A stretch of DNA of 64,000 nt, from assembly GCF_900172315.1 (NCBI RefSeq), contig NZ_FWFV01000002.1, forward strand, positions 372,001-436,000. Reading direction: 5' to 3'. The position numbers were made by a program, and so were the translations under genes. This DNA comes from Palleronia marisminoris (GTDB taxonomy: Bacteria > Pseudomonadota > Alphaproteobacteria > Rhodobacterales > Rhodobacteraceae). Positions 1 to 64,000 of the stretch are shown in pieces (the stretch's first letter is position 1; each line of letters begins with the position of its first letter). The notes below the pieces were generated by a model. It was given only the letters and a program-made list of their open reading frames with translations. It was not told where the DNA came from and searched no databases.

Positions 1-1
1 G

Positions 2-738
2 GTCAGCGATCCGCCCTAGGGCGTGAACTACGATCCCGCCTGGCGGAACGAGACCGGGGCGGCGAAGACGAAGCGGACGGGCAAGGTCGCAAATGACGAT
101 CGCGCCGACTGGCGGGAGGCCTGGGCGCTGTTCCCCGGCGACGTGGCCTATGTCTGGCACGGGGCGCTGCACGCAACCACGGTGGCCGAAAGCCTCGCCG
201 CCGAAGGTTTCGAAATCCGGTCCCAGATCATCTGGGCCAAGGAGCGCCTGGTGCTCAGCCGCGGGCACTATCACTGGCAGCACGAGCCGGCCTGGTACGC
301 TGTCCGCGGGACGGGGCATTGGTCAGGCGATCGCAAGCAATCGACGCTCTGGACAATCCCGAACCGGGACCAGGACGTCGCCACCGTGCATGGGACCCAG
401 AAGCCGGTCGAGTGCATGCGCCGGCCGATCCTGAACAACTCCAGCCCCGGACAAGCCGTCTATGAGCCGTTCTGCGGATCGGGGACCACGATCATTGCGG
501 CGGAAACCACCGGCCGGGTGTGTCACGCGGTCGAGCTCGACCCGGCCTATGTCGACGTGGCCGTGCAGCGCTGGCAGGCCTTCACCGGGCATGACGCGTC
601 CATGCGGAGAGTGGGGAGACCTTCGCCACCGTCGCCGACACCCGGGGGGGAGGGTCAAACTCTGGAGCCTCCGATCCGGAAACCGGCGGTCCCGGAAAAC
701 GCACGCACGGCCACAATTCGGACCGGGGGTCAGAATGA
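2..738 (+). pseudogene. Broken beta-class DNA methyltransferase (phage-type), 3' part
   Basis: The frame encodes the C-terminal part of an N4/N6 DNA methyltransferase; its 5' end lies outside the window. Motif IV (DPPY) precedes the AdoMet motif FCGSGTT near 471-488, the beta-class order. Two lesions are visible. At 17-19 the frame reads D-P-P-stop-G-V, so the catalytic tyrosine codon has become TAG. Near 595-598 one base is missing, after which the expected ending (V-H-A-E-S-G-E-T-F) continues in another frame to a TGA at 736-738. Without the frameshift repair, the frame from 23 runs on into the terminase gene and mimics a fusion. Such enzymes commonly sit just before packaging genes in alphaproteobacterial prophages. 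The lesions are seen directly; loss of activity is inferred. Confidence 0.85.
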
Positions 739-754
739 GGGAAGGGCATCGTTG

Positions 755-1237
755 ATGGCACCTCGTGGCCCGAAACCGAAGCCGACCCGGCTAAAGGTGC
801 TGACCGGTACCGCCCGGGCGCATCGCCTGAACCCGGCCGAGCCAAAGATCGAGCCCGCTGTTCCCGAGGCGCCCGACCATCTGAGCATTGAGGCGCACGC
901 GGAATGGATGCGGGTCACCGAGGAGATGGCACAGATGGGCATCCTGTCCGCGCTCGATCGCGGAGCCTTGGCGGCCTATGCCCAGGCCTATGGTCGGTGG
1001 GTGGCCGCCGAACGGGCGCTCAGGGTCATGGCCGCCCGGGACGCGGTGACAGCGGGGCTCGTCATCCGCACCCAGAGCGGCAACGCGATCCAGAACCCGC
1101 TGGTCGGCACGGCCAACAAGGCGATGGCGGACATGGTGCGCTACGCGTCGGAGTTCGGTCTCACGCCCTCGGCCCGCAGCCGGGTCTCGGCGGCACAAAC
1201 TCTCGATGCAGACGATCCGTTTGCACAGTTCGAGTGA
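755..1237 (+). CDS. Phage terminase small subunit, P27 family (copy 1)
   Basis: This 160-residue protein has the P27 layout: a basic proline-rich start (RGPKPKP), a central helical region with A-H-A-E-W and D-R-G-A-L-A-A-Y-A-Q, and the ending N-P-L-V-G then F-G-L-T-P-S-A-R-S-R. P27 small subunits recognise phage DNA and work with the large terminase. I chose ATG 755 because the P27 signature begins there and a purine-rich GAGGGAAGGG lies upstream; the open frame to the left belongs to the broken methyltransferase. No large-subunit gene follows, so this is probably a leftover from an incomplete prophage. Confidence 0.85.
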   Translation: MAPRGPKPKPTRLKVLTGTARAHRLNPAEPKIEPAVPEAPDHLSIEAHAEWMRVTEEMAQMGILSALDRGALAAYAQAYGRWVAAERALRVMAARDAVTAGLVIRTQSGNAIQNPLVGTANKAMADMVRYASEFGLTPSARSRVSAAQTLDADDPFAQFE

Positions 1238-1248
1238 GGAGGAGGAAG

Positions 1249-1467
1249 ATGCAGTCACGCCTATTGTCCCTGACCGAAGCCGCGGTGAATGTCGCGATCG
1301 GGTTCATCGTGGCGCTTCTGACGCAGATGGCCCTGTTCTCGGCCCTGGGGCTTCGCGTGTCGATGGACCGGCACCTGCTGATCGGGACCGTCTTCACGCT
1401 CGTCTCGCTGGCGCGGAGCTATCTGGTGCGCCGCTTCTTCGAACGCTACGGCCGCGGGAGGGGGTGA
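1249..1467 (+). CDS. Small two-helix membrane protein of prophage type (DUF7220-like)
   Basis: A 72-residue protein with two hydrophobic segments: about residues 13-32 (NVAIGFIVALLTQMALF) and 43-58 (HLLIGTVFTLVSLARSY). It ends in a basic tail (R-R-F-F-E-R-Y-G-R-G). Similar short membrane proteins are common in alphaproteobacterial prophages next to small-terminase genes, but their role is not known to me. A good ribosome site (GAGGAGGAAG) sits directly before ATG 1249. It follows the terminase gene by 11 bases and is followed at once by the HTH gene, so it belongs to the same operon. The family name is from memory. Confidence 0.7.
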   Translation: MQSRLLSLTEAAVNVAIGFIVALLTQMALFSALGLRVSMDRHLLIGTVFTLVSLARSYLVRRFFERYGRGRG

Positions 1468-1469
1468 CC

Positions 1470-1901
1470 ATGGCACGGCCGCAGATCACGCTTTCGGAGG
1501 CGCAGCGCGCGGAGGTCGAAACGCTCGCGGCTCTTCTGAGCCAGGAGCAGATCGCCGACTACTTCGGGATCGCGCGCAATACCTTCCGGGCGATCTGCGA
1601 CCGCGAGCCCGAGGTTCTCGCGCGGTATAAAAGGGGCAAGGCGAAGGCCATCGCCCATGTCGCCAACGGGCTGCTGCAGAAGGCCCGGTCGGGCTGCACG
1701 ACTTCGTCGATCTTTTATCTCAAGACCCAGGCCGGGTGGCGGGAGACGGCCGAGATCCAGCACTCGGGCGGCGCCAGCATCGAGCACAAGGGCAAGGCGT
1801 CCGACGCGATCGCCCGGATGCTCGACCAGATCGCCGAACGGAAGGCGCGCATCGGCGTCGACCGAGTGACGGAGGCAGGCGCCGATGAGACGCGGTCCTA
1901 A
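1470..1901 (+). CDS. Helix-turn-helix phage protein, possible packaging or DNA-binding factor
   Basis: A 143-residue protein starting at ATG 1470, two bases after the previous stop. The N-terminal half holds a clear helix-turn-helix: S-Q-E-Q-I-A-D-Y-F-G-I-A-R-N-T-F-R-A-I at about residues 24-42. Then follow a basic linker (RYKRGKAKA) and a conserved-looking L-Q-K-A-R-S-G ... S-I-F-Y-L-K-T-Q-A-G-W-R-E stretch. The latter pattern is usual in small phage proteins that resemble terminase small subunits of a different family. The last bases overlap the next gene by 17 bases, supporting a single packaging operon. Its exact function cannot be told from sequence. Confidence 0.7.
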   Translation: MARPQITLSEAQRAEVETLAALLSQEQIADYFGIARNTFRAICDREPEVLARYKRGKAKAIAHVANGLLQKARSGCTTSSIFYLKTQAGWRETAEIQHSGGASIEHKGKASDAIARMLDQIAERKARIGVDRVTEAGADETRS

Positions 1902-2388
1902 GCCCCGGCCCAAGGCAGCGCCCGCGCTGAAGGCGGGCGGCCTGCCGCGCTGCCCGGACCACCTCGATCACGTCGCCCGCAAGGAATGGCGCAGGCTTGC
2001 CAGCCCGCTCTTCGAGGCAGGCATCCTCACCGTCGCCGATCGAGCGGCATTCGCGGCCTACTGCCATTCCTACAGCCAATGGGTCGAGGCCGTCAGGAAA
2101 CAGAGCGAGACCCCGAAGCTTCTCAAGACGCCGTCGGGCTACGTGCAGCAGTCGCCCTGGATCGGGATCGCGAACAAGCAGCTGGAGCTGATGGGGCGGT
2201 ACATGGCGGAGCTGGGCCTGACGCCCACCTCGCGCACCAGGTTGGCCGACATCCTTGATCCCTCCGCCGAGGAGGAGCCGCTGGTCTTCAAGGTCATCTT
2301 CGAAGGCTCTGACGGCACATGCCGGGACGCGCTGGGCAACATCGTCGAGGATCGGCCGGACGCGATCGAACTGGACGAGAGGCTCTGA
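1885..2388 (+). CDS. Phage terminase small subunit, P27 family (copy 2)
   Basis: A second P27-type protein of 167 residues. It shares the basic start (RRGPKPRP), the D-H-V-A-R-K-E-W-R-R helix, the D-R-A-A-F-A-A-Y segment, P-W-I-G-I-A-N-K-Q and the L-G-L-T-P-T-S-R-T-R ending. It diverges strongly from copy 1, so it is not a recent duplication. After about residue 135 it carries an extra acidic tail. The large terminase normally expected next is absent: 78 bases on, a serine recombinase begins. Two P27 proteins in one packaging operon may reflect joining of two prophage ends, or one may have taken another role. Confidence 0.8.
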   Translation: MRRGPKPRPKAAPALKAGGLPRCPDHLDHVARKEWRRLASPLFEAGILTVADRAAFAAYCHSYSQWVEAVRKQSETPKLLKTPSGYVQQSPWIGIANKQLELMGRYMAELGLTPTSRTRLADILDPSAEEEPLVFKVIFEGSDGTCRDALGNIVEDRPDAIELDERL

Positions 2389-2428
2389 GGCGCACCTGGG
2401 ACTACACTTCGTCCGGCTCCCGAGCGAC

Positions 2429-2466
2429 GTACACACCTGCGCAACGAACGTCAGGCAGGTGTGTAC
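2429..2466. repeat. Perfect 11-bp inverted repeat touching the recombinase start codon
   Basis: The arms GTACACACCTG (2429-2439) and CAGGTGTGTAC (2456-2466) are exact reverse complements around a 16-base spacer. The right arm ends at the base before ATG 2467 and takes the place of a normal ribosome site. It could be an operator for autoregulation, part of the recombinase crossover or accessory site, or an RNA hairpin limiting translation. The symmetry is seen; the role is inference. Confidence 0.6.
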
Positions 2467-3174
2467 ATGGTCAGGGAAATACCGGCGCTCAGATTGGTGG
2501 CCTACGAGCGGGTCTCGACGGCCCGGCAGGGTCGGTCCGGGTTGGGGCTCGCCGCCCAACGAAAGGCCATCGACGACTTCGCCGTGTCCAGGGGAGTTGA
2601 AGTTCTGGCGCGCTTCACCGAGATCGAGAGCGGGCGCAGGAACGACCGTCCGGAACTGGAGAAGGCGCTGAACCTGGCGCGTCTCACAGGCGCCACACTG
2701 GTCATCGCCAAGCTGGATCGCCTCAGCCGCAACGCCGCCTTCCTGCTGACCCTGCAGGGCAGCGGCGTCCGCTTCGTCGCCTGCGACCTGCCGGAGGCCA
2801 ACGACCTGACCGTCGGCATCATGGCGCTGGTCGCCCAGCAAGAGCGCGAGGCGATCTCCCGGCGTACGAAGGAGGCGTTGGCAGCGGCGAAGGCGCGGGG
2901 CGTGAAGCTGGGCAACCCCAACGGTGCTGCGGCGCTCAGACGGGCCGGCAAGGGCGGTGCGGCGCTGCGGGAGGCCGTCAGGTGCAACGCGGATGCCTTC
3001 GCGGTGGAGGTGATGCCGGTGGTCGAAGAGATCAGGGCGGCAGGGAGCACCTCCTTGCGGGCAGTGGTGGCTGAACTGAACGCGCGCGGGATCAGGACGC
3101 GGCGCGGCGGGCAGTGGCATGTGTCGACAGTGCGGAACTTGCTGAGGCGGCTCTACCGTGGTGGCCTTGCTTAA
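2467..3174 (+). CDS. Serine recombinase (resolvase/invertase family)
   Basis: A 235-residue recombinase. The N-terminal catalytic domain shows Y-E-R-V-S-T-A-R-Q with the nucleophilic serine, then [12 protein letters not shown] and [15 protein letters not shown], the hallmarks of resolvases. The C-terminal part (from about residue 195) is an HTH-like recombinase segment, [11 protein letters not shown], ending in [12 protein letters not shown]. The usual Y-x-R-V-S-T has glutamate at x. ATG 2467 is preferred; GTG 2461 lies inside the inverted repeat. It probably moved or resolved the surrounding element. A degraded copy of its C-terminal end lies 6.7 kb downstream (9875-9985). Confidence 0.9.
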
Positions 3175-3317
3175 AGCCTACCAATACCAAGCAATCTGTC
3201 GCTTGATGCCGGGTCCGAAGACACGATGGGCTAGCGACGTTCCTCGCGAGAGGCAAGTGTCGCTGAACCGCCCCGGGTCTGCCGGAGGCTCCAACTCTTG
3301 AGTAAGATGGAGCCATC

Positions 3318-3610
3318 ATGAGCAAGACGACGAGCAAATTCTTCCCCGAGGTCCGCGAGCGAGCGGTGCGAATGGTTCTCGACAACGAAGGGCAGCATGA
3401 GTCTCGCTGGCAGGCGATTGTCTCGATCGCGGCTAAGATCGGCTGCTCGGCCAACACGCTTAACGCCTGGGTGAAGAAGGCCGAGGTGAGCAGCGGCACG
3501 CGAGCAGGCATCCCGAGCGACACGGCCGAGAACTGAAGGCGCTGGAGCGGGAGAACCGCGAGCTGCGCCAAGCCAATGAGATAATGCGCAAAGCATCAGC
3601 TTATTTTGCG
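3318..3610 (+). pseudogene. IS3 transposase OrfA, frameshifted
   Basis: ATG 3318 begins a typical IS3 Orf[20 protein letters not shown], followed by the HTH part [15 protein letters not shown]. About 3528-3533 one base is lost, giving a TGA at 3534. The leucine-zipper-like continuation ([17 protein letters not shown]) remains readable in the next frame to about 3610. The gene is inactive as it stands. Confidence 0.8.
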
Positions 3611-3673
3611 ATGATCGAAGGCAGCAGCGGCATCGCTTCAAGCGCTGCCTGAGATGCTCGACCGCCGGTCGAA

Positions 3674-3913
3674 GTGATGGTGTCGTTCATCGACATGCAT
3701 CGTGGGGAGCATGGGGTCGAGCCGATCTGCAACGTCCTGCCGATTGCCCCGTCCACTTATTACGATCATCTGGGCAAGCGGGCCGATCCGACCCGGCTGT
3801 CGGATCGTGCGCGGCGTGACGCAGCACTGCAACCCGAGATCCTGCGCGTGAAGGTCTCCGCCAGCTTCACCAGTGGCGGCGGAAGGGCAATGCTGGAGGC
3901 ACCTTGCGGCTGA
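3674..3913 (+). pseudogene. IS3 transposase OrfB, N-terminal fragment
   Basis: The frame reads F-I-D-M-H-R-G-E-H-G-V-E-P-I-C, then L-P-I-A-P-S-T-Y-Y-D-H-L and R-A-R-R-D-A-A-L-Q-P-E-I, the usual beginning of IS3 OrfB. Recognisable similarity ends near R-V-K-V, before the catalytic rve domain. It is a dead fragment that marks recombination on the left side of the nucleotidyltransferase cassette. Confidence 0.75.
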
Positions 3914-3920
3914 CGATCAG

Positions 3921-4201
3921 TGTCACCGGCACGTTCACGCGCTCCAGGTTCGGACAGGGGGATCAACGACGTACAAAGATGCGCAGCAATATGTCGTCCC
4001 GAGGCAGCGCGGGCCGCCCGCTAACTTGCCCTCCCGACAAGCCGAGCAAACATATCGCAGCCCAAACCTCAAGAAGTTGCTACTATGAGCCGGTTGGCTT
4101 TGAACAGCGCGATCCGGACAAGTCGCCCTTGAGTACTACCTCGCTGTAGGGGAGAGATGCCCGGACACAGTTTGCAGCTCCCACTAAGATCGGACAGAGA
4201 G
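3921..4201. other. Spacer without a recognisable gene
   Basis: Between the IS3 fragment and the nucleotidyltransferase gene I see only short open frames with no family features. The right part must carry the cassette promoter. A purine stretch TAGGGGAGAG lies just before ATG 4157, a possible alternative start of the next gene. Base composition falls toward that of the cassette. Confidence 0.4.
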
Positions 4202-5251
4202 ATGAGCGCCCTCAACGAGCTTCGCGGCCCTGACACCACCCGCTGGCCCAACATAACAGCAGCCGAGGACCTTAGCCGCCGAAAGCTGGCTCTGCTGACG
4301 GACGCCGTGAGGGGCCTGCTCCCGACCGACGAGGGCGGACTGATTGTCTTTGGCTCTTTAGCAAGACGCGAGTTTACCTTGGGCAGCGATCTTGACTGGG
4401 CAGTGTTGATTGACGGCCAAGCGAACTCCCAGCACCTGCAAATCGCCCGAGAAATAAAAATTGAAGTGGAGAAAGCTGGCTTCGGCAGACCTGGCCCGAC
4501 TGGTGTTTTCGGCGGCCTCGTATTCAGCCATGAGCTGATTCACGCTATCGGCGACGACGAGGACACAAACAGAAACATGACCCGAAGATTATTATTGTTG
4601 CTTGAGTCCGCGCCTATCACCGAGTCCGCGAGTCAAATTGTTCATAGCCGCATCATCCGAGGCATCATTACGAGGTATGTCGAAGAAGACGCAAGCTTCA
4701 TCCGCCCAGACGAGCAAAAAGGGAGGATTCCAAGGTTCCTTCTGAACGACGTCGTCCGCTTCTGGCGAACTATGGCCGTCGACTACGCGAACAAGCATCG
4801 CGAAAGAGGGGGCGAAAAGTGGGCCCTTCGCAACATCAAGCTTCGAATGTCGCGCAAATTGCTCTTTGTGTCTGGGCTTTTCATGTGCGCGACGTGGGCA
4901 CTGAACGATGAAGGCAGTGATACCGATGCGTTTCGCAGCCTAAAGCTCAAGGAGCACCTCCTTCTGTGGACACAGCGACCTCCGCTCGAGTCGCTGGCTC
5001 TGCTGGTTAAGGAGCACGCCCCCAATTTAGCAGATGACATATTGGGCAACTATGACAGGTTCCTGTCTCTGCTCACTGAAAATGAAGCTCGTGAGACACT
5101 TGAGTCCCTGAGTCCCGAGGAAGCATATGAGAACCCGGTGTTTCTTAACGCACGAGAGATTGCTATCGATTTCGATAGCGCGCTATTGAAGCTTATGTTT
5201 GAATCGGACAAACGTGTCGCCGACCTCATAAAGAAATATGGAGTGTTCTGA
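4202..5251 (+). CDS. Nucleotidyltransferase-fold protein of unknown role, first gene of a two-gene cassette
   Basis: About 349 residues from ATG 4202 (364 from ATG 4157, which also has a purine-rich site). The DNA polymerase beta-type nucleotidyltransferase signature is clear: I-V-F-G-S-L-A-R-R-E-F-T then G-S-D-L-D-W-A-V-L, with two metal-binding aspartates. Downstream are T-R-R-L-L-L-L-L-E-S and R-F-L-L-N-D-V-V-R-F-W-R-T-M, seen in an uncharacterised family of stand-alone nucleotidyltransferases; the rest is helical. The stop codon overlaps the start of the TIM-barrel gene, so the two are translationally coupled. Base composition is near 50% GC, well below the neighbours, and IS fragments lie on both sides, pointing to transfer. 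A defence or toxin-like role is a guess from context; the substrate is unknown. Confidence 0.8.
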   Translation: MSALNELRGPDTTRWPNITAAEDLSRRKLALLTDAVRGLLPTDEGGLIVFGSLARREFTLGSDLDWAVLIDGQANSQHLQIAREIKIEVEKAGFGRPGPTGVFGGLVFSHELIHAIGDDEDTNRNMTRRLLLLLESAPITESASQIVHSRIIRGIITRYVEEDASFIRPDEQKGRIPRFLLNDVVRFWRTMAVDYANKHRERGGEKWALRNIKLRMSRKLLFVSGLFMCATWALNDEGSDTDAFRSLKLKEHLLLWTQRPPLESLALLVKEHAPNLADDILGNYDRFLSLLTENEARETLESLSPEEAYENPVFLNAREIAIDFDSALLKLMFESDKRVADLIKKYGVF

Positions 5252-6003
5252 TGCTGACGATCGGATTTTCGACGGGTGCTTTGGCGCTCAGTGATTTTAA
5301 TCACGCCTTGAAGCTGCTAAATGAAACAAAGGCTAGTGCGGTTGAGCTGTCGGCTCTTCGCGCTGTCGAACTCCCGAAGCTTTTAGACGCGCTACAACCG
5401 CTCCTAGGGGCGATAAGAAACCAGTACCGCTACGTTAGCTTTCATGCGCCGACTAACTTCGAGGATGAGGTCGCGCTGGTAGAGCAGTTAATGTACGTAG
5501 CCGATCTTGGTTTGAACATCGTGGTTCATCCGGACACCATAGTTAGTGCTAAAGCTTGGCGGCGGCTAGGATCGTATCTCTGCTTGGAGAACCTCGACTC
5601 CAGAAGGAAAACGGGTCGAACCGCCGATGAGCTGGAAGGCTTTTTCAATGAGGTAACTGAGGCGAAGCTGTGCTTTGATATTGCCCATGCGAGGCAAGTA
5701 GATCCAACGATGATGGAGGCCGCTCGCATTCTTGAACGGTTTGGAAGCAGATTAGCGCAAGTTCATATCAGCGAACTCAATAGTCGGGGCAAACATTTCG
5801 GGGTCTCTTATGCAGCCCAGTTGGCCTATAAGCCTTTTGCCGATGTTATGTCTAGGGTACCGATCATCGTAGAATCAATTGTGGAGGAACGACATATTGC
5901 GACCGAGTTGCTTAGAGTAGGGAAGATATTTGAGCCTCTGAGCGAGCAGTGGAATTCCAAGGGCTCTGCTGAGCGCGGCGGCCTTAGGCTAAGCTTGGCG
6001 TAG
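5251..6003 (+). CDS. TIM-barrel protein (xylose isomerase / endonuclease IV-like fold)
   Basis: A 250-residue protein starting at ATG 5251, whose A is the last base of the preceding TGA. Its layout fits the sugar phosphate isomerase/epimerase superfamily: N-terminal I-G-F-S-T-G-A, then A-V-E-L-S-A, Y-V-S-F-H-A-P, I-V-V-H-P-D, L-C-L-E-N-L-D, L-C-F-D-I-A-H-A, V-H-I-S-E-L and I-I-V-E-S-I-V at successive strand ends. The histidine, glutamate and aspartate residues at these places are the expected metal ligands, so it is probably a metal-dependent enzyme. The substrate is not evident: isomerase, epimerase or AP-endonuclease-like activity are all possible. It shares the low GC of its partner and ends shortly before IS6 fragments. 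Confidence 0.8.
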   Translation: MLTIGFSTGALALSDFNHALKLLNETKASAVELSALRAVELPKLLDALQPLLGAIRNQYRYVSFHAPTNFEDEVALVEQLMYVADLGLNIVVHPDTIVSAKAWRRLGSYLCLENLDSRRKTGRTADELEGFFNEVTEAKLCFDIAHARQVDPTMMEAARILERFGSRLAQVHISELNSRGKHFGVSYAAQLAYKPFADVMSRVPIIVESIVEERHIATELLRVGKIFEPLSEQWNSKGSAERGGLRLSLA

Positions 6004-6027
6004 GTCTGCATTTGGTGATGTCAGGCC

Positions 6028-6125
6028 AATGCGAACCAGTCTCAATTCCAACGGAGGCAGCTGTTATTCTGTGGTGAGGCCGTGCCACTCGGCAAGAGCA
6101 GCGTCACGGCTCAACTTAAAACTGG
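6028..6125 (-). mobile_element. IS6-type transposon right-end fragment, inverted
   Basis: Read on the minus strand, this stretch resembles the 3' end of the intact IS6 element at 14159-14973. It encodes S-R-A-S-F-K-L-S-R-D-A-A-L-A-E-W-H-G-L, a stop, then CGTTGGAATTGAGACTGGTTCGC in place of the terminal repeat. It is about 98 bases long and diverged from both other IS6 copies. It points opposite to the fragment at 6280-6598 and marks the right edge of the nucleotidyltransferase cassette. Confidence 0.65.
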
Positions 6126-6279
6126 CTCGACTGTAGAGGTGTAAGCGGTGACTGCGCCCCACGTTGTCGGGCATCTGCGTGATTGCGAGACGTACCTTTC
6201 TCAAGATGGGGAGTGCGTTACGCAATGTGTGCTACGAATTCGTTTTTCAGATCGCTAGGTGTGGAGGTTTATGCGTCGG

Positions 6280-6598
6280 GGATTTGTCAGAGGAACCCAG
6301 CTTGAGGCGGGCAGGAGACTGATCGGTGGCTGAACAACCGGGTGGAGAATTCCCACCTGCCGTTCCGACGACGAGAGCGGGCGATGCAGCGTTTCCGGCG
6401 GATGCCAAGTCTGCAGAAGTCCGCCGCGGTTCACGCCGCTGTCTCCAACCAGTTCAACCAGGAACGCAGCCTCTCCAGCCGAGCCACCTTCGAACTGAAC
6501 CGCGCCGCCGCTCTCGCCGCATGGCGCGGCCTCTGCACGGCATAGAGATCTACCTCCATCGGACATTTGAGACTGGTTCGAATTCGTCTGACAGCACC
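6280..6598 (+). mobile_element. Internally deleted IS6 element with both ends (MITE-like)
   Basis: The left end (GGATTTGTCAGAGGAACCC) and about 35 terminal bases are joined directly to the last ~280 bases of an IS6-family element. The join falls just before the codons for R-W-L-N-N-R. The right end is CTGACAGCACC at 6598. Compared with the intact copy at 14159-14973, about 500 internal bases are missing, including two of the three DDE residues. The remaining transposase tail reads E-N-S-H-L-P-F-R-R-R-E-R-A-M-Q-R-F to a TAG at 6543-6545. With both ends kept, it could in principle still be mobilised by a related transposase. No target duplication is visible. Confidence 0.75.
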
Positions 6599-6806
6599 GC
6601 CTAGCCAGCTCGCGGAGGAGCGAGTCCCATCGATCGCGGCGCATCGCACGGCTCGTGCTACGGTTTCACGCGATCAACGAGCAACAGGGACTAGCTGCAG
6701 GTAGATGGTGGTAGGCGCGGCCAAACATGTCCTGACCGGCATGGGCAAAAAGTGCACCTCATGTCATGCCCTCTTTCGGCGCCGCGGCTGGGTTACCGCG
6801 AACCGG

Positions 6807-9641
6807 TCACCGCTCCATTTTCGCTTTCCCGACGCAGGTCGGATAGCGGACGCAGCCAAGGAACTTTCCATAGCTGCCGCTGCGTGCGACCAGCCAGCCA
6901 TCTTCGCATTCGGGGCACGTCGGATAGGTGGCACCGCAGGCACATCGAAGCTCGGTCGTTCCATCCGTGCCGCGGGGCAATGCGGTTCCGCAGGATTGGC
7001 AGGCGGGCAGCAGGTTTCCGCAATGCTGGACATGCTCGCAGCGATACCAGATGCGGCCATCCTTCCCGGTGACGCCCAACAACCGCCCGCCGCATTCGCC
7101 GCAGCCATGTTCCTCCAACTCCACGCCAGGAGGAGCGGCGATGCCGTATGCGGGATCCTTCTTCAGCTCAGTGACAAAGGACGAGGGCCGGGCGTTCGAG
7201 GCGAGGATCGTCAATGTGTGTCGGGCCCGGGTCATCGCGACATACATGACGCGCCGTTCTTCCGCATTCTGGAACGCTTCCTCCTCCGGGGACACCAGAG
7301 ACAGCAGGGGGTCGTCGACGATCTCTGATGGGAACCCTGTGCGCCCGCTGTCGGCGTTCAGCAGGATGACGTGGTCGGCCTCCAGACCCTTGGAGGCGTG
7401 GATCGTCTTGAAGCTGATCTTCAGCCGCGAAAAGCGCCGCTTCAGATCTTGGAGGTCTGGTTCGACGAAGCGGTAGCGGCCGAGAAGCAGGACCGTCGCA
7501 GGCTTCGCCTCCGCTGCCACAGCGGCTGACATGGCGGCAAGCACTCCGGACAGTTTCGCCGCATCCTCGCCCTTGGACACGGTCACGATCCTTACGGCCG
7601 GTTCGGTCGCCGTCCCGGCCGGAACGATCTGCTTCTGTATCTGGGCCGGGTTCCGCAGCACGAAGGTTCTGGCCGCAAAGGCGATCTGGTCGACCGATCG
7701 GAACGTGCGGCCGAGATCGACGCTCCGGTGCACGCCAGCCTCGCCATCGAAGCTGCCGCCAAACTCCCGCCCGAAGTGACGCATCAGGTGGATGTCGGAG
7801 CCGGCGAAGCGGAAGATCGACTGCCAGTCGTCACCGACGGCAAAAACGCGCACATCCGGATGCTGAGCCTTCAGCGCCTTCACCAGCCGTGCCCGGCTTT
7901 GCGAGATGTCCTGGAACTCGTCGACAAGGATGTGGCGGAACGGGCTGACGTAGCTCCCGGTCTCGGCATAGCGCGCGGCACGCAGGATCATGTCCTCGAA
8001 GTCGATCCGGCCTTCCAGGCGTTTCTGGTATTCCTCGAAGACGGGCGCGAAGACGTCGAGGAACGCGCGGGCGCACTTGCCCAGCTTCATTCGGTCGGAC
8101 TTGATCTCGCAGTCCTGCAGGCTGTAACCGCCGCTCTTGTACTTGCGCAGGAAGGTTCCAAGCAGCTTGGAAAAGTCATCGACCTGCTTCAACTCGACGA
8201 TCCGGTCATAGATCGTGTCGACTGGGCGGGGGTTCAGGGTGACATGGGATGCCAACTTTTCAGCAAGGCCGCTCAGCAGGCGCCCCTCCTGGCGCTCATA
8301 GCTGTAGGTTTCGATCAGGGTGGTTTCGTGTTCGGCATGGACCTGCCGCTTCCACTCCATGCCAGCTAGGTATTCATCGCGGTTGACGAAGGGCGCCGTG
8401 ACCAACCGCTCGCTGCCATCGGCCATCTTCTGGCGGCGCACCCCGAAATGCTCGATGTAGATGCCGCTCTCAATCAGGCGGAAGTCCGGCTGGTAATCGC
8501 GCCTGCCCGTTTCGGGGATCTTGTGTTCGTAGACCGGCTCGTACTCGTACTCGACTCCGTTCTCGTAGAGCCAGTTGGCGATCTGCAGTTCTTCGTAGCT
8601 CTTGACCTTTTCGCCCTGCAGCGTCCGCAGGTCCTGGCTCTCCATGTGCGTGTAGAAATCGTGCTTGGTCTTGAAGTCCCATTCTGTCTTGGGCTCGACC
8701 AGGAAATGCGCGAAGAACTGGATGATCGCCTTCGATACCTCTGACAGGCGGTAGACCAGGTCCTTCAGGATCTGCTTGATCAGGTTGGTGAAGGCCATGT
8801 CGTCGGTGGCATGGTCGGCCAGGGCGGGCTTCGATCCTTCGACGATCCCGATGATGTCATAGGCAATCGCGTGGAAGGTCCGCGCCACGATGGGAACGCC
8901 GGATCGGGCCTCGACCCGTTCCGACATTTCATCCGCCGCGTTCTTCGCGAAGGCCAGAAGCAGGATTTCTTCCGGCTGACGGATGCCCGCCTTGACGAGG
9001 TAGGCGGCCTTGGCGGTGATGACGCTGGTCTTGCCCGATCCCGCACCGGCAAGGACCAGCGTCGCATCCTCGTCCACGACGACCGAAAGGCGCTGCTCCG
9101 GCGTCAGGGGATTGCTCTCGATGTTGTCGAAGAAATCCTTCCAGCGGTCCAGTTCGGCGGTGACGAAGGCCGCGATGCCGTTCGCCCGCGACGTGCGCGG
9201 GTCGCTTGCAAACTTCCGCACGGGCGCAACGCGCGCGACGGTTTCACGTCCGATGGCCTCCGCATTCAACTTCGACAGGAGCGAAGTATCCAGGGCACGG
9301 GCCTGTTCGAGCAGAGGCGCGATATTACACGCGGCAGGGTATCGGGACGGGGCTGCCAGCGACATCACCTCAGCGAGGATCCGGTCCAGCCGCGCGGCTT
9401 CCTTCTCGAGGGCAGCGAGATTGTAGCGAGTCCACGCTTCCTTGATCCGTTCCGAAAAGTCACGGGCATTTTGGTGGCTCGCGCCCTTCAGCGTGACATC
9501 CTCAAACTCGCCCGACCTGACGGTCAGTGCGGTTCCGAGCATCCCCTTCCTAAGGCAAGGGGCGGTCGCTAACGACTCCAACGACACGGACACGACCTGG
9601 CTGCGGCGTGTGATCCGGATGTAATCCACGTCCAGCTCCAT
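6807..9641 (-). CDS. HelD-like superfamily 1 DNA helicase with inserted nuclease-like domain and zinc-finger tail
   Basis: About 944 residues from ATG 9641; longer starts up to 9770 are open, but the family start M-E-L-D fits. The N-terminal region resembles E. coli HelD (helicase IV). UvrD-type motifs follow: Walker A L-A-G-A-G-S-G-K-T-S, I-L-V-D-E-F-Q-D-I-S, A-V-G-D-D-W-Q-S-I-F-R-F and R-R-V-M-Y-V-A-M-T-R-A-R. Between the first motifs lies a PD-(D/E)xK-like segment (Y-E-E-L-Q-I-A-N-W-L, D-Y-Q-P-D-F-R-L, Y-I-E-H-F-G) that E. coli HelD lacks. The C-terminus has four-cysteine topoisomerase-type zinc fingers ending C-P-E-C ... C-V-R-Y-P-T-C. It is likely a DNA repair or phage-response helicase. 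It stands alone, between IS6 fragments and a recombinase remnant. Confidence 0.85.
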   Translation of the reverse strand: MELDVDYIRITRRSQVVSVSLESLATAPCLRKGMLGTALTVRSGEFEDVTLKGASHQNARDFSERIKEAWTRYNLAALEKEAARLDRILAEVMSLAAPSRYPAACNIAPLLEQARALDTSLLSKLNAEAIGRETVARVAPVRKFASDPRTSRANGIAAFVTAELDRWKDFFDNIESNPLTPEQRLSVVVDEDATLVLAGAGSGKTSVITAKAAYLVKAGIRQPEEILLLAFAKNAADEMSERVEARSGVPIVARTFHAIAYDIIGIVEGSKPALADHATDDMAFTNLIKQILKDLVYRLSEVSKAIIQFFAHFLVEPKTEWDFKTKHDFYTHMESQDLRTLQGEKVKSYEELQIANWLYENGVEYEYEPVYEHKIPETGRRDYQPDFRLIESGIYIEHFGVRRQKMADGSERLVTAPFVNRDEYLAGMEWKRQVHAEHETTLIETYSYERQEGRLLSGLAEKLASHVTLNPRPVDTIYDRIVELKQVDDFSKLLGTFLRKYKSGGYSLQDCEIKSDRMKLGKCARAFLDVFAPVFEEYQKRLEGRIDFEDMILRAARYAETGSYVSPFRHILVDEFQDISQSRARLVKALKAQHPDVRVFAVGDDWQSIFRFAGSDIHLMRHFGREFGGSFDGEAGVHRSVDLGRTFRSVDQIAFAARTFVLRNPAQIQKQIVPAGTATEPAVRIVTVSKGEDAAKLSGVLAAMSAAVAAEAKPATVLLLGRYRFVEPDLQDLKRRFSRLKISFKTIHASKGLEADHVILLNADSGRTGFPSEIVDDPLLSLVSPEEEAFQNAEERRVMYVAMTRARHTLTILASNARPSSFVTELKKDPAYGIAAPPGVELEEHGCGECGGRLLGVTGKDGRIWYRCEHVQHCGNLLPACQSCGTALPRGTDGTTELRCACGATYPTCPECEDGWLVARSGSYGKFLGCVRYPTCVGKAKMER

Positions 9642-9780
9642 GGCGCGGGCGGATCTCCCGAAGGGAACAGCCAGAAATCTGAACAATGGGCGTTGTTGTA
9701 GGCGAATCAATGACCTGGGCTTTCGGCATTCCAATGGATTAGACTGCACTGTGGCAGCTACGGCCGGCAACTGCCATTCC

Positions 9781-9810
9781 GTCCCCGTCCCCGTCCCCGT
9801 CCCCGTCCCC
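9781..9810. repeat. Five tandem copies of the hexamer GTCCCC
   Basis: Positions 9781-9810 are five exact GTCCCC units. They lie just outside the helicase gene on its upstream side, within the region that should hold its promoter. Copy-number change by slippage could alter promoter spacing, but no evidence of variation is visible in one sequence. Confidence 0.7.
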
Positions 9811-9874
9811 GGCCCGCGGCCTCCAGGATGACGGGCCGCTCTCGCGCCTCACAATCGCCGCGTTCTGTTCCGGC

Positions 9875-9985
9875 CGCCGAGTTGAACGCCTGCGGGACTA
9901 GGACGCGACGCGGCGGGCAGTGGCACGTGTCGAACGTGCGGAACCTGCTGAAGATAATCGAAGACCCCTCGGCCGGCGGCACGTG
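9875..9985 (+). pseudogene. C-terminal remnant of a serine recombinase
   Basis: The frame encodes [27 protein letters not shown], nearly the same as the tail of the intact recombinase at 2467-3174. The match starts abruptly and the catalytic domain is missing. The reading frame drifts into unrelated codons and stops at a TGA near 9985. It shows that a related recombinase-bearing element once had another junction here. Confidence 0.75.
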
Positions 9986-10093
9986 ACGATGATCGTCTCC
10001 GGCATCTCGCGCAGTCTGCCACCTGCGGCTTGAATCGCGAGCCCTGTCGCGGGATGCTCACCTCGACGAGTTCGCCAATGATCGGATTTCCTC

Positions 10094-11092
10094 ATGTCAG
10101 TCAGCATGGCTGCCCCCCTCGGCATCTTCGCAGCGATACTGGCCTCTCCTGCGGCGGCGGACCTCGCCATTGCGACCTGGAACATCGACGGGGGGCAGCG
10201 CACTCCCGCAGAGTTGCGGTCGTCTGCGGCAGAGATGGAGGCGGACGCAGGAGAGATCGACCTGCTTGCCCTCCAGGAGGTGATCTCGGAAGAGCAGGTC
10301 CAGGCGATCGCGGACGGCTTGGGCCTCGATCACTGGGCGATCAGCGACTTCTCACCGCCCATCGAGATCACGTGAGCGTGGTTCAAGTCGCTGGAAGTCG
10401 CGGTCGTAAGTGCAGTTCCGATCACCGCTGCGGCGGAATGGGACCCGTACGATGACGCATACACGCCACGGCTCTCGTCCGACTCGCCTGCGACGCAGGA
10501 GCTGAAAATCGGGATCGAGTTCGAGGGGAGTGTCCCGTCCCGTGGATTTCTACGGGTAGACTTGGAGCACGACTGGTCGGTCTTTGCCACCCACTGGAAA
10601 TCTTCGAGGGGAGCGTCCTGCAACGCGGAGGATCTGGCCAACGCCGAACAGCGGCAGGATCAGGCCGAGGGCCTCGTCGTGAACGCAACCGAGGCACTGG
10701 GCGACGGACGAACGGTCGTGATCGCCGGCGATCTGAACATACAGGCGCCGGGTCGGCACCTGCGGGTCGGCAGCGATCCTGCCGAGGATTGCCAGCCTGA
10801 AGGCATCTGTGACGGGTTCTGCGGGGCGGGAGTGAAGGACGGCTACGACGACAGCATCGCGGCTCTTCTCGGTCTTGGCGAAAACGCCCGGCTCCTCTCG
10901 GCGGAGCTGCCGCACACATACGTCCGACAGTTCTACCCGGGCCGCGCAATCGACCATCTGCTCGTCGCCGGACCTCGTGCAGAGGCTTTCGGAGAGGCGA
11001 CGACCCCCAAGGTTGCGGGCACAAGCTACCGCGGCTCGGATCGCCGGCCGGTCATCGCGAAACCGGACCCCGGTTCAGAACCAAGGCAATGA
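10094..11092 (+). pseudogene. Endonuclease/exonuclease/phosphatase family gene with in-frame stop
   Basis: A single frame of 333 codons encodes a secreted EEP-fold protein, broken by TGA at 10373-10375. The N-terminus is a signal peptide (A-A-I-L-A-S-P-A-A-A) followed by A-T-W-N-I-D-G-G and L-A-L-Q-E-V. After the stop the same frame continues with A-W-F-K-S-L-E-V-A-V-V-S, T-H-W-K-S-S-R-G-A-S-C-N, I-A-G-D-L-N and A-I-D-H-L. The final catalytic S-D-H motif reads S-D-R-R-P-V, so its histidine is arginine. One nonsense codon plus loss of the active-site histidine point to an inactive gene. A downstream restart (TTG 10562) would lack the nucleotide-binding N-terminal motifs. Confidence 0.85.
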
Positions 11093-11144
11093 AGAGGGGA
11101 AGGGGCTGCCGCCGGGCAGTAGCTTTGGTGCTGGCCACTGCCAC

Positions 11145-11332
11145 GTGATCAAAAGGCAGAACTGGATCGCGGCATCGGAGAAGACGGGAGGGCGCCCGGG
11201 ACGGCCCTCATGCGGCGCCAGCCAAGCCATCTCTTGGTCAACCCAGAGCAGCATCGAGCCGCGCTTGCGCAACGCCGCGTTATAGCTGGACCAGTTCGTC
11301 GTGCGGTAGCGGGCGGGTGGAGGCTTGCTCAT
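11145..11332 (-). pseudogene. IS5-family transposase, N-terminal fragment
   Basis: Read leftward from ATG 11332 the protein begins S-K-P-P-P-A-R-Y-R-T-T-N-W-S-S-Y-N-A-A-L and continues G-R-P-P-V-F-S-D-A-A-I-Q. This is the usual start of IS5-group DDE transposases. The similarity breaks near position 11145, before any catalytic residue. The IS end would be about 11380-11400 (GAGTTCTGCAACAACGCC), which I cannot confirm because no partner end is present. Confidence 0.75.
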
Positions 11333-11502
11333 GCGACCCGTCTAACCGCATGGATTCGCGTTGTGAATCGTCCCCCGTCAGAGTTCTGCAACAACGCCCC
11401 ATCCGTTGCACAGGCAGAGACGCGTCGCTATTGAATGATTGGACAGGCCATTGCTCGCTAGCTGGATGTCCACCACTCTAGGATCATGAAGAAGGTCGCT
11501 TG

Positions 11503-13035
11503 GTGAAGAAGATGAGGAAGAGGGGTGCGTCTTTGAAAAAAACCGTGAGGAAGGTCCAAGTTAAATTCGCAAGGTTATTTGGCCTACACAGTATCGTCTT
11601 GCGCGAGGCTGTGAGGCGGGCCGAACGATTCTCAGGAAGCGAAGAGAGCCACAAGAAAGAGGCCGCCCGGAACTTCATGCGGAAGAGCATTTTCGATGCG
11701 CTAGTGTACATCGAATCACCTTCCCTGCCGGGAACTGAAAAATCCTTGAGCGACCCAGCGGTCGCGCAGCGCCACGTTAATAATTTTCCCAAATATCGTA
11801 AACGGCTGAGCCGCCTCAACCTCGGCGCCCTGCAGGCCAAACCGCCTAAACAAGACATCGCAGAAACTTGGGTGCCTCCAAATGATCGCCCTCTTCGCTG
11901 TGCCTTTGTTTCTGGTAATTTCACGTTTCTTCAAAACGTGATCGAGGCCGTAACTTCGTCCGGAATCGAAGCCAGAACGATAAATTGGACTGATCTGAGG
12001 AAGAAGGTAAACGATTATGCACCTCGCGACGGCGCTCGCATAGCTCAAAAATACAGCACCCGGAACGCGATTGCATGTCAGAAGGTCCTCCCATACGACA
12101 ACAAACTACACACCCAGATCCTTCGCGAGGTCGCACCGCTCGATGCCCGAATCTTGGAGTGGGCTGACATCATCTTCGTTGAATGGGCGACGGAAGCTGC
12201 CGCATGGTTTTCCAGCTGGCTTCCTTTACAAAAACGATTGGTGGTACGGTGCCATAGGGGTGAAGCCTTCACCCTATGGACGAATCTGATTAACGTAGCG
12301 CGTGTTGATCAGTTCATTTTCATTGAAAGCCATATCCGCGATCTATATTTGATGCGAACGGCCGCAGCCGAGGAGCTTCGAAGCCGCGCTCTCGTATGTA
12401 GCAATCTAAGGACCGCGCCTAAGCCTAGCTCAAGTATCCGCGACGCTAATTCCTCAGTTTATAAGATATGTATGGGCGTCAACGGCACTCCTTATAAAGA
12501 TCCCCTATTTGCGCTTCAGGTACTTCGCGAGATCCGGAAAACTGATCGGAGATATGAACTACACTTGATCGGTAGCCCCCTCGGGGCAGCGACTCCACAT
12601 TTGTGGGCCGAGAGCCATTGGAAGCGCTATCTTCGAGATTTCGCAGCCCTAAGATCAGAACTATCTAACAGTGTTCGCGAGTATGGGCACATTTCGGATC
12701 CGAGCATTCACTTCATAGACATGGGCCACGTTCTCTCATGCAGCTTATCAGAGGGTTCACATGAATTCGTCGCGGAGGCAATGCTGCAAGGTTGTATACC
12801 ATATGTTCGGCGTTGGCCGCTACATATTGCCTTCAAAGGAGCGGAGCGGACTTATCCGTCAGCCCACCATTTTTCTTCTCCACGTGAGGCTGCAGTGCTA
12901 ATTATGAGAAACTCTACAAGGTTCGAAGAAGTATCAGCCACTTATGCGAAGGATGCAGAAGAAGTTTATTTCTCCGCGAGTAGCGCAACGGATACAATAA
13001 ATGCAATAACTGGGTCATCCGCAAGTCATGACTAA
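11503..13035 (+). CDS. Putative GT-B type glycosyltransferase, surface polysaccharide
   Basis: About 510 residues, starting at GTG 11503 behind GAAGGT; TTG 11500 and ATG 11512 are alternatives. The C-terminal half has the look of a GT-B glycosyltransferase: G-V-N-G-T-P-Y-K-D-P ... A-L-Q-V-L-R-E-I, L-H-L-I-G-S, then S-L-S-E-G-S-H-E-F-V-A-E-A-M-L-Q-G-C-I-P-Y. The last is the donor-site loop with its glutamate. The N-terminal 100 residues are basic and helical with no family I recognise. There is no signal peptide. GC content is near 50%, unlike the flanking core genes. It overlaps the next glycosyltransferase gene by 8 bases, so both probably build one glycan. Acceptor and donor are unknown. 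Confidence 0.7.
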   Translation: MKKMRKRGASLKKTVRKVQVKFARLFGLHSIVLREAVRRAERFSGSEESHKKEAARNFMRKSIFDALVYIESPSLPGTEKSLSDPAVAQRHVNNFPKYRKRLSRLNLGALQAKPPKQDIAETWVPPNDRPLRCAFVSGNFTFLQNVIEAVTSSGIEARTINWTDLRKKVNDYAPRDGARIAQKYSTRNAIACQKVLPYDNKLHTQILREVAPLDARILEWADIIFVEWATEAAAWFSSWLPLQKRLVVRCHRGEAFTLWTNLINVARVDQFIFIESHIRDLYLMRTAAAEELRSRALVCSNLRTAPKPSSSIRDANSSVYKICMGVNGTPYKDPLFALQVLREIRKTDRRYELHLIGSPLGAATPHLWAESHWKRYLRDFAALRSELSNSVREYGHISDPSIHFIDMGHVLSCSLSEGSHEFVAEAMLQGCIPYVRRWPLHIAFKGAERTYPSAHHFSSPREAAVLIMRNSTRFEEVSATYAKDAEEVYFSASSATDTINAITGSSASHD

Positions 13036-14062
13036 AAAGAGTCTCTATGCCCTATACTCGAATGTCGATCGCATCGAGCCCTCGACAGGCGATCGGATTA
13101 ACGAGATTCGACTGCTTTCTCGACTCTCTGAATATTTCGACGTGTACTATAACAATGAGATATTTAACTTTAGGGGTCCGGCCTGCGGAAATTCCGGCAC
13201 GCTTGGGCCAAACCGTGAATATGATTACTACTATATACGCCACAACCCCGCAGTTTTTCATTCGATCCGTGGTGTTCGATTCTCGTTTGCTCATCCATTT
13301 GTGCAAGAAGTTTTCGAGCAGGCAGATGCCCTCTTTGTTCTCACGGAAAATTGGCGGCGCCATCTTTTGTCGGGGTCGATGGAGAGCGAGAGAGCTCTCG
13401 AGGCCGCATACGGAAATGCCGACCCCCACTTCAATTGTCCAGTAATAAATGTTGGGCAGGTTTATGATGAAAGCTTTGTCTTGAGGGAGCGCAATCCCAA
13501 AAAGGAGTTTGCGTTACATGCGCGGATGTCTCTCGGCCGAGCCTTTGGGTTTTATGGAAACTTGTCTAATGACCTCTTCCCTTATACCGCCTTTTCCGCC
13601 CTAGAGCGTCTCTTTGAAGAGGGCTCGTCACTTGACCCAATCATTTCGTTGGCGGGCAAGTTTCGGCGGGGCTCCTCTTTTACTGGAAAGAATGTAATTT
13701 ATTTGGGTCAGATCCCGTACGATGACATGCCGTCTCTACTAAGGGCGAGCTGCGCCACACTGACAAATGAGAGCGAGTTGAATAACACTCTTGGAAATCA
13801 AAAAACGCTCGACTCAATGTCGCTGGGCGTTCCGGTTATGTGCAGCAAGCTCGATACATTTGTGTGGCATCTCGGTGACGATTACCCTTTTTTTTACGAG
13901 AGTGAGAATGAAGCATACAACAAGGCGAAAGTGCTGACTTTTGATGATGATGCTCGTGTTGAAGTCGGCAGAGCGCTTGCAGAGCGTGCTCTTTCGAAAT
14001 TCTCATTCTCTGTCTGGCGGGATGAGCTCGGGCGCCAACTAAAGGAGCATGGATTCTATTAA
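13028..14062 (+). CDS. Putative GT-B / family 4-like glycosyltransferase
   Basis: A 344-residue protein beginning inside the last codons of the preceding gene. The N-terminal part starts Y-S-N-V-D-R-I-E-P-S-T-G-D-R-I. The middle holds F-G-F-Y-G-N-L-S-N-D, a typical start of the C-terminal Rossmann domain. Then follow V-I-Y-L-G-Q-I-P-Y-D-D-M-P-S-L-L, L-T-N-E-S-E-L-N-N-T-L-G-N-Q-K and S-M-S-L-G-V-P-V-M-C-S, the order found in family 4-like glycosyltransferases. The low GC and lone pairing with the upstream transferase suggest a horizontally acquired scrap of a capsule or lipopolysaccharide locus. The substrate cannot be told. Confidence 0.7.
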   Translation: MTKKSLYALYSNVDRIEPSTGDRINEIRLLSRLSEYFDVYYNNEIFNFRGPACGNSGTLGPNREYDYYYIRHNPAVFHSIRGVRFSFAHPFVQEVFEQADALFVLTENWRRHLLSGSMESERALEAAYGNADPHFNCPVINVGQVYDESFVLRERNPKKEFALHARMSLGRAFGFYGNLSNDLFPYTAFSALERLFEEGSSLDPIISLAGKFRRGSSFTGKNVIYLGQIPYDDMPSLLRASCATLTNESELNNTLGNQKTLDSMSLGVPVMCSKLDTFVWHLGDDYPFFYESENEAYNKAKVLTFDDDARVEVGRALAERALSKFSFSVWRDELGRQLKEHGFY

Positions 14063-14158
14063 ATTTTGCTGGAGTTCTCGATGTAGTAATGAATTGCTTT
14101 TCCAAGCGGAGCTAAAGCGGGCTTCGACGCCATTCGGTCAGTGCCAGACGCTCCGGCC

Positions 14159-14973
14159 GGTCTTGTCAGAAGAACTCGGCTTGAGGCGGGGCAGGCGGCT
14201 GGATAGCCTCTGCGCATGAGCAAGCGCAGTCCCTTCAAGTACTTCAAGACGTCGCCCGAGATCATTCGCCTGGCGGTGATGATGTACGTCCGCTTTCCGC
14301 TGTCGCTTCGGAACGTCGAGGACCTGCTGCACGAGCGCGGCGTCGATGTCAGCCACGAGACTGTGCGGTTCTGGTGGCATCGCTTCGGACCGATGTTTGC
14401 GGGCGAGATCCGCAAGCGCCGCATCGAGGGAAGGAAGTCGAGCCGCTGGCGGTGGCATCTCGACGAGATGTTCGTGAAGATCAACGGCGAACAGCACTAC
14501 CTCTGGCGAGCGATCGATCATGAGGGCGAGGTGCTGGAGAGCTTCGTGACCAAGAGGCGGGACAAGAAGGCCGCACTGAAATTCCTCAAGAAAGCACTGA
14601 AGAAGCATGGCCGGGCAGAGGTCCTCGTGACGGACAAGCGTCGCTCTTATGGCGCGGCACGAAAAGACCTCGGCGTGGCGGACCGGCAGGAGACCGATCG
14701 GTGGCTGAACAACCGGGCGGAGAATTCCCACTTGCCGTTCCGACGACGAGAACGGGCGATGCAGCGTTTCCGGCGGATGCGAAGTCTGCAGAAATTCGGC
14801 GCCGTTCACGCCTCTGTCTCAAACCATTTCAACCTGGAGCGAAGCCTTTCAAGCCGAGCCATCTTCAAGCTGAACCGCGCCGCCGCTCTCGCCGAGTGGC
14901 GCGGGCTCGGAGCAGCATAGACACCTGCCTCCGCCGGATGTTTGAGACTGGTTCGAATTCCTCTGACAGCACC
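14159..14973 (+). mobile_element. Intact IS6-family insertion sequence
   Basis: The element spans about 815 bases. Left end GGTCTTGTCAGAAGAACTCG and right end (reverse complement) GGTGCTGTCAGAGGAATTCG match at 15 of 20 positions and enclose one full transposase gene. The flanking eight bases differ (CTCCGGCC left, GACCGGAT right), so no target duplication survives. That suggests the element arrived by recombination or cointegrate resolution. Its right end truncates the 5' end of the TauE gene. Confidence 0.85.
14216..14920 (+). CDS. IS6-family DDE transposase
   Basis: This 234-residue transposase is full length for the family. It begins S-P-F-K-Y-F-K-T-S-P-E-I-I, has the zinc-/HTH-like region L-S-L-R-N-V-E-D-L-L-H-E-R-G-V, and the DDE residues in W-H-L-D-E-M-F-V, V-L-V-T-D-K-R-R-S-Y and N-R-A-E-N-S-H-L-P. 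The characteristic R-R-R-E-R-A-M-Q-R-F-R-R follows the glutamate. The reading frame has no lesions, so the enzyme is probably active. Its C-terminal 75 codons are closely related to the fragment at 6318-6545 and more distantly to that at 6028-6125. Confidence 0.95.
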   Translation: MSKRSPFKYFKTSPEIIRLAVMMYVRFPLSLRNVEDLLHERGVDVSHETVRFWWHRFGPMFAGEIRKRRIEGRKSSRWRWHLDEMFVKINGEQHYLWRAIDHEGEVLESFVTKRRDKKAALKFLKKALKKHGRAEVLVTDKRRSYGAARKDLGVADRQETDRWLNNRAENSHLPFRRRERAMQRFRRMRSLQKFGAVHASVSNHFNLERSLSSRAIFKLNRAAALAEWRGLGAA

Positions 14974-15716
14974 GACCGGATTACTCTTGGGCGCTACGGG
15001 CTTGGCGCTTGGAGGCTTGCTCAAAGGCGCGACCGGCGCGGGCACAGCCATCCTTGTGGTTCCGCTTCTAGCGCTGCTGTACGACGTTCGCTTGGCGGTA
15101 GCTTTGATGACTATCCCGAACCTCGTCTCGAACATCTGGCAAGGGTGGATCTATCGCCGTCACCTCCCCCCTCCTGCGCTAGTTTACGGCTTCGCGTTGA
15201 GCGGAGGCGTTGGTGCCGGCGTTGGTAGCGCATTGCTGATCAGCGTGCCGTCCGATTTTCTGATGTTGGGGGTAGCGGCAGCCGTTCTGCTCTATGTAGC
15301 TTTCCATCTAGCACGGCCTGATTGGAGACTTGCCATGCAGAATGCTGTGCGCTTAGCGATCCCAGTCGGATTCGCGGGAGGGGTTCTACAAGGAGCGGCG
15401 GGTCTTTCCGCCCCGAATTTCCATCACGTTCATGAGTGCCATTCGGATGGAACGAGGCGCCTTCATTTCTGCCATCTCAGTATTCTTTGCGTTGATTTCC
15501 GCGATTCAGATTCCGCTGCTGATGGCGTGGGGCGTGTTGACCCCAATGCGCGCGGTGCTGAGCGCGGGGGCGCTCGTTCCCCTCCTGGCAGCCATGCCAT
15601 TGGGCGCGGCGCTGGCCCGGCGGATGTCGCGCGCGATGTTCGACAGGATCATCTTGGCCTTGCTGACAGTAGTTTCACTTCGTATCGGTGTCGACGCTTT
15701 CCTGTCGCTTCGATAG
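14974..15716 (+). pseudogene. TauE/SafE-type permease, truncated and frameshifted
   Basis: The frame encodes a multi-pass membrane protein with the TauE/SafE pattern G-G-L-L-K-G-A-T-G-A-G-T-A-I-L-V-V-P-L near the N-terminus and L-Q-G-A-A-G-L-S-A-P in the middle. Near 15415-15420 (CCCCGAATTT) one extra A shifts the frame. The continuation I-S-I-T-F-M-S-A-I-R-M-E-R-G-A resumes in the next frame and runs to 15716. The start codon is missing because the IS6 right end at 14973 replaces the first residues. Such proteins export small organic or sulfur anions; this copy is almost certainly inactive unless the extra base is a sequencing error. Confidence 0.8.
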
Positions 15717-15776
15717 ACGCGCGGTACATACCTTTCCTATCTAACAAGCCCTTGCCGGTAGTTAAGAGGTTGCCGA

Positions 15777-16160
15777 ATGACCAAGACTAAAATCAGATAC
15801 AACTGGGATCACTTACATGTTCTGGCTTCCGATCCTGCGGCCACTGGTGCGTGGTTTGAAGATGTTCTTGGCGCAGAGATAGTTGTTTCGCCAGCGCGTA
15901 TAGAAGCTAGGTTCGGAGAGATCAGAATCTTCATTGATGCGAAGACAGGCACGTCCAATTCAAGGCCGCTTCGCTCGAAGGAGGCTAGCCTTGATCATTT
16001 AGCTCTACTTGTCGAAGACCTCGATGCTGCCGTCGACGATCTCCGATCCCGTCATGTTCAATTCACGGTCGAGCCGCATAGTTCGCGCCCCGGTTCGCGT
16101 ATGTGCTTCATAGAAGGCCCGGACGGTATTGCCGTCGAGATCCTCGAGCGCAGCGGATAG
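15777..16160 (+). CDS. VOC-family (glyoxalase / dioxygenase-like) protein
   Basis: A 127-residue protein, the normal size for a single VOC module pair. It starts with D-H-L-H-V-L-A-S-D-P and has a second L-D-H-L-A-L-L-V-E-D-L half, ending G-P-D-G-I-A-V-E-I-L-E. The histidines in the two halves and the glutamates in E-A-R-F and V-E-I-L-E are in the usual metal-ligand positions, so it probably binds a divalent metal. VOC proteins act as lactoylglutathione lyases, extradiol dioxygenases, epimerases or drug-binding proteins; nothing here separates these. It follows the dead permease by 60 bases and could once have been co-transcribed with it. Confidence 0.8.
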   Translation: MTKTKIRYNWDHLHVLASDPAATGAWFEDVLGAEIVVSPARIEARFGEIRIFIDAKTGTSNSRPLRSKEASLDHLALLVEDLDAAVDDLRSRHVQFTVEPHSSRPGSRMCFIEGPDGIAVEILERSG

Positions 16161-16574
16161 GAACCTACGAGCCTGTCGCTCATCGCAGCGTGAGTACCGC
16201 ATGGTGGAGAAGGTTGTATATCAGGCCCGTCCCCTCCGCCACCCACATCATTTTCTTCCTTTTTATCAGGGGCGTGGTGGTATCTTTTTGGCGAACCTTT
16301 CCTCAGGTTTGCCAATGCTTGGCTCGTCGGCCTTGTGGCTCGTTCTCGTGATCTCCTTGAGCCCGAGAAAATCTGCCGTCTGATCGCCGGCCTGTTCTTC
16401 TGCCAATCTCTGCCGGCGGGATGTGCCAGAGGCCGGAGCGGGGGCGGTGGTGGTTGTCGTCGTCCCGCCAGGCCCGGATCTGCTCACGGGTGGCTGATCA
16501 GGTTCGAAGCCAAGGATGACCAGTGGTGGCCTTGGTTTTCGTGGAGGCAGCCCGCGCGGTATTCGCGAGTTCCG
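16161..16574. other. Intergenic stretch without a convincing gene
   Basis: About 410 bases between the VOC gene and the DUF998 gene, which end facing each other. Short open frames exist on both strands, but none shows a conserved motif, a ribosome site or usual codon use. No strong hairpin with a T-run was seen. Confidence 0.4.
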
Positions 16575-17234
16575 CTAGCGATAGGGGAGGCCGACGATGC
16601 CACGGCGGAGGAAGGCCCACGACAGGCTCATCACGAACGCGCTCGCAATCAGGCCGAGGCCCCGCTCATAAAGACCGTCGATGCTGTCGGGCAGGAAGAA
16701 GAACACCGGAGAAAGCAAGCCCCATGCCGACCCGAGCAGCACCAAGATCAGTCGGAGCCTTGGGTGGTGCCAACCTGCACCCCGCGCCATGCCGAGCATC
16801 GCGACGAGGAACAAGATGCCAGTGGCATATACGAGCTCGGTGTGGACGGTTATGCCCACGTGATCATTGTCACCGTATTCGTCATGGGCTGCGATAACCG
16901 CGACCACGGCTGCGAGGGCTCCCAACGACACGACACCGACGGACCACAGTCTCCGCCCTAGGTGGTCATGGCTTGCGGCCATCGCCGTAGCGACCAGCGC
17001 TGCAGAAAAAGCGTAGAGCGCCGCGTCGGTGATGATCTCCATCGGACCGGCGGCGAGGTCGCTGATGGTCTCGGAGATCCAGTTGTGATCGGGCACAATG
17101 ACCGATGCGACCGCGATCGCGGTGATCGTGGACACCGTCCCCAGGATCCCCAGGCCACCCAGAAAGATCAGCAGGAAAGGCTGCTGCTGTGGGAACAGAT
17201 AGGTTTCGTCGCTTCTCACAAAGTACCTCGGCAT
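16575..17234 (-). CDS. DUF998-family integral membrane protein
   Basis: A 219-residue protein with about six hydrophobic helices (starting L-L-I-F-L-G-G-L-G-I-L-G-T-V) and the loop H-N-W-I-S-E-T-I-S-D-L-A-A-G-P, a typical DUF998 signature. A second conserved piece is H-T-E-L-V-Y-A-T-G-I-L-F. The family is widespread but lacks an assigned function. The gene stands between the intergenic stretch and the DUF1622 gene on the same strand; the 142-base gap leaves open whether they share a transcript. Confidence 0.75.
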   Translation of the reverse strand: MPRYFVRSDETYLFPQQQPFLLIFLGGLGILGTVSTITAIAVASVIVPDHNWISETISDLAAGPMEIITDAALYAFSAALVATAMAASHDHLGRRLWSVGVVSLGALAAVVAVIAAHDEYGDNDHVGITVHTELVYATGILFLVAMLGMARGAGWHHPRLRLILVLLGSAWGLLSPVFFFLPDSIDGLYERGLGLIASAFVMSLSWAFLRRGIVGLPYR

Positions 17235-17376
17235 TGTTTCCTATGGTCCCCGAACGGGACATGTCTTTCTACAAGCGGGGAACCCTCATCCTGCGCCGGG
17301 CGGATACAGGTGCGCCTGAAATGACGCTCCACACGCATCACCGGCATCTCGCGCGTCGCCAATCCTGACGAACGGG

Positions 17377-17883
17377 TCACACGGAATCTTCCTTGCTCCG
17401 ATGCTTTCGCCAGGGCCACTCCCCGTCTATCTCGACTTCGAGCGCGAAGCTCAGGAACGTACGGACCGCTACGACAGCCGCCAGGACGGCGACACTCTGG
17501 AGCGTCGGGTCGATGGCAACGGTGTTGATGATGTCGGCCGCGACAAGGAACTCCAGCCCCAACAGGATCGAGCGACCGAGGGAGGACCTGAAGTTGTGAT
17601 ACACGGCCTCCACCGGGCCCTTCCGCATTGTCCGGTAGAGGTAGATCATGGTCGCGGCGACGGCGCCGATGACGATCGTCGCGATGCCGACGATCTCGAT
17701 GGCCCTGACGGTCCAATGCAGGCCGCTGTCAATCCATCCGGCGACGGGGTCTGATCCTTGGCCGCGCGTTCGCTCGGCTCCTTGAGCCGCAGCCATCGGA
17801 ACGCGCAAGAACAACGCGGCGATCGCGATCAGGCCAAACCACACGCACGGGGCACTCCAGCGGGCGTTCCTCGACTTTTCCAT
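17377..17883 (-). CDS. DUF1622-family membrane protein
   Basis: From ATG 17883 the protein has 168 residues; a start at 17910 adds nine. An N-terminal hydrophobic segment, probably a signal anchor (F-G-L-I-A-I-A-A-L-F), is followed by three membrane helices. The conserved DUF1622 core is Y-H-N-F-R-S-S-L-G-R-S-I-L-L-G-L-E-F-L-V-A-A-D-I-I. The ending T-F-L-S-F-A-L-E-V-E-I-D-G-E-W is also typical. The function is unknown. The open frame extends far upstream to 18216, but that part lacks membrane character and I regard it as non-coding. Confidence 0.8.
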   Translation of the reverse strand: MEKSRNARWSAPCVWFGLIAIAALFLRVPMAAAQGAERTRGQGSDPVAGWIDSGLHWTVRAIEIVGIATIVIGAVAATMIYLYRTMRKGPVEAVYHNFRSSLGRSILLGLEFLVAADIINTVAIDPTLQSVAVLAAVVAVRTFLSFALEVEIDGEWPWRKHRSKEDSV

Positions 17884-18227
17884 GGGTTGCCAACACATGC
17901 CCTTATGCATCGTTCCGCAGCCAGATCGGTAGCGGTTGGGCACGCGCAGGTCAGAGTGACTGGCGGGCAAGATGCGCGTGATGGGTGCCGCAGTGGTGGG
18001 AAGGTGCTTGCACATGTGTCCCTGTCGGTCGCGCGCACAGGGAATCGCAGGGCGAAAGCGGCCGTGCGAGGCATGCCCCCACGCACGCCGGAGTCGTGTC
18101 GATGGCCCGTGTGCCGACGCTCCAGCGGAACTCGGAAGCATACTCGTCCGGCGGGCGTAGGCCGCCCGCCGGTTGACGCCGTCTCGGGGCGCGGCTCTTG
18201 TCGGCCGATGCCACATGGAGAGGCCAG

Positions 18228-18623
18228 ATGCAGATCCACCGCAACGAAGACCGCGCCGAAAGCGCCGCGAACCCCGACTGGTTCACCGGAGAGGTGACGA
18301 TGCGCCCTGTCACCTCGCCCGAGGGGCACTCCGCTCTTGCCGCGGCAGAGGTTCGGTTCGGCCCCGGCGCGCGAACGAACTGGCACACCCACCCCGTAGG
18401 CCAGACGCTTGTGATCACCGGCGGCATCGGCTGGGTGCAGCGCGACGGCGAGCCGAAGATGGAAGTTCGCGCAGGTGACGTCGTGCTTTTCGCTCCGGGC
18501 GAGCGGCACTGGCACGGCGCCACGGCTGATGACGAGATGACCCATATCGCCATGCAGGAAATGCAGAACGGCAGCGCTGCAAACTGGGCGGAGCGGGTTT
18601 CCGATGCCGAATATGCTGGCTGA
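18228..18623 (+). CDS. Cupin-domain protein of the (R)-mandelonitrile lyase-like type, at the head of the urease operon
   Basis: A 131-residue single-domain cupin. The two cupin motifs are P-G-A-R-T-N-W-H-T-H-P-V-G-Q and P-G-E-R-H-W-H-G-A, giving three or four histidines for a metal. The W-F-T-G start and T-H-I-A-M-Q-E end match cupins annotated as mandelonitrile lyase-like or quercetinase-like; the actual substrate is unknown. ATG 18228 is preceded by GGAGAGG. The last 20 bases overlap ureD, so it is translated with the urease accessory genes, yet no link with urease is known to me. Several unrelated activities are possible. Confidence 0.85.
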   Translation: MQIHRNEDRAESAANPDWFTGEVTMRPVTSPEGHSALAAAEVRFGPGARTNWHTHPVGQTLVITGGIGWVQRDGEPKMEVRAGDVVLFAPGERHWHGATADDEMTHIAMQEMQNGSAANWAERVSDAEYAG

Positions 18624-19392
18624 CCCGGTCCATCAACGCAGCCGCGGGCACGGGCGGATCGTCGTCGGCCCGCGCGGCTTGACGGGGCTGCGCCAGGAGG
18701 GTTCCGCCCGCATCGGCCTGCCGCACGGACCAGGCAGCATGCAGGCGGTGCTGGTGAACACCTCGGGCGGCATGACTTCCGGCGACCGGATGCTTTGGGA
18801 GGCCGAGGCCGGCGCCGACCTCACCCTCACCACCCAGGCCTGCGAACGCATCTACCGGTGCGACGACGACAGCGCCGAGACGACGGTGCGGCTGACCGCC
18901 GGGACCGGGGCGCGGCTGGCTTGGCTTCCGCAAGAGACCCTGCTGTTCGAGGGCGCCCGCTATCGGCGCCGGATCGAGGCCGAGATCGCCCCGGATGCCG
19001 AGCTTCTGGTGGTCGAGCCGTTGCTCTTCGGCCGCCTCGCCATGGGCGAGACCGTGCGCCGCGTGGAACTGCGCGACGACTGGCGGCTGGCGCGCGGGGG
19101 GCGGCTGCTCCACGCCGAGGCGTTGCGCCTCGCGACTGACGACCTGCCCGCCGAACTGGAAGCCGCGGCGCAAGGGGCCTGCGCACTGGCGACCGTCGTT
19201 TTCATCTCTGCCCGAGCCGAAGGCATGTTGGCTGAAACGCGCCGCATTATCGGGCAAACCGGAGGAGCTTCGGTGATCGGGGACAAGCTGGTCTGTCGGC
19301 TGATGGCGCCTGATGGATACGAGTTGCGCAAGCGCCTCGTGCCGCTCGTCTCGCTGCTGGCCGGCGACGTGCCGCGCCTCTGGAGGCTTTGA
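18604..19392 (+). CDS. ureD: Urease accessory protein UreD
   Basis: A 262-residue UreD (UreH), the scaffold that binds apo-urease with UreF and UreG for nickel delivery. The family marks are G-G-M-T-S-G-D-R-M, L-T-T-Q-A-C-E-R-I-Y-R, L-P-Q-E-T-L-L-F-E-G-A-R and E-P-L-L-F-G-R-L-A-M-G-E. The start is ATG 18604 or ATG 18613, both inside the cupin gene. Length is normal. It opens the set ureD-A-orf-B-C-E-F-G, all on one strand with overlaps, which is a complete set for nickel urease apart from a dedicated nickel transporter. Confidence 0.95.
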   Translation: MPNMLADPVHQRSRGHGRIVVGPRGLTGLRQEGSARIGLPHGPGSMQAVLVNTSGGMTSGDRMLWEAEAGADLTLTTQACERIYRCDDDSAETTVRLTAGTGARLAWLPQETLLFEGARYRRRIEAEIAPDAELLVVEPLLFGRLAMGETVRRVELRDDWRLARGGRLLHAEALRLATDDLPAELEAAAQGACALATVVFISARAEGMLAETRRIIGQTGGASVIGDKLVCRLMAPDGYELRKRLVPLVSLLAGDVPRLWRL

Positions 19393-19401
19393 GGAAGAGA
19401 C

Positions 19402-19704
19402 ATGAACCTGACCCCGCGCGAGAAGGACAAGCTGCTGATCTCAATGGCAGCCGTGGTGGCGCGGCGCCGGCTGGAACGGGGGGTGAAGCTGAACCACCCC
19501 GAGGCCGTGGCGCTGATCACCGATTTCGTCGTCGAGGGCGCCCGCGATGGTCGCCCGGTCGCCGACCTGATGGAGGCCGGCGCGACCGTCGTGGCCCGCG
19601 ACCAGGTCATGGAGGGCATCGCCGAGATGATCCACGACGTCCAGGTCGAGGCCACCTTTCCCGACGGCACCAAGCTCGTCACTGTTCACCAACCGATCCG
19701 CTAG
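19402..19704 (+). CDS. ureA: Urease subunit gamma
   Basis: A 100-residue UreA of standard length. It begins [11 protein letters not shown] and ends [14 protein letters not shown]. The part [20 protein letters not shown] is nearly invariant in gamma subunits. It is a structural subunit of the (alpha beta gamma)3 enzyme that hydrolyses urea to ammonia and carbamate in the cytoplasm. The gene starts nine bases after ureD, with GAGGAAGAG before ATG 19402. Confidence 0.97.
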
Positions 19705-19714
19705 AGGAACCCCG

Positions 19715-19897
19715 ATGCGCGCCTTGCCCGTCCTGATGCTGTTCGCCCTTCCCGCCGCCGCCCACGACGGTGCGCACCTGCACCCCCACGGCTCGGGCTC
19801 GTGGCTGATCGTCGTCCTGGCCCTTGGCCTCGTCGCCGCCGTGGGTTTGGCTGGCGGTCGCATCCTGTTCCGCCGGTCGGACCGGGACCCGGAATGA
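19715..19897 (+). CDS. Small exported/membrane protein with a histidine-rich segment, inside the urease operon
   Basis: A 60-residue protein: signal-like start ([13 protein letters not shown]), then [11 protein letters not shown] with four histidines, one membrane helix ([13 protein letters not shown]) and a short charged tail. It lies between ureA and ureB, and its TGA overlaps the ureB start. Similar small proteins occur at this place in related Rhodobacteraceae as far as I recall. The periplasm-facing histidines could bind nickel, but that is inference only. Confidence 0.7.
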
Positions 19898-20199
19898 TGC
19901 CCGGCGAGGTCATGCCCGCCGACGGCACCCTCGCCCTGAACGAGGGGCGCGAGACCCTGACGCTGAAGGTCGCGAATACCGGCGACCGCCCGGTGCAGGT
20001 CGGCAGCCACTACCACTTCGCCGAAAGCAACCCGGCGCTCGATTTCGACCGCGCCGCGGCACGGGGCAAGCGCCTCGACATCGCCGCCGGGACCGCCGTG
20101 CGGTTCGAACCCGGCCAGGCGCGCGACGTGACGCTGGTCCCCTACGCCGGGGACCGCCGCGTCTTCGGCTTCCGGGGCGACGTGATGGGAGCACTCTGA
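19894..20199 (+). CDS. ureB: Urease subunit beta
   Basis: A 101-residue UreB starting at ATG 19894 (or ATG 19897), overlapping the stop of the small protein. Hallmarks are [26 protein letters not shown] and [10 protein letters not shown]. The length is normal for a separate beta subunit. It is a structural part of the urease core, followed by ureC one base after its stop. Confidence 0.97.
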
Positions 20200-20200
20200 C

Positions 20201-21903
<1,703 letters not shown>

Positions 21904-21907
<4 letters not shown>

Positions 21908-22353
21908 TCCGCGCGACCGAGATCCTGTCCCACACCCATCACCCCGCCGACACGATCACCCTGGACCAGGGCGACCGCCACCGGCGGCGCGTGGCGATGC
22001 GCTCGGATGGCGGTGTGGAGTTCCTGCTCGACCTGCCCGCCGCGCGGCTTTTGCGTCACGGCGAAGGGCTGCGGCTTGAGGATGGCCGCGTGATCGAGGT
22101 CCGCGCCGTGCCCGAACGCCTGCTCGAAGTACGCGGCCGTGACGCGCGGCACCTGCTGGCGTTGACCTGGCAGATCGGCAACCGCCACCTCGCCGCGCAG
22201 ATCGAGGATGGCCGCGTCCTGATCCGCCACGACCGGGTCATTGCCGAGATGCTGGAGGGCCTCGGCGCGGTCCTGCAGGAGGTCGACGAGGCCTTCGACC
22301 CCGAGGGCGGTGCCTATGGCGGCCACGGGCACGACCACCATCACCATGATTGA
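21904..22353 (+). CDS. ureE: Urease accessory protein UreE, nickel carrier
   Basis: A 149-residue UreE. The start is probably TTG 21904, overlapping the ureC stop as TTGA; no ATG fits near the family start (I-R-A-T-E-I-L). Typical parts are [10 protein letters not shown] and T-W-Q-I-G-N-R-H-L. The C-terminus is histidine-rich ([11 protein letters not shown]), the nickel-binding tail. UreE passes nickel to UreG in the cytoplasm. The 3' end overlaps ureF by eight bases. Confidence 0.93.
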
Positions 22354-22969
22354 GCTGACGCTGCTCAGCTGGCTCTCGCCCGTCTTTCCCACCGGCGGCT
22401 ACGCCTACTCCGGCGGGCTGGAGGCTGCGGTGGCCGAGGGGCGCGTGGACGGCCCGGAGCCCCTCGCGCGGCGGATCGGCTGCGTCATAGGGCAGGGGGC
22501 GCTGTGGAACGACGCGGTGCTGGCGGTGGCGGCGTGGCGCGGCGAGGATGTGTGCGACCTGGCCATCGCTCTGGCCGGATCGAAAGAGCGCCTGCGTGAG
22601 ACGGTCGACCAGGGCCGCGCCTTCCGCGGGGCGGCGGCCTACTGGGTCAATCCGCCTGATCTGCAGGAAGACGCTCCGTTCCCCGTCACGCTGGGTGCAT
22701 TTTCGGCCGCGGCAGGCATCGCACCCTTGTCGATGTGCGCGACGTTCCTCCATGCTTGGGCCTCGGCGCAGGCGCAGGCCGCAATCCGCCTGTCGGTGAC
22801 GGGGCAGGACGGCGCGGCGCGGGTGCTGGCGGCGCTGCAACCCCTGATCGCCGAAACCGCTGCCCGCGCGGCGGACAGCACCCTTGATGCGTTGGGCGGC
22901 TTCGCACCGGGCCCCGAGATCGATAGCCTCAGACACGAAACGCTGGACGGAAGGTTGTTCCTGTCATGA
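22346..22969 (+). CDS. ureF: Urease accessory protein UreF
   Basis: A 207-residue UreF, starting at ATG 22346 within the last codons of ureE. Family parts seen are [16 protein letters not shown] at the N-terminus, W-N-D-A-V-L in the first third and [10 protein letters not shown] near the end. UreF is all-helical and joins UreD and UreG on apo-urease, where it controls the GTPase step. It overlaps ureG by four bases (ATGA). Confidence 0.94.
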
Positions 22970-23613
22970 AAGACGCGCTCCTCCCAGAACGTCACGCCCA
23001 GACCACCGGTCCGCTTCGTGTCGGCATCGGCGGTCCCGTGGGCGCGGGCAAGACCACGCTGACCGCGCGGCTCTGCGAGGCGCTGCGGGACCACCTGTCG
23101 ATCGGCGTGGTGACGAACGACATCTACACCCGCGAGGATGCCGACGCGCTGGTGCGGATGCAGGCGCTGCAATCGTCGCGCATCGAGGGGGTCGAGACCG
23201 GCGGCTGCCCCCATACGGCGATCCGCGAGGATGCCTCGATCAATCTGCGCGCCATCGAGCGGCTGCGCGAGCGTCACGACGATCTGGACGTGGTGCTGAT
23301 CGAATCCGGGGGCGACAACCTCGCCGCGACCTTCTCGCCCGACCTTGCCGATGTCACGATCTACGTCATCAGCGTGTGCCAGGGCGACGACATTCCGCGC
23401 AAAGGCGGGCCGGCGATCAGCCGCTCGGACCTTCTGATCGTGAACAAGACCGACCTCGCGCCGCACGTGGGCGCCGACCTCGACCGGATGCGCAAGGACG
23501 CCGCCACTGCGCGAGCAGGCCGCCCCACGATCTTCGCCGACCTTCGCCATGGCGCGGGGGTGGCCGAGATCGTCACGTGGCTCAGGGCGAGTGGCGGGCT
23601 CTTCGCTCCGTGA
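22966..23613 (+). CDS. ureG: Urease accessory GTPase UreG
   Basis: A 215-residue SIMIBI-class GTPase. The P-loop is [10 protein letters not shown]; the nickel-site C-P-H appears in [22 protein letters not shown] and the guanine-specific N-K-T-D-L-A are present. It hydrolyses GTP to drive nickel insertion into urease. It is the last gene of the urease operon; beyond it lies more than 500 bases without a gene. Confidence 0.97.
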
Positions 23614-24177
23614 TGGAGGACACGCGCGGCCGCCCATCCTGAGGCTGCTTTTGCTTCCCCGGCGGTGGCGGATGTACGCCCTTTGCGCTTCGGACTTCGG
23701 TAAAGGGTTCGTCCCGCTCCATGCATTTCGCAGAATAATTTCACCCGCCGAAGCAGGTGCTTCGGTCCGCGATCAACACTTGGCTGCCTACATGATGCTG
23801 GAGCGGTGCAATTTCGAGGTGCCCATCTCATATCCGTGCTCAAGGGATGCAAGCGTCGGTTCGGGCTCGGTAGGCTCGTCTTCTGCGGTCAGCAGAAAAG
23901 ATGATCCCGCGTCCATCGCCGAGATCACACGCGATGCAGCGACCGCGCCGGGAACTTTTACGTCTAGGTCGCCTCGAGGCCGAACGGCTGGGCCTCCTGC
24001 CTTTCTTGAGCTTCGTGGCGGATCGCCCTCCGCTCTACTGCGGCGTCGAGCAGGCACGCTTCGGACTGAAGATCATCCGTAATTCCCTGGCGTCCATCGC
24101 TGACCCCCATGGCTAGGCCGCGGTCGCTGCGAGCTGCCCCGCCCCGGATTGGGCGAACATCCTCGTCCACGGATCGT
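23614..24177. other. Long intergenic region without a recognisable gene
   Basis: About 560 bases between ureG and the leftward aldolase gene. Several short open frames occur but none shows family motifs, and codon use looks random. I found no transporter, nickel-regulator or RNA gene here. The region may hold decayed sequence. Confidence 0.4.
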
Positions 24178-24939
24178 TCAAGGGAACGCGTTTCTCAGGC
24201 TGTTCAATGCCGTTCGCAAGACGCCCACATCCGAGCCGACGGCCACGAACTCGACGCCCGCCTCGACATAATCCGCTGCAAGGCTGCGGTCGGCAGAGAG
24301 AATTCCCGCAGCCTTGCCCGCCGCGCGGATGCGGGACAGCGCGTCATTCACGGCGATCTGCACCTCTTCGGCCGCGGCATTGCCCCGATGGCCCATGTCA
24401 GCAGCAAGATCGGCCGGGCCGATGAAGACGCCATCCACCCGTGGGATAGTCAGGATGTCGTCCAGCGCCGCGAGGCCGGCGCGGCTTTCCACCTGCAGGA
24501 GGAGACAGATCTCGTCATCCGCGGTAGCCAGATAGTCCGGGACCGAGCCGTAGCCTGACGCGCGGGCAAGCATCGCGCCGACGCCCCGCGCCCCCTGGGG
24601 AGGGTACAGCACCGAGCGCACCGCCTCGCGCGCCTGCTCGCCGCTCTCGATCATCGGGATCAGCAAGGTTTGCGCGCCGATATCCAGCATCTGCTTGATG
24701 AGCGCGCGGTTGTCATCGCGCGTGCGGACGACCGGATGCGTGCCCTGCCCCACCGCGCGGAGCTGTGCGAGCACGTCGCGCAACCCGTTCGGCCCATGCT
24801 CGCCATCGATCACGAGCCAGTCGAACCCGCAGCCGGCGACCAATTCCGCAACCGAGGGATCACCGAGCGACACCCAGAGGCCGATCTGCGACTTGCCCGC
24901 GAACAGGCGTTCCTTGAAGACATTCCGAGGTGCGGGCAT
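24178..24939 (-). CDS. HpcH/HpaI-family aldolase
   Basis: A 253-residue class II, metal-dependent aldolase, starting at ATG 24939. It begins N-V-F-K-E-R-L-F-A-G-K, then G-F-D-W-L-V-I-D-G-E-H-G-P-N, the catalytic-site histidine region. R-T-R-D-D-N, L-L-I-P-M-I-E-S-G-E-Q-A, L-Q-V-E-S-R-A-G-L and D-G-V-F-I-G-P-A-D-L-A follow. The family cleaves 4-hydroxy-2-oxo acids to pyruvate and an aldehyde, as in homoprotocatechuate and aldarate degradation. No partner pathway gene lies next to it, so the natural substrate is unclear. Length is full. Confidence 0.9.
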   Translation of the reverse strand: MPAPRNVFKERLFAGKSQIGLWVSLGDPSVAELVAGCGFDWLVIDGEHGPNGLRDVLAQLRAVGQGTHPVVRTRDDNRALIKQMLDIGAQTLLIPMIESGEQAREAVRSVLYPPQGARGVGAMLARASGYGSVPDYLATADDEICLLLQVESRAGLAALDDILTIPRVDGVFIGPADLAADMGHRGNAAAEEVQIAVNDALSRIRAAGKAAGILSADRSLAADYVEAGVEFVAVGSDVGVLRTALNSLRNAFP

Positions 24940-25157
24940 GGGCGTACTCTGATCCTGACGGTGCTGATCGCGCTGGCTTGTCGTTATCCAAGGCGAGCGT
25001 GGCGGTCGAGCCGCTCTGTCTGTGCACACCCCGGCAATCCGGGGCTTGGGCGGTGGCCATTCGAGGCGCCTTCAGAACTACCCGCGCTTTCCTCCTTCAA
25101 AGCTGGTCGAACCAAAGGCCCTTGAAGGCGTTGGCGATTGCAGACCCGGAGGATCGG

Positions 25158-25958
25158 ATGGCTCCACGCCCCTACTGGAAAGGCTACCTGAAGCTCTCCC
25201 TCGTGACGTGCCCGGTATCTCTGACGCCGGCGACCAGCAGCCGTGACAAGGTGCGATTTCACACCGTCAATTCGGAGACCGGTAACCGGGTGCGCAGCCG
25301 GTACATCGACACGGAGACAGGCGATCCCGTCGAAGACGATGACGAGGTCAGGGGCTACGAGGTCGAGAAGGGCCGCCACATCATCATCGAGGACGAAGAG
25401 CTCGAGGCCGTCGGTCTGGAGAGCACCCGTACGATCAACATCGAGCAGTTCGTGCCCTCGGACAGCATCGAGTGGATCTGGTACGACACTCCATACTACC
25501 TGATGCCGGACGACGAGGTCGCCCAGGAGGCGTTCGCCGTCATCCGGAAGGCCATGGAGTCCACTGAAACCCTGGGGATCTCGCGGCTTGTTCTCGCGCG
25601 CAGGGAGCGCGCGGTCATGCTCCAGCCTCACGGGAAGGGCATCGTGCTCTGGACGCTGCGCTTCGGGGATGAAGTACGTGAACCCAAGGAGGTCTTCGGT
25701 GACATCGCCGACCGCAAGGCGGATCCTAAACTGGTGAAGATGGTGCAGGAAGTAATCGATCAGCGGTCGAAGCCATGGGATGAATCGATGGTCTGCGATC
25801 CGGTTCAAGAGAACCTCAAGAAGCTGATCGCAAGCAAGAAGAAGAAGCGCGGGGCGCCGAAGAAGGCAAAGCGGGCCGAAGAGACCGCCGAACCGGACAA
25901 CGTTGTGAACATCATGGATGCACTGCGCAAGTCGATCTCGCAGGAAAAGAAGAAGTAG
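25158..25958 (+). CDS. ku: Ku-type end-binding protein (copy 1)
   Basis: A 266-residue bacterial Ku with the start at ATG 25158 behind GGAGGATC. Typical parts: P-Y-W-K-G-Y-L-K-L-S-L-V-T-C-P-V-S-L at the N-terminus, G-N-R-V-R-S-R-Y-I-D, Y-E-V-E-K-G-R and A-V-M-L-Q-P-H-G-K-G. The C-terminus is lysine-rich (K-K-K-K-R-G-A-P-K-K). Ku dimers thread onto broken DNA ends and recruit LigD. The gene runs toward ligD and stops six bases from the end of that gene. A second, different Ku gene lies beyond ligD. Confidence 0.95.
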   Translation: MAPRPYWKGYLKLSLVTCPVSLTPATSSRDKVRFHTVNSETGNRVRSRYIDTETGDPVEDDDEVRGYEVEKGRHIIIEDEELEAVGLESTRTINIEQFVPSDSIEWIWYDTPYYLMPDDEVAQEAFAVIRKAMESTETLGISRLVLARRERAVMLQPHGKGIVLWTLRFGDEVREPKEVFGDIADRKADPKLVKMVQEVIDQRSKPWDESMVCDPVQENLKKLIASKKKKRGAPKKAKRAEETAEPDNVVNIMDALRKSISQEKKK

Positions 25959-25964
25959 CGGGGA

Positions 25965-28445
25965 TCAGCGGGCTTTGCGCTTGCTGCCGGCCAACGGCTT
26001 CGCGGCCTTCCAGAAATCTGCCCACGGGTCCGGCGTGTTCGCGATGCGGCTCAGGGAGTTGGTGACGGTGAAGAAATCCGGTCCGATCGTGCCGCTGAGC
26101 TCATCCCATTCGAGAGGCATCGACACCGCGGCGCCGGGACGGGCGCGGGTCGAGTAAGGTGCGACGGCGGTCGCTCCGCGCCCGTTGCGGAGGTAGTCGA
26201 TCAGTGTCTTTCCCTTGCGTTTCGACTTGGTGATGGTGGCCACGTATTGGTCGGGGCTATCGGACGCCATCGCATCCGCGATGCCCTTGGCGAACGCCTT
26301 CACCTCCGGCCATTCCGCCTTGGGCTTCAGCGGGGCCACGACGTGCAGCCCCTTTCCTCCGGAGGTCTTCACGAAGCTCTCGAGCCCGACCTCCCGCAGG
26401 CGTTCCCGAACCTCGAGCGCTGCCTCTATCACCTCCTGCCACGACACGCCGGGGCCAGGATCGAGATCCATGTTGATGAAGTCGGGACGCTCGAGATCTG
26501 TGATCTGGGCGCCCCAGGGATGAATCTCGAGGGTCCCGCCTTGCACCATGCCAAGCAGGCCCGGGAGGCTGTCGACAGCGATGATTGGCTCGTCGTCCTT
26601 GTCCTTGGGATCGTGAGCCTTCAGGATCTCGGCAGACTGCCCGCGCCAGGCGTGCTTCTGGAAGAAGCATTGGCCGCCGACACCGTCGGGGCAGCGGACC
26701 AGGGCCAGCGGGCGGTTCACGACGAACGGCCCCATGCGCGACCACACGTCCGAGTAGTAGTCGGCCAACCCCTGCTTCGTGACACCTTCATCTTTCCAGT
26801 AGAGCCGGTCCGGGCTGGTCAGGCGAACCGCAGGGCGCGGCTTCTCGACCACGCTGTCTTCCGACTCCCGCACCACCTCCTCGGCGTTTCGGTCCTCGCG
26901 CAGCCCGCGAAAGGATGCATGCCGCACGTTCCCGCTCGCGGTCCAGGCACGGAACTCCACCTCGGCCACCAGCTCGGGTTGAACGAAGATCGCGTTTCGC
27001 GCGTCCTCGGCTGAAAGCTCCGCGGCGAAGGGGTTCTCTTTCTGCTTCATTTCGTCGAGGCGCTTGAAGAGGTCGGCGGCAACGTTCTGGGTGAAGCCGG
27101 TGCCGACTCGCCCGGCATGGACCAAATCACCATCGTCATGGTAGCCGAGGATCAGCGACCCGATCGCTCTGCGGGACGTCGATGATGGCGTGTATCCGGC
27201 GACGACGAACTCCTGCCGCTCCGAGCATTTGGACTTGATCCAGGTCTTCCCCCTGCCCGACCGGTACGGCGCGTTGCGCTCCTTCGATATCACGCCCTCG
27301 AGGCTGAGGCGGCAGGCGTGGCGGAGGACCAGATCGCCGTTCTCCTCGAAATGCTCGCTATATCTCAGCACATCCGGCGCCCCGCGAAGGAGCGCCTCCA
27401 AGGTCGCCTTCCGGTCGATCAGCGGAGCCGGTCGGAGGTCCTTGCCGTCGAGGTGCAGAATGTCGAAGGCAAAGTAGACCAGGCGATCGGTCCGGCCTTC
27501 CGAAAGGTCGGCTTGCAGTGCGGAAAAATCCGACGCACCGCTTGGCCCTTCGACGATGACTTCACCGTCGATCACCGTATCGCGCGCGTCAAGTTGACCG
27601 AGTGCCGCAGGGATCGCCTTGCCGAACCTGTCTGTCCAGTCGTACCCGCTGCGGGTGAAAAGCGTCGCCTTTCCCTCACGAACATGGGCCTGCAGGCGAT
27701 AACCGTCGAACTTGATCTCATGTAGCCACTTCTCACCGGACGGCGCCGCGGATCTCAGCGTGGCGAGCGCCGGGGGGATGAAGTCGGGATACGTCGCCTC
27801 CTTCGCCTTCGCCGGCATCGGTGGCAATTCTTCCTGCGGCTGCTCGAGCTTGCCCGTCTTCGATGACCAGCCAGGGGCCTCGCCGGCCACCTCGTCGACA
27901 TTGCGCCCCGTCTTCACGGACTCGGGACGTTCCTCTACGATCTGCGGGTCGCCCTCTTCACGTGCGAACTCGTCATCGCCCTTGATGAGGAGCCAGTTGT
28001 CCCTCTTCTCGCGCGCTTTCCGGGCCATGCGCGTGAGGTGCCAGCGGCCGCCCAGCTTCTCGCCCTGTATCTCGAACTCCAGATGACCTTTCTTCAGACC
28101 CGTCCGAGGATCGTTCAGTGGCTTCCACGAGCCGCGATCCCACAGGACGACGGTGCCCCCGCCATACTCGCCCTTGGGGATCGTTCCCTCGAAGTCGCCG
28201 TAGGTGAGAGGATGGTCCTCGGTCTGAACCGCAAGCCGCTTTTCCCCCGGCACGAGGCTTGGTCCCTTCGTCACAGCCCAACTCAGCAAGACCCCGTCGA
28301 GCTCGAGCCGCAGGTCGTAGTGAAGCCGGCGCGCCGCATGCTTCTGGATCAGGTAGCTGTCACCGCTCTTCGAGGCACCCACCTCGCCGCGCGGCTCTGG
28401 CGTCGCCTCGAAGTCGCGTTTCTTGTTGTAGGTCTCGAGCCCCAT
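25965..28445 (-). CDS. ligD: DNA ligase D, multifunctional end-joining enzyme
   Basis: The 826-residue protein has all three domains in the order phosphoesterase, ligase, polymerase. The phosphoesterase part shows H-Y-D-L-R-L-E-L-D-G and G-G-T-V-V-L-W-D-R-G. The ATP-dependent ligase carries the adenylated lysine in H-E-I-K-F-D-G-Y-R-L and E-G-V-I-S-K. The Prim-Pol-like polymerase holds D-L-D-P-G-P-G-V and T-S-G-G-K-G-L-H-V. LigD trims, fills and seals broken ends with Ku. Its ATG directly follows the stop of the second ku gene, so the two are co-transcribed. Confidence 0.97.
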   Translation of the reverse strand: MGLETYNKKRDFEATPEPRGEVGASKSGDSYLIQKHAARRLHYDLRLELDGVLLSWAVTKGPSLVPGEKRLAVQTEDHPLTYGDFEGTIPKGEYGGGTVVLWDRGSWKPLNDPRTGLKKGHLEFEIQGEKLGGRWHLTRMARKAREKRDNWLLIKGDDEFAREEGDPQIVEERPESVKTGRNVDEVAGEAPGWSSKTGKLEQPQEELPPMPAKAKEATYPDFIPPALATLRSAAPSGEKWLHEIKFDGYRLQAHVREGKATLFTRSGYDWTDRFGKAIPAALGQLDARDTVIDGEVIVEGPSGASDFSALQADLSEGRTDRLVYFAFDILHLDGKDLRPAPLIDRKATLEALLRGAPDVLRYSEHFEENGDLVLRHACRLSLEGVISKERNAPYRSGRGKTWIKSKCSERQEFVVAGYTPSSTSRRAIGSLILGYHDDGDLVHAGRVGTGFTQNVAADLFKRLDEMKQKENPFAAELSAEDARNAIFVQPELVAEVEFRAWTASGNVRHASFRGLREDRNAEEVVRESEDSVVEKPRPAVRLTSPDRLYWKDEGVTKQGLADYYSDVWSRMGPFVVNRPLALVRCPDGVGGQCFFQKHAWRGQSAEILKAHDPKDKDDEPIIAVDSLPGLLGMVQGGTLEIHPWGAQITDLERPDFINMDLDPGPGVSWQEVIEAALEVRERLREVGLESFVKTSGGKGLHVVAPLKPKAEWPEVKAFAKGIADAMASDSPDQYVATITKSKRKGKTLIDYLRNGRGATAVAPYSTRARPGAAVSMPLEWDELSGTIGPDFFTVTNSLSRIANTPDPWADFWKAAKPLAGSKRKAR

Positions 28446-29315
28446 TCAGCCGGTCTTCCGGCGCTGCGACGCCGGTGTCTTCTTCGACCCGGAGCCAGAG
28501 GAGGCCTTCTTCTTCGACGGAGCCGAAGGCTTCGTCTTGCCCGACGCTTTCGCACTTTCGCGAAGGGCATCCATGAGACTGCTGACCTTCGTTTCCTCCG
28601 GCTTCTTCGGCGGCTTGATCTTGCGTCCCTCGATCTTCGCCTTCACGAGCTCGGCCACGGCGGTATCGTAGCGATCATCGAAGTCGCGGGGGTCGAACTT
28701 GCCGGACTTCGTCTCGATGATGTGCTTCGCCAGGTCGAGCATCTCGCCCTCGATCTTGGTGTCGGGAAGGTCGTCAAAGACTTCCGCGGCCGACCGGACC
28801 TCATAGTCGAAGTTCAACGTGTGAGCGACGAGGCCGAGCCCCTGGGCCCTCAGCATCACCGTCCGGACCCTCCGGAAGATGACCGTGCGGGCGAGCGCAG
28901 CCACCTTCTTCTTGCGCATCCCTTCGCGGACGACCGCGAACGAGTCCGAGAAGCTCTCGTCAGCGGGCGCTATGAAGTAGGGCTTGTCGAAGTAGGTGGT
29001 CTCGACTGCCGAGCAGGGAATGAACGCCTCGATCTTGAGGGTCTTGTCGCTGTCGGGAACGGCGTCGGCAATTTCATCCGGATCCAGGATGATGTATTGA
29101 TCCTTGCCGGTCTCGTATCCCTTGACCTGGTGCTCTTTCTCGACAGGCTCTTCGGTTCCCTCGTCGATATACTCGCGCTGCACGCGATTGCCGGTCTCGC
29201 GGTTCAGGATATGGAAGGAGACGCGCTTCGAGGTCGTCGCGGCTGCATAAAGAGAAATCGGGAACGCAAGCTCTGCCAGCTTGATGGTTCCCTTCCATGT
29301 TGCCCTGGGTGCCAT
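28446..29315 (-). CDS. ku: Ku-type end-binding protein (copy 2)
   Basis: A 289-residue Ku starting at ATG 29315 behind GGGAGACG. It has A-T-W-K-G-T-I-K-L-A-E-L-A-F-P-I-S-L, G-N-R-V-Q-R-E-Y-I-D and R-T-V-M-L-R-A-Q-G-L-G. A long basic, serine- and lysine-rich tail follows from about residue 250, known in other Ku proteins to aid DNA binding and LigD contact. It differs clearly from copy 1, so the two are old paralogues. Some alphaproteobacteria encode several Ku proteins that form distinct complexes. The open frame extends upstream to 29522, but the Ku fold starts at 29315. Confidence 0.94.
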   Translation of the reverse strand: MAPRATWKGTIKLAELAFPISLYAAATTSKRVSFHILNRETGNRVQREYIDEGTEEPVEKEHQVKGYETGKDQYIILDPDEIADAVPDSDKTLKIEAFIPCSAVETTYFDKPYFIAPADESFSDSFAVVREGMRKKKVAALARTVIFRRVRTVMLRAQGLGLVAHTLNFDYEVRSAAEVFDDLPDTKIEGEMLDLAKHIIETKSGKFDPRDFDDRYDTAVAELVKAKIEGRKIKPPKKPEETKVSSLMDALRESAKASGKTKPSAPSKKKASSGSGSKKTPASQRRKTG

Positions 29316-29502
29316 TGCACGTCTCCCAAACTGAGACTCAAACTGTCCTGCCGGATCCTTGTTCCAAAGGTGCGGTGCGCAGCCGAAGAGCCGAACCACC
29401 CAAAGCACGGGTGAAAGATCACCCGAATATCTCGCGGCAGGGACGGCGGTAAGAGGGTCGAACAGCTGCCGGGTAGCCCGCCCCCCCATCCCATCTGTTC
29501 GC

Positions 29503-30172
29503 TCAGGGCACGCCAGTGCCACCCGAGGCGCCGAAGCTCTGGCCGGTCACGTAGCTCGTCTCCTCGCGCGAGGCGAGCATCACGTAGATTGGCGCGATCC
29601 CTGCCGGCTGGCCGGGGCGGCCGAGGGGTGTGCTGCTGCCAAAGTTCACGACGTTCTCGGTCTTCTGCCCGGTCGTGACCTGGAGCGGCGTCCAGAACGG
29701 CCCCGGCATCACCGCGTTGACCCGGATACCGTCTCCGGCAAGCTGCTTGGCCAGCGAGCGGGTGAACGCACGGATAGCGGCTTTCGTGGCGGAGTAGTCC
29801 AGCAGGGATCTCGGGCGCTTCCTCGGCGACGACCGACGATGTGTTGATGATCGTGGCCCCCTCCGCCAGATGCGGCAAAGCTGCCTTCGTGATCCAGAAC
29901 ATTGCGTAGACGTTGGTCTTCATCGTCCGGTCGAACTGCTCGGTCGTGATGTCGGTGATCGACGGCTGCCATTCTGGTAGACCGCGTTGTTGACCAGGAT
30001 GTCGAGGCCGCCAAGCTGATCCACTGCATCCGAGACGAACTGCTGGCAGAAGCTCTCGTCGCGGATGTCGCCCGGCAGGGCCACGGCGGTACGGCCGGCC
30101 TCCTCGATCAGGGCGATCACCTCGTCCGCGTCCGGTTGCTCTTCGGGGAGGTGATTGATCGCGACGTCCGCT
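29503..30172 (-). pseudogene. Short-chain dehydrogenase/reductase, truncated and frameshifted
   Basis: Leftward pieces of one SDR can be read in three frames. The first has A-D-V-A-I-N-H-L-P-E-E and G-G-L-D-I-L-V-N-N-A-V-Y-Q. After a one-base loss near 29974 comes M-K-T-N-V-Y-A-M-F-W-I-T-K-A-A-L-P. After a second shift near 29808 come D-G-I-R-V-N-A-V-M-P-G-P-F-W-T-P and V-T-G-Q-S-F-G-A-S-G-G. The N-terminal nucleotide-binding G-x-x-x-G-x-G part is missing before about 30172. Such stress-type SDRs are often found near Ku/LigD genes. This one is dead. Confidence 0.8.
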
Positions 30173-30314
30173 CGATGGCAGAAGGTCGGGACCCGGCAGG
30201 AGCGGTACTCGGCTGGCCCTCGTTCTCCGGCCGAGCCGATGCGACGCGGAAGGGCCGGGTCGCGAACGACGTTCGATTGCACATTCCTGGCCTCGATCGC
30301 GCTGCGGAACGGTG

Positions 30315-31067
30315 TCAGGGCCGAATGGCTGGAGACTCCATCAAGAGGCCGGCTGCGCGCGACTTCAAGAAAAGCTCGAGGGAGAGGTAGGCCTCGGACC
30401 CTGCCCCGAATGGCTCGGCGCGAACGCCGAAGAAGCAGTTGTCGAACCGACGCGCGAGCGAGCCCATCGTCTCCCATTCGAGGCGGTACTGAGGGTATCC
30501 CGTCGGATGCGCCTCGGGGATGAGCGCAGAGCCGAGATGGCCGCCTGCCAGAGTGTCGTGGCATTGTGCACAGGACAGGTTGAGCTGCCCCATCCGTGTC
30601 GAAAACAGGGCCTCGCCTCGCTCGCGCCATCGGGCGAGCCGGGGATCGTCGTCAGGCGTGATCGGCATGCCTTTCGACTGGTGCGTGACGTACGCGGAAA
30701 GCGAGAGCAACTCGGCGCTCTCACGCTCGAACGGACCGGTGTCCTGGTGCCGGGTTCGACAGAGATTGATGCGGCCGGCGAGGTCGACGGGCCGGCTGCT
30801 CTCCTCGTCCCATGCCGGATAGCTGGCAGCGACCGCGGCCATGCTGTCCGAGGCGTCGCCGTGACATCCTTCACAGCTCTCCGCGCCGGTTCCGGGGTCT
30901 TCGCTCCAGAGCGTCTCGCCGTCGAGAAGCCAGAAGAGACCGGGATTGGCCACGGGATCGTTCTGCATTGCCTGCAGGTCTTCCGACATCTGTTCGAAGC
31001 CCGTCACCCGGTCCTGGGCGACAGCCGGCATGGCAAGCGCGAACACGAGGAGTGCGGCGCGGCTCAT
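30315..31067 (-). CDS. soxA: SoxA, diheme cytochrome of the SoxAX complex
   Basis: A 250-residue exported cytochrome starting at ATG 31067, with signal peptide A-L-L-V-F-A-L-A-M-P-A-V-A-Q. It has two c-heme sites, C-E-G-C-H and C-A-Q-C-H, and the active-site cysteine in F-D-N-C-F-F-G-V-R-A-E-P-F. The stretch N-L-C-R-T-R-H-Q and the ending L-F-L-K-S-R-A-A-G-L are usual for SoxA. SoxAX links thiosulfate or sulfide to the SoxY carrier in the periplasm. It is the last gene of the leftward operon; where soxB often follows, only the SDR remnant is found. Confidence 0.93.
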   Translation of the reverse strand: MSRAALLVFALAMPAVAQDRVTGFEQMSEDLQAMQNDPVANPGLFWLLDGETLWSEDPGTGAESCEGCHGDASDSMAAVAASYPAWDEESSRPVDLAGRINLCRTRHQDTGPFERESAELLSLSAYVTHQSKGMPITPDDDPRLARWRERGEALFSTRMGQLNLSCAQCHDTLAGGHLGSALIPEAHPTGYPQYRLEWETMGSLARRFDNCFFGVRAEPFGAGSEAYLSLELFLKSRAAGLLMESPAIRP

Positions 31068-31381
31068 CCGACGGTGAGTGTCCGGGTCTCGCGGTGCTCT
31101 TCCTCCGAGTCGTCGACCCACAGGATCTCCACCTGGCCGGTCATCTCGGCCACGAGGGTGAAGGCGAAAAACGGGTTCGCCGTGACGGCCGGAAACAGCT
31201 CGGCGGCGAAGACTTCCTCACCGAGATAGAGACAGCGCAGCGAGTGAATGATGTTGCGCGGCACGAGCTTGCCGTCGGGCCCGGTCCGGAACCCCGTTTC
31301 CATCGGGTGCTGCAGGAGCACCTTGATGTCCACAATCTCGCCCGGCGCGGCGCTTTCGGGGACGTTCACGAGCGCGGACAT
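31064..31381 (-). CDS. soxZ: SoxZ, sulfur carrier partner
   Basis: A 105-residue SoxZ of normal length without signal peptide; it is exported together with SoxY. Marks are I-K-V-L-L-Q-H-P-M-E-T-G-F-R, R-N-I-I-H-S-L-R-C and A-N-P-F-F-A-F-T. The immunoglobulin-like SoxZ forms a dimer with SoxY. It starts directly after soxY and overlaps soxA by four bases. Confidence 0.94.
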   Translation of the reverse strand: MSALVNVPESAAPGEIVDIKVLLQHPMETGFRTGPDGKLVPRNIIHSLRCLYLGEEVFAAELFPAVTANPFFAFTLVAEMTGQVEILWVDDSEEEHRETRTLTVG

Positions 31382-31828
31382 TCAACTCTCCCGACAGGCC
31401 GGCGCGGTGACGATGACGTTCACCTGTGCCGAGTGAAAGGTGCCGTCGCTCTTGCGCGCGATGGCCGTGACGTGTTGCGAGCCGTTGAGGCGGATGCGTG
31501 TCTGTGCCTCCGCCCGGCCGGAGCGGGGCGAGAAGCGGAACCGCACCGTGTTGGGCAGCGGATTGACCTCGTTGAAGATCGCGATCTCTTCCACGAAGTC
31601 GTCATCCGTCATCGGACTCTCGGCAGATACCGAGACGGGAACCGAGTTCCCATTCTCCACGAGGGCCGGGATCTTGAGCTCCACGCCCGCCTCGACGATT
31701 GCGGCACCGCCCGTGAACCTGTCGATCTCGGCCTGCATCTCTTCGGGCGTGGCGAGCGCGGGCCGGACCCGCAGCACGAGTGGAAGGGCGAGGCTCATCA
31801 CGATGGCCTGCCGGCGTGTCGGCGTCAT
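31382..31828 (-). CDS. soxY: SoxY, sulfur-compound carrier protein with unusual C-terminus
   Basis: A 148-residue protein starting at ATG 31828 with a Tat-like signal (T-P-T-R-R-Q-A-I-V-M-S-L-A-L-P-L-V-L). The body has the SoxY beta-sandwich pattern: V-E-L-K-I-P-A-L-V-E-N-G, V-P-V-S-V-S and I-A-I-F-N-E-V-N-P-L-P. SoxY normally ends in G-G-C-G-G, whose cysteine carries the sulfur substrate. Here the end is V-T-A-P-A-C-R-E-S: the cysteine is kept but the flexible glycines are replaced and it is one residue further from the end. This may change how the arm enters partner enzymes. Assignment rests on position between soxX and soxZ plus the fold pattern. Confidence 0.88.
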   Translation of the reverse strand: MTPTRRQAIVMSLALPLVLRVRPALATPEEMQAEIDRFTGGAAIVEAGVELKIPALVENGNSVPVSVSAESPMTDDDFVEEIAIFNEVNPLPNTVRFRFSPRSGRAEAQTRIRLNGSQHVTAIARKSDGTFHSAQVNVIVTAPACRES

Positions 31829-32256
31829 CTCGGCTCCTCCGTCAGCGCGGCAAGGAAGGCGACGACATCCTCGACCTCTTGCGCGGAAAGAATGGTAGCG
31901 CCCTGCCACGGCTCGCCCACTCGGCTCAGGCCGGATGTGGAGTGGTAGGGCGGCATGATCGTGGCGGGGTTCGCGACGCGGCTGTCGACGATCCGCTGCC
32001 GAAGCTCGGGCACCGACAACCGTCCGCCGACGCCGGTCAGATCGGGGGCCAGATCGCCCATGAAATCCACCTCCGGAAACGGTCCCGTGTGGCAGAGGAT
32101 GCAGAGCCCCCGCTCGCGCGTGGTGACGATGGCCCGCCCCTCCACCGGATCGCCTGCCTGCTCGGTCAGTGGCTCCGGCAGAGTCTGCGCCGGCGCCCCG
32201 GCCGCGCATAAACCCAGCATGATGCTAAGCGAAAGCTTCCGTCGTGATCGTTGCAT
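31825..32256 (-). CDS. soxX: SoxX, monoheme cytochrome of the SoxAX complex
   Basis: A 143-residue protein from ATG 32256; ATG 32220 is another possible start. The signal peptide I-M-L-G-L-C-A-A-G-A-P-A-Q is followed by the heme site C-I-L-C-H and the likely axial methionine in A-T-I-M-P-P-Y-H. The G-D-L-A-P-D-L-T-G-V-G-G-R pattern is usual in SoxX. It pairs with SoxA in the periplasm. The start lies inside the end of the flavoprotein gene, and the stop overlaps soxY by four bases. Confidence 0.92.
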   Translation of the reverse strand: MQRSRRKLSLSIMLGLCAAGAPAQTLPEPLTEQAGDPVEGRAIVTTRERGLCILCHTGPFPEVDFMGDLAPDLTGVGGRLSVPELRQRIVDSRVANPATIMPPYHSTSGLSRVGEPWQGATILSAQEVEDVVAFLAALTEEPR

Positions 32257-33478
32257 ACCATGACCGTGCATATTCCGCTTCCGCCGACCTGACCGCAGCC
32301 GGCGCTCCAAGTGGGCTCAGACCTCCCGCCCCTTCGACCTCGAAGAGCTTTCCGTCGGCCTCGCCATAAACTCCCGCCACCGTGAAGGCGTAGTCGGGCG
32401 CAGCAAGGCTGTAGCAGGTGTTGAGCAATTTCGGTGAGTTCGGGGCCTCCCCTCGGAGCAGCGCGTCAATCGCCACGGCAGCGACCTTTGCCTGGGCGTT
32501 CGCGGAGAAGGCCGATTTCGGCATCACGCCCGCGAAGCACGCGTCACCGATGACATGGATGCCTGCCACGAGATCGCTTTCGAACGTGACGCCCGAGACG
32601 GGGCACCATCCCGTCTCGTCGGTGACGCCGGCCGCTCGCGCGATGGTCGCGGCTTGTTGCGGCGGGATGATGTTTGCGACGGCCGCCTCGTAGCGATCGA
32701 AGTCGGTGACGACGGTCATGGTGGTCGGGTCGACCTCTGCCACCCGGCCGCCCATGGACGGGGGGATCCAGTCGATCATGCCGGGATAGAGGGTCGACCA
32801 GGCTTCCTCGAACAGCGGTTGCTTCGAGAACGCCTCCTTCGCGTCGAGAATGAGGATCTTCGATGCCGGCTTTCGGGCGGATAGGTAGTGCGCGATCAGC
32901 GACGCCCGCTCGTAGGGGCCCGGGGGACAGCGATAGGGATTGGCGGGCGGCGCGATCACCACGAGTCCGCCGTCCTCCATGTCCGCCAGTTGGGCCTGCA
33001 GGAGCGCCGTTTGAGGGCCGGCCTTCCACGCGTGCGGCATCTTCTGCGCGGCGGCCTCGGTATAGCCCGGCAGCGCGTCGAAGCGCATCTCCACCCCGGG
33101 CGAGAGCAGCAGCCGGTCGAAGGGAAGCACCTCGCCGGAGTCAAGCGTCACGGCCCCGTCGCCGACCTCGGTCGCCGCGCCCGTGACCAGGCGCACGCCC
33201 TCGGCCTCCAGGGCTGCATAGTCGAACGTGATCTCGGGCATCGAATAAAAGCCCCCGATGACCGCATTGCTGAAGGGACAGGTCACATAGGCCGGGTCCC
33301 GCTCGACAAGCGTCACATCGTGGCCGATCCGGGCGAGAAAGCGCGCGGCGGTCGCCCCACCGAAACCGCCGCCAACGACGACAACTCGCCCCCGGCTCTG
33401 CGCCGACACGGGATGTGGCAGTGTCAACGCCGCCGTCGCGCCGAGGCCCTTCAGGAGCGTGCGTCTGTCGGTGGTCAT
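32225..33478 (-). CDS. Flavocytochrome c sulfide dehydrogenase flavoprotein (FccB/SoxF type)
   Basis: A 417-residue FAD protein starting at ATG 33478 with a Tat signal (D-R-R-T-L-L-K-G-L-G-A). It shows V-V-V-G-G-G-F-G-G-A-T-A-A for FAD, C-P-F-S-N-A-V-I-G-G-F and G-W-C-P-V-S-G for the redox-active cysteine pair, and H-V-I-G-D-A-C near the C-terminal FAD site. It oxidises sulfide in the periplasm and passes electrons to a c-type cytochrome. The gene just upstream, overlapping by four bases, encodes a small cytochrome that fits as its partner. Confidence 0.9.
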   Translation of the reverse strand: MTTDRRTLLKGLGATAALTLPHPVSAQSRGRVVVVGGGFGGATAARFLARIGHDVTLVERDPAYVTCPFSNAVIGGFYSMPEITFDYAALEAEGVRLVTGAATEVGDGAVTLDSGEVLPFDRLLLSPGVEMRFDALPGYTEAAAQKMPHAWKAGPQTALLQAQLADMEDGGLVVIAPPANPYRCPPGPYERASLIAHYLSARKPASKILILDAKEAFSKQPLFEEAWSTLYPGMIDWIPPSMGGRVAEVDPTTMTVVTDFDRYEAAVANIIPPQQAATIARAAGVTDETGWCPVSGVTFESDLVAGIHVIGDACFAGVMPKSAFSANAQAKVAAVAIDALLRGEAPNSPKLLNTCYSLAAPDYAFTVAGVYGEADGKLFEVEGAGGLSPLGAPAAVRSAEAEYARSWYATITTEAFA

Positions 33479-33768
33479 TCGTCGCCTCCTTCCGCGGCAA
33501 TCCACGCTGCGATCAGCGCAATCTCAGAGGTGTCGAACCCTGCTGCCAGCCGCCCCATCACCGTCGCGTCCCGCGAGCCGTCCCGGAATTCAAGCATCGC
33601 GCTTTCGATCTCGTCCGTGGACAAACCGCGCAAGGGAATGTCCGACCCGGCCCCATGGCAGCCGGAACAGGCGAGCGCCCCGGGCGGAGCCGTCCGGGGA
33701 TCGGTCCGGTCCTGAGCCGACACGCTTCCGGCGACACACAGAAGGGCGGCAGCGAAACAGGCGCGCAT
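33475..33768 (-). CDS. Small c-type cytochrome, likely partner of the sulfide dehydrogenase flavoprotein
   Basis: A 97-residue exported monoheme cytochrome starting at ATG 33768. The signal peptide is C-F-A-A-A-L-L-C-V-A-G-S-V-S-A-Q; the heme site is C-S-G-C-H, and M-G-R-L-A-A-G-F probably supplies the methionine. The size matches one domain of FccA or SoxE. It heads the leftward sulfur-oxidation operon, 56 bases after the molybdenum hydroxylase genes, so it may share their transcript. Confidence 0.85.
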   Translation of the reverse strand: MRACFAAALLCVAGSVSAQDRTDPRTAPPGALACSGCHGAGSDIPLRGLSTDEIESAMLEFRDGSRDATVMGRLAAGFDTSEIALIAAWIAAEGGDE

Positions 33769-33824
33769 TGCGGATCTCCGAGCCTCGAGTTTGGTCGGGG
33801 CGGCGGGCGCCGCCCCGAAGAGCG

Positions 33825-36002
33825 TCACGCGAGGCGCAGCCCGCTGCGATAGAGCGGAAGCTCTCGCACTCGCTTCCCGGTGAGCCGGGCAACCGCGTTC
33901 AACACCGCAGGCGTCGCCACGAAGATCGTGGGCTCGCCGACGCCGCCCCAGAACCCGCCGGAGGGCACGAGGTGCATCTGGACGTCGGGCATCTCCCACA
34001 TGGTCATGATGGGATAGGTGTCGAAATTCTGCTCCTGCACCCGCCCGTCTTCCACGGTGATCTCGCTGAGCATCGAGGCCGAGAGACCCATCGCGAAGGA
34101 CCCCTCGATCTGCGCCTCGACCTGCTGCGGGTTGACGATGTGGCCCGGATCGGTCGCCGCGACGATCCGGTGGATCTTCACCGCGTCATTCTCGACCGAA
34201 ACCTCGGCCGCGGCAGCGACATACGAGCCGTAGCCCATGTGCTGACAAAGCCCGTAGGCGCGACCCTCGGGCGGGCCTTCCTCCCAGCCGATCCCCTCGG
34301 CCACCTTGTTCAGCACGGCGAGATGCTTGGGATGGTCCTGCATCATCGAGCGCCGGAATTCGAGCGGGTCGCGATCCGCGGCAAGGGCCAGCTCGTCGAT
34401 GAAGCTTTCGAGGTAGAACGAGTTCTGGTTGTTGTTCACCCCGCGCCAGAAGCCGGGCCGCAGGGGCGGGTTGCGCATGGCGTGGTCGATCAGCAGGTTC
34501 GGGACGGTATAGCCCAACCGCCCTTCCTCGCCCTCGGGCTGAAGCCCCTGGAACACCAGAGGATCCATCCCGTCCTCCAGCGCGTATGGCATCAGGCCCG
34601 CGAAGATCGACTGCCCCGAGATCCGCATGTGCATGCCGGTCAGGTTGCCCTCGGCGTCGAGTCCCCCCCGGAGCCTGGCCTTGGTCACCGGATGGTAGGT
34701 GCCGTGGGTCATGTCCTCTTCACGAGACCAGATGACCTTCACGGGCGTGCCCTTCATCTCCATCGCGATCTTGACCGCGAGGGTCGTGTAGTCGGTCGAG
34801 GACGCGCCCCGGCGCCCGAAGCCGCCGCCCAGATGCATCCGGTGGATATCGCATTGCGCGATCTCGAGTCCTGATGCCTCGGACGCCGCAGCCAGGTCGG
34901 ATTCCGCGTTCTGGGTAGAGGTCCAGACCGTGCAGCTGTCATCCGTGACGAGCGCCATCGCGTTCATCGGCTCCATGGTGACGTGGTGCTGCCATGGGTA
35001 GGAATAGGTCGCCTCGACCACCTGAGCGGCATCCTGGAGGGCCTGCGCGGCGTCGCCCGTCTCGTTCCCGACGAACGTCTCGTCGGCATCGAGGCCATCG
35101 TTCAGCATCGCCTCGAGCTCTTCTGTCCCGAACGACGCAGCCTCTTCCGGCAGGTCCCACTCGATCTCGAGCGCCTCGACCGCCTTGTTTGCCCGCCACC
35201 AGGTATCGGCGACCACGGCAACGGTCGACTCGTCCACCTGAATTACGCGCATGACCCCGGGCATGTCTTCGACGGTCGACGCGTCGAAACTCGCGACCGT
35301 GCCGCCCTGAACCGGCGTCTGGCGGATCGCCGCGTTCACCATGCCGTCGACCGCGAAGTCGATGGAGTAGACGAGGCTGCCGTCCGTCTTCCCGGCCGTG
35401 TCCAGGCGAAGGAGCGACTGGCCCGCGATCGTCCACTCGGACGGGTCCTTCAGCGTCACGCTCTCTGGCACATCGAGCTTCGCCGCATCTTCGGCGACGT
35501 CGCCATAGGTCAGCGTTTCGCCGCCGGGGCCGGTGATCACCCCGCGCTCGACGGAAAGCTCGGCGACGTCGACATTCCAGCGGTTCGCAGCAGCCTGCAT
35601 GAGCATCGCGCGTGCCGCTGCGCCGCCCTGCCGGACCATTTCCTGGCTGGTGCGGATACCCTGGCTGCCGAACGTCCCGAAGGACCCCCAGACCCTTTCA
35701 CGCGCGACGTTCTCGCCTGGCGATGGATAGGACCAGCTGACGGTCTCCCAGTCGGCGTCGAGTTCCTCGGCCACGAGTTGCACGAGACCGGTGAGCGTGC
35801 CCTGCCCCATCTCGATCTTCGCCACGCGGACGATGACGGTGTTGTCCGGCTGGACAACGACCCAGGCGTTCATCTCTGGCTCGGCCAGCCCGGCAAGCTG
35901 CTGTGCACCCGCGCCAAGCGGAAAGCCGATTGCGAGGCCCCCGGTGGTCGCGGCCGCAGAGGCAAGAAAGCCCCGGCGGGACAGTGTGAATTGTTCGGTC
36001 AT
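33825..36002 (-). CDS. Molybdopterin-binding large subunit of a xanthine dehydrogenase-family hydroxylase (isoquinoline 1-oxidoreductase beta type)
   Basis: A 725-residue protein with a Tat signal (S-R-R-G-F-L-A-S-A-A-A-T-T). The IorB-type pattern is present: A-K-I-E-M-G-Q-G, H-V-T-M-E-P-M-N-A-M-A, L-G-G-G-F-G-R-R-G for the molybdenum cofactor and G-F-W-R-G-V-N-N-N-Q-N. Enzymes of this type hydroxylate N-heterocyclic aromatics or oxidise aldehydes, with electrons leaving by the small iron-sulfur subunit and often a cytochrome. Its small subunit is encoded 13 bases upstream. The substrate is unknown; the divergent amine oxidase operon hints at nitrogen heterocycles. Confidence 0.88.
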   Translation of the reverse strand: MTEQFTLSRRGFLASAAATTGGLAIGFPLGAGAQQLAGLAEPEMNAWVVVQPDNTVIVRVAKIEMGQGTLTGLVQLVAEELDADWETVSWSYPSPGENVARERVWGSFGTFGSQGIRTSQEMVRQGGAAARAMLMQAAANRWNVDVAELSVERGVITGPGGETLTYGDVAEDAAKLDVPESVTLKDPSEWTIAGQSLLRLDTAGKTDGSLVYSIDFAVDGMVNAAIRQTPVQGGTVASFDASTVEDMPGVMRVIQVDESTVAVVADTWWRANKAVEALEIEWDLPEEAASFGTEELEAMLNDGLDADETFVGNETGDAAQALQDAAQVVEATYSYPWQHHVTMEPMNAMALVTDDSCTVWTSTQNAESDLAAASEASGLEIAQCDIHRMHLGGGFGRRGASSTDYTTLAVKIAMEMKGTPVKVIWSREEDMTHGTYHPVTKARLRGGLDAEGNLTGMHMRISGQSIFAGLMPYALEDGMDPLVFQGLQPEGEEGRLGYTVPNLLIDHAMRNPPLRPGFWRGVNNNQNSFYLESFIDELALAADRDPLEFRRSMMQDHPKHLAVLNKVAEGIGWEEGPPEGRAYGLCQHMGYGSYVAAAAEVSVENDAVKIHRIVAATDPGHIVNPQQVEAQIEGSFAMGLSASMLSEITVEDGRVQEQNFDTYPIMTMWEMPDVQMHLVPSGGFWGGVGEPTIFVATPAVLNAVARLTGKRVRELPLYRSGLRLA

Positions 36003-36015
36003 GATGGCTCCCCCC

Positions 36016-36468
36016 TCACGTCAGTTCGGAGGCGCGCTTGATACCCGCGCGGATCCGGTTGTAGGTCCCACAGCGGCAGAGATTGCCCATGCTGCTGCGG
36101 ATGTCCTCGTCGGTCGGTTCGGGAATATCCCGCAGAAGTGCAGCCGCCGCCATGATCTGACCCGATTGGCAATAGCCGCACTGGGGCACGTCGAGCTCGA
36201 TCCAGGCCTGCTGGATCGGGTGCGATCGGTCGGGTGACAGGCCCTCGATCGTGGTGATCTCTTCACCTTCGGCTATGTCCTGGAGCTGGATTTGACAGGA
36301 CCGCGCAGGCTGTCCCTCGATCTGGACGGTGCACGCACCACACGCGGCGATCCCGCAACCGTACTTCGTGCCGGTCAAGCCGAGCTGCTCGCGCAGGACC
36401 CACAGAAGCGGGGTATCGGGCTCCGCATCCACCTCGTGGGTCGTTCCGTTGACGGTTAGTGTTGGCAT
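36016..36468 (-). CDS. Two [2Fe-2S] small subunit of the molybdenum hydroxylase (IorA type)
   Basis: A 150-residue protein. The N-terminal plant-type ferredoxin cluster is [13 protein letters not shown] with a fourth cysteine at R-S-C-Q. The helical domain holds the second cluster, [10 protein letters not shown] and C-R-C-G-T-Y. Length is normal. It passes electrons from the molybdenum site to an acceptor. It is the first gene of the leftward pair; its promoter should lie in the 400-base gap shared with the amine oxidase operon. Confidence 0.93.
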
Positions 36469-36869
36469 TGAGCTTCCTCCCTCGCGCCGGTGCCCAAGGC
36501 GGAATGTCCGCAGGTGGACTCCAATACGTCACGCTATTCCGCCGAACCCGTCGGAAGCAAGCTTCGGTTGTACGGCGCCCCCGACTCTGGCCCGAGCGCC
36601 GCCTTCCGCGCGAAAGCCCCCGGCGCGAGCGGCATGACCGTCGCGCGGCAGCAACCAGCCGACCCTTCGCGTTTCGCCACCGAGTTGAGGCGTCGTTCGG
36701 CGCTTCGTCCTCGGGCCGGCTTTCGCCACATAGTTGACGCGAACAACTTTGAGGCGTTCAATGTTTGGGCAGATCTGCCGTCACGGCGCCACCTTTGCCG
36801 ACTTCGTCTTTCCTCTGGCGCCGCCTCTTCGCAAACAGCTGTCACAGCGCATTTCTTCGAGGTTCAAGA
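36469..36869. other. Divergent intergenic region between the molybdenum hydroxylase and amine oxidase operons
   Basis: About 400 bases with no convincing gene. It must carry promoters in both directions. A possible rightward promoter lies at 36734-36762; I saw no clear leftward one. Short frames in it lack family features. Confidence 0.5.
36734..36762 (+). promoter_or_regulatory. Possible sigma-70-type promoter of the amine oxidase operon
   Basis: TTGACG (36734-36739) is followed after 17 bases by TTCAAT (36757-36762). The next gene begins at 36870. The -10 box is weak, so this is a candidate only. Confidence 0.35.
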
Positions 36870-38444
36870 ATGACAGGAATTTCACGCAGACACTTGTTGC
36901 AGTTGATCGGCACCGCGGCCGGCAGCACTGCGATGTACCACGCCATGACCGCCATGGGGCATGCGCAGGGGTCGACCTATTCGGGGCCGATCCAGCTCGA
37001 CGGGGATCCGCAGGGGGCGAAGGTCCTCGTTCTCGGCGCTGGGCTTGCGGGCCTGACGGCGGCACTCGAGCTGCGCGCGGCGGGGTACGAGGTCGAAGTC
37101 CTCGAGTTCCGCGAGAAGGCTGGCGGGCGGTGCTGGACCCTCAGGTCGGGCGATACCTATACCGAGCTTGGCGGCGACACCCAGACAGTGGACTTCGCCG
37201 AGGGCAACTACCTCAACCCCGGGCCATGGCGCATCCCGCATCACCACCATGCGGTGCTGGATTACTGCCGGCGCCTCGGGGTCCAGCTCGAACCGTTCAT
37301 GCAGAAGAACTACAACAGCTACCTGCATCGCTCGGATGCCTTCGGCGGCAAGCCGCAGCGTCTCAAGGAGATCGCGACCGACCATCGAGGCCATACCTCG
37401 GAACTGCTGGCCAAGGCGGTCGATCAAGGCAAGCTCGACGACATGATCAGCGCCGACGACAAGGAGGCCTTGCTCGAAAGTCTGAAGACCGTCGGCGTGC
37501 TGAACGATAACTACGGATATGTCGAAAGCCTCGATACCAGCTACTATCGCGGATACGAGAAGGGCCCCGGTGGCGGCATGACCGCCCAGGCGATTCCGTC
37601 CACCCCGATAGACCTGTCCACGATCCTGGATTCAAAGTTGTGGACGTGGCTCGCGACGCACGAGACGCTGAACCACCAGATGACCATGTTCCAGCCGGTG
37701 GGCGGCATGGACGCGATCGCCGAAGGGTTCGCGCGCGAGGTCGGCGATCTCATAACCTACAACGCCAAGGTCACCTCGCTCCAGCAGGATGATTCCGGCG
37801 TGACCGTGACGTGGGAAGACACGGCGAATGGCGGCCAGCGCACCTCGACCGCGGACTGGTGCGTCTGCACGATCCCCTTCTCGGTCCTTGGCCAGATCGA
37901 GCACAACCTGTCGGGCGAGTTGTCCTCCGTCATCGACACGATGTTCTACAACGGCTCGGTGAAGTGGGGCCTCGAGTTCAACCGCCGCTTCTGGGAAGAG
38001 GACGAGCATATCTATGGCGGGATCAGCTATACCGACCTGCCGATCACCCAGATCAGCTATCCGTCCAACGGGTATCTCTCTCCGGGGCCGGCCGTGCTTC
38101 TGGGGGGCTATACCTGGCGCGGCGCGAACAGCTTTGAATTCAACGCGATGAGTCCCGCCGAACGCATCGAGGTCGCGCTGGAATACGGCGCGCGGATCCA
38201 CCCGCAGTATCGTGACGAGTTCAAGACGGGCGTTACCGTATCGTGGCACAAGGTGCCCTGGACGCTGGGTTGCTCGGGCATCTGGCAGAACAAGGAGCGC
38301 GACTACGAGCAGGCCGTGGCGATCGATCGTCGCGTCGTGTGCGCGGGCGAGCATTTGTCCGACCTGCCCGCGTGGCAGGAGGGCGCGATCCTGTCGTCGC
38401 TCGACGCGATCTCGCGGCTTCATGATAAGGTTCTGAACGGATGA
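36870..38444 (+). CDS. Tat-exported FAD amine oxidase/dehydrogenase
   Basis: A 524-residue flavoprotein from ATG 36870 with a Tat signal (I-S-R-R-H-L-L-Q-L-I-G-T-A-A-G). FAD-binding V-L-V-L-G-A-G-L-A-G-L-T-A-A-L-E-L and G-G-R-C-W are near the start; the C-terminal G-E-H-L-S-D-L-P-A-W-Q-E-G-A-I fits the monoamine oxidase family. It overlaps the gene for an exported cytochrome c by four bases, followed by an exported RidA-type gene. Nicotine oxidoreductase NicA2 of Pseudomonas putida is a Tat-exported relative that works as a dehydrogenase with cytochrome CycN, so cytochrome c rather than oxygen may be the acceptor here. The substrate (amine or N-heterocycle) is unknown. Confidence 0.88.
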   Translation: MTGISRRHLLQLIGTAAGSTAMYHAMTAMGHAQGSTYSGPIQLDGDPQGAKVLVLGAGLAGLTAALELRAAGYEVEVLEFREKAGGRCWTLRSGDTYTELGGDTQTVDFAEGNYLNPGPWRIPHHHHAVLDYCRRLGVQLEPFMQKNYNSYLHRSDAFGGKPQRLKEIATDHRGHTSELLAKAVDQGKLDDMISADDKEALLESLKTVGVLNDNYGYVESLDTSYYRGYEKGPGGGMTAQAIPSTPIDLSTILDSKLWTWLATHETLNHQMTMFQPVGGMDAIAEGFAREVGDLITYNAKVTSLQQDDSGVTVTWEDTANGGQRTSTADWCVCTIPFSVLGQIEHNLSGELSSVIDTMFYNGSVKWGLEFNRRFWEEDEHIYGGISYTDLPITQISYPSNGYLSPGPAVLLGGYTWRGANSFEFNAMSPAERIEVALEYGARIHPQYRDEFKTGVTVSWHKVPWTLGCSGIWQNKERDYEQAVAIDRRVVCAGEHLSDLPAWQEGAILSSLDAISRLHDKVLNG

Positions 38445-38905
38445 GACAGATGAAACAGTCCCTCACTACCGCCGCGGCGATCCTTCTTGCCCTCCCGGCC
38501 CTTGCCCAGGACGATTCCGGCCGCGCCGAGACCATGGCCGCGGACCGCCAGCCGACCGACCTTTTCGCCGATGACACGATAACGGGTGAAGAAGGGCACG
38601 AGGTCTATGGCGCCGTCTGCGCGGGCTGCCACATGCCCGACGGTCAGGGCGCGGTCGGAGCAGGAAATTACCCTGCCCTCGCCGGTAACCCGAACCTCGA
38701 ATTCGCGTCATACCCCATCTACATCATCGTCAACGGTCAGGGGAACATGCCCCCACTGGGGCCGGTGATGTCCGACGAGCAGGTCGTCGCCGTGACCGAA
38801 TACATCCAGACGAGCTTCGGCAACGATTACGAGCCCGACGCCACGATCGAGGCCGTGCAGACGGCCCGTCCCGCGGATCCCGACGCCACGACCGGAGAAC
38901 ACTGA
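38441..38905 (+). CDS. Exported monoheme cytochrome c, likely electron acceptor of the amine oxidase
   Basis: A 154-residue protein with signal peptide (T-T-A-A-A-I-L-L-A-L-P-A-L-A-Q), heme site V-C-A-G-C-H-M-P-D-G-Q-G and axial methionine in Q-G-N-M-P-P-L-G. The G-N-Y-P-A-L-A-G-N pattern is typical of class I cytochromes that serve periplasmic dehydrogenases. The start overlaps the stop of the flavoprotein gene, and its stop overlaps the RidA gene by one base (TGATG). The acidic tail is without known role. Confidence 0.9.
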   Translation: MRQMKQSLTTAAAILLALPALAQDDSGRAETMAADRQPTDLFADDTITGEEGHEVYGAVCAGCHMPDGQGAVGAGNYPALAGNPNLEFASYPIYIIVNGQGNMPPLGPVMSDEQVVAVTEYIQTSFGNDYEPDATIEAVQTARPADPDATTGEH

Positions 38906-39393
38906 TGCGCACCATCCTGACGGCACTCGCCTTCGCAGCCTTCGCCCCTGCTCTTCACGCGCAATCCTCCGAGGTCACGCGCCACCCGATCCCGAACAGC
39001 GACTTCCCGATCCTGCAGGCCGTCGAGGTTCCCGCCGACGCGACGCTGGTCTACCTGAGCGGCACCGTCCCGCAGGTCGCCGACGACAGCGCCGAGGAAG
39101 GCTCGGCCGAACGCTTCGGCGATACGGCGACCCAGACTGAAACGACGCTCGCCTCAATCCAATCGAAGCTCGAAAGCCTGGATCTGGACATGGGCGACGT
39201 CATCAAGATGCAGGTCTATCTCGTCGCGCCCGAGGGCGCGGATGGCATGGATTTTGCCGGCTTCATGGACAGCTATACCCAGTATTTCGGGACGGACGAG
39301 CAGCCGAACCTGCCCACCCGTTCCGTCTTCGAAGTGGCAGGGCTGGCGAACCCGTCATGGCTTGTCGAGATCGAGGTTGTCGCGGTGCGCTAG
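38905..39393 (+). CDS. Exported RidA/YjgF-family protein, likely periplasmic imine deaminase
   Basis: A 162-residue RidA-type protein with signal peptide (A-L-A-F-A-A-F-A-P-A-L-H-A-Q). The body shows L-V-Y-L-S-G-T-V-P-Q, then T-Q-T-E-T-T-L-A-S-I and N-L-P-T-R-S-V-F-E-V-A-G-L-A. The arginine in P-T-R-S-V is the one that holds the substrate acid group in active RidA enzymes. Cytosolic RidA hydrolyses reactive enamines and imines; an exported form right behind an amine oxidase would hydrolyse the imine product in the periplasm. This role is inferred from gene order. Confidence 0.88.
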   Translation: MRTILTALAFAAFAPALHAQSSEVTRHPIPNSDFPILQAVEVPADATLVYLSGTVPQVADDSAEEGSAERFGDTATQTETTLASIQSKLESLDLDMGDVIKMQVYLVAPEGADGMDFAGFMDSYTQYFGTDEQPNLPTRSVFEVAGLANPSWLVEIEVVAVR

Positions 39394-39479
39394 CCCCGAC
39401 GCAATGACCGGTGGGGCGACATGGGAACACAGGACGCCGGCGCTTGGAGATGAAACCGGGAGATACCTGAATCCCGAGG

Positions 39480-39504
39480 GCGGCGGCGGCCTTCCCGCCG
39501 CCGC
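39480..39504. terminator. Strong GC hairpin between convergent genes
   Basis: GCGGCGGCGG (39480-39489) and CCGCCGCCGC (39495-39504) form a perfect 10-bp stem with a five-base loop. It lies between the RidA gene and the leftward zinc-ribbon gene, where a two-way terminator is expected. No T-run follows on either side, so strength is uncertain. Confidence 0.55.
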
Positions 39505-39509
39505 ATCGC

Positions 39510-39845
39510 CTACTGGGACAGGAGATATCCTCCGCCGAACAGTACGCTCATCGTGATCGCCAGAACCACCCAGTGCAGCAGAGTCCCGCCTGACCCCGAT
39601 CCCGCCGCCTTCTGCCGCTGGCAGAAGGCGCATTCGGTCTCGAACCCCGGGATGGAAGTTCCGCAACTTGTGCAGGCTGCGTCGGCGGGCTGCTGCTTGG
39701 AGCGGTGCGCAGGCTCGGCGGATTGCGACCCCCAGGGTTCCGCGGCTATCGCCGCCGCGGGGCTGTGGGGGTGGTTGGCGGCTTGGGGCAGCGGCTCGGG
39801 CCCATGAGGAACAGTGAGGCCGCGTTCGAGGTTCGGTGAGGACAC
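39510..39845 (-). CDS. Small zinc-ribbon protein with C-terminal membrane helix
   Basis: About 111 residues if GTG 39845 is used; no ATG fits. The middle has C-T-S-C-G-T-S-I-P-G-F-E-T-E-C-A-F-C, a four-cysteine zinc ribbon. A single hydrophobic helix, W-V-V-L-A-I-T-M-S-V-L-F-G-G-G-Y, ends the protein, so it is probably tail-anchored. The N-terminal half is proline-rich and unstructured. It stands next to terC on the same strand. Function unknown; the start is uncertain. Confidence 0.5.
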   Translation of the reverse strand: MSSPNLERGLTVPHGPEPLPQAANHPHSPAAAIAAEPWGSQSAEPAHRSKQQPADAACTSCGTSIPGFETECAFCQRQKAAGSGSGGTLLHWVVLAITMSVLFGGGYLLSQ

Positions 39846-39891
39846 GTCGTGTCTCCAGAAGGGTGGAAGTTTCGTGATGCCGCGGATTGCG

Positions 39892-40899
39892 TCATCCCGC
39901 CGCGCCTTTCGACAGGGTGGCGGCCGATCCGCCCCCTCCACCCGTCTTCCAGAGCGAGAATGCGACGCCGGCACCCAGGATCGCGAAGGTGATGCCGAGC
40001 GACCAGGAGGGCGGGAACTTCTCCCAGCCCATCAGATCGGCCACGAAGATCTTGGAGCCGATGAAGATCAACAGGACCGACAGCGCGTATTTCAGGTAGG
40101 CGAAGCGGTGCAGGATCGCGGCCAGCGCGAAGTAGAGCGCGCGAAGCCCGAGGATCGCGAAGATGTTCGACGTGTACACGAGGTAGGGATCGGTGGTGAT
40201 CGTGAACACGGCCGGCACCGAGTCCACCGCGAAGACCAGATCGGCGATCTCGATCAGGACGAGGGCAAGGAAGAGCGGGGTCGCGTAGCGCGTGATCCTG
40301 CCGGTCGTCGGGTTCGGCTCACGGACGAAGAAGGCCTGGCCGCGCAGCCCATCGGTCACATTCATGCGGCGCTTGAGAAACTTCAGGATCCGGTTGTCGT
40401 CGAGGTCAGGCTCCGCGTCGTGCGAGACGAAGAGCATCTTGATCCCGGTGAAGACCAGGAAGGCCGCGAAGACGTAGAGGACCCAGTGGTACTGGTCGAC
40501 GATGGTCGCGCCCAGCCCGATCATGATCCCACGCAGGACGATCACGCCCAGGATGCCCCAGAACAGGACCCGGTGCTGGTATTCCCGCGGGATCGCGAAG
40601 AACCCGAAGATCAGCGCGATGACGAAGATATTGTCCATCGCCAAGGTCTTTTCCACGACGAAGGCGGTCAGGTATTGTGCCGTCGCCTCGGCATCCATCT
40701 GCCACCAGATGAACCCCGCGAAGGACAGGCCAAGCGCGATGTACATCGCCGACATGCGCAGGCTTTCGGCCACGCCGATCTCGTGATCGTCGCGGTGCAG
40801 GACGCCCAGGTCGAAGGCGAGAAGGCCGATGACCAGGACAAGAAAGACCAGCCACATCCAGAGCGGCTTGCCCAGAAAGAGCAGAAGAAGGAATTCCAC
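39892..40899 (-). CDS. TerC/Alx-family membrane protein
   Basis: The likely start is GTG 40899 (V-E-F-L-L-L-L-F-L-G-K-P-L-W-M-W), which matches the E. coli Alx beginning and has GAGG eight bases upstream; GTG 40923 is also open. The protein has about nine membrane helices. Conserved TerC parts are F-D-L-G-V-L-H, K-T-L-A-M-D-N-I-F-V-I, I-E-I-A-D-L-V-F-A-V-D-S-V-P-A and T-S-N-I-F-A-I-L-G-L-R-A-L-Y, with the acidic residues in the membrane thought to bind metal. Alx/TerC proteins are linked to manganese export and cofactor supply to exported metalloproteins. Confidence 0.92.
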   Translation of the reverse strand: MEFLLLLFLGKPLWMWLVFLVLVIGLLAFDLGVLHRDDHEIGVAESLRMSAMYIALGLSFAGFIWWQMDAEATAQYLTAFVVEKTLAMDNIFVIALIFGFFAIPREYQHRVLFWGILGVIVLRGIMIGLGATIVDQYHWVLYVFAAFLVFTGIKMLFVSHDAEPDLDDNRILKFLKRRMNVTDGLRGQAFFVREPNPTTGRITRYATPLFLALVLIEIADLVFAVDSVPAVFTITTDPYLVYTSNIFAILGLRALYFALAAILHRFAYLKYALSVLLIFIGSKIFVADLMGWEKFPPSWSLGITFAILGAGVAFSLWKTGGGGGSAATLSKGAAG

Positions 40900-41238
40900 G
40901 ATATGGACCTCTAAGCACCGCACGCACGGGAGGTCACGGGCGCGGAATTGCGATCGCGACGCCGGGCGTGCCCGGTGCGGTCCGACATCACGAGGGGGTA
41001 GCCATCGTCAGAGGGGCCCGGTCCGCGCGATAGAAATCGGGATGCCGGGACGCGCTTCAAGTGGTCGCCGAAAATAATGTGAGGCTGCAGCAGAGGCGGC
41101 GTGAACGACCCTGCCCGAAAGCGACGCTGCATAGCTTCGAAAGCTCTCGAAGGCCTGCTCGGGGCCGCTCGCGTTACCAGTCTCAGCCGCGTTGCGACTT
41201 GGCTGATCAGCGGTGACTGTTCGGATGCTACTGAAGGG
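40900..41238. other. TerC leader/promoter region without a gene
   Basis: About 340 bases separate the terC start from the end of the iron ABC operon. It contains a short GC hairpin (CCGGGC GT GCCCGG, 40962-40975) within the probable terC leader. No coding region is convincing. I could not find the conserved boxes of a manganese riboswitch on the terC strand. Confidence 0.4.
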
Positions 41239-42291
41239 TCAGCCTCTGCCGAGCAATACGACCGGCTCGGACGTGGCAAGGCGCACCCGCGTGCCGATCG
41301 GGTATATGTCGTTGGGACCGATCAGGGCCATCACGTCGATATCCGCCGTCCGCACCCAGTAAACCTGGTCGTGACCCCGGAACTCGCGGCCCGTGATCAC
41401 GCCATTCCCGCCTGCGCCCTCGGCCGCGCTCAGCGAGATTTGTTCGGGTCGGACGGCAAGCCGGACGTGCCCTTCGGCCGAGCGATCGATCCCCACGCGA
41501 CCGAGCGGCGTCTCGGCCCAGTTACCGCGCGCCTCACCCTCGAGGATGTTGGAGCGCCCGAGGAAACCGGCCACGAATTCGGATGTGGGGCTCCGGTACA
41601 CTGCGGCGGGGGCGTCGATCTGCAGGATCTGGCCAGCTTGCATGACCGCGACGCGGTCCGCCAGGGCCAGCGCCTCCTCCTGGTCGTGAGTGACGAGGAT
41701 GGCGGCCGACCCGGCACGCTTGAGCAGGGCACGGACCTCCTGCCGCGTCTCCAGCCGCATCGCCGCGTCGAGGTTTGAGAACGGCTCGTCGAGCAGCACC
41801 AGCGGCGGAGCGAGCGCCAGCGTTCGCGCCAGGGCCACGCGCTGCTGCTGACCGCCCGACAGCTGATGCGGCATCCGGTCAGCAAGGTTCGCGAGCCCTA
41901 CCATCTCGAGCATCTCGGCAACGCGCGCGCGCACCTCAGACGCGGGGCGGCCGCGCAGGCCGAAACCGACATTCGCGGCCACCGAAAGGTGCGGAAACAA
42001 GGCGTAGTCCTGAAAGACGAACCCGATGCCACGCCGCTCGGGCGCAAGCGCGGTGATATCGCGTCCGCGCAAGAGGACCGTGCCGCTATCCGGCCTCTCG
42101 AACCCGCCGACCAGGCGGAGCGTCGTCGTCTTGCCGCAGCCGGAGGGGCCAAGAAGGGCCACGATCTCTCCTTCGGCCACGTCGAACGAGGCGCCGTTGA
42201 CTGCGGCGCCCGCGGCCGTGGGAAAGTGGCGCACGAGGTGGTGAACCGAGAGCAGCGGACGGGCGGCCGTCGCCGGGTGATCGTCAGTCAT
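41239..42291 (-). CDS. fbpC: Iron(III) ABC transporter ATP-binding protein, FbpC type
   Basis: A 350-residue ATPase from ATG 42291. It has Walker A G-P-S-G-C-G-K-T-T, Q-loop F-Q-D-Y-A-L-F-P-H, signature L-S-G-G-Q-Q-Q-R, Walker B V-L-L-D-E-P-F-S-N and switch T-H-D-Q-E-E-A. A C-terminal TOBE-like regulatory domain (about residues 240-350) follows, as in FbpC/PotA. It overlaps the permease gene by eight bases. With the upstream permease and binding protein it forms a complete importer; iron(III) is the family's usual cargo. Confidence 0.9.
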   Translation of the reverse strand: MTDDHPATAARPLLSVHHLVRHFPTAAGAAVNGASFDVAEGEIVALLGPSGCGKTTTLRLVGGFERPDSGTVLLRGRDITALAPERRGIGFVFQDYALFPHLSVAANVGFGLRGRPASEVRARVAEMLEMVGLANLADRMPHQLSGGQQQRVALARTLALAPPLVLLDEPFSNLDAAMRLETRQEVRALLKRAGSAAILVTHDQEEALALADRVAVMQAGQILQIDAPAAVYRSPTSEFVAGFLGRSNILEGEARGNWAETPLGRVGIDRSAEGHVRLAVRPEQISLSAAEGAGGNGVITGREFRGHDQVYWVRTADIDVMALIGPNDIYPIGTRVRLATSEPVVLLGRG

Positions 42292-43867
42292 GTCTGCCCT
42301 CCTGCCTGAGAACGACCCCGACGAAAAGCCCCGAGAACAGGATGATGGCCGCGGCGTAGGGCGCGGCATCCACCAGCATCCCTTCGGAGGTGCGGCTGAA
42401 CATGGTGATCGCGAGAGAGCGGAACCCTGTCGGCGCCAGCAGGAACGCGATCGGCAGCTCTTTCATCGCGATGACGAAGACCAGCACCATGCCGCTGATC
42501 AGGCTGCGGCGGATCAACGGAAACGTGACATGCCGCAAGACGCCCAACGGCCGATAGCCAAGGGAGCGCGCGGCCTCTTCGAGGCTCGGGCGCGCGAGGT
42601 AGAGGGCCGACCGGATCGGTCCGAGCGCGAGCGCGAGAAACGCCAGGGAATAGGCAAGGATCAACAGGATGTGCGACTGGTAGAGAAAGCGTGCCGTCGA
42701 CAGCGACAGGAACACGAAGGCCAGGGCGAAAGCGATCGGCGGCACCGCGTAGCCGACGAAGGCCAGCCGATTGATCAGCCGCGATAGCGGCGAAGGGTAT
42801 CGAACCGCCAGCACCGCCACCGGCAGCGCGAGCATGGCCGCCAGTATCGCCGACGGGACTGCCACCGACACCGACTGCCAGAAGGCGCGGCCGAGGACGG
42901 GCAGCGACGGGAGGACTGGTTCCGCGCTCAGCCAGAAGGCCAGCACGGCGATGGGCAGGCCGACGGCCGCCAGCGCCACCAGCGTGACGAAACCCCAGGC
43001 TGCGACCTGTCCCGCAGGCCCGAGTTCCACCAGGCGCCGCGCGGCGCCTGTGCCGACTCCGGTACGCGCATAGTGGGTGCCCTCGCGCAGCCGGCCTTCC
43101 CACCAGATGACCGAAACCGCGATTGCCACGAGGATCAGGGCGATCCAGGCGGCGTAGATCCTGTCGTAGGCGGCGACGTACTGGGTGTAGAGCGCGTATG
43201 AGAAGACCTCGTAGCGCATGAGCGCGACCGCCCCGAAATCCCCGATCGTGTAGAGGCCGACGACGAGCCACGAGGCGAACAGCGACGGCCGGAGATGGGG
43301 CAGCGTCACGCGGGTGAAGACCTGGCGGGGGGTGCAGCCGAGGGCGCGAGCGCTTTCCTCCAGGCTCGGGTCGAGGGTGGAAAGAGCGACGCGCAGGTTC
43401 AGGAATACGTATGGAAAGGTGTAAAGGCCAAGTGCCAGGGTCGCTCCCAGCCAGCCCTCCGGGCGCGGCAGGCTCCAACCGAATACCTGGTTCATGAATC
43501 CGTAATGGCCCGACATGCCGATCAGCGAATACGCCATGACGTAGCCGGGGACCGCCAGGGGGAGCGTGACGAGCAGAGTCGCCAGCCCGCGGCCCGCGAG
43601 CGCGGTGCGGGTCGTCAGCCACGCCAGCGGACCCGCGATCAGCGTGGTCAGCGCCAGTACCCCCGCGACGAGTGCGGCAGTGTTGGCCATCAACTCCGCC
43701 GTCCGCCCCCTCACAACGAGAGAAACGACCGTGGCGGGGTCGCCCTCGGTCGCACGCAGAAGCAGGTAGAATACGGGGATTATCATCGCCGCACCCACCA
43801 GGATGGCAGGTGCGGTGAGGATGGCGGGCGGCGCGCGCCTGCGGCCGCCCTTGATCTGCGCTGTCAA
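42284..43867 (-). CDS. fbpB: Iron(III) ABC transporter permease, fused two-domain FbpB type
   Basis: A 527-residue permease with about 12 membrane helices and two binding-protein-dependent transport domains. Both EAA-like loops are seen: E-E-S-A-R-A-L-G-C-T-P in the first half and E-E-A-A-R-S-L-G-Y-R-P in the second. The fused arrangement is normal for FbpB. It starts four bases inside the end of the binding-protein gene and overlaps fbpC, giving tight coupling. Confidence 0.92.
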   Translation of the reverse strand: MTAQIKGGRRRAPPAILTAPAILVGAAMIIPVFYLLLRATEGDPATVVSLVVRGRTAELMANTAALVAGVLALTTLIAGPLAWLTTRTALAGRGLATLLVTLPLAVPGYVMAYSLIGMSGHYGFMNQVFGWSLPRPEGWLGATLALGLYTFPYVFLNLRVALSTLDPSLEESARALGCTPRQVFTRVTLPHLRPSLFASWLVVGLYTIGDFGAVALMRYEVFSYALYTQYVAAYDRIYAAWIALILVAIAVSVIWWEGRLREGTHYARTGVGTGAARRLVELGPAGQVAAWGFVTLVALAAVGLPIAVLAFWLSAEPVLPSLPVLGRAFWQSVSVAVPSAILAAMLALPVAVLAVRYPSPLSRLINRLAFVGYAVPPIAFALAFVFLSLSTARFLYQSHILLILAYSLAFLALALGPIRSALYLARPSLEEAARSLGYRPLGVLRHVTFPLIRRSLISGMVLVFVIAMKELPIAFLLAPTGFRSLAITMFSRTSEGMLVDAAPYAAAIILFSGLFVGVVLRQEGRHD

Positions 43868-44862
43868 AGCAGTCCGGCGTCTCGGAGCAGGTTCAGCGTG
43901 CCTTCGAGATCGTCGAGCGTGTTGAGGTCGACGTCCGGCGCGGCCTCGCGCACCTCTTCGAAGCTCGGTTCCTGATTGCCGCTGCCCGCGCCCTCGACCA
44001 CCGCGTATTCATGATTGTCTTCCGAGAAGTAGGCCTGCGCCTCGTCCGAAAGCAGGAAGGACACGAATTGCTGTGCGAGCTCCTGATCGTCAGAGGATTG
44101 CAGCACCCCGACACCCGCGGCCATGAGCAGGTTGCCGATGTCGCCATCTTCGAAAAGCGCCTGGTCGACCGGGAAGTTCGGGTCGGCTTCCTTGCTGCGC
44201 AGCAGGTAGTAGTGGTTGACGAGGCCGAAGTCGATCTCTCCGTCGGCGATCGCCTGGACCTGCGACGAGTTGTTCGAGTAGGCCTGCGTGTCGTTCTCGA
44301 CCATTCCGTCGAGCCAGGCGCGGGTCTCGTCCTCTCCGAGCTCTTCGCGAATGGCCGTCAGGTGGGCCTGGAACGAACCGTTGGTGGGCGCCCAGCCGAC
44401 GCGGCCCGCATAGGCGTCCCCCGTCAGGTCGGTGATCGAGGCCGGCATCTCGTCGTCGCTCACCCGATCGGGCGAATAGACGAAGAGGCGGGCGCGGCCC
44501 GAGGCGGCGACCCAGCGGCCCTGGTCGTCGCGCAGTCCCTCCGGCACGCGGTTCAGGATGTCTTCGGGGAGAGGCGCGAACATGTCGCCGACGGCACCCA
44601 ACGCACCGGGATCCTGCGCCCAGAACACGTCGGCGGGACTGGCCTCGCCCTCTTCCTGAAGCAGGACGGCGAGTTCGGCAGTGCCACCATAACGCACTTC
44701 GACATCGGCACCCGACTGTTCCTCGAACATTTCGATAAGCGGCGCCACGAGGGATTCACCGCGTCCCGAATAGAGGACGAGGTCCTGCGCAACGACGGGA
44801 GTACCGAGACCAGCCAGCACTGCGGCGGTCAGCAGAGGAGAGGAGAGGCGTGTTGTGGGCAT
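43864..44862 (-). CDS. fbpA: Periplasmic iron(III)-binding protein, FbpA type
   Basis: A 332-residue binding protein with signal peptide (L-L-T-A-A-V-L-A-G-L-G-T-P-V-V-A-Q). It starts L-V-L-Y-S-G-R-G-E-S-L-V and has the tyrosine pair N-H-Y-Y-L-L-R that coordinates ferric iron in FbpA-type proteins. W-A-P-T-N-G-S-F-Q-A is also a family feature. It is the first gene of the leftward operon fbpABC, preceded by a good promoter about 105 bases upstream. Confidence 0.92.
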   Translation of the reverse strand: MPTTRLSSPLLTAAVLAGLGTPVVAQDLVLYSGRGESLVAPLIEMFEEQSGADVEVRYGGTAELAVLLQEEGEASPADVFWAQDPGALGAVGDMFAPLPEDILNRVPEGLRDDQGRWVAASGRARLFVYSPDRVSDDEMPASITDLTGDAYAGRVGWAPTNGSFQAHLTAIREELGEDETRAWLDGMVENDTQAYSNNSSQVQAIADGEIDFGLVNHYYLLRSKEADPNFPVDQALFEDGDIGNLLMAAGVGVLQSSDDQELAQQFVSFLLSDEAQAYFSEDNHEYAVVEGAGSGNQEPSFEEVREAAPDVDLNTLDDLEGTLNLLRDAGLL

Positions 44863-44967
44863 ATCAGGTCGCTTTCAGTGTGAGCACGCGCGCCCGAAGG
44901 ATGGGTGTGGGCCCCGCGCGAAGTGACATCATCTCGATCGCGCCATGGATTGGCGCAGCTGTCACTC

Positions 44968-44996
44968 CTCATACGGTTTCATATTAAAACGGTCAA
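44968..44996 (-). promoter_or_regulatory. Promoter of fbpABC
   Basis: On the minus strand, TTGACC (44996-44991) and TATGAG (44973-44968) are separated by exactly 17 bases. The spacer holds GTTTTAATATGAAAC, an imperfect palindrome that could bind an iron regulator. I could not match it with certainty to a Fur, Irr or RirA box. Confidence 0.5.
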
Positions 44997-45076
44997 GTAT
45001 TGTGAGCGTGGCAAGGCGTCCGGTTGACGGCGCGCGCCATCGTCGTCAAATGCCGAGCCGCTTTCTCGAGAGCCCC

Positions 45077-45847
45077 ATGACCCACCGCGACCGCCTTGCC
45101 GCCTTCCTAGACCGTAGCATCACGCGCCATACGATCACCGGCATCATCCTTGTGAACGCGGTGACGCTTGGCCTGGAGACTTCCGATGCCGTCATGGCCG
45201 AGGTTGGCGGTCTCATTCTGGCCATCGACCGGATCTGTCTGGCCGTTTTCGTGCTCGAGCTGGCGACGAAGCTCTACGCCCTGGGGCCAAGGTTCTTCCG
45301 CAGCGGGTGGAACCTCTTCGACTTGGCGGTGGTGGCGATTGCCCTGGCACCCACCACGGACGGGCTGTCGGTCTTGCGCGCGCTGCGCATCCTGCGAGTC
45401 CTGCGGGTCGTCTCGGTGGCGCCAAGTCTGAGGCGCGTGGTCGAAGGCTTCCTGACTGCGCTTCCCGGCATGGCCAGCGTCTTCCTGTTGTTGTCCCTGA
45501 TCTTCTACATCGGCGCCGTGATCGCGACGAAGCTGTTCGGGGACGCATTCCACGAATGGTTCGGCGACCTCGGCAGCTCTGCCTATACCCTGTTTCAGAT
45601 CATGACCCTGGAAAGCTGGTCCATGGGCATCGTTCGCCCGGTGATGGAAACATATCCGGCCGCCTGGGCCTTCTTCGTGCCTTTCATCCTGATCACGACC
45701 TTCGCGGTGACGAACCTGATCGTCGGCCTGATCGTGAACTCGATGCAATCGGCACACGAGGAAGAAAGCGTGGCGGCCACGGACGCCTATCGCGACGAGA
45801 TCCTGACCCGACTTGCTGCCATCGAGAAGCGGCTCAGCGAACGCTGA
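45077..45847 (+). CDS. Voltage-gated sodium channel, NaChBac (NavBac) family
   Basis: A 256-residue one-domain channel from ATG 45077 with six membrane helices. The S4 voltage sensor is L-R-A-L-R-I-L-R-V-L-R-V-V with arginines every third residue. The selectivity filter T-L-E-S-W-S-M-G (about residues 177-184) is the NavBac sodium type. The S6 part F-V-P-F-I-L-I-T-T-F-A-V-T-N-L-I-V-G-L is followed by a C-terminal helix bundle, as in the tetrameric channels from marine Rhodobacteraceae (NavSp, NavRd). Four subunits form the pore in the inner membrane. It has no evident operon partners; an association with motility or pH response is known for relatives only. Confidence 0.94.
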   Translation: MTHRDRLAAFLDRSITRHTITGIILVNAVTLGLETSDAVMAEVGGLILAIDRICLAVFVLELATKLYALGPRFFRSGWNLFDLAVVAIALAPTTDGLSVLRALRILRVLRVVSVAPSLRRVVEGFLTALPGMASVFLLLSLIFYIGAVIATKLFGDAFHEWFGDLGSSAYTLFQIMTLESWSMGIVRPVMETYPAAWAFFVPFILITTFAVTNLIVGLIVNSMQSAHEEESVAATDAYRDEILTRLAAIEKRLSER

Positions 45848-45930
45848 CGTTCCTCGCCCGACTCTGTTGAAACGGGCTCGACCTCTGGCTGCGGCACTGT
45901 CGCCAGATGCATGGCGGCAGCCTTGTCCGC

Positions 45931-45965
45931 TATGTCCGACATAACCCTTGACTATGTCCGACAAT
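45931..45965. promoter_or_regulatory. Two spaced palindromic operator sites upstream of the FadR-type regulator gene
   Basis: TATGTCCGACATA (45931-45943) is a perfect palindrome around one central base. A second copy, TATGTCCGACAAT (45953-45965), keeps the TGTC-C-GACA core. The centres are 22 bases apart, two helical turns. The pattern fits binding of a GntR/FadR-type dimer, and the regulator gene begins 19 bases further on. The likely control is autoregulation of the whole operon. Confidence 0.7.
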
Positions 45966-45984
45966 CCGCCGCAGCCTCGACTGC

Positions 45985-46692
45985 ATGAACCAGCTCGCCT
46001 CGCCTCATGTCACGACCAAACAACGCGATGTGCTGGATGCGCTCTTGGGGATGATCGAGGCGCGGCAGCTCGGCATCGGCGATCGGCTTCCCCCCGAGAT
46101 GGAGCTGGCCCGGACACTGGGGGTCGGCCGCTCGACCGTGCGTGAGGCGCTGCGATCGTGGCAGGACATGGGGATCGTGAGCCGCAACAAGGGTGCGGGC
46201 ACCGTGCTGGCCGCCGAGATCTCGGGACGCTCGATGCAGCTGCCGCTTTCGGTCAGCCTCGAGGCCGAGAGCCTGCTGCGCACCCTTGCCGTGCGCCGCC
46301 CGCTCGAGATCGAGGCGGTCCGGCTCGCCGCGCGCAACGCCACGGAACGCGACCGGCACGCGATCACCGGCCGGATGCTCGACCTGATGCAGGCCTACGA
46401 CAGCGGCGACGACTGGCGCGCGGCCGATCACCGCTTCCACGCCGCGATCCACGAGGCCAGCGGCAACCCGCTGTTTGGCCAGATCATCACCCAGCTGCAG
46501 CGCGCCTTCGCCGAGGTCTACGAGGCGCCCTTCGGCGAGCCGCAGCTGGGCCACGCGACGGTGCCGCGCCACAGGCCGCTGGCCGAGGCGGTGGTCGAGG
46601 GGCGCGACGCCGTGGCCGCGGGACTGATGCAGGAGATCCTCGAGGAAACCGAGATCGCCGCAAGACAGATCATGAAGGACAAGAGCAGATGA
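45985..46692 (+). CDS. FadR-subfamily GntR transcriptional regulator
   Basis: A 235-residue regulator. The N-terminal winged helix has I-G-D-R-L-P-P-E-M-E-L-A-R-T-L-G-V-G-R-S-T-V-R-E-A-L. The C-terminal FCD domain has D-H-R-F-H-A-A-I-H-E-A-S-G-N-P-L and the later V-P-R-H-R-P-L-A-E-A-V, with the aspartate and histidines that bind a metal and ligand. Two palindromes directly upstream are its probable targets. The stop overlaps the PLP enzyme gene (ATGA), so it belongs to the operon it likely controls. The ligand may be the transported compound or its product. Confidence 0.9.
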   Translation: MNQLASPHVTTKQRDVLDALLGMIEARQLGIGDRLPPEMELARTLGVGRSTVREALRSWQDMGIVSRNKGAGTVLAAEISGRSMQLPLSVSLEAESLLRTLAVRRPLEIEAVRLAARNATERDRHAITGRMLDLMQAYDSGDDWRAADHRFHAAIHEASGNPLFGQIITQLQRAFAEVYEAPFGEPQLGHATVPRHRPLAEAVVEGRDAVAAGLMQEILEETEIAARQIMKDKSR

Positions 46693-47849
46693 CGCAGAGC
46701 GACGAGGCGCTGGCCATGGAGACCTGGCTGTCCCAGCCCCATGGCGGACCGGAGGGATCGGTCACGCCGCCGCTGTTCCAGACCTCGCTCTTCACCTTCG
46801 ACGACTTCGCCTCGTTCGAGGCGCGCATGGCCGGCCACAGCGACCGGGCGCTCTACACCCGCGTCCAGAACCCGACCGTGGCGGCGTTCGAGACGGCGAT
46901 GGCGCGGCTCGAGGGGGGTGCGGCGGCCGTGGGCTTCGCGTCCGGCATGGGCGCCATCTCGTCGACGCTGTTCGCGCTGCTCAAGCCCGGCGACCGCGTC
47001 GCCTGCGTGGAGCACGTCTATCCCGACGCCTTCCGCCTGTTCGAGCAGGTGCTGCGCCCCTGGGGCGTGGAGATCACCTATCACGCCCCCCGCGCCTTCG
47101 CCGAAAACCCCGAACTGCTGGATGGGGTGACGCTCGCCTATCTCGAAAGCCCGAACTCTTCGATGATGGAGGTGACCGACCTGGGAGCGACGGCCGAACA
47201 TGCGCGGCGCCACGGCGTGTTGACGGTGATCGACAACAGCTGGGCGACCCCGGTCTTCCAGCGGCCGCTGGAACAGGGCATCGACGTGGTCCTGCACTCG
47301 GCCTCGAAATACATCTCGGGCCATTCCGACACCGTCGCCGGGGTCGTGATCTCGTCCGACGAGATCATCGCGAAGCTGCGCGGCCTGACGCTGCCGCTCT
47401 TCGGGGCCAAGCTCGCCCCGTTCGAGGCCTGGCTGCTGGTGCGCGGCCTGCGCACCCTGCCCGCGCGGATGCGCGAGCATCAGCGCACCGCCGACATCTT
47501 CGTCGACCGCCTGTCGTCCCGATCTGAGGTTGCGAAGGTCCGCTCGCCCGGGCCGAACAGCGTCCCCGGCCTGACTGGACGCTCGGGGCTCATGTCGGTC
47601 GAGTTCACCGATGCCGTGGACATCCCGCGCTTCGCGGATGCGCTGAAACATTTCCGCCTCGGGGTCAGCTGGGGTGGCTTCGAAAGCCTCGTGGTTCCCG
47701 CCGCGATCACCCTGAAGCAGGCGGGGCCGAAGAACTCCGCCCAGCATTTCGGCGTGCCCGAGCGGCTCGTACGGCTCTCGCTGGGGCTCGAGGACGTGGA
47801 AGACCTCTGGCGCGACATCGAGCGCGCGCTCGACACGGCAACTGCATAA
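46689..47849 (+). CDS. Cys/Met-metabolism-type PLP-dependent enzyme
   Basis: A 386-residue enzyme of the cystathionine gamma-synthase/methionine gamma-lyase family. Seen are L-Y-T-R-V-Q-N-P-T, the PLP-stacking region F-A-S-G-M-G-A-I-S-S-T, V-I-D-N-S-W-A-T-P and the lysine in H-S-A-S-K-Y-I-S-G-H-S-D. R-L-S-L-G-L-E-D lies near the end. Family members form or break C-S bonds in amino acids. Lying between a FadR-type regulator and a sugar-type importer, it probably degrades an imported sulfur or amino compound, not methionine biosynthesis. The exact reaction is open. Confidence 0.88.
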   Translation: MTQSDEALAMETWLSQPHGGPEGSVTPPLFQTSLFTFDDFASFEARMAGHSDRALYTRVQNPTVAAFETAMARLEGGAAAVGFASGMGAISSTLFALLKPGDRVACVEHVYPDAFRLFEQVLRPWGVEITYHAPRAFAENPELLDGVTLAYLESPNSSMMEVTDLGATAEHARRHGVLTVIDNSWATPVFQRPLEQGIDVVLHSASKYISGHSDTVAGVVISSDEIIAKLRGLTLPLFGAKLAPFEAWLLVRGLRTLPARMREHQRTADIFVDRLSSRSEVAKVRSPGPNSVPGLTGRSGLMSVEFTDAVDIPRFADALKHFRLGVSWGGFESLVVPAAITLKQAGPKNSAQHFGVPERLVRLSLGLEDVEDLWRDIERALDTATA

Positions 47850-47906
47850 GGCCCCAATCAAGAGGGCCGTCCGACCGACAAGATCAACCAACAGGGAGAC
47901 AACACG

Positions 47907-49157
47907 ATGAAACGATTGACCTGCGCCACGGCGCTCGCCCTGCTAGCGGCAGGCGGCACACAAGCCGCGGACCTCACCCTCGTCGAGGTCATCACCAGCC
48001 CCGAGCGCACCGAAACGCTGGAAAGCCTTACCTCCGCCTGGGAGGAGGAAACCGGCAACACCGTCGAGATCGTCTCGCTTCCCTGGGGCCAGGCCTTCGA
48101 GAAGTTCGCCACCATGGTCGCGGGCGGTGACATCCCCGACGTGGTCGAGATGCCCGACCGCTGGCTGGCGCTCTACGGGCAGCGGCTGATGGATCTCGCG
48201 CCGCACGTGGAGGGGTGGGAGCATGCGGACACGCTGACCCAGGCCACGACCGACATGGGCTCTGCAACCTCCGACGGTTCGCTGAAGGAGATCCCCTACG
48301 GCTTCTACCTGCGGGCCATGTTCTACAACAAGGACCTGCTCGAAGAGGCCGGCATCGACGGCCCGCCCGAGACGATGGAGGAGTTCCGCGAAGCCGCCGC
48401 GGCGGTGTCGGAGCTTGACGGCAAGTCCGGCTACTGCCTGCGCGGCGGACCGGGCGGCCTGAACGCCTGGATGATGATGGCGGCGGCGATGCGCGGCGAC
48501 TCCGCGTTCTTCGACGAGAACGGCCAGAGCACCATCAACTCGCCCGAAGCCGTCGAGGGTCTGCAGTTCCTGATCGACATGTACCAGGATGGCCTTGCGC
48601 CGCGGGATTCCGTGTCGTGGGGCTTCAACGAGATCGTGGCCGGCTTCTATTCCGGCACCTGCGCCTTCCTCGACCAGGACCCGGACGCGCTGATCGCAGT
48701 GTCCGAGCGCATGGATGCAGACAGCTTCGCCGTGGCGCCGATGCCCAAGGGCCCGGACGGCAAGGCGTTCCCGACCATCGGCTACGCCGGCTGGGCCGCG
48801 TTCGACTCCACGGAGCATCCGGACGAGGCTTGGTCGCTCATCGCGCATCTTTCCAAGCCTGAGTCCAACGAGACATGGGCGAAACGCGTGGGCGTCATCC
48901 CGATCCATGAAGGCGCGGACCGGGACCCCTACTACCAGTCCGAGCAGTTCAAGGGCTGGTTCACCGAGCTCAACGACCCCGCCTACGAGCCGATCACCAT
49001 GCCCGCCTATCTCGAGCAGTTCGGCTACTTCGCAGACTCCATCGCGCTCGAGACCTCGCAGCAGGCGTTGCTGGGCGAGATCACGGCGCAGGAGATGGCC
49101 GACCAGTGGGCCGAGTTCCTGACCGAGCAATACGCGGCCTGGCAAGAGAACCAGTGA
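47907..49157 (+). CDS. ABC transporter solute-binding protein, family 1 (sugar type)
   Basis: A 416-residue exported protein with signal peptide (C-A-T-A-L-A-L-L-A-A-G-G-T-Q-A-A). The body has the family 1 pattern: L-T-S-A-W-E-E-E-T-G-N-T-V-E, D-V-V-E-M-P-D-R-W, P-Y-G-F-Y-L-R-A-M-F-Y-N-K-D-L and G-Y-A-G-W-A-A-F. Such proteins bind sugars, polyols or glycerol-phosphate compounds. GGGAGA lies before the ATG, 57 bases after the PLP gene. Its stop overlaps the permease gene. The cargo is unknown. Confidence 0.9.
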   Translation: MKRLTCATALALLAAGGTQAADLTLVEVITSPERTETLESLTSAWEEETGNTVEIVSLPWGQAFEKFATMVAGGDIPDVVEMPDRWLALYGQRLMDLAPHVEGWEHADTLTQATTDMGSATSDGSLKEIPYGFYLRAMFYNKDLLEEAGIDGPPETMEEFREAAAAVSELDGKSGYCLRGGPGGLNAWMMMAAAMRGDSAFFDENGQSTINSPEAVEGLQFLIDMYQDGLAPRDSVSWGFNEIVAGFYSGTCAFLDQDPDALIAVSERMDADSFAVAPMPKGPDGKAFPTIGYAGWAAFDSTEHPDEAWSLIAHLSKPESNETWAKRVGVIPIHEGADRDPYYQSEQFKGWFTELNDPAYEPITMPAYLEQFGYFADSIALETSQQALLGEITAQEMADQWAEFLTEQYAAWQENQ

Positions 49158-50092
49158 CCGAGGTCTACGAACCCAAGAGCGTGCCCGGGATGCCCCGGAC
49201 ACGCTTCGGCCGGGCCTACCTGCGATACGCGGTGGAGCCCTGGCTCTACCTGTCGCCGGCGATGCTGCTGATCTGCATCGTCATGCTGGTGCCGCTGGCC
49301 ATCGGCATCTCGTACTCGGTCCAGTCGATCAACCTGCTCAACCCGTTCGACACGGGCTTCGTCGGGCTCGAGAATTTCGCTGCCCTTGGCGATGATCCCA
49401 AGTTCTGGGTGGCGACGGTCAACACCTTCTGGTGGACCTTCGGCTCGGTCAGCCTTCAATTCCTGCTGGGTCTCGGGCTCGCGCTGCTGCTTTCGCAGCC
49501 CTTCCACGGCAAGCGCGTGGTGCAGGCGCTGGTCTTCCTGCCCTGGGCGGTGCCGACCTTCCTCATCGCGCTGACATGGTCCTGGCTTCTGAACCCGGTC
49601 ATCGGCCCCCTGCCCCACTGGTGGGCTGCCATGGGCCTGCTGGACGAGCCCTACAACATCCTCAGCAACCCCGACACGGCGATGTGGGGCCCGATCCTCG
49701 CCAATGTCTGGTACGGCGTGCCCTTCTTCGCGATCACGCTGCTGGCCGCGCTGCAATCGATTCCAGGTGAGCTCTACGAGGCCGCCGAGATCGACGGGGC
49801 GTCGCGCTGGCAGAGCTTCACAAAGATCACCCTGCCCTTCCTCGGGCCGATGATTGCGATCACGGTGATGCTGCGGGCGATCTGGATCGCCAATTTCGCC
49901 GACCTGATCTACGTGATGACCGGCGGCGGGCCGGCCAATTCCACGCAGATCCTGTCCTCGTACATCTTCACGACCGCCTTCCGCCGCCTCGACTTCGGCT
50001 ATGCCTCGGCCATCGCCGTCGCGCTTCTGGCGGTGCTGATGGCCTACGCGGCGATCCTGCTCTTCGTCCGCTCGAAGCTGGTGAGGTTCTGA
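49154..50092 (+). CDS. ABC transporter permease (sugar type, first)
   Basis: A 312-residue permease starting at GTG 49154, inside the stop region of the binding-protein gene (GTGA). It has six membrane helices and the inner loop E-A-A-E-I-D-G-A-S-R-W-Q-S-F that contacts the ATPase. Y-L-S-P-A-M-L-L-I at the start is typical of MalF/UgpA-type permeases. It overlaps the next permease gene by one base. Confidence 0.92.
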   Translation: MTEVYEPKSVPGMPRTRFGRAYLRYAVEPWLYLSPAMLLICIVMLVPLAIGISYSVQSINLLNPFDTGFVGLENFAALGDDPKFWVATVNTFWWTFGSVSLQFLLGLGLALLLSQPFHGKRVVQALVFLPWAVPTFLIALTWSWLLNPVIGPLPHWWAAMGLLDEPYNILSNPDTAMWGPILANVWYGVPFFAITLLAALQSIPGELYEAAEIDGASRWQSFTKITLPFLGPMIAITVMLRAIWIANFADLIYVMTGGGPANSTQILSSYIFTTAFRRLDFGYASAIAVALLAVLMAYAAILLFVRSKLVRF

Positions 50093-50934
50093 TGGCTTCG
50101 ATCTCTCGCCCTCACCCCGCCCTCGTCGTCGGCAAGTATCTCGCGGTGGCCTTCTACGTCGCCTTCGCGCTGTTCCCGCTCTACTGGCTGTTCAAGATCG
50201 CGCTGACGCCAGACGCGCTGATCTATACGGACGGCACCGCGCTCTGGCCGTCGGCGCTGACGCTGGAGAACTTCCGGTCGGTCATCTTCGCCTCGGACTT
50301 CCTGGACTACTTCCGCAACTCGGTGATCGTGTCGCTGAGCACGGCGGCGGCCACCTCCCTGATCGCGGCGGCGGCGGGCTATGCCTTCTCGCGCTTCGTG
50401 TTCCGCGGAAAGCGCTGGGTCGTGGCGCTGATGCTGCTGACCCAGATGTTCCCGCTGCTGATGATCATCGCGCCGATCTACAAGATCGTTGCCGCGGTCG
50501 GGCTGCTGAATTCGCTCTGGAGCCTGATCATCGTCTACACCGCCTTCAACATCCCCTTCGCGACCTTCCTCATGCAGAGCTTCTTCGACGGCATCCCGAA
50601 GGACCTCGAGGAGGCCGCGATGATGGACGGATGCACCCGCTTCCAGGCGCTGCGCAAGGTGATCCTGCCGCTGACGCTGCCGGGCCTCGCGGCGACGCTG
50701 GGCTTCGTCTTCACCGCGGCATGGTCCGAGCTGTTGTTCGCGCTGATGCTGGTCAGCAAGACCGACGCCATGACCTTTCCGGTCGGGCTTCTGACCTTCG
50801 TGAGCAAGTTCTCGGTCGATTGGGGACAGATGATGGCGGCCGGCGTGCTGGCGCTGATCCCGTCCTGCCTCTTCTTCCTCTTCATCCAGAGATACCTGGT
50901 CCAGGGGCTCACCTCTGGCGCCGTGAAAGGATAA
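50092..50934 (+). CDS. ABC transporter permease (sugar type, second)
   Basis: A 280-residue MalG/UgpE-type permease with six helices. The start F-A-L-F-P-L-Y-W-L-F-K-I-A-L-T-P and the loop E-E-A-A-M-M-D-G-C-T-R-F-Q-A-L are usual. It forms the membrane channel together with the preceding permease. Three bases after its stop the ATPase gene begins. Confidence 0.92.
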   Translation: MASISRPHPALVVGKYLAVAFYVAFALFPLYWLFKIALTPDALIYTDGTALWPSALTLENFRSVIFASDFLDYFRNSVIVSLSTAAATSLIAAAAGYAFSRFVFRGKRWVVALMLLTQMFPLLMIIAPIYKIVAAVGLLNSLWSLIIVYTAFNIPFATFLMQSFFDGIPKDLEEAAMMDGCTRFQALRKVILPLTLPGLAATLGFVFTAAWSELLFALMLVSKTDAMTFPVGLLTFVSKFSVDWGQMMAAGVLALIPSCLFFLFIQRYLVQGLTSGAVKG

Positions 50935-50937
50935 GCC

Positions 50938-52005
50938 ATGGCCGAACTGGAACTGCGCGACGTCCGCAAGAGCTACGGCCGCATCGACGTGCTGCACGAC
51001 ATCGACCTGAAGATCGAGGACGGCGAATTCGTCGTGCTGGTCGGGCCGTCGGGCTGCGGGAAATCGACGTTGCTGCGCATGATCGCCGGACTGGAGCCGA
51101 TCAGCGGCGGCGACTTCCTGATCGGCGGCAAGCAGATGAACGACGTGCCGCCGCGGGACCGCGACATCGCCATGGTGTTCCAATCCTACGCGCTCTACCC
51201 GCACATGGCCGTCGATCGGAACATGGGCTTCTCCATGGAGATCCGCCGCAAACCGGCCGCCGAGCGCAAGGGCCCGGTGACCAGGGCCGCCCGGACGCTG
51301 GGACTGGAGCCCTACCTCGACCGCTTTCCCAAGGCGCTGTCGGGCGGACAGCGGCAACGGGTCGCCATGGGGCGGGCCATCGTGCGCGATCCCAAGGCCT
51401 TCCTCTTCGACGAACCGCTATCGAACCTCGACGCGGCCCTGCGGGTGGAGATGCGGCTCGAGATCGCGCGGCTGCACCAGCGGCTGGGCACGACCATGGT
51501 CTACGTTACCCATGACCAGGTAGAGGCGATGACCCTCGCCGACCGGATCGTCGTTCTGAACGCCGGGGAAATCCAGCAGATCGGCACGCCGCTGGAGCTC
51601 TACGAGGCGCCCGCGAACCGCTTCGTGGCGCAGTTCATCGGCTCTCCGACGATGAACGTGCTCGAACTGCCGCCCGAGGGCGGCTTGAAGCTGGACAGCG
51701 GCGCCCGGATCGCCGGCACCGGCGGCGCCCGACATCTCGGCATGCGACCCGAGCACTTGCGCATCGTTCCGGCCGGGCAAGGCGACATCACCGTCGAGGC
51801 GCAGGTGATCGAGCGGCTGGGCTCGGACACCAACATCTACACCGAGGCCGCGCATCTGGGGCCTCTGCTGGTCCGGGCGCATGGCAACGTCGACCTGCGC
51901 TCCGGCGAACGCTGCGGCCTGATCTTCGATCGCGAGAAGCTTCATCTGTTCGACCAGGAAGGAGCGCGCATCACCCCCAATGCAGCGGCTCCCGTCCAAG
52001 GCTGA
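50938..52005 (+). CDS. ABC transporter ATP-binding protein (UgpC/MsmX type)
   Basis: A 355-residue ATPase with Walker A G-P-S-G-C-G-K-S-T, signature L-S-G-G-Q-R-Q-R, Walker B F-L-F-D-E-P-L-S-N and switch T-H-D-Q-V-E-A. A C-terminal OB/TOBE domain (from about residue 235) starts F-I-G-S-P-T-M-N-V. It is typical of carbohydrate importers. It ends the operon regulator-PLP enzyme-importer and faces the leftward aldo-keto reductase gene across 67 bases. Confidence 0.93.
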   Translation: MAELELRDVRKSYGRIDVLHDIDLKIEDGEFVVLVGPSGCGKSTLLRMIAGLEPISGGDFLIGGKQMNDVPPRDRDIAMVFQSYALYPHMAVDRNMGFSMEIRRKPAAERKGPVTRAARTLGLEPYLDRFPKALSGGQRQRVAMGRAIVRDPKAFLFDEPLSNLDAALRVEMRLEIARLHQRLGTTMVYVTHDQVEAMTLADRIVVLNAGEIQQIGTPLELYEAPANRFVAQFIGSPTMNVLELPPEGGLKLDSGARIAGTGGARHLGMRPEHLRIVPAGQGDITVEAQVIERLGSDTNIYTEAAHLGPLLVRAHGNVDLRSGERCGLIFDREKLHLFDQEGARITPNAAAPVQG

Positions 52006-52072
52006 AGCGGGACCAGCTTCTGCATGGCAGGTCCGGGCGAGAAGTAGTCCCGCGGCGGCACTCCGAAGCGCC

Positions 52073-53065
52073 TCAGCTGAAGCTTTCCGGCCCGATCCAT
52101 TGCGCCTGATTGTAGCGGTCGCCATGCGCCCACCCCACGGGCAGCGCGTCCTCGATCCGGGCAAGATCCTCGGCGTCGAGGTCGAGTTCGGCACCGCGCA
52201 CGGCCTCGGCCAGGTGGTCCGGGTTGCGCGTGCCGGGGATCGGCAGGACATGGTCGCCCTGCGCGAGAAGCCATGCGATCGCAAGCGAGGCGGCAGGCAG
52301 GCCCATCTCGGCTGCGAGCTCACGAAGCCGGTCGGTCGCCGTCAGGTTGGCTGCAAGGTTCGGCGCCACGAAGCGCGGGTTGACCTTGAGGAACGCCGAC
52401 GCGTCGGCCCGCGCCTGGTCGGGCGGCGTGTCGGTCAAGAGGCCCCGACCCACCGGGCTGAAGGCCACCAGCGCCGTACCCAGTGCCGCACAGGTCTGGA
52501 CGAGGCCCAGATCGGGTGCGCGGGTGGCAAGGGAGTATTCGGACTGCACCGCGGCAACCGGGTGGATCGCAGCGGCGCGCCTGAGCGAGGCGGGCGCGAT
52601 CTCGGAATACCCGAAAGCACGGGTCTTGCCGGCGCGCACGAGGCCGGCAAGCGTCTCCGTCACCTCTTCGATGGGGCGGTCGGCCTCCCGCCTATGGACG
52701 TAGAAAAGGTCGACACACTCCACGCCGAGGCGCGCGAGGCTGGCGTCGAGCGAGGCGGTGAGATGTTCGGCGCTGTTGTCGAAATAGCGCGCGCCGGTGT
52801 CGGGATCCGTGCAGATGCCCGCCTTGGTGGCGAGGCGGAACACGGCCCCCCTGTCCTTGAAATAGCGCCCGATCGTCTCTTCGGAATGCCCCTTCCCGTA
52901 GACGTTGGAGGTATCGAGATGGTCGACCCCAAGCTCTCGGGCCCTGTCGAAAAGCGCGAAGGCCTCGTCCTGCGTGGCGGGCCCGTAGAAGCCCGAGATG
53001 TTCATGGCGCCCAGACCGACGGCCGAAACCTTCGGCCCCTGTGCGCCCAGTTTGCGTGTCTTCAT
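52073..53065 (-). CDS. Aldo/keto reductase
   Basis: A 330-residue TIM-barrel NADPH-dependent reductase. The catalytic set is visible: aspartate and tyrosine in D-H-L-D-T-S-N-V-Y-G, lysine in L-A-T-K-A-G-I and histidine in F-Y-V-H-R. The C-terminal I-P-I-P-G-T-R cofactor part reads V-L-P-I-P-G-T-R-N. It is the last gene of the leftward operon, two or three bases after the ThDP enzyme. It probably reduces or oxidises an aldehyde intermediate of the sugar-acid pathway; specificity is not evident. Confidence 0.9.
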   Translation of the reverse strand: MKTRKLGAQGPKVSAVGLGAMNISGFYGPATQDEAFALFDRARELGVDHLDTSNVYGKGHSEETIGRYFKDRGAVFRLATKAGICTDPDTGARYFDNSAEHLTASLDASLARLGVECVDLFYVHRREADRPIEEVTETLAGLVRAGKTRAFGYSEIAPASLRRAAAIHPVAAVQSEYSLATRAPDLGLVQTCAALGTALVAFSPVGRGLLTDTPPDQARADASAFLKVNPRFVAPNLAANLTATDRLRELAAEMGLPAASLAIAWLLAQGDHVLPIPGTRNPDHLAEAVRGAELDLDAEDLARIEDALPVGWAHGDRYNQAQWIGPESFS

Positions 53066-53068
53066 GGC

Positions 53069-54739
53069 TCAGCCCTCTCCGCGCAACTTGGCGACGGTCG
53101 TGCGCGTGGAAATGCGCTCGGGGTCGGTCACCAGTTCGATCAATGTCGGCCCGTCATGTGCGAAAGCGGCCTCGAGCGCGGGGCGGAATTGGGCGGTCTC
53201 GGTCACCTGAGCGTAAGCCGCTCCGTAGCCCTGCGCGAGCAGGCCGAAATCCGGGTTCACGATGTCGGTTCCCGAGACGCGGCGCGGGTGATCCCGCTCC
53301 TGGTGCATGCGGATCGTGCCATATGTCCGGTTATTGAACAGCAGGACGATCGGCCGCCCGCCATGCTGGACCGCTGTGGACAGCTCGGCGCCGCTCATCT
53401 GGAAGCCGCCGTCGCCGACGAAGGCGATCGCCTGCCGCTCAGGGTTCTGCAGCGAGGCCGCGACCGCGGCGGGAACGGCATAGCCCATGGACCCGCAGGT
53501 CGAACCGATCTGCCGCCCCGGCCGCCCGAAGCGAAGGAAGCGTTGCGCCCAGCCGGTGTGGTTGCCCGCGTCGAGCGTGACGACGCAATCCTCGGGCAGA
53601 AGGTCCCGCACGTCCGCCATCGCCTGCCCCATGTCGAGCGGGTAGTCGTGCGGCGGCGGCTCGCTGTCGGCGAGATACTCGTCGCGCAGCGTCCGCCGCC
53701 AATCGGAAGAGGCGCCGGTCGCGACCTTGCGCTCGGCAAGCGCCAGAGCGGCCTCGGTGGCACCGGACGCAATGCCCAGATGGGGGCTGTAGACCCGCCC
53801 GATCTCGTCGGGATCGCAGTGAATGTGGATCACGCGCTGCGCGGGGGTCGGGACCGACAGCGTGGCGTAGGTCTTGGTGGTGATCTCGCCCAGCCGGGCG
53901 CCGATGACCAGCAGCGTATCGACCTCGGCGAGGCGCTTGACGAGGCTCGGGGCAACGCCGGTGCCGAAATCGCCCACGTAGACGTCCGAGCGATTGTCGA
54001 TCACGTCCTGACGGCGGAAGGATGTCGCGATAGGCAGGTCGTTGGCTTCGGCGAAGTGACGCAGGGCCTCGGCGCCTTCGTCGGTCCAGCCGGGGCCGCC
54101 TGCAAGGATCAGCGGACGCTCGGCCCCTTCGAGCGCTGCGATCACGGCATCCGCCTGCGCTTCGGACAGTGCGGCCTGTGTGGGCGCATAGGGTTGCGCG
54201 TCGGCCACCTCCACGGCATCCGTCAGCATGTCCTCGGGCAGGGCCAGCACCACCGGACCCGGCCGCCCGGACGTTGCGACGCGAAAGGCGCGCGCCATGT
54301 ATTCGGGCACGCGCGCCGCGTCGTCGATCTGCGCGGCCCACTTGGCGACGGGGCCGAACATCTGGCGGTAGTCGATCTCCTGGAAGCTTTCGCGGTCCAT
54401 GGTGCCACGACCGACCTGCCCCACCAGCAGGATCATCGGCGTCGAGTCCTGATACGCGATATGGACGCCCACGGCGGCCTGGCATGCTCCGGGGCCGCGG
54501 GTGACCATGCAGATGCCGGGCCGCCCGGTGAGCTTGCCGTAGGCCTCGGCCATGTCCGCCGCACCGGCTTCGTGCCGCGCATTGTAGAGGGTGAAGCGGT
54601 CGCGCACGTCATGCAGCGCGTCCAGCACCTCGAGATAGCTTTCGCCCGGCACACAGTAGGCGCAGTCGGCCCCATGCAGCAGAAGCTGGTCCACCAGCAC
54701 CTGTCCGCCGGTTCTCGTCTTCATCTGCGATCCATCCAT
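53069..54739 (-). CDS. Thiamine diphosphate-dependent enzyme (acetolactate synthase-like)
   Basis: A 556-residue enzyme from ATG 54739, with AGGAGAGGG ahead. The catalytic glutamate is in C-V-P-G-E-S-Y-L-E. R-H-E-A-G-A-A-D-M-A-E-A-Y and the ThDP motif G-D-G-G-F-Q-M-S ... N-N-R-T-Y-G follow the usual domain order. It resembles the large group annotated as acetolactate synthase-like, which includes lyases and decarboxylases of 2-oxo acids and sugars. No small regulatory subunit is nearby, so branched-chain amino acid synthesis is unlikely. Its position after a dehydratase and a hydroxyacid dehydrogenase suggests 2-oxo acid decarboxylation or lysis. Confidence 0.88.
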   Translation of the reverse strand: MDGSQMKTRTGGQVLVDQLLLHGADCAYCVPGESYLEVLDALHDVRDRFTLYNARHEAGAADMAEAYGKLTGRPGICMVTRGPGACQAAVGVHIAYQDSTPMILLVGQVGRGTMDRESFQEIDYRQMFGPVAKWAAQIDDAARVPEYMARAFRVATSGRPGPVVLALPEDMLTDAVEVADAQPYAPTQAALSEAQADAVIAALEGAERPLILAGGPGWTDEGAEALRHFAEANDLPIATSFRRQDVIDNRSDVYVGDFGTGVAPSLVKRLAEVDTLLVIGARLGEITTKTYATLSVPTPAQRVIHIHCDPDEIGRVYSPHLGIASGATEAALALAERKVATGASSDWRRTLRDEYLADSEPPPHDYPLDMGQAMADVRDLLPEDCVVTLDAGNHTGWAQRFLRFGRPGRQIGSTCGSMGYAVPAAVAASLQNPERQAIAFVGDGGFQMSGAELSTAVQHGGRPIVLLFNNRTYGTIRMHQERDHPRRVSGTDIVNPDFGLLAQGYGAAYAQVTETAQFRPALEAAFAHDGPTLIELVTDPERISTRTTVAKLRGEG

Positions 54740-54772
54740 GGCGGTCCCTCTCCTAACATTGTTCATTGGCAC

Positions 54773-55729
54773 TCAGGCCGACACGAGGCATTCCGGTGCG
54801 ATCTGGCGGCCTGCGGCATGGGCGCGGATATTGTCGGCCCAGTGCGATACCATCCGGTCGAAATTGTCCAAGGTCCGGCCCGCGACATGTGGCAGCGTCA
54901 CCACCTGCGGCATCGACAGGAGTGGATTGTCGGCCGAAACCGGCTCGCTGGAAAAAACGTCGAGCCCGGCGCCCGAAAGATGACCCGAAACCAGCGCAGC
55001 CACCAGCGCAGCCTCGTGCACGAGGCCGCCACGGGACGTGTTGATGAGGACGGCGCCTTGTTTCATGGACGCCAGCGCATCGGCGTCGATCATTGCGCGC
55101 GTGGTGTCGGTAAGCGGCAGGTGCAGCGAGATCACGTCGCACTCGGCAACGAGCGCGTCCAGGGGAGCAAACCGCAGGGCGCAGTCGGCCATCGGGCCGG
55201 AGGCGCGGGTATAGATGACCGCGCACCCGAAGCCGTCGAGGCGCTTGGCCACCTCTGTGCCGATGGCGCCCATGCCGACAAGCCCCACCGTCAGCGAACC
55301 CAGATCGCGCGCCTCACGCCACAGGTCCGGCTGTTCCCATTGTCCCGAGCGCAGCGAGGCATGGACCTGCGGCAGACGCCTGAGCGTGGCGAGCATCAAC
55401 GCGACCGTCGCCTCGGCGACCGTGGGCGCGTTGACACCGGGGCTGCGGGCGATGGTGATGCCGCGCAACCGGGCGGCCTCGATCGGGATTCCGTCGGTCC
55501 CCGTGCCCCACTGGTGGATCAACTCGAGCTTCGGCGCGTCATCGAGCGCCGCGGCCGGGAAGCGCAGGCCGCGCGTGACCGCGTACCGCGCCTCGCCCAG
55601 CGCTTCGGCGAAATCGGCAGGATCGCCGCTTGCCGCGAAGCGCAGGTCGAAATCGGGGCACAGCGTTTCCATCCGCGCGCGCATCTCGTCGCTCGCGGGT
55701 TCGAGCACTGCAACCACGGGTCCGGACAT
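54773..55729 (-). CDS. D-2-hydroxyacid dehydrogenase family protein
   Basis: A 318-residue NAD(P)-dependent enzyme. The Rossmann motif is V-G-L-V-G-M-G-A-I-G-T-E-V-A. I-N-T-S-R-G-G-L-V-H-E and the catalytic histidine in V-T-L-P-H-V-A-G-R-T are present, with arginine in Q-W-G-T-G-T-D-G region upstream less clear. It interconverts 2-oxo and 2-hydroxy acids. Starting two bases after the dehydratase gene, it is clearly in the operon. Which acid is used is not shown. Confidence 0.88.
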   Translation of the reverse strand: MSGPVVAVLEPASDEMRARMETLCPDFDLRFAASGDPADFAEALGEARYAVTRGLRFPAAALDDAPKLELIHQWGTGTDGIPIEAARLRGITIARSPGVNAPTVAEATVALMLATLRRLPQVHASLRSGQWEQPDLWREARDLGSLTVGLVGMGAIGTEVAKRLDGFGCAVIYTRASGPMADCALRFAPLDALVAECDVISLHLPLTDTTRAMIDADALASMKQGAVLINTSRGGLVHEAALVAALVSGHLSGAGLDVFSSEPVSADNPLLSMPQVVTLPHVAGRTLDNFDRMVSHWADNIRAHAAGRQIAPECLVSA

Positions 55730-55731
55730 CG

Positions 55732-56637
55732 TCAGCCGCGCCCCTCGATCAGGTTGCGCATCATCTCGACCTCTTCCTCCGTCAGGTCGGTCAGCGGCGC
55801 GCGGACCGGGCCGGCGTCGAAACCGCGCAGCCGCACCCCGGCCTTCACTGCCGAAACCGCATAGCCTGCGCAGCGGTCCCGGATCTCGGCGAACGGGTAG
55901 TAGAACTCGCGCAGCAGAGTTTCGCAGCCCGCCTCGTCGCCGTCAACGAACGCCTTGTGGAAGGCAAGCGCCGTCTCGGGCACGAAGTTGAACACGGCAG
56001 AGGAGTAGGTCGGCATGCCTGCCCCGCGATAGGCCTGCGCGAAAAGCTCGTGGGTCGGCATCCCGCCGATATAGGACAGCCTGTCGCCAAGCCGGATGGT
56101 GACGCGGCGCACGGTGTCGATGTCGCCGGTTCCGTCCTTGAACCCGATCAGGTTCGGGCACTCGTCGGCCAGCTGTTCCAAGGTCTCGGCACTGATGCGG
56201 GCCTGACCGCGGTTGTAGACGATGACGCCCATGTCGGTCGCCTTGCAGACCGCGCGGATGCGATCCGCGACGCCACGCTGCGGCGCCTCGGTCAGGTAGT
56301 GGGGCAACAGAAGGATGCCGTCGCCGCCCGCCGCCTCGATCTCGCGCGCAAGATCGCAGGCGACGCGTGTGCCGTAGCCGCACCCGGCAATCACTGGCGC
56401 GTCGCCGGACACTTCGCGCGCGGCGCGCACGACGTCGACGATCTCGGCCGGCGTGAGCGAGAACATCTCGCCGGTTCCGCCAGCGACGATCAGGCCCGCG
56501 ACGTCATAGGCGGACAGCCAGTCGAGATGCGCCTTGAAGGGGTCGGGCGCGAAGCGGTCTTGGGCGTCGAAGGGCGTGACCGGAAAGGACAGAAGGCCGT
56601 GCCGGATGATCTCGCGCAGGTCCGAAGGGGCAATCAT
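55732..56637 (-). CDS. 5-dehydro-4-deoxyglucarate dehydratase-like enzyme (DapA superfamily)
   Basis: A 301-residue enzyme from ATG 56637. It has L-L-S-F-P-V-T-P-F-D, G-G-T-G-E-M-F-S-L-T, the tyrosine in V-I-V-Y-N-R-G-Q and the Schiff-base lysine in L-I-G-F-K-D-G-T-G-D. These match KdgD, which turns 5-dehydro-4-deoxyglucarate into 2-oxoglutarate semialdehyde, CO2 and water. Yet the usual partner semialdehyde dehydrogenase is not in this operon, so a related substrate is possible. It is the first gene of the leftward operon and diverges from the GntR gene. Confidence 0.85.
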   Translation of the reverse strand: MIAPSDLREIIRHGLLSFPVTPFDAQDRFAPDPFKAHLDWLSAYDVAGLIVAGGTGEMFSLTPAEIVDVVRAAREVSGDAPVIAGCGYGTRVACDLAREIEAAGGDGILLLPHYLTEAPQRGVADRIRAVCKATDMGVIVYNRGQARISAETLEQLADECPNLIGFKDGTGDIDTVRRVTIRLGDRLSYIGGMPTHELFAQAYRGAGMPTYSSAVFNFVPETALAFHKAFVDGDEAGCETLLREFYYPFAEIRDRCAGYAVSAVKAGVRLRGFDAGPVRAPLTDLTEEEVEMMRNLIEGRG

Positions 56638-56773
56638 CGCCGCTCTCCTCGTTTGGTGGATGCGGGCCGACAGGACGGTTCGCCTGACAGCAGCGCCTTG
56701 ATCATGTTCTCGTGGCAGGCGGGAGCCGAAGGAAGGGGTCCCCCGCAATCGCGCGACGTCCGAGGACAGGCTA

Positions 56774-56812
56774 TTGATATGCACTAATATTTCAGTTTAT
56801 TCTAATGGTCAA
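56774..56812. promoter_or_regulatory. Divergent promoters with probable GntR operator
   Basis: Leftward: TTGACC (56812-56807) and TATTAG (56789-56784) with 17 bases between. Rightward: TTGATA (56774-56779) and TATTCT (56798-56803) with 18 bases between. The two overlap. The sequence ACTAATATTTCAGTTT (56783-56798) covers the leftward -10 box and recurs with 13 of 16 bases at the TctC promoter. It is a likely binding site of the adjacent GntR protein. Confidence 0.6.
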
Positions 56813-56879
56813 CCGTGGAAGTATGGGGCCCGCGCGCGCGATGGCGGCGCAGGGACATCCAAGGCGGAAGGCGACACGA

Positions 56880-57596
56880 ATGGATATTTCGCTCAAGGCG
56901 GCTCTGGAGCTTGGACGGCGTGACGCCGCTCCGCAGGGCCGCCCGTCCGCAGCGACGCATATCCATGACGAATTGCGCCAGCGCATCCTGTCGCTCGACC
57001 TGCCGCCCGGGACGAACCTGCTGCGCGCCGAGCTTGCGCGGCAGTTCGACGTCAGCGTCACACCCCTGCGCGACGCGCTGCAGCGGCTCGAGGCCGACGG
57101 TCTCGTGAAGATCTATCCCCAGTCCCGCACGCAGGTGACGCGGATCGACACCGCGCTGGTCCACGAGGGGCACTTCCTGCGCCGTGCGCTCGAAACCGAG
57201 GTCGTGCGCCGCCTGGCGACCGATGGCGCCCCCAAGGCCGTCGAACGCGCGCGCTCGATCATCGAATTGCAGAAATCCATCCAGAATGACGACGAGCGCC
57301 TGAGGCTGTTCCAGGAGCTGGACGAGCTGTTCCACCGCACCCTGTTCGACGGGGCCGGGCAGATCGCGCTGCATGACCTGATCCGCTCGCGCGCAGGGCA
57401 TCTCGACCGGGTGCGGCGGCTTCAGCGCCACTCGCCCCGGAAGATCCGGGCGATCCTCGACGGGCACTTGGAGATCGTTTCCGCCATCGAGGCGCGTGAC
57501 GTCGCGGGCGCTCTTGCGGCAATCCGCGGCCACCTGCGCAAGTCCCCCGACTGGGTCGACGAATATCGCGAGGCACACGAGGATTATTTCGCCTGA
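56880..57596 (+). CDS. GntR-family transcriptional regulator, FCD type
   Basis: A 238-residue regulator from ATG 56880 (an earlier in-frame start at 56805 lacks support). The winged helix has L-D-L-P-P-G-T-N-L-L-R-A-E-L-A-R-Q-F-D-V-S-V-T-P-L. The FCD ligand domain carries F-Q-E-L-D-E-L-F-H-R-T-L-F and H-L-E-I-V-S-A-I-E-A-R-D. It lies between the leftward catabolic operon and the DapA-like gene plus transporter. The shared motif in both promoters makes it their likely regulator. Confidence 0.9.
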   Translation: MDISLKAALELGRRDAAPQGRPSAATHIHDELRQRILSLDLPPGTNLLRAELARQFDVSVTPLRDALQRLEADGLVKIYPQSRTQVTRIDTALVHEGHFLRRALETEVVRRLATDGAPKAVERARSIIELQKSIQNDDERLRLFQELDELFHRTLFDGAGQIALHDLIRSRAGHLDRVRRLQRHSPRKIRAILDGHLEIVSAIEARDVAGALAAIRGHLRKSPDWVDEYREAHEDYFA

Positions 57597-57671
57597 GCGG
57601 TCCCGCCGCTCGATCCGACGTCGACCGAAACACGAAAAGCGTGCGGCCCCCGTCGCGCGGAAGGAGAAGTC

Positions 57672-58568
57672 ATGCCCGAGACAACCCAAGGCCTTCACGT
57701 CGTCGCCCAGACTCCGTTTCACCCCGACGGAGCGGTCGACCATGACAGCATCGCCACGCTGTCCGAGTTCTACTATCGACACGGTGCGCGCGGCCTGACC
57801 GTTCTGGGCGTCAGCGGCGAGGCGCAGACGCTTGCCCCGGACGAGGCCGTGGCCGTCGCAGCCTCTTTCGTGGCGGCGAGCGGCGGGCGCGCGATCTTCG
57901 CAGGTGTCTCTTCCCCCAACCTCGCGATCCTCGCCGATGTCGCGGCACAGGTCATGGCAGAAGGCGCGCGGGGCGTGATGATCGCACCCGCCGCCAGCGC
58001 CCGCACCGACGAGGCGCTGCTGTCCTACTTCGACACCGTGTTCGAGCGGATCGGAGACGTGCCGACGGTGCTGCAGGATTTCCCGGCGGCGTCCGGGGTG
58101 CAGATGTCCGTCCCGGCCATGGCGCGGCTCGTCGAGGCGTTCCCGCAGATCGGCGTGGTAAAGGAAGAGGACCTGCCAAGCGCGCGCAAGGTCGCAGCAC
58201 TGCGTTGCGCCCTGCCCCGGCACGTCCGGATCCTGACGGGCAACAACGGCCTTTATCTGCCGCAGGAACTTGCGCGGGGGGCGGACGGCCCGATGGCGGG
58301 ATTCTCGTACCCCGAAATGCTGTCGGGCGTGGACCGGCTGATGCGCGAGGAAGGCGACGTGGCCGCCGCGCATGCGCTCTTCAACCGCTACCTTCCGCTT
58401 CTGAAGCACGAGGCGCAGGGCACGCTCGGGATCGCGCTCCGCAAGGAGAGCATGCGCCGCCGGGGCGCACTGGCCTCGGCGGCGATGCGGGCGCCTGGCG
58501 GCAGGCTGGACGAGCACGACATCGCCGAACTCGACGCGATCGTGGCGCATATGGACCTGCCGGAATGA
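57672..58568 (+). CDS. Dihydrodipicolinate synthase-family lyase/dehydratase
   Basis: A 298-residue DapA-superfamily protein. It has V-V-A-Q-T-P-F-H-P-D-G, V-L-G-V-S-G-E-A-Q-T-L and the lysine in V-V-K-E-E-D-L-P-S. The normal tyrosine position near L-Q-D-F-P-A-A-S-G lacks the expected Y, so the reaction may differ from lysine biosynthesis. Members act on 2-oxo-3-deoxy sugar acids or related compounds. It follows the GntR gene by 75 bases with GGAAGGAGAAG before its ATG and is the second DapA-type enzyme of this locus. Confidence 0.85.
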   Translation: MPETTQGLHVVAQTPFHPDGAVDHDSIATLSEFYYRHGARGLTVLGVSGEAQTLAPDEAVAVAASFVAASGGRAIFAGVSSPNLAILADVAAQVMAEGARGVMIAPAASARTDEALLSYFDTVFERIGDVPTVLQDFPAASGVQMSVPAMARLVEAFPQIGVVKEEDLPSARKVAALRCALPRHVRILTGNNGLYLPQELARGADGPMAGFSYPEMLSGVDRLMREEGDVAAAHALFNRYLPLLKHEAQGTLGIALRKESMRRRGALASAAMRAPGGRLDEHDIAELDAIVAHMDLPE

Positions 58569-58574
58569 GGTCGG

Positions 58575-58892
58575 TCAGCCTTTGAAGAAGGGCGCGGGGG
58601 TGAGGATCTTGTTCTCCTGCCGCACGAGGTATCCGGCCTCGGCGCTCTTGGCGAGGTAGGCCTGCCAATCGGGATCGTCCTTCATGGCCGCACGCTTGCG
58701 CGCGCGGTCAGCGGCATCCTCGAAGCGCCAGATATGGACGTACGAGTTGACGTCGCCGGTCTCGACCGCGCCGTAGACCACCGGGTCGCCGAGGTGCTTG
58801 CGCTGAATCGTCCAGCCGTGATCGGCGTAAAGCTTCATGTGCTTCCCGATGGTTCCGGGTCGGCAGACATAGGTCCTGTGGTCGTAGATCAT
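58575..58892 (-). CDS. NIPSNAP-family small protein
   Basis: A 105-residue ferredoxin-like alpha/beta barrel protein. Typical are I-Y-D-H-R-T-Y-V-C-R-P-G-T, Y-V-H-I-W-R-F-E-D-A-A-D-R and W-Q-A-Y-L-A-K-S. NIPSNAP proteins are often found beside catabolic genes, where they are thought to bind or isomerise small metabolites. The gene points against its neighbours and ends six bases from the DapA-like gene. Confidence 0.85.
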   Translation of the reverse strand: MIYDHRTYVCRPGTIGKHMKLYADHGWTIQRKHLGDPVVYGAVETGDVNSYVHIWRFEDAADRARKRAAMKDDPDWQAYLAKSAEAGYLVRQENKILTPAPFFKG

Positions 58893-58954
58893 TCTATTTC
58901 TCTTTCCTTATCAGGCCGCTGAGGCTGCGCGTCGCAGGGCTCTCACATGATAGC

Positions 58955-58995
58955 TTGCCAGCCGCTTCGCCATTCGTATAGTAATATATCAGTTG
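58955..58995 (+). promoter_or_regulatory. TctC promoter with probable GntR operator
   Basis: TTGCCA (58955-58960) and TATAGT (58977-58982) are 16 bases apart. AGTAATATATCAGTTG (58980-58995) overlaps the -10 end and matches 13 of 16 bases of the motif at 56783-56798. This suggests common control by the GntR regulator. Confidence 0.55.
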
Positions 58996-59095
58996 GCCGA
59001 AAGGCAAGACGGCCGGCTCGGATCGCGGCCGATGCGTCGCAAAGCCGGACCGGACGTTTGGCGGCAGGCCGCTGCACCCAGAGGAGGAACACCAC

Positions 59096-60073
59096 ATGCA
59101 TAGACGTAACCTGATTGCCGTGGCCGCGCTGGCCGCAACCGCGCTCGTCCCCGTGGCGGCGCTCGCGGAATACCCCGAGCGTGACATCCGAGTGATCGTG
59201 CCGTGGGGCGCCGGCGGCGGCACCGACGGGATCGTGCGCAAGGTCACGAACCTCGCCGAGGCCGAGCTGGACGGCGCGTCCATGTATGTCGAGAACATCG
59301 AGGGCGGCGTCAGCGCCACCGGCATCGGCCAGCTCATGAGCGCGCGGCCGGACGGCTACACCATCGGCGCGCTGACCTATGACAGCATCGTCACGGTGCC
59401 GTACCAGGACATGCTGCCGACCTACAGCATGGACAAGCTCAAGCTGATCGCGCGGATCACCAGCGAGCCCGACGCCATCCTCGTCGACGCGTCCTCTGAA
59501 TACCAGACGCTGCAGGACCTCGTGGACGCCGCAAAGGCCGATCCGGGCCAGGTCCGCGTCGCGGTGCAGAACCTCGGCGGTCGGGTCCACCTGACCCTCC
59601 TGCAGCTGCAGGATCTGACTGGCGCCGAGTTCAAGATCGTCTCCTATCCCGGCGGCGCGGCCCCGCAGAAGGAAGCGATCCTGTCCGACGAGGTGGACGT
59701 GGCGCTGACCAGCCTCGGCGACTTCGCCAACCTGATCGACGACGGCACGGTTCGCGGCCTCGTCGAGTTCTCGACCGCGAAGAACCCGACATACGACGTG
59801 CCGACCTCGGAAGAGGCCGGGGTGGATCTGCAGAACGGCAGCTTCATCGTGATCGCCGCCCCGGCCGAAACTCCGGACGAGGCCGTCTCGACGCTCGAAG
59901 CCGCCTACAAGGCCGCCTACGAAAGCGACGAGTTCCAGAGCTGGGTGTCCGAGATCGGCGTCACGCCCAACTGGCTCGGCAGCGACGAGGTCACGCAATG
60001 GGCCGACGAGACGGCGCAGGGCCTGTTCACCGAGATGGACGCCCTGAAGGAAGCCGGCGTGCTGTCGGAATGA
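59096..60073 (+). CDS. Tripartite tricarboxylate transporter binding protein, TctC/Bug type
   Basis: A 325-residue exported binding protein; signal peptide A-A-L-A-A-T-A-L-V-P-V-A-A-L-A. The mature start Y-P-E-R-D-I-R-V-I-V-P-W-G-A-G-G-G-T-D is the Bug family signature. L-K-L-I-A-R-I-T-S-E-P-D and Q-N-L-G-G-R-V-H-L follow. It captures a carboxylate or sugar acid in the periplasm for the TctBA membrane parts encoded next. GAGGAGGAA precedes the ATG. Confidence 0.92.
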   Translation: MHRRNLIAVAALAATALVPVAALAEYPERDIRVIVPWGAGGGTDGIVRKVTNLAEAELDGASMYVENIEGGVSATGIGQLMSARPDGYTIGALTYDSIVTVPYQDMLPTYSMDKLKLIARITSEPDAILVDASSEYQTLQDLVDAAKADPGQVRVAVQNLGGRVHLTLLQLQDLTGAEFKIVSYPGGAAPQKEAILSDEVDVALTSLGDFANLIDDGTVRGLVEFSTAKNPTYDVPTSEEAGVDLQNGSFIVIAAPAETPDEAVSTLEAAYKAAYESDEFQSWVSEIGVTPNWLGSDEVTQWADETAQGLFTEMDALKEAGVLSE

Positions 60074-60147
60074 TCCGAATCCCTAGCTGACATGACAAGA
60101 CGGTGCCGGGCCGCGACCCGGCACCGCACTTGGCCGGGAGGACCAAG

Positions 60148-60630
60148 ATGGACGCCAAAAGCAGATTCCTGCGCGCCGGGATCCTGTTCCCGCTGGTGCT
60201 GATCGCCGTCACGACGATCTACCTCGCCGCCGCGTTCGATATACGCTCGCCCTTTGCCGCACCCGGCGAGATCAGCCCGAACGGGATCCCGATCCTGACG
60301 GCGGTGCTGATGTACGTGGCCCTCCTCGTGGTGCTGGTTCAGGAGATCCGCTCCCCACCAGACCTGCCAGATGAGAGCGATGACGGATCGCTCCTGCGGC
60401 CCGCGCTCGTGGTGGTGGCGACGGGCGCCTACATCCTTCTGTTTCGCCCGCTGGGCTACAGCCTCTCGACGCTCCTGTTCGTCGCCGCGCTGTTCGTCAC
60501 CTTCGGCTTCGAGACCCGCCGACCGCTTCGCTTCGCGCTCTATGCCGTCGGCGTGACGGCGGTGTTCTACGGCCTCTTCGCGCTCGTCTTCGGCGTGCGC
60601 CTTCCCACATTCCCCGGGATCGAATTCTGA
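60148..60630 (+). CDS. Tripartite tricarboxylate transporter small membrane protein, TctB type
   Basis: A 160-residue protein with four helices, from ATG 60148 behind GGGAGGACC. Seen are I-S-P-N-G-I-P-I-L-T-A-V-L-M-Y and R-P-L-G-Y-S-L-S-T-L-L-F-V, common in TctB. TctB is the small membrane subunit. The stop overlaps the tctA start by one base (TGATG). Confidence 0.88.
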   Translation: MDAKSRFLRAGILFPLVLIAVTTIYLAAAFDIRSPFAAPGEISPNGIPILTAVLMYVALLVVLVQEIRSPPDLPDESDDGSLLRPALVVVATGAYILLFRPLGYSLSTLLFVAALFVTFGFETRRPLRFALYAVGVTAVFYGLFALVFGVRLPTFPGIEF

Positions 60631-62147
60631 TGGACACTCTTCTCACACTTGCAGGTGGCTTCGGGGCGCTGCTCGACCTGAAGGTGCTGGCCTTCATGAT
60701 CGCCGGCTTCCTGGTCGGCACCTTCTTCGGCGCCATGCCTGGCCTTACCTCGGTGCTGGCGATCGCGCTGATCCTGCCCATCACCTACACGATCGACGTG
60801 GTGCCCGCGCTGGTCATGTGCGCCTCGATCTTCATGGCGGGGATGTATTCCGGCTCGATCACGGCGACCACGATCAACATTCCCGGCGCGCCATCGTCGA
60901 TGATGACGGCGATCGAGGGGCACCAGCTGATGAAGAAGGGCTTCGGCGCCAATGCGCTGGGTCACGCAGCGCTCGGCTCGATGATCGGCGGCAGCATCGG
61001 GGCGCTTCTTCTGATGGCGTTCCTGCCCCTCGCGGCCGAGATCTCGCTGCTGATCCGCACGCCCGGAAAGTTTTCCCTCGTGCTCTTCGCGCTCGTGGTC
61101 ATCATCATCGTCGACCGCGGCGCCATCGCGAAAGGCGTGGTGGCGACGCTTTTGGGGGTGATGTTCGCGACCGTCGGCATCGACGTTCTTCAGCCGATCC
61201 CGCGGTTCAACTTCGGGACGGAAACGCTGGTCGAGGGGATCGACCTCATGCCGATCGTCATCGGAGCCTTCGCCATCAGCGAGGTCCTGATCCAGGCGCA
61301 AAGCTGGCGTTCTTCGACGGGCGTGATCGACGCCGAGACGAAGGACATGAAGATCCGCCGGCGCGATTTCGTCCCGCCCCTGTCCGAGATCCGGCGCATC
61401 GGGGCACTCACCTATCTTAAAAGCGCCTTCATCGGCTACGGCATCGGCATCCTGCCGGGCGCCGGGGGCTCGATGGCGGCCTTCGTGACCTACGCCACCG
61501 CGCGCAGTTCCTCGCGTTACCCCGAGGAGTACGGCAAAGGCTCGCGCGAGGGGATCGCGGCAGCGGAATCGGGCAACAATTCGATGTGCGGCGGCGCGTT
61601 CGTGCCGATGCTGATGTTCGGCATCCCGGGCGACCCGACCACGGCCATCGTTCTGGGGGTGCTCGTCATCAACGGTCTTCAGCCCGGCCCGCGGCTTCTC
61701 GAGAACCAGGCGGACCTGATCGCGCCCATGTTCGCGTCGCTCTTCATCAGCGCACTGGTCCTCATCCCGCTGACGCTGTTCCTGTTCGGCCCGTATTTCG
61801 TGCGCATCGTCTCGATCCCGAAGGGCCTGCTCTACAGCGCCATTGCGGTGGTCGCGCTTGTGGGCAGCTACGTCGCCACCTACTCGATCTTCCAGATGTC
61901 TCTGGCGGTGGGCTTTGGCGTGCTGGCATACGTGATGCGGCGGCAGAACTACTCGACCGTATCGATGCTGCTGGGCTTCATCCTCGGGCCTGACCTCGAG
62001 GAGTATCTGCGCCGGTCCCTGTCCCTGGCGGATGGCAACCCGATGGTCTTCCTGACCAGCCTCGACAGCCTGTTCTTCCTGCTGCTGACGGTGCTGTTCG
62101 CCTACATGATCCTGATTCGTGGTCGCAGAAAACCGACCGTGGTGTGA
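60630..62147 (+). CDS. Tripartite tricarboxylate transporter large permease, TctA type
   Basis: A 505-residue permease with about 12 helices. Family motifs: G-A-M-P-G-L-T-S-V-L-A-I-A-L, G-G-S-I-T-like M-Y-S-G-S-I-T-A-T-T-I-N-I-P-G-A and G-I-L-P-G-A-G-G-S-M-A-A-F-V. It uses the ion gradient to bring in the substrate delivered by TctC. Being next to catabolic genes for sugar acids, the substrate is probably one such acid rather than citrate. It ends before a strong hairpin. Confidence 0.92.
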   Translation: MDTLLTLAGGFGALLDLKVLAFMIAGFLVGTFFGAMPGLTSVLAIALILPITYTIDVVPALVMCASIFMAGMYSGSITATTINIPGAPSSMMTAIEGHQLMKKGFGANALGHAALGSMIGGSIGALLLMAFLPLAAEISLLIRTPGKFSLVLFALVVIIIVDRGAIAKGVVATLLGVMFATVGIDVLQPIPRFNFGTETLVEGIDLMPIVIGAFAISEVLIQAQSWRSSTGVIDAETKDMKIRRRDFVPPLSEIRRIGALTYLKSAFIGYGIGILPGAGGSMAAFVTYATARSSSRYPEEYGKGSREGIAAAESGNNSMCGGAFVPMLMFGIPGDPTTAIVLGVLVINGLQPGPRLLENQADLIAPMFASLFISALVLIPLTLFLFGPYFVRIVSIPKGLLYSAIAVVALVGSYVATYSIFQMSLAVGFGVLAYVMRRQNYSTVSMLLGFILGPDLEEYLRRSLSLADGNPMVFLTSLDSLFFLLLTVLFAYMILIRGRRKPTVV

Positions 62148-62152
62148 ACAGA

Positions 62153-62178
62153 TGCGGCCCCGGCGCTTCGGGGCCGCA
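62153..62178 (+). terminator. Perfect 10-bp hairpin after the TctCBA genes
   Basis: TGCGGCCCCG (62153-62162) pairs with CGGGGCCGCA (62169-62178) around a six-base loop. It lies six bases after the tctA stop. No T-run follows, so it is either a weak or Rho-assisted terminator. Confidence 0.6.
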
Positions 62179-62385
62179 CGGCGCGGGTGAGCCACGGTTC
62201 AGACGGTTCGCCCCTTCTCCGCCCACGTGGAAGGAAGCCAGAGGGCGACGCGGGACGCGATAAACGACTTCTCGTCGCGATAGCGTAACGGCGGTAGTGC
62301 CGGGAACCGCATAGCGTCCTCGGCGGCGCACTCCAGCTCAGACAACCAAGGGGAATTCCGGGGCGCTCCATTGGGCAGCCTCGGC

Positions 62386-62439
62386 TTGACTCGCACAAAC
62401 TTGTATTACAGATTGCTAGATGTGTCATACAGCGAGACG
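62386..62439 (+). promoter_or_regulatory. Possible promoter/operator region of the peptide-type ABC operon
   Basis: TTGACT (62386-62391) could be a -35 box. TGTATTACA (62402-62410) is a short palindrome resembling FadR-type sites. A related ATGTGTCATACAG stretch follows at about 62420-62432. None is strong; the -10 box is unclear. Confidence 0.3.
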
Positions 62440-62460
62440 GCAGAGGTTGGAGGAAGTATC

Positions 62461-63486
62461 ATGATACTCGACCGGAGACGCATGACGGCCCTCATCGGGC
62501 AGGGCGGGTCGATCTTCGTCACCCTGTTCGGTCTCTTGATCCTGACCTTCGTGATCGGCCGCATCATGCCCGCGGACCCGGTGCGGGCGATCGTCGGCGA
62601 AGACGCCACCCGCGAGGTCTACGAGACGGTCTACCGCCAACTCGGCCTCGACCGCCCGATGTGGGAGCAGTTCTTCCTCTACGTCCGCGACGTGGCGACA
62701 CTGGATTTCGGAACCTCCATCCGGACCGGTCAGCCCGTCCTGACCGACATCCTGCGCGTCCTGCCCGCGACGATCGAGCTTGCGACCTTCGCGATCCTCT
62801 TCGGTGCCATCGTCGGGATCCCGCTGGGAGTGCTTGCCGCGGTGAACAAGGATCGCTGGGCGGACCACCTGATCCGGGTGTTCAGCCTGATGGGGCACTC
62901 GATGCCCATCTTCTGGACCGGCATGATCGGGCTGCTCGTCTTCTACGCCTGGCTCGGCTGGGTCGGCGGGTCGGGGCGGATGGACCAGTTCTACATCGGC
63001 CTCGTGCCCGAGAGGACAAACTTCCTGCTGATCGACAGCGCGATAGCAGGGGAATGGGAGGTGTTTCGCAGCGCGATCAACCACATCCTGCTGCCGGCAT
63101 CGCTGCTCGGCTATTCCTCGTCGGCCTACATCACCCGGATGACGCGCAGCTTCATGCTGGACCAGATCAACCAGGAGTACATCACGACCGCCCGCGTGAA
63201 GGGTCTGTCGAACCGCCAGACCATCTGGCGCCACGCGTTCGGAAACATCCGCGTCCAATTGGTCACGATCGTGGCCCTCGCCTACGGCGCGCTTCTGGAA
63301 GGGGCTGTGCTGATCGAGACGGTCTTCGCCTGGCCCGGCTTCGGCTCGTATCTGACCGCTAACCTGTTGATCGGAGACATGAACGCGGTGATGACCTGCG
63401 TGCTTGTCGTCGGCGTCATCTTCATCGCGCTGAACGTCATCTCCGATATCCTGTACCGTGTATTCGACCCGAGGACCCGCGCGTGA
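62461..63486 (+). CDS. ABC transporter permease, dipeptide/nickel type (DppB-like)
   Basis: A 341-residue permease from ATG 62461 with GGAGGAAG ahead. It begins with a hydrophobic helix (I-F-V-T-L-F-G-L-L-I-L-T-F-V-I-G-R) and has D-P-V-R-A-I-V-G, L-G-L-D-R-P-M-W-E-Q-F and the loop Y-I-T-T-A-R-V-K-G-L-S. G-A-L-L-E-G-A-V-L-I-E-T-V-F-A-W-P-G ends the family core. It is the first membrane subunit; a binding-protein gene is not seen upstream, so it probably lies beyond the window end. Confidence 0.92.
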   Translation: MILDRRRMTALIGQGGSIFVTLFGLLILTFVIGRIMPADPVRAIVGEDATREVYETVYRQLGLDRPMWEQFFLYVRDVATLDFGTSIRTGQPVLTDILRVLPATIELATFAILFGAIVGIPLGVLAAVNKDRWADHLIRVFSLMGHSMPIFWTGMIGLLVFYAWLGWVGGSGRMDQFYIGLVPERTNFLLIDSAIAGEWEVFRSAINHILLPASLLGYSSSAYITRMTRSFMLDQINQEYITTARVKGLSNRQTIWRHAFGNIRVQLVTIVALAYGALLEGAVLIETVFAWPGFGSYLTANLLIGDMNAVMTCVLVVGVIFIALNVISDILYRVFDPRTRA

Positions 63487-64000
63487 TGTCCGACACCCTT
63501 CCCCCGCAGCCGAAGCCCAAGTCGCCGCAATGGGTGACGGCAACCGGCAATATCCTGCGCTTCCTGTTCAGGCAGCCTCCGTCGGCTTTCGGCCTCGTCG
63601 TGCTGGTCCTGCTGATCGGGTCGGCCGTTCTCGCGCCCGTCCTGGCGACGCACGACCCCTACGTGCAGGACCTGACAGCGACCCTGCTGCCGCCATCCAG
63701 CGCGCATTTTTTCGGAACGGACGAGCTGGGGCGCGACGTCTACAGTCGGCTCATGCACGGCTCGCGCATCACGCTGACCATCGTCTTCCTGGTGACGATC
63801 ACGGTCGGACCCATCGGCCTGTTCGTGGGAACGGTGGCGGGATATTTCGGCGGGCGGACGGACACGGTCCTGATGCGGCTGACCGACATCTTCCTGTCCT
63901 TCCCGTCGCTCATCCTGTCGCTGGCCTTCGTCGCGGCCCTCGGGCCGAGCCTGAACAACGCGATCATCGCGATCTCGCTGACCGCTTGGCCCCCGATCGC
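63486..64000 (+). CDS. ABC transporter permease, dipeptide type (DppC-like), cut by window end
   Basis: The first 171 codons of a DppC-type permease. ATG 63486 overlaps the previous stop by one base. The start has the cytoplasmic lead L-R-F-L-F-R-Q-P-P-S-A-F-G and first helix L-V-V-L-V-L-L-I-G-S-A-V. The conserved H-F-F-G-T-D-E-L-G-R-D-V-Y-S-R and G-Y-F-G-G-R-T-D-T-V-L-M-R follow. The rest lies outside the window. Confidence 0.93.
   Translation, partial: MSDTLPPQPKPKSPQWVTATGNILRFLFRQPPSAFGLVVLVLLIGSAVLAPVLATHDPYVQDLTATLLPPSSAHFFGTDELGRDVYSRLMHGSRITLTIVFLVTITVGPIGLFVGTVAGYFGGRTDTVLMRLTDIFLSFPSLILSLAFVAALGPSLNNAIIAISLTAWPPI

What the first reader, a model, noticed from the sequence alone, without database searches (positions are those of the whole stretch)
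4202..6003. Low-GC nucleotidyltransferase plus TIM-barrel cassette in a transposon-riddled spot
Two translationally coupled genes encode a stand-alone polymerase-beta-type nucleotidyltransferase (G-S-L-A-R-R-E, S-D-L-D) and a xylose isomerase/endonuclease IV-like TIM-barrel protein with intact metal-ligand positions. The pair is close to 50% GC, is bounded by an IS3 remnant on the left and inverted IS6 pieces on the right, and neighbours a HelD/nuclease helicase. I know of no described system with this pair. A nucleotide-transfer plus metal-enzyme module in an island is a fair candidate for defence, toxin-antitoxin or nucleotide-derivative metabolism.
Basis: partly seen in the sequence, partly recalled or inferred. 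Interest (0 to 1): 0.72.

Follow-up and report, generated by a model that had tools for sequence, protein, structure and literature searches.

The report
Nucleotidyltransferase paired with a swappable phosphoesterase
Two overlapping genes encode an enzyme that probably attaches a nucleotide to something and an enzyme that probably cuts phosphoester bonds; the pair is listed as an untested phage-defence candidate, and relatives of the first gene sit beside three other, unrelated phosphate-cutting enzymes, which hints at a write-and-erase switch.

Summary
The genes at 4202-5251 and 5251-6003 overlap (TGATG), carry intact catalytic residues, have 53% GC (flanks 61%) and lie between insertion-sequence remnants. 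The pair is already listed: PDC-M70A (E 1.4e-141) and PDC-M70B (5.6e-95), an unnamed phage-defence candidate in PADLOC-DB; no paper in the library held names it. All 15 relatives of the TIM-barrel gene found in a scan of 84,980 genomes have nucleotidyltransferase sequence beside them, in three phyla and both gene orders; one distant plasmid relative does not. At least 5 of 13 loci examined lie near named defence genes (Lamassu, Bil, SIR2, AbiEii, a DNA methylase). In three Patulibacter species the pair looks vertically inherited, which argues against defence alone. New here: distant relatives of the nucleotidyltransferase pair with three unrelated phosphoesterases instead (SAMHD1-type HD, 2H-like, histidine phosphatase). 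The TIM barrel keeps eight invariant metal-ligand-type residues, seven in register with endonuclease IV in a weak alignment. I propose a nucleotide writer with a phosphoesterase eraser, probably in conflict or stress control (0.38). The main rival is a Clover-like system where the nucleotidyltransferase makes a signal that restrains the metalloenzyme (0.27). No activity, substrate or phage protection is shown.

The parts
4202..5251 (+). Polymerase-beta-type nucleotidyltransferase with helical C-terminal domain (PDC-M70A)
   Evidence: PADLOC PDLC04778 E 1.4e-141; DUF294 25.9 bits, cut-off 21; model pLDDT 88.7; best solved folds DrrA and GlnE, weak, none at E <= 0.001
5251..6003 (+). Xylose-isomerase/endonuclease-IV-like TIM barrel, probable metal-dependent phosphoesterase (PDC-M70B)
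   Evidence: PADLOC PDLC04779 E 5.6e-95; AP_endonuc_2 in 7 of 15 members, not in the window's own protein; model pLDDT 86.0; Foldseek UlaE 1.6e-7, EndoIV 4.5e-7
5249..5253 (+). Stop/start junction TGATG joining the two genes
   Evidence: one-base overlap in 14 of 14 sequences shown there, window included (TGATG in 12, TAATG in L040 and L047); in L038 the NT gene ending there is truncated
3318..3913 (+). Transposase remnants left of the pair (orfA piece 3318-3536; second piece 3674-3913 judged IS3-like by eye)
   Evidence: HTH_Tnp_1 E 1.3e-5 for 3318-3536; no Pfam hit for 3674-3913
6014..6598 (.). 585-bp element bounded by 32-nt inverted repeats with a broken transposase ORF (IS6-like by eye)
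   Evidence: the repeat finder I1; ORFs 6326-6604 and 6342-6545

Best explanation
A two-gene nucleotidylylation switch. Inferred: NT transfers a nucleotide from an NTP to a cellular target, more likely a protein than a small molecule; the partner, a metal-dependent TIM-barrel phosphoesterase, removes or destroys that product and so keeps NT in check. Losing the balance, for example during phage infection, would let NT block growth, so that NT acts as toxin/effector and TIM as antitoxin/eraser. Shown: genes, overlap, conserved pairing, catalytic residues, and other phosphoesterases in the TIM barrel's place beside related NTs. Inferred: chemistry, target, who is toxic, and the defence role.
For: (1) The TIM-first scan found 15 loci and all 15 have NT sequence beside them, overlapping in Proteobacteria and Acidobacteria, order reversed with a short gap in the four Actinobacteria. 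(2) Relatives of NT, most found by NT-first searches, carry other phosphoesterases next door: HD in L006, L052, L065-L067, L079-L083, L102; 2H-like in L068/L106, L101, L103, L104; histidine phosphatase in L005 and L052. In the NT-first set 14 of 28 genomes, or 8 of 13 genera, have one (1 TIM, 9 HD, 4 2H). The four partner profiles hit nothing in 283 kb of control DNA. (3) TIM keeps H65, H93, E113, D143, H146, H172, H182, E208; seven of these fall in register with ligands of E. coli EndoIV (P 0.045; ligand list recalled). (4) NT's nearest solved folds are protein adenylyltransferases DrrA and GlnE. (5) Three loci keep the hydrolase gene open while NT is broken (L038, L043, L101). GlnD, whose NT and HD domains add and remove UMP, is the known parallel (recalled).
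Against: Foldseek finds no solved fold for NT at E <= 0.001 (best 1.1e-3; TM 0.38-0.49 for the top DrrA and GlnE rows). The EndoIV alignment is not significant, EndoIV D229 falls on a glycine, and our TIM profile does not hit E. coli nfo, which was in the control DNA; TIM's best fold hit is an epimerase. Two of the three broken-NT loci were found through TIM, so that skew is expected. Half of the NT-first genomes show no partner in the flanks read, and the partner need not act on NT's product: SAMHD1-type HD proteins hydrolyse dNTPs. In Patulibacter the pair looks vertically inherited.
Confidence: 0.38

Rival explanations
1. Clover-like logic: NT makes a nucleotide signal that restrains (or fires) the metalloenzyme, and TIM is the effector, for example a nuclease or nucleotide hydrolase, released during infection.
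For: In Clover the HD dGTPase CloA is toxic and the NTase CloB makes p3diT that restrains it; its Extended Data Fig. 1 legend colours CloB homologues by the adjacent effector protein (PMC12265719, abstract, passages and section 5). HD partners of this NT family match SAMHD1-type dNTPases (2o6i E 1.5e-19). TIM's fold resembles EndoIV among others.
Against: Histidine phosphatase and 2H partners are not usual killers (recalled). NT's best folds are DrrA and GlnE; the signal enzyme HalB first appears at rank 11. Homology to CloB could not be tested (no CloB sequence at hand); sizes seem to differ (NT 310-349 aa; CloB at most about 280 aa by my estimate from the printed operon length and CloA residue numbers).
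Confidence: 0.27
2. Type-VII-like toxin-antitoxin: TIM is the toxin and NT the antitoxin that inactivates it by adding a nucleotide (as MntA does to HepT).
For: NCBIfam's best hit for NT is MntA antitoxin (20.9 bits); tight gene overlap.
Against: Far below the cut-off of 60 bits; no HEPN seen in the partner; loci with broken NT keep TIM open (L038, L043), odd if TIM were the toxin, though both were found through TIM.
Confidence: 0.13
3. Metabolic or repair pair: NT and the hydrolase make or recycle a nucleotide-linked metabolite (surface sugar, cofactor), carried on mobile DNA as cargo.
For: L005 lies in a glycosyltransferase cluster; the window has a glycosyltransferase-type gene pair from 5.5 kb away (only the second has a Pfam hit); NT of genus g53 and the pair in Patulibacter lie in chromosomal settings; TIM has a fold shared with sugar isomerases.
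Against: No Pfam family recurs in more than 3 of 141 flank proteins in the capped lists; at least 5 of 13 loci lie by named defence genes; residues shared with EndoIV are not all expected of an epimerase (recalled).
Confidence: 0.17

Closest known systems
PDC-M70 (PADLOC-DB 2.0.0, phage defence candidate)
   Same: Both proteins match its two models over nearly full length and are adjacent.
   Different: Nothing to differ from: no function, mechanism or paper found. This report adds distribution, partner exchange and a mechanism.
Clover (CloA HD dGTPase + CloB NTase)
   Same: Two-gene metallo-hydrolase plus Pol-beta NTase; some relatives of this NT have a SAMHD1-type HD partner.
   Different: The window has a TIM barrel, not HD; CloB homology untested; sizes seem to differ.
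GlnD / GlnE reversible nucleotidylylation
   Same: NT plus a hydrolase; NT's fold nearest to DrrA and GlnE, weakly.
   Different: GlnD is one fused protein with its own sensor domains (recalled); NCBIfam [protein-PII] uridylyltransferase scores 12 bits against 631.
MntA-HepT, type VII toxin-antitoxin
   Same: Pol-beta NT paired with a second small gene.
   Different: No HEPN seen in the partner; MntA cut-off not met.
CbiR cobamide phosphodiesterase / endonuclease IV
   Same: AP endonuclease 2 TIM barrel with His/Asp/Glu metal ligands (PMC7733943, passages).
   Different: CbiR cut-off of 105 bits not met; weak CbiR matches also occur in 11 of 14 control genomes, so they show the superfamily only.

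Membership tests
PDC-M70 (PADLOC) | Protein A matches PDC-M70A | tested here: met
   E 1.4e-141, residues 2-349 on 6-355 of 355
PDC-M70 (PADLOC) | Protein B matches PDC-M70B and is adjacent | tested here: met
   E 5.6e-95, residues 1-230 on 1-230 of 238; genes overlap
PDC-M70 (PADLOC) | Protects against phage | not testable with these tools
   No paper naming it found
Clover | HD-domain dNTPase partner | tested here: not met
   Partner in the window is a TIM barrel; no HD hit beside it
Clover | NTase homologous to CloB | not testable with these tools
   No CloB sequence reachable; paper seen as abstract, passages and section 5
Type VII toxin-antitoxin (MntA-HepT) | MntA-type minimal NT over the curated cut-off | tested here: not met
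   20.9 bits against 60
Type VII toxin-antitoxin (MntA-HepT) | HEPN partner | tested here: not met
   No HEPN in the Pfam list or the 50 fold matches shown
GlnD | NT and HD fused, uridylyltransferase score over cut-off | tested here: not met
   12 bits against 631
AP endonuclease 2 superfamily (PF01261) | Profile match and TIM-barrel fold | tested here: inconclusive
   7 of 15 members match (best 3.5e-10), not the window's own protein; fold agrees
Endonuclease IV | Nine metal ligands | tested here: inconclusive
   Seven positions in register and conserved; D229 position a glycine in the window; H69 position outside the alignment, H65 a candidate. EndoIV ligand list is recalled
CbiR | NCBIfam score over 105 bits | tested here: not met
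   14.8 bits for the window
2H phosphoesterase (partner in related loci) | Two H-x-[TS] motifs | tested here: met
   H38-x-T40 and H103-x-[TS] in 3 of 3 aligned; Pfam support weak, 0.0091 at best

The most novel reading that the evidence does not exclude
One nucleotidyltransferase family has recruited four unrelated phosphoesterase folds (EndoIV-like TIM barrel, SAMHD1-type HD, 2H, histidine phosphatase) as interchangeable partners that undo or gate the same kind of nucleotide product: a general, undescribed writer-eraser nucleotidylylation switch, used by mobile islands as immunity and by some hosts as a resident regulator.
Probability: 0.3. Interest if true: 0.82.

Novelty: new variant of a known kind. 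Interest (0 to 1): 0.56.

Why it matters
Nucleotidyltransferases are common in bacterial immunity, as signal makers, toxins or antitoxins, and the role of an NT beside a hydrolase cannot be read from sequence. Exchange of four unrelated phosphoesterases around one NT family points to a shared chemical need and turns an unnamed database entry into testable biochemistry. The HD-paired form on a 4.5-kb E. coli plasmid and the TIM-paired form here could be compared side by side in K-12.

Tried and rejected
Rejected or weak: PDB sequence search with either protein (none) and with profiles (no TIM relative; for NT only matches to the NT core). The CbiR match as evidence of cobamide chemistry (the same weak match rings in 11 of 14 control genomes, 0 over cut-off). 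Viral carriers: NT and TIM scans of viral contigs gave one NT relative, L052; phage records none with the L052 NT (the window's own proteins were not searched there); BFVD fold search best E 1.2e-2. The L006 NT in E. coli: 1 of 5,426 genomes, the plasmid itself. GajB-type PADLOC hits of the neighbouring helicase as a sign of defence: the control set shows the same kind of hit. A 5'-nucleotidase upstream of NT in L003 as a third gene: not found at the other loci searched. UlaE gave no usable alignment for a ligand comparison. Two neighbours in one Patulibacter locus had no PDB relative. Searches added no new lineage (0 of 48; 3 of 3 already known). L097-L100 are a distant NT group without a seen partner, used as outgroup.

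Limits: TIM-first ascertainment; the genome scan rests on two peptide patterns (65 stretches, 15 confirmed), so diverged relatives are missed. One search (PDC-M70A family, 398 genomes) gave 28 genomes; 4 strong ones were used, the 24 weak, mostly NT-core hits were not read. Partners were sought with four profiles and by eye in flanks of 1.5 to about 7 kb (less where a contig ended), so other partners can be missed. Gene calls are my own simple scorer. The PADLOC control is 141 proteins of 9 arbitrary regions in the window's own family (13 asked for, 11 delivered), not of the loci's own genomes; 37 further control proteins were not scanned. The PADLOC tallies list families, not proteins, and show 25 of 32 and 25 of 60 families. 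Genes over 1200 aa or under 90 aa were dropped before that scan. The actinobacterial loci were not in it; of the window three proteins were scanned. The 2H, HD and histidine-phosphatase profiles rest on few sequences.

Full report
WHAT IS THERE. NT runs 4202-5251 (+, 349 aa) and TIM 5251-6003 (+, 250 aa), with a shared stop/start base. GC is 0.541 and 0.514, against 0.611 in the flanks (4.2 kb left, 8 kb right) and 0.645 in the window. The genome held has one match to each protein. To the left is a transposase remnant (HTH_Tnp_1, E 1.3e-5) and a serine-recombinase gene at 2461-3174; to the right a 585-bp element with 32-nt inverted repeats and a helicase-IV-like gene.

ALREADY LISTED. PADLOC-DB holds both proteins as PDC-M70A (E 1.4e-141) and PDC-M70B (E 5.6e-95). 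PDC stands for phage defence candidate (PMC12429752, passages); such candidates came from a 'guilt-by-embedding' approach (PMC12988326, passages). No paper in the library held contains 'PDC-M70'. Two other PDCs tested in their native host showed no evidence of activity (PMC12409345, passages). Pfam sees only DUF294/NTP_transf_2-type matches in NT and nothing credible in TIM.

THE PAIR IS CONSERVED. A scan of a collection of 84,980 genomes with a TIM alignment gave 15 relatives; all 15 have NT sequence beside them. They come from Rhizobiales, one Acidobacteriaceae MAG, and four Actinobacteria (Conexibacter, Patulibacter). In the Actinobacteria the order is TIM then NT with a short gap. In two loci NT is broken (L038 keeps a C-terminal piece; L043 is split between frames) and L046 begins inside NT at a contig end. 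Two plasmid loci (L003, L004) also have the pair; a distant TIM relative on a Miltoncostaea plasmid (L007) has no NT hit. The pair is rare: TIM was found in 1 of 385 genomes of the class at E <= 1e-10, the window's own.

NEIGHBOURS. 141 flank proteins of 13 loci (L037-L047, L003, L004) were scanned against PADLOC at 1e-15. Named defence kinds include Lamassu A/C/B beside L043, BilD beside L042 and a type II DNA methylase beside L037; L003 is annotated with SIR2 and ThiF-type genes and L004 with AbiEii, which fits the SIR2, HerA, Bil and AbiEii families in the tally. So at least 5 of 13 loci have a named defence gene within about 10 kb, one of them (L037) only a methylase. In a control of 141 proteins from nine arbitrary regions of other genomes of the window's family no family went below 5.4e-38 (17 families in all), whereas 13 named kinds among the 25 families listed did so in one half of the flank set (67 proteins). 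The window's own neighbouring helicase gives only the generic GajB-type hit among the best 25 shown. Against a purely mobile role: in three Patulibacter species the pair has host GC (0.737-0.745) and blocks of similar flank DNA, and the Conexibacter pair has host GC too (0.747), while in the 14 other loci the pair has lower GC than its flanks.

NT'S OTHER PARTNERS. NT-first searches found relatives in 28 genomes of 13 genera. Reading the DNA beside them showed other phosphoesterases: an HD protein (3 genomes of genus g242, 5 of 14 of g53, and G1084), a 2H-like protein with two H-x-[TS] motifs (G509, G787, G1149, G1178), and the TIM barrel only in the window's genome. In three of the five g53 cases HD lies about 0.56 kb from NT; in one of these, G361, an opposite-strand ORF lies between. 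In all, 14 of 28 genomes, or 8 of 13 genera, have a partner; the 14 without one in the flanks read are 9 of g53, G1161 and four distant outgroup NTs. Outside that set, the E. coli plasmid L006 has HD then NT (the HD gene crosses the record's origin), the viral contig L052 has HD-NT-histidine phosphatase, and L005 has NT-histidine phosphatase. A profile of four HD partners matches SAMHD1-type dNTPases (2o6i, E 1.5e-19). The four partner profiles hit nothing at E <= 1e-3 in 283 kb of control DNA, which included E. coli nfo and ulaE. In a tree of 30 NTs the 15 TIM-paired ones form one clade (100/99); the 2H-paired L104 and L106 group with L103, whose 2H partner was found afterwards, and L105, which has none seen (100/99); L101 was not in the tree; HD-paired ones are not resolved, and long branches call for caution.

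MECHANISM. NT keeps G-S-x2-R-x-E and D-x-D in 30 of 30 sequences. Its model (pLDDT 88.7) is nearest, weakly, to DrrA (E 1.1e-3) and GlnE (6.1e-3), both protein adenylyltransferases. TIM (pLDDT 86.0) resembles UlaE (1.6e-7) and endonuclease IV (4.5e-7) about equally. Profile comparison with E. coli endonuclease IV is not significant (P 0.045), but H93, E113, D143, H146, H172, H182 and E208 fall on H109, E145, D179, H182, H216, H231 and E261; D229 falls on a glycine (EndoIV ligand numbering recalled). All eight TIM residues, H65 included, are invariant in 15 of 15. I therefore favour a metal-dependent phosphoesterase over a sugar isomerase, without proof. That all four kinds of partner are phosphoesterases or phosphohydrolases is best explained if the partner acts on the product of NT: a writer and an eraser, as in GlnD (recalled). 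The rival is Clover (PMC12265719), where an NTase makes p3diT to restrain a toxic HD dGTPase; the HD-paired relatives make this rival serious, and CloB homology could not be tested. Chemistry, target, toxicity and defence are not shown for any member.

Noticed in passing
L006 (E. coli plasmid pISHS7_5, 4499 bp): A very small plasmid that carries an HD-NT pair; the HD gene crosses the record's origin and is not in the listed annotation (2 features).
   Followed up: partly
L043:11064-14533: Complete-looking Lamassu set (LmuA, LmuC, LmuB) just downstream of a TIM gene whose NT partner is split between frames.
   Followed up: partly
L003:10929-13830 and L042:10983-12371: Bil-type genes (BilD by PADLOC in L042; ThiF-type annotation in L003) lie just downstream of the pair in two Mesorhizobium records whose DNA there is 93% identical over 1.6 kb.
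   Followed up: partly
L101:6430-7562: NT relative that has lost its catalytic core while the 2H-like partner gene is open.
   Followed up: no
L049, L050, L051: TIM-NT pair among similar flank DNA in three Patulibacter species with host-like GC: looks resident, not mobile.
   Followed up: partly
window 11500-14062: Second low-GC stretch (GC 0.507 and 0.485) with two overlapping genes, the second a glycosyltransferase (Glyco_trans_1_2, 2e-7).
   Followed up: no
window 10094-11092: Two ORFs (10094-10375 and 10562-11092, +) that read by eye like one interrupted endonuclease/exonuclease/phosphatase-type gene.
   Followed up: no
window 1-3174: Methylase-like and phage terminase-like ORFs (by eye) followed by a serine recombinase (Resolvase, 4.2e-27): probably a prophage remnant beside the pair.
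   Followed up: no
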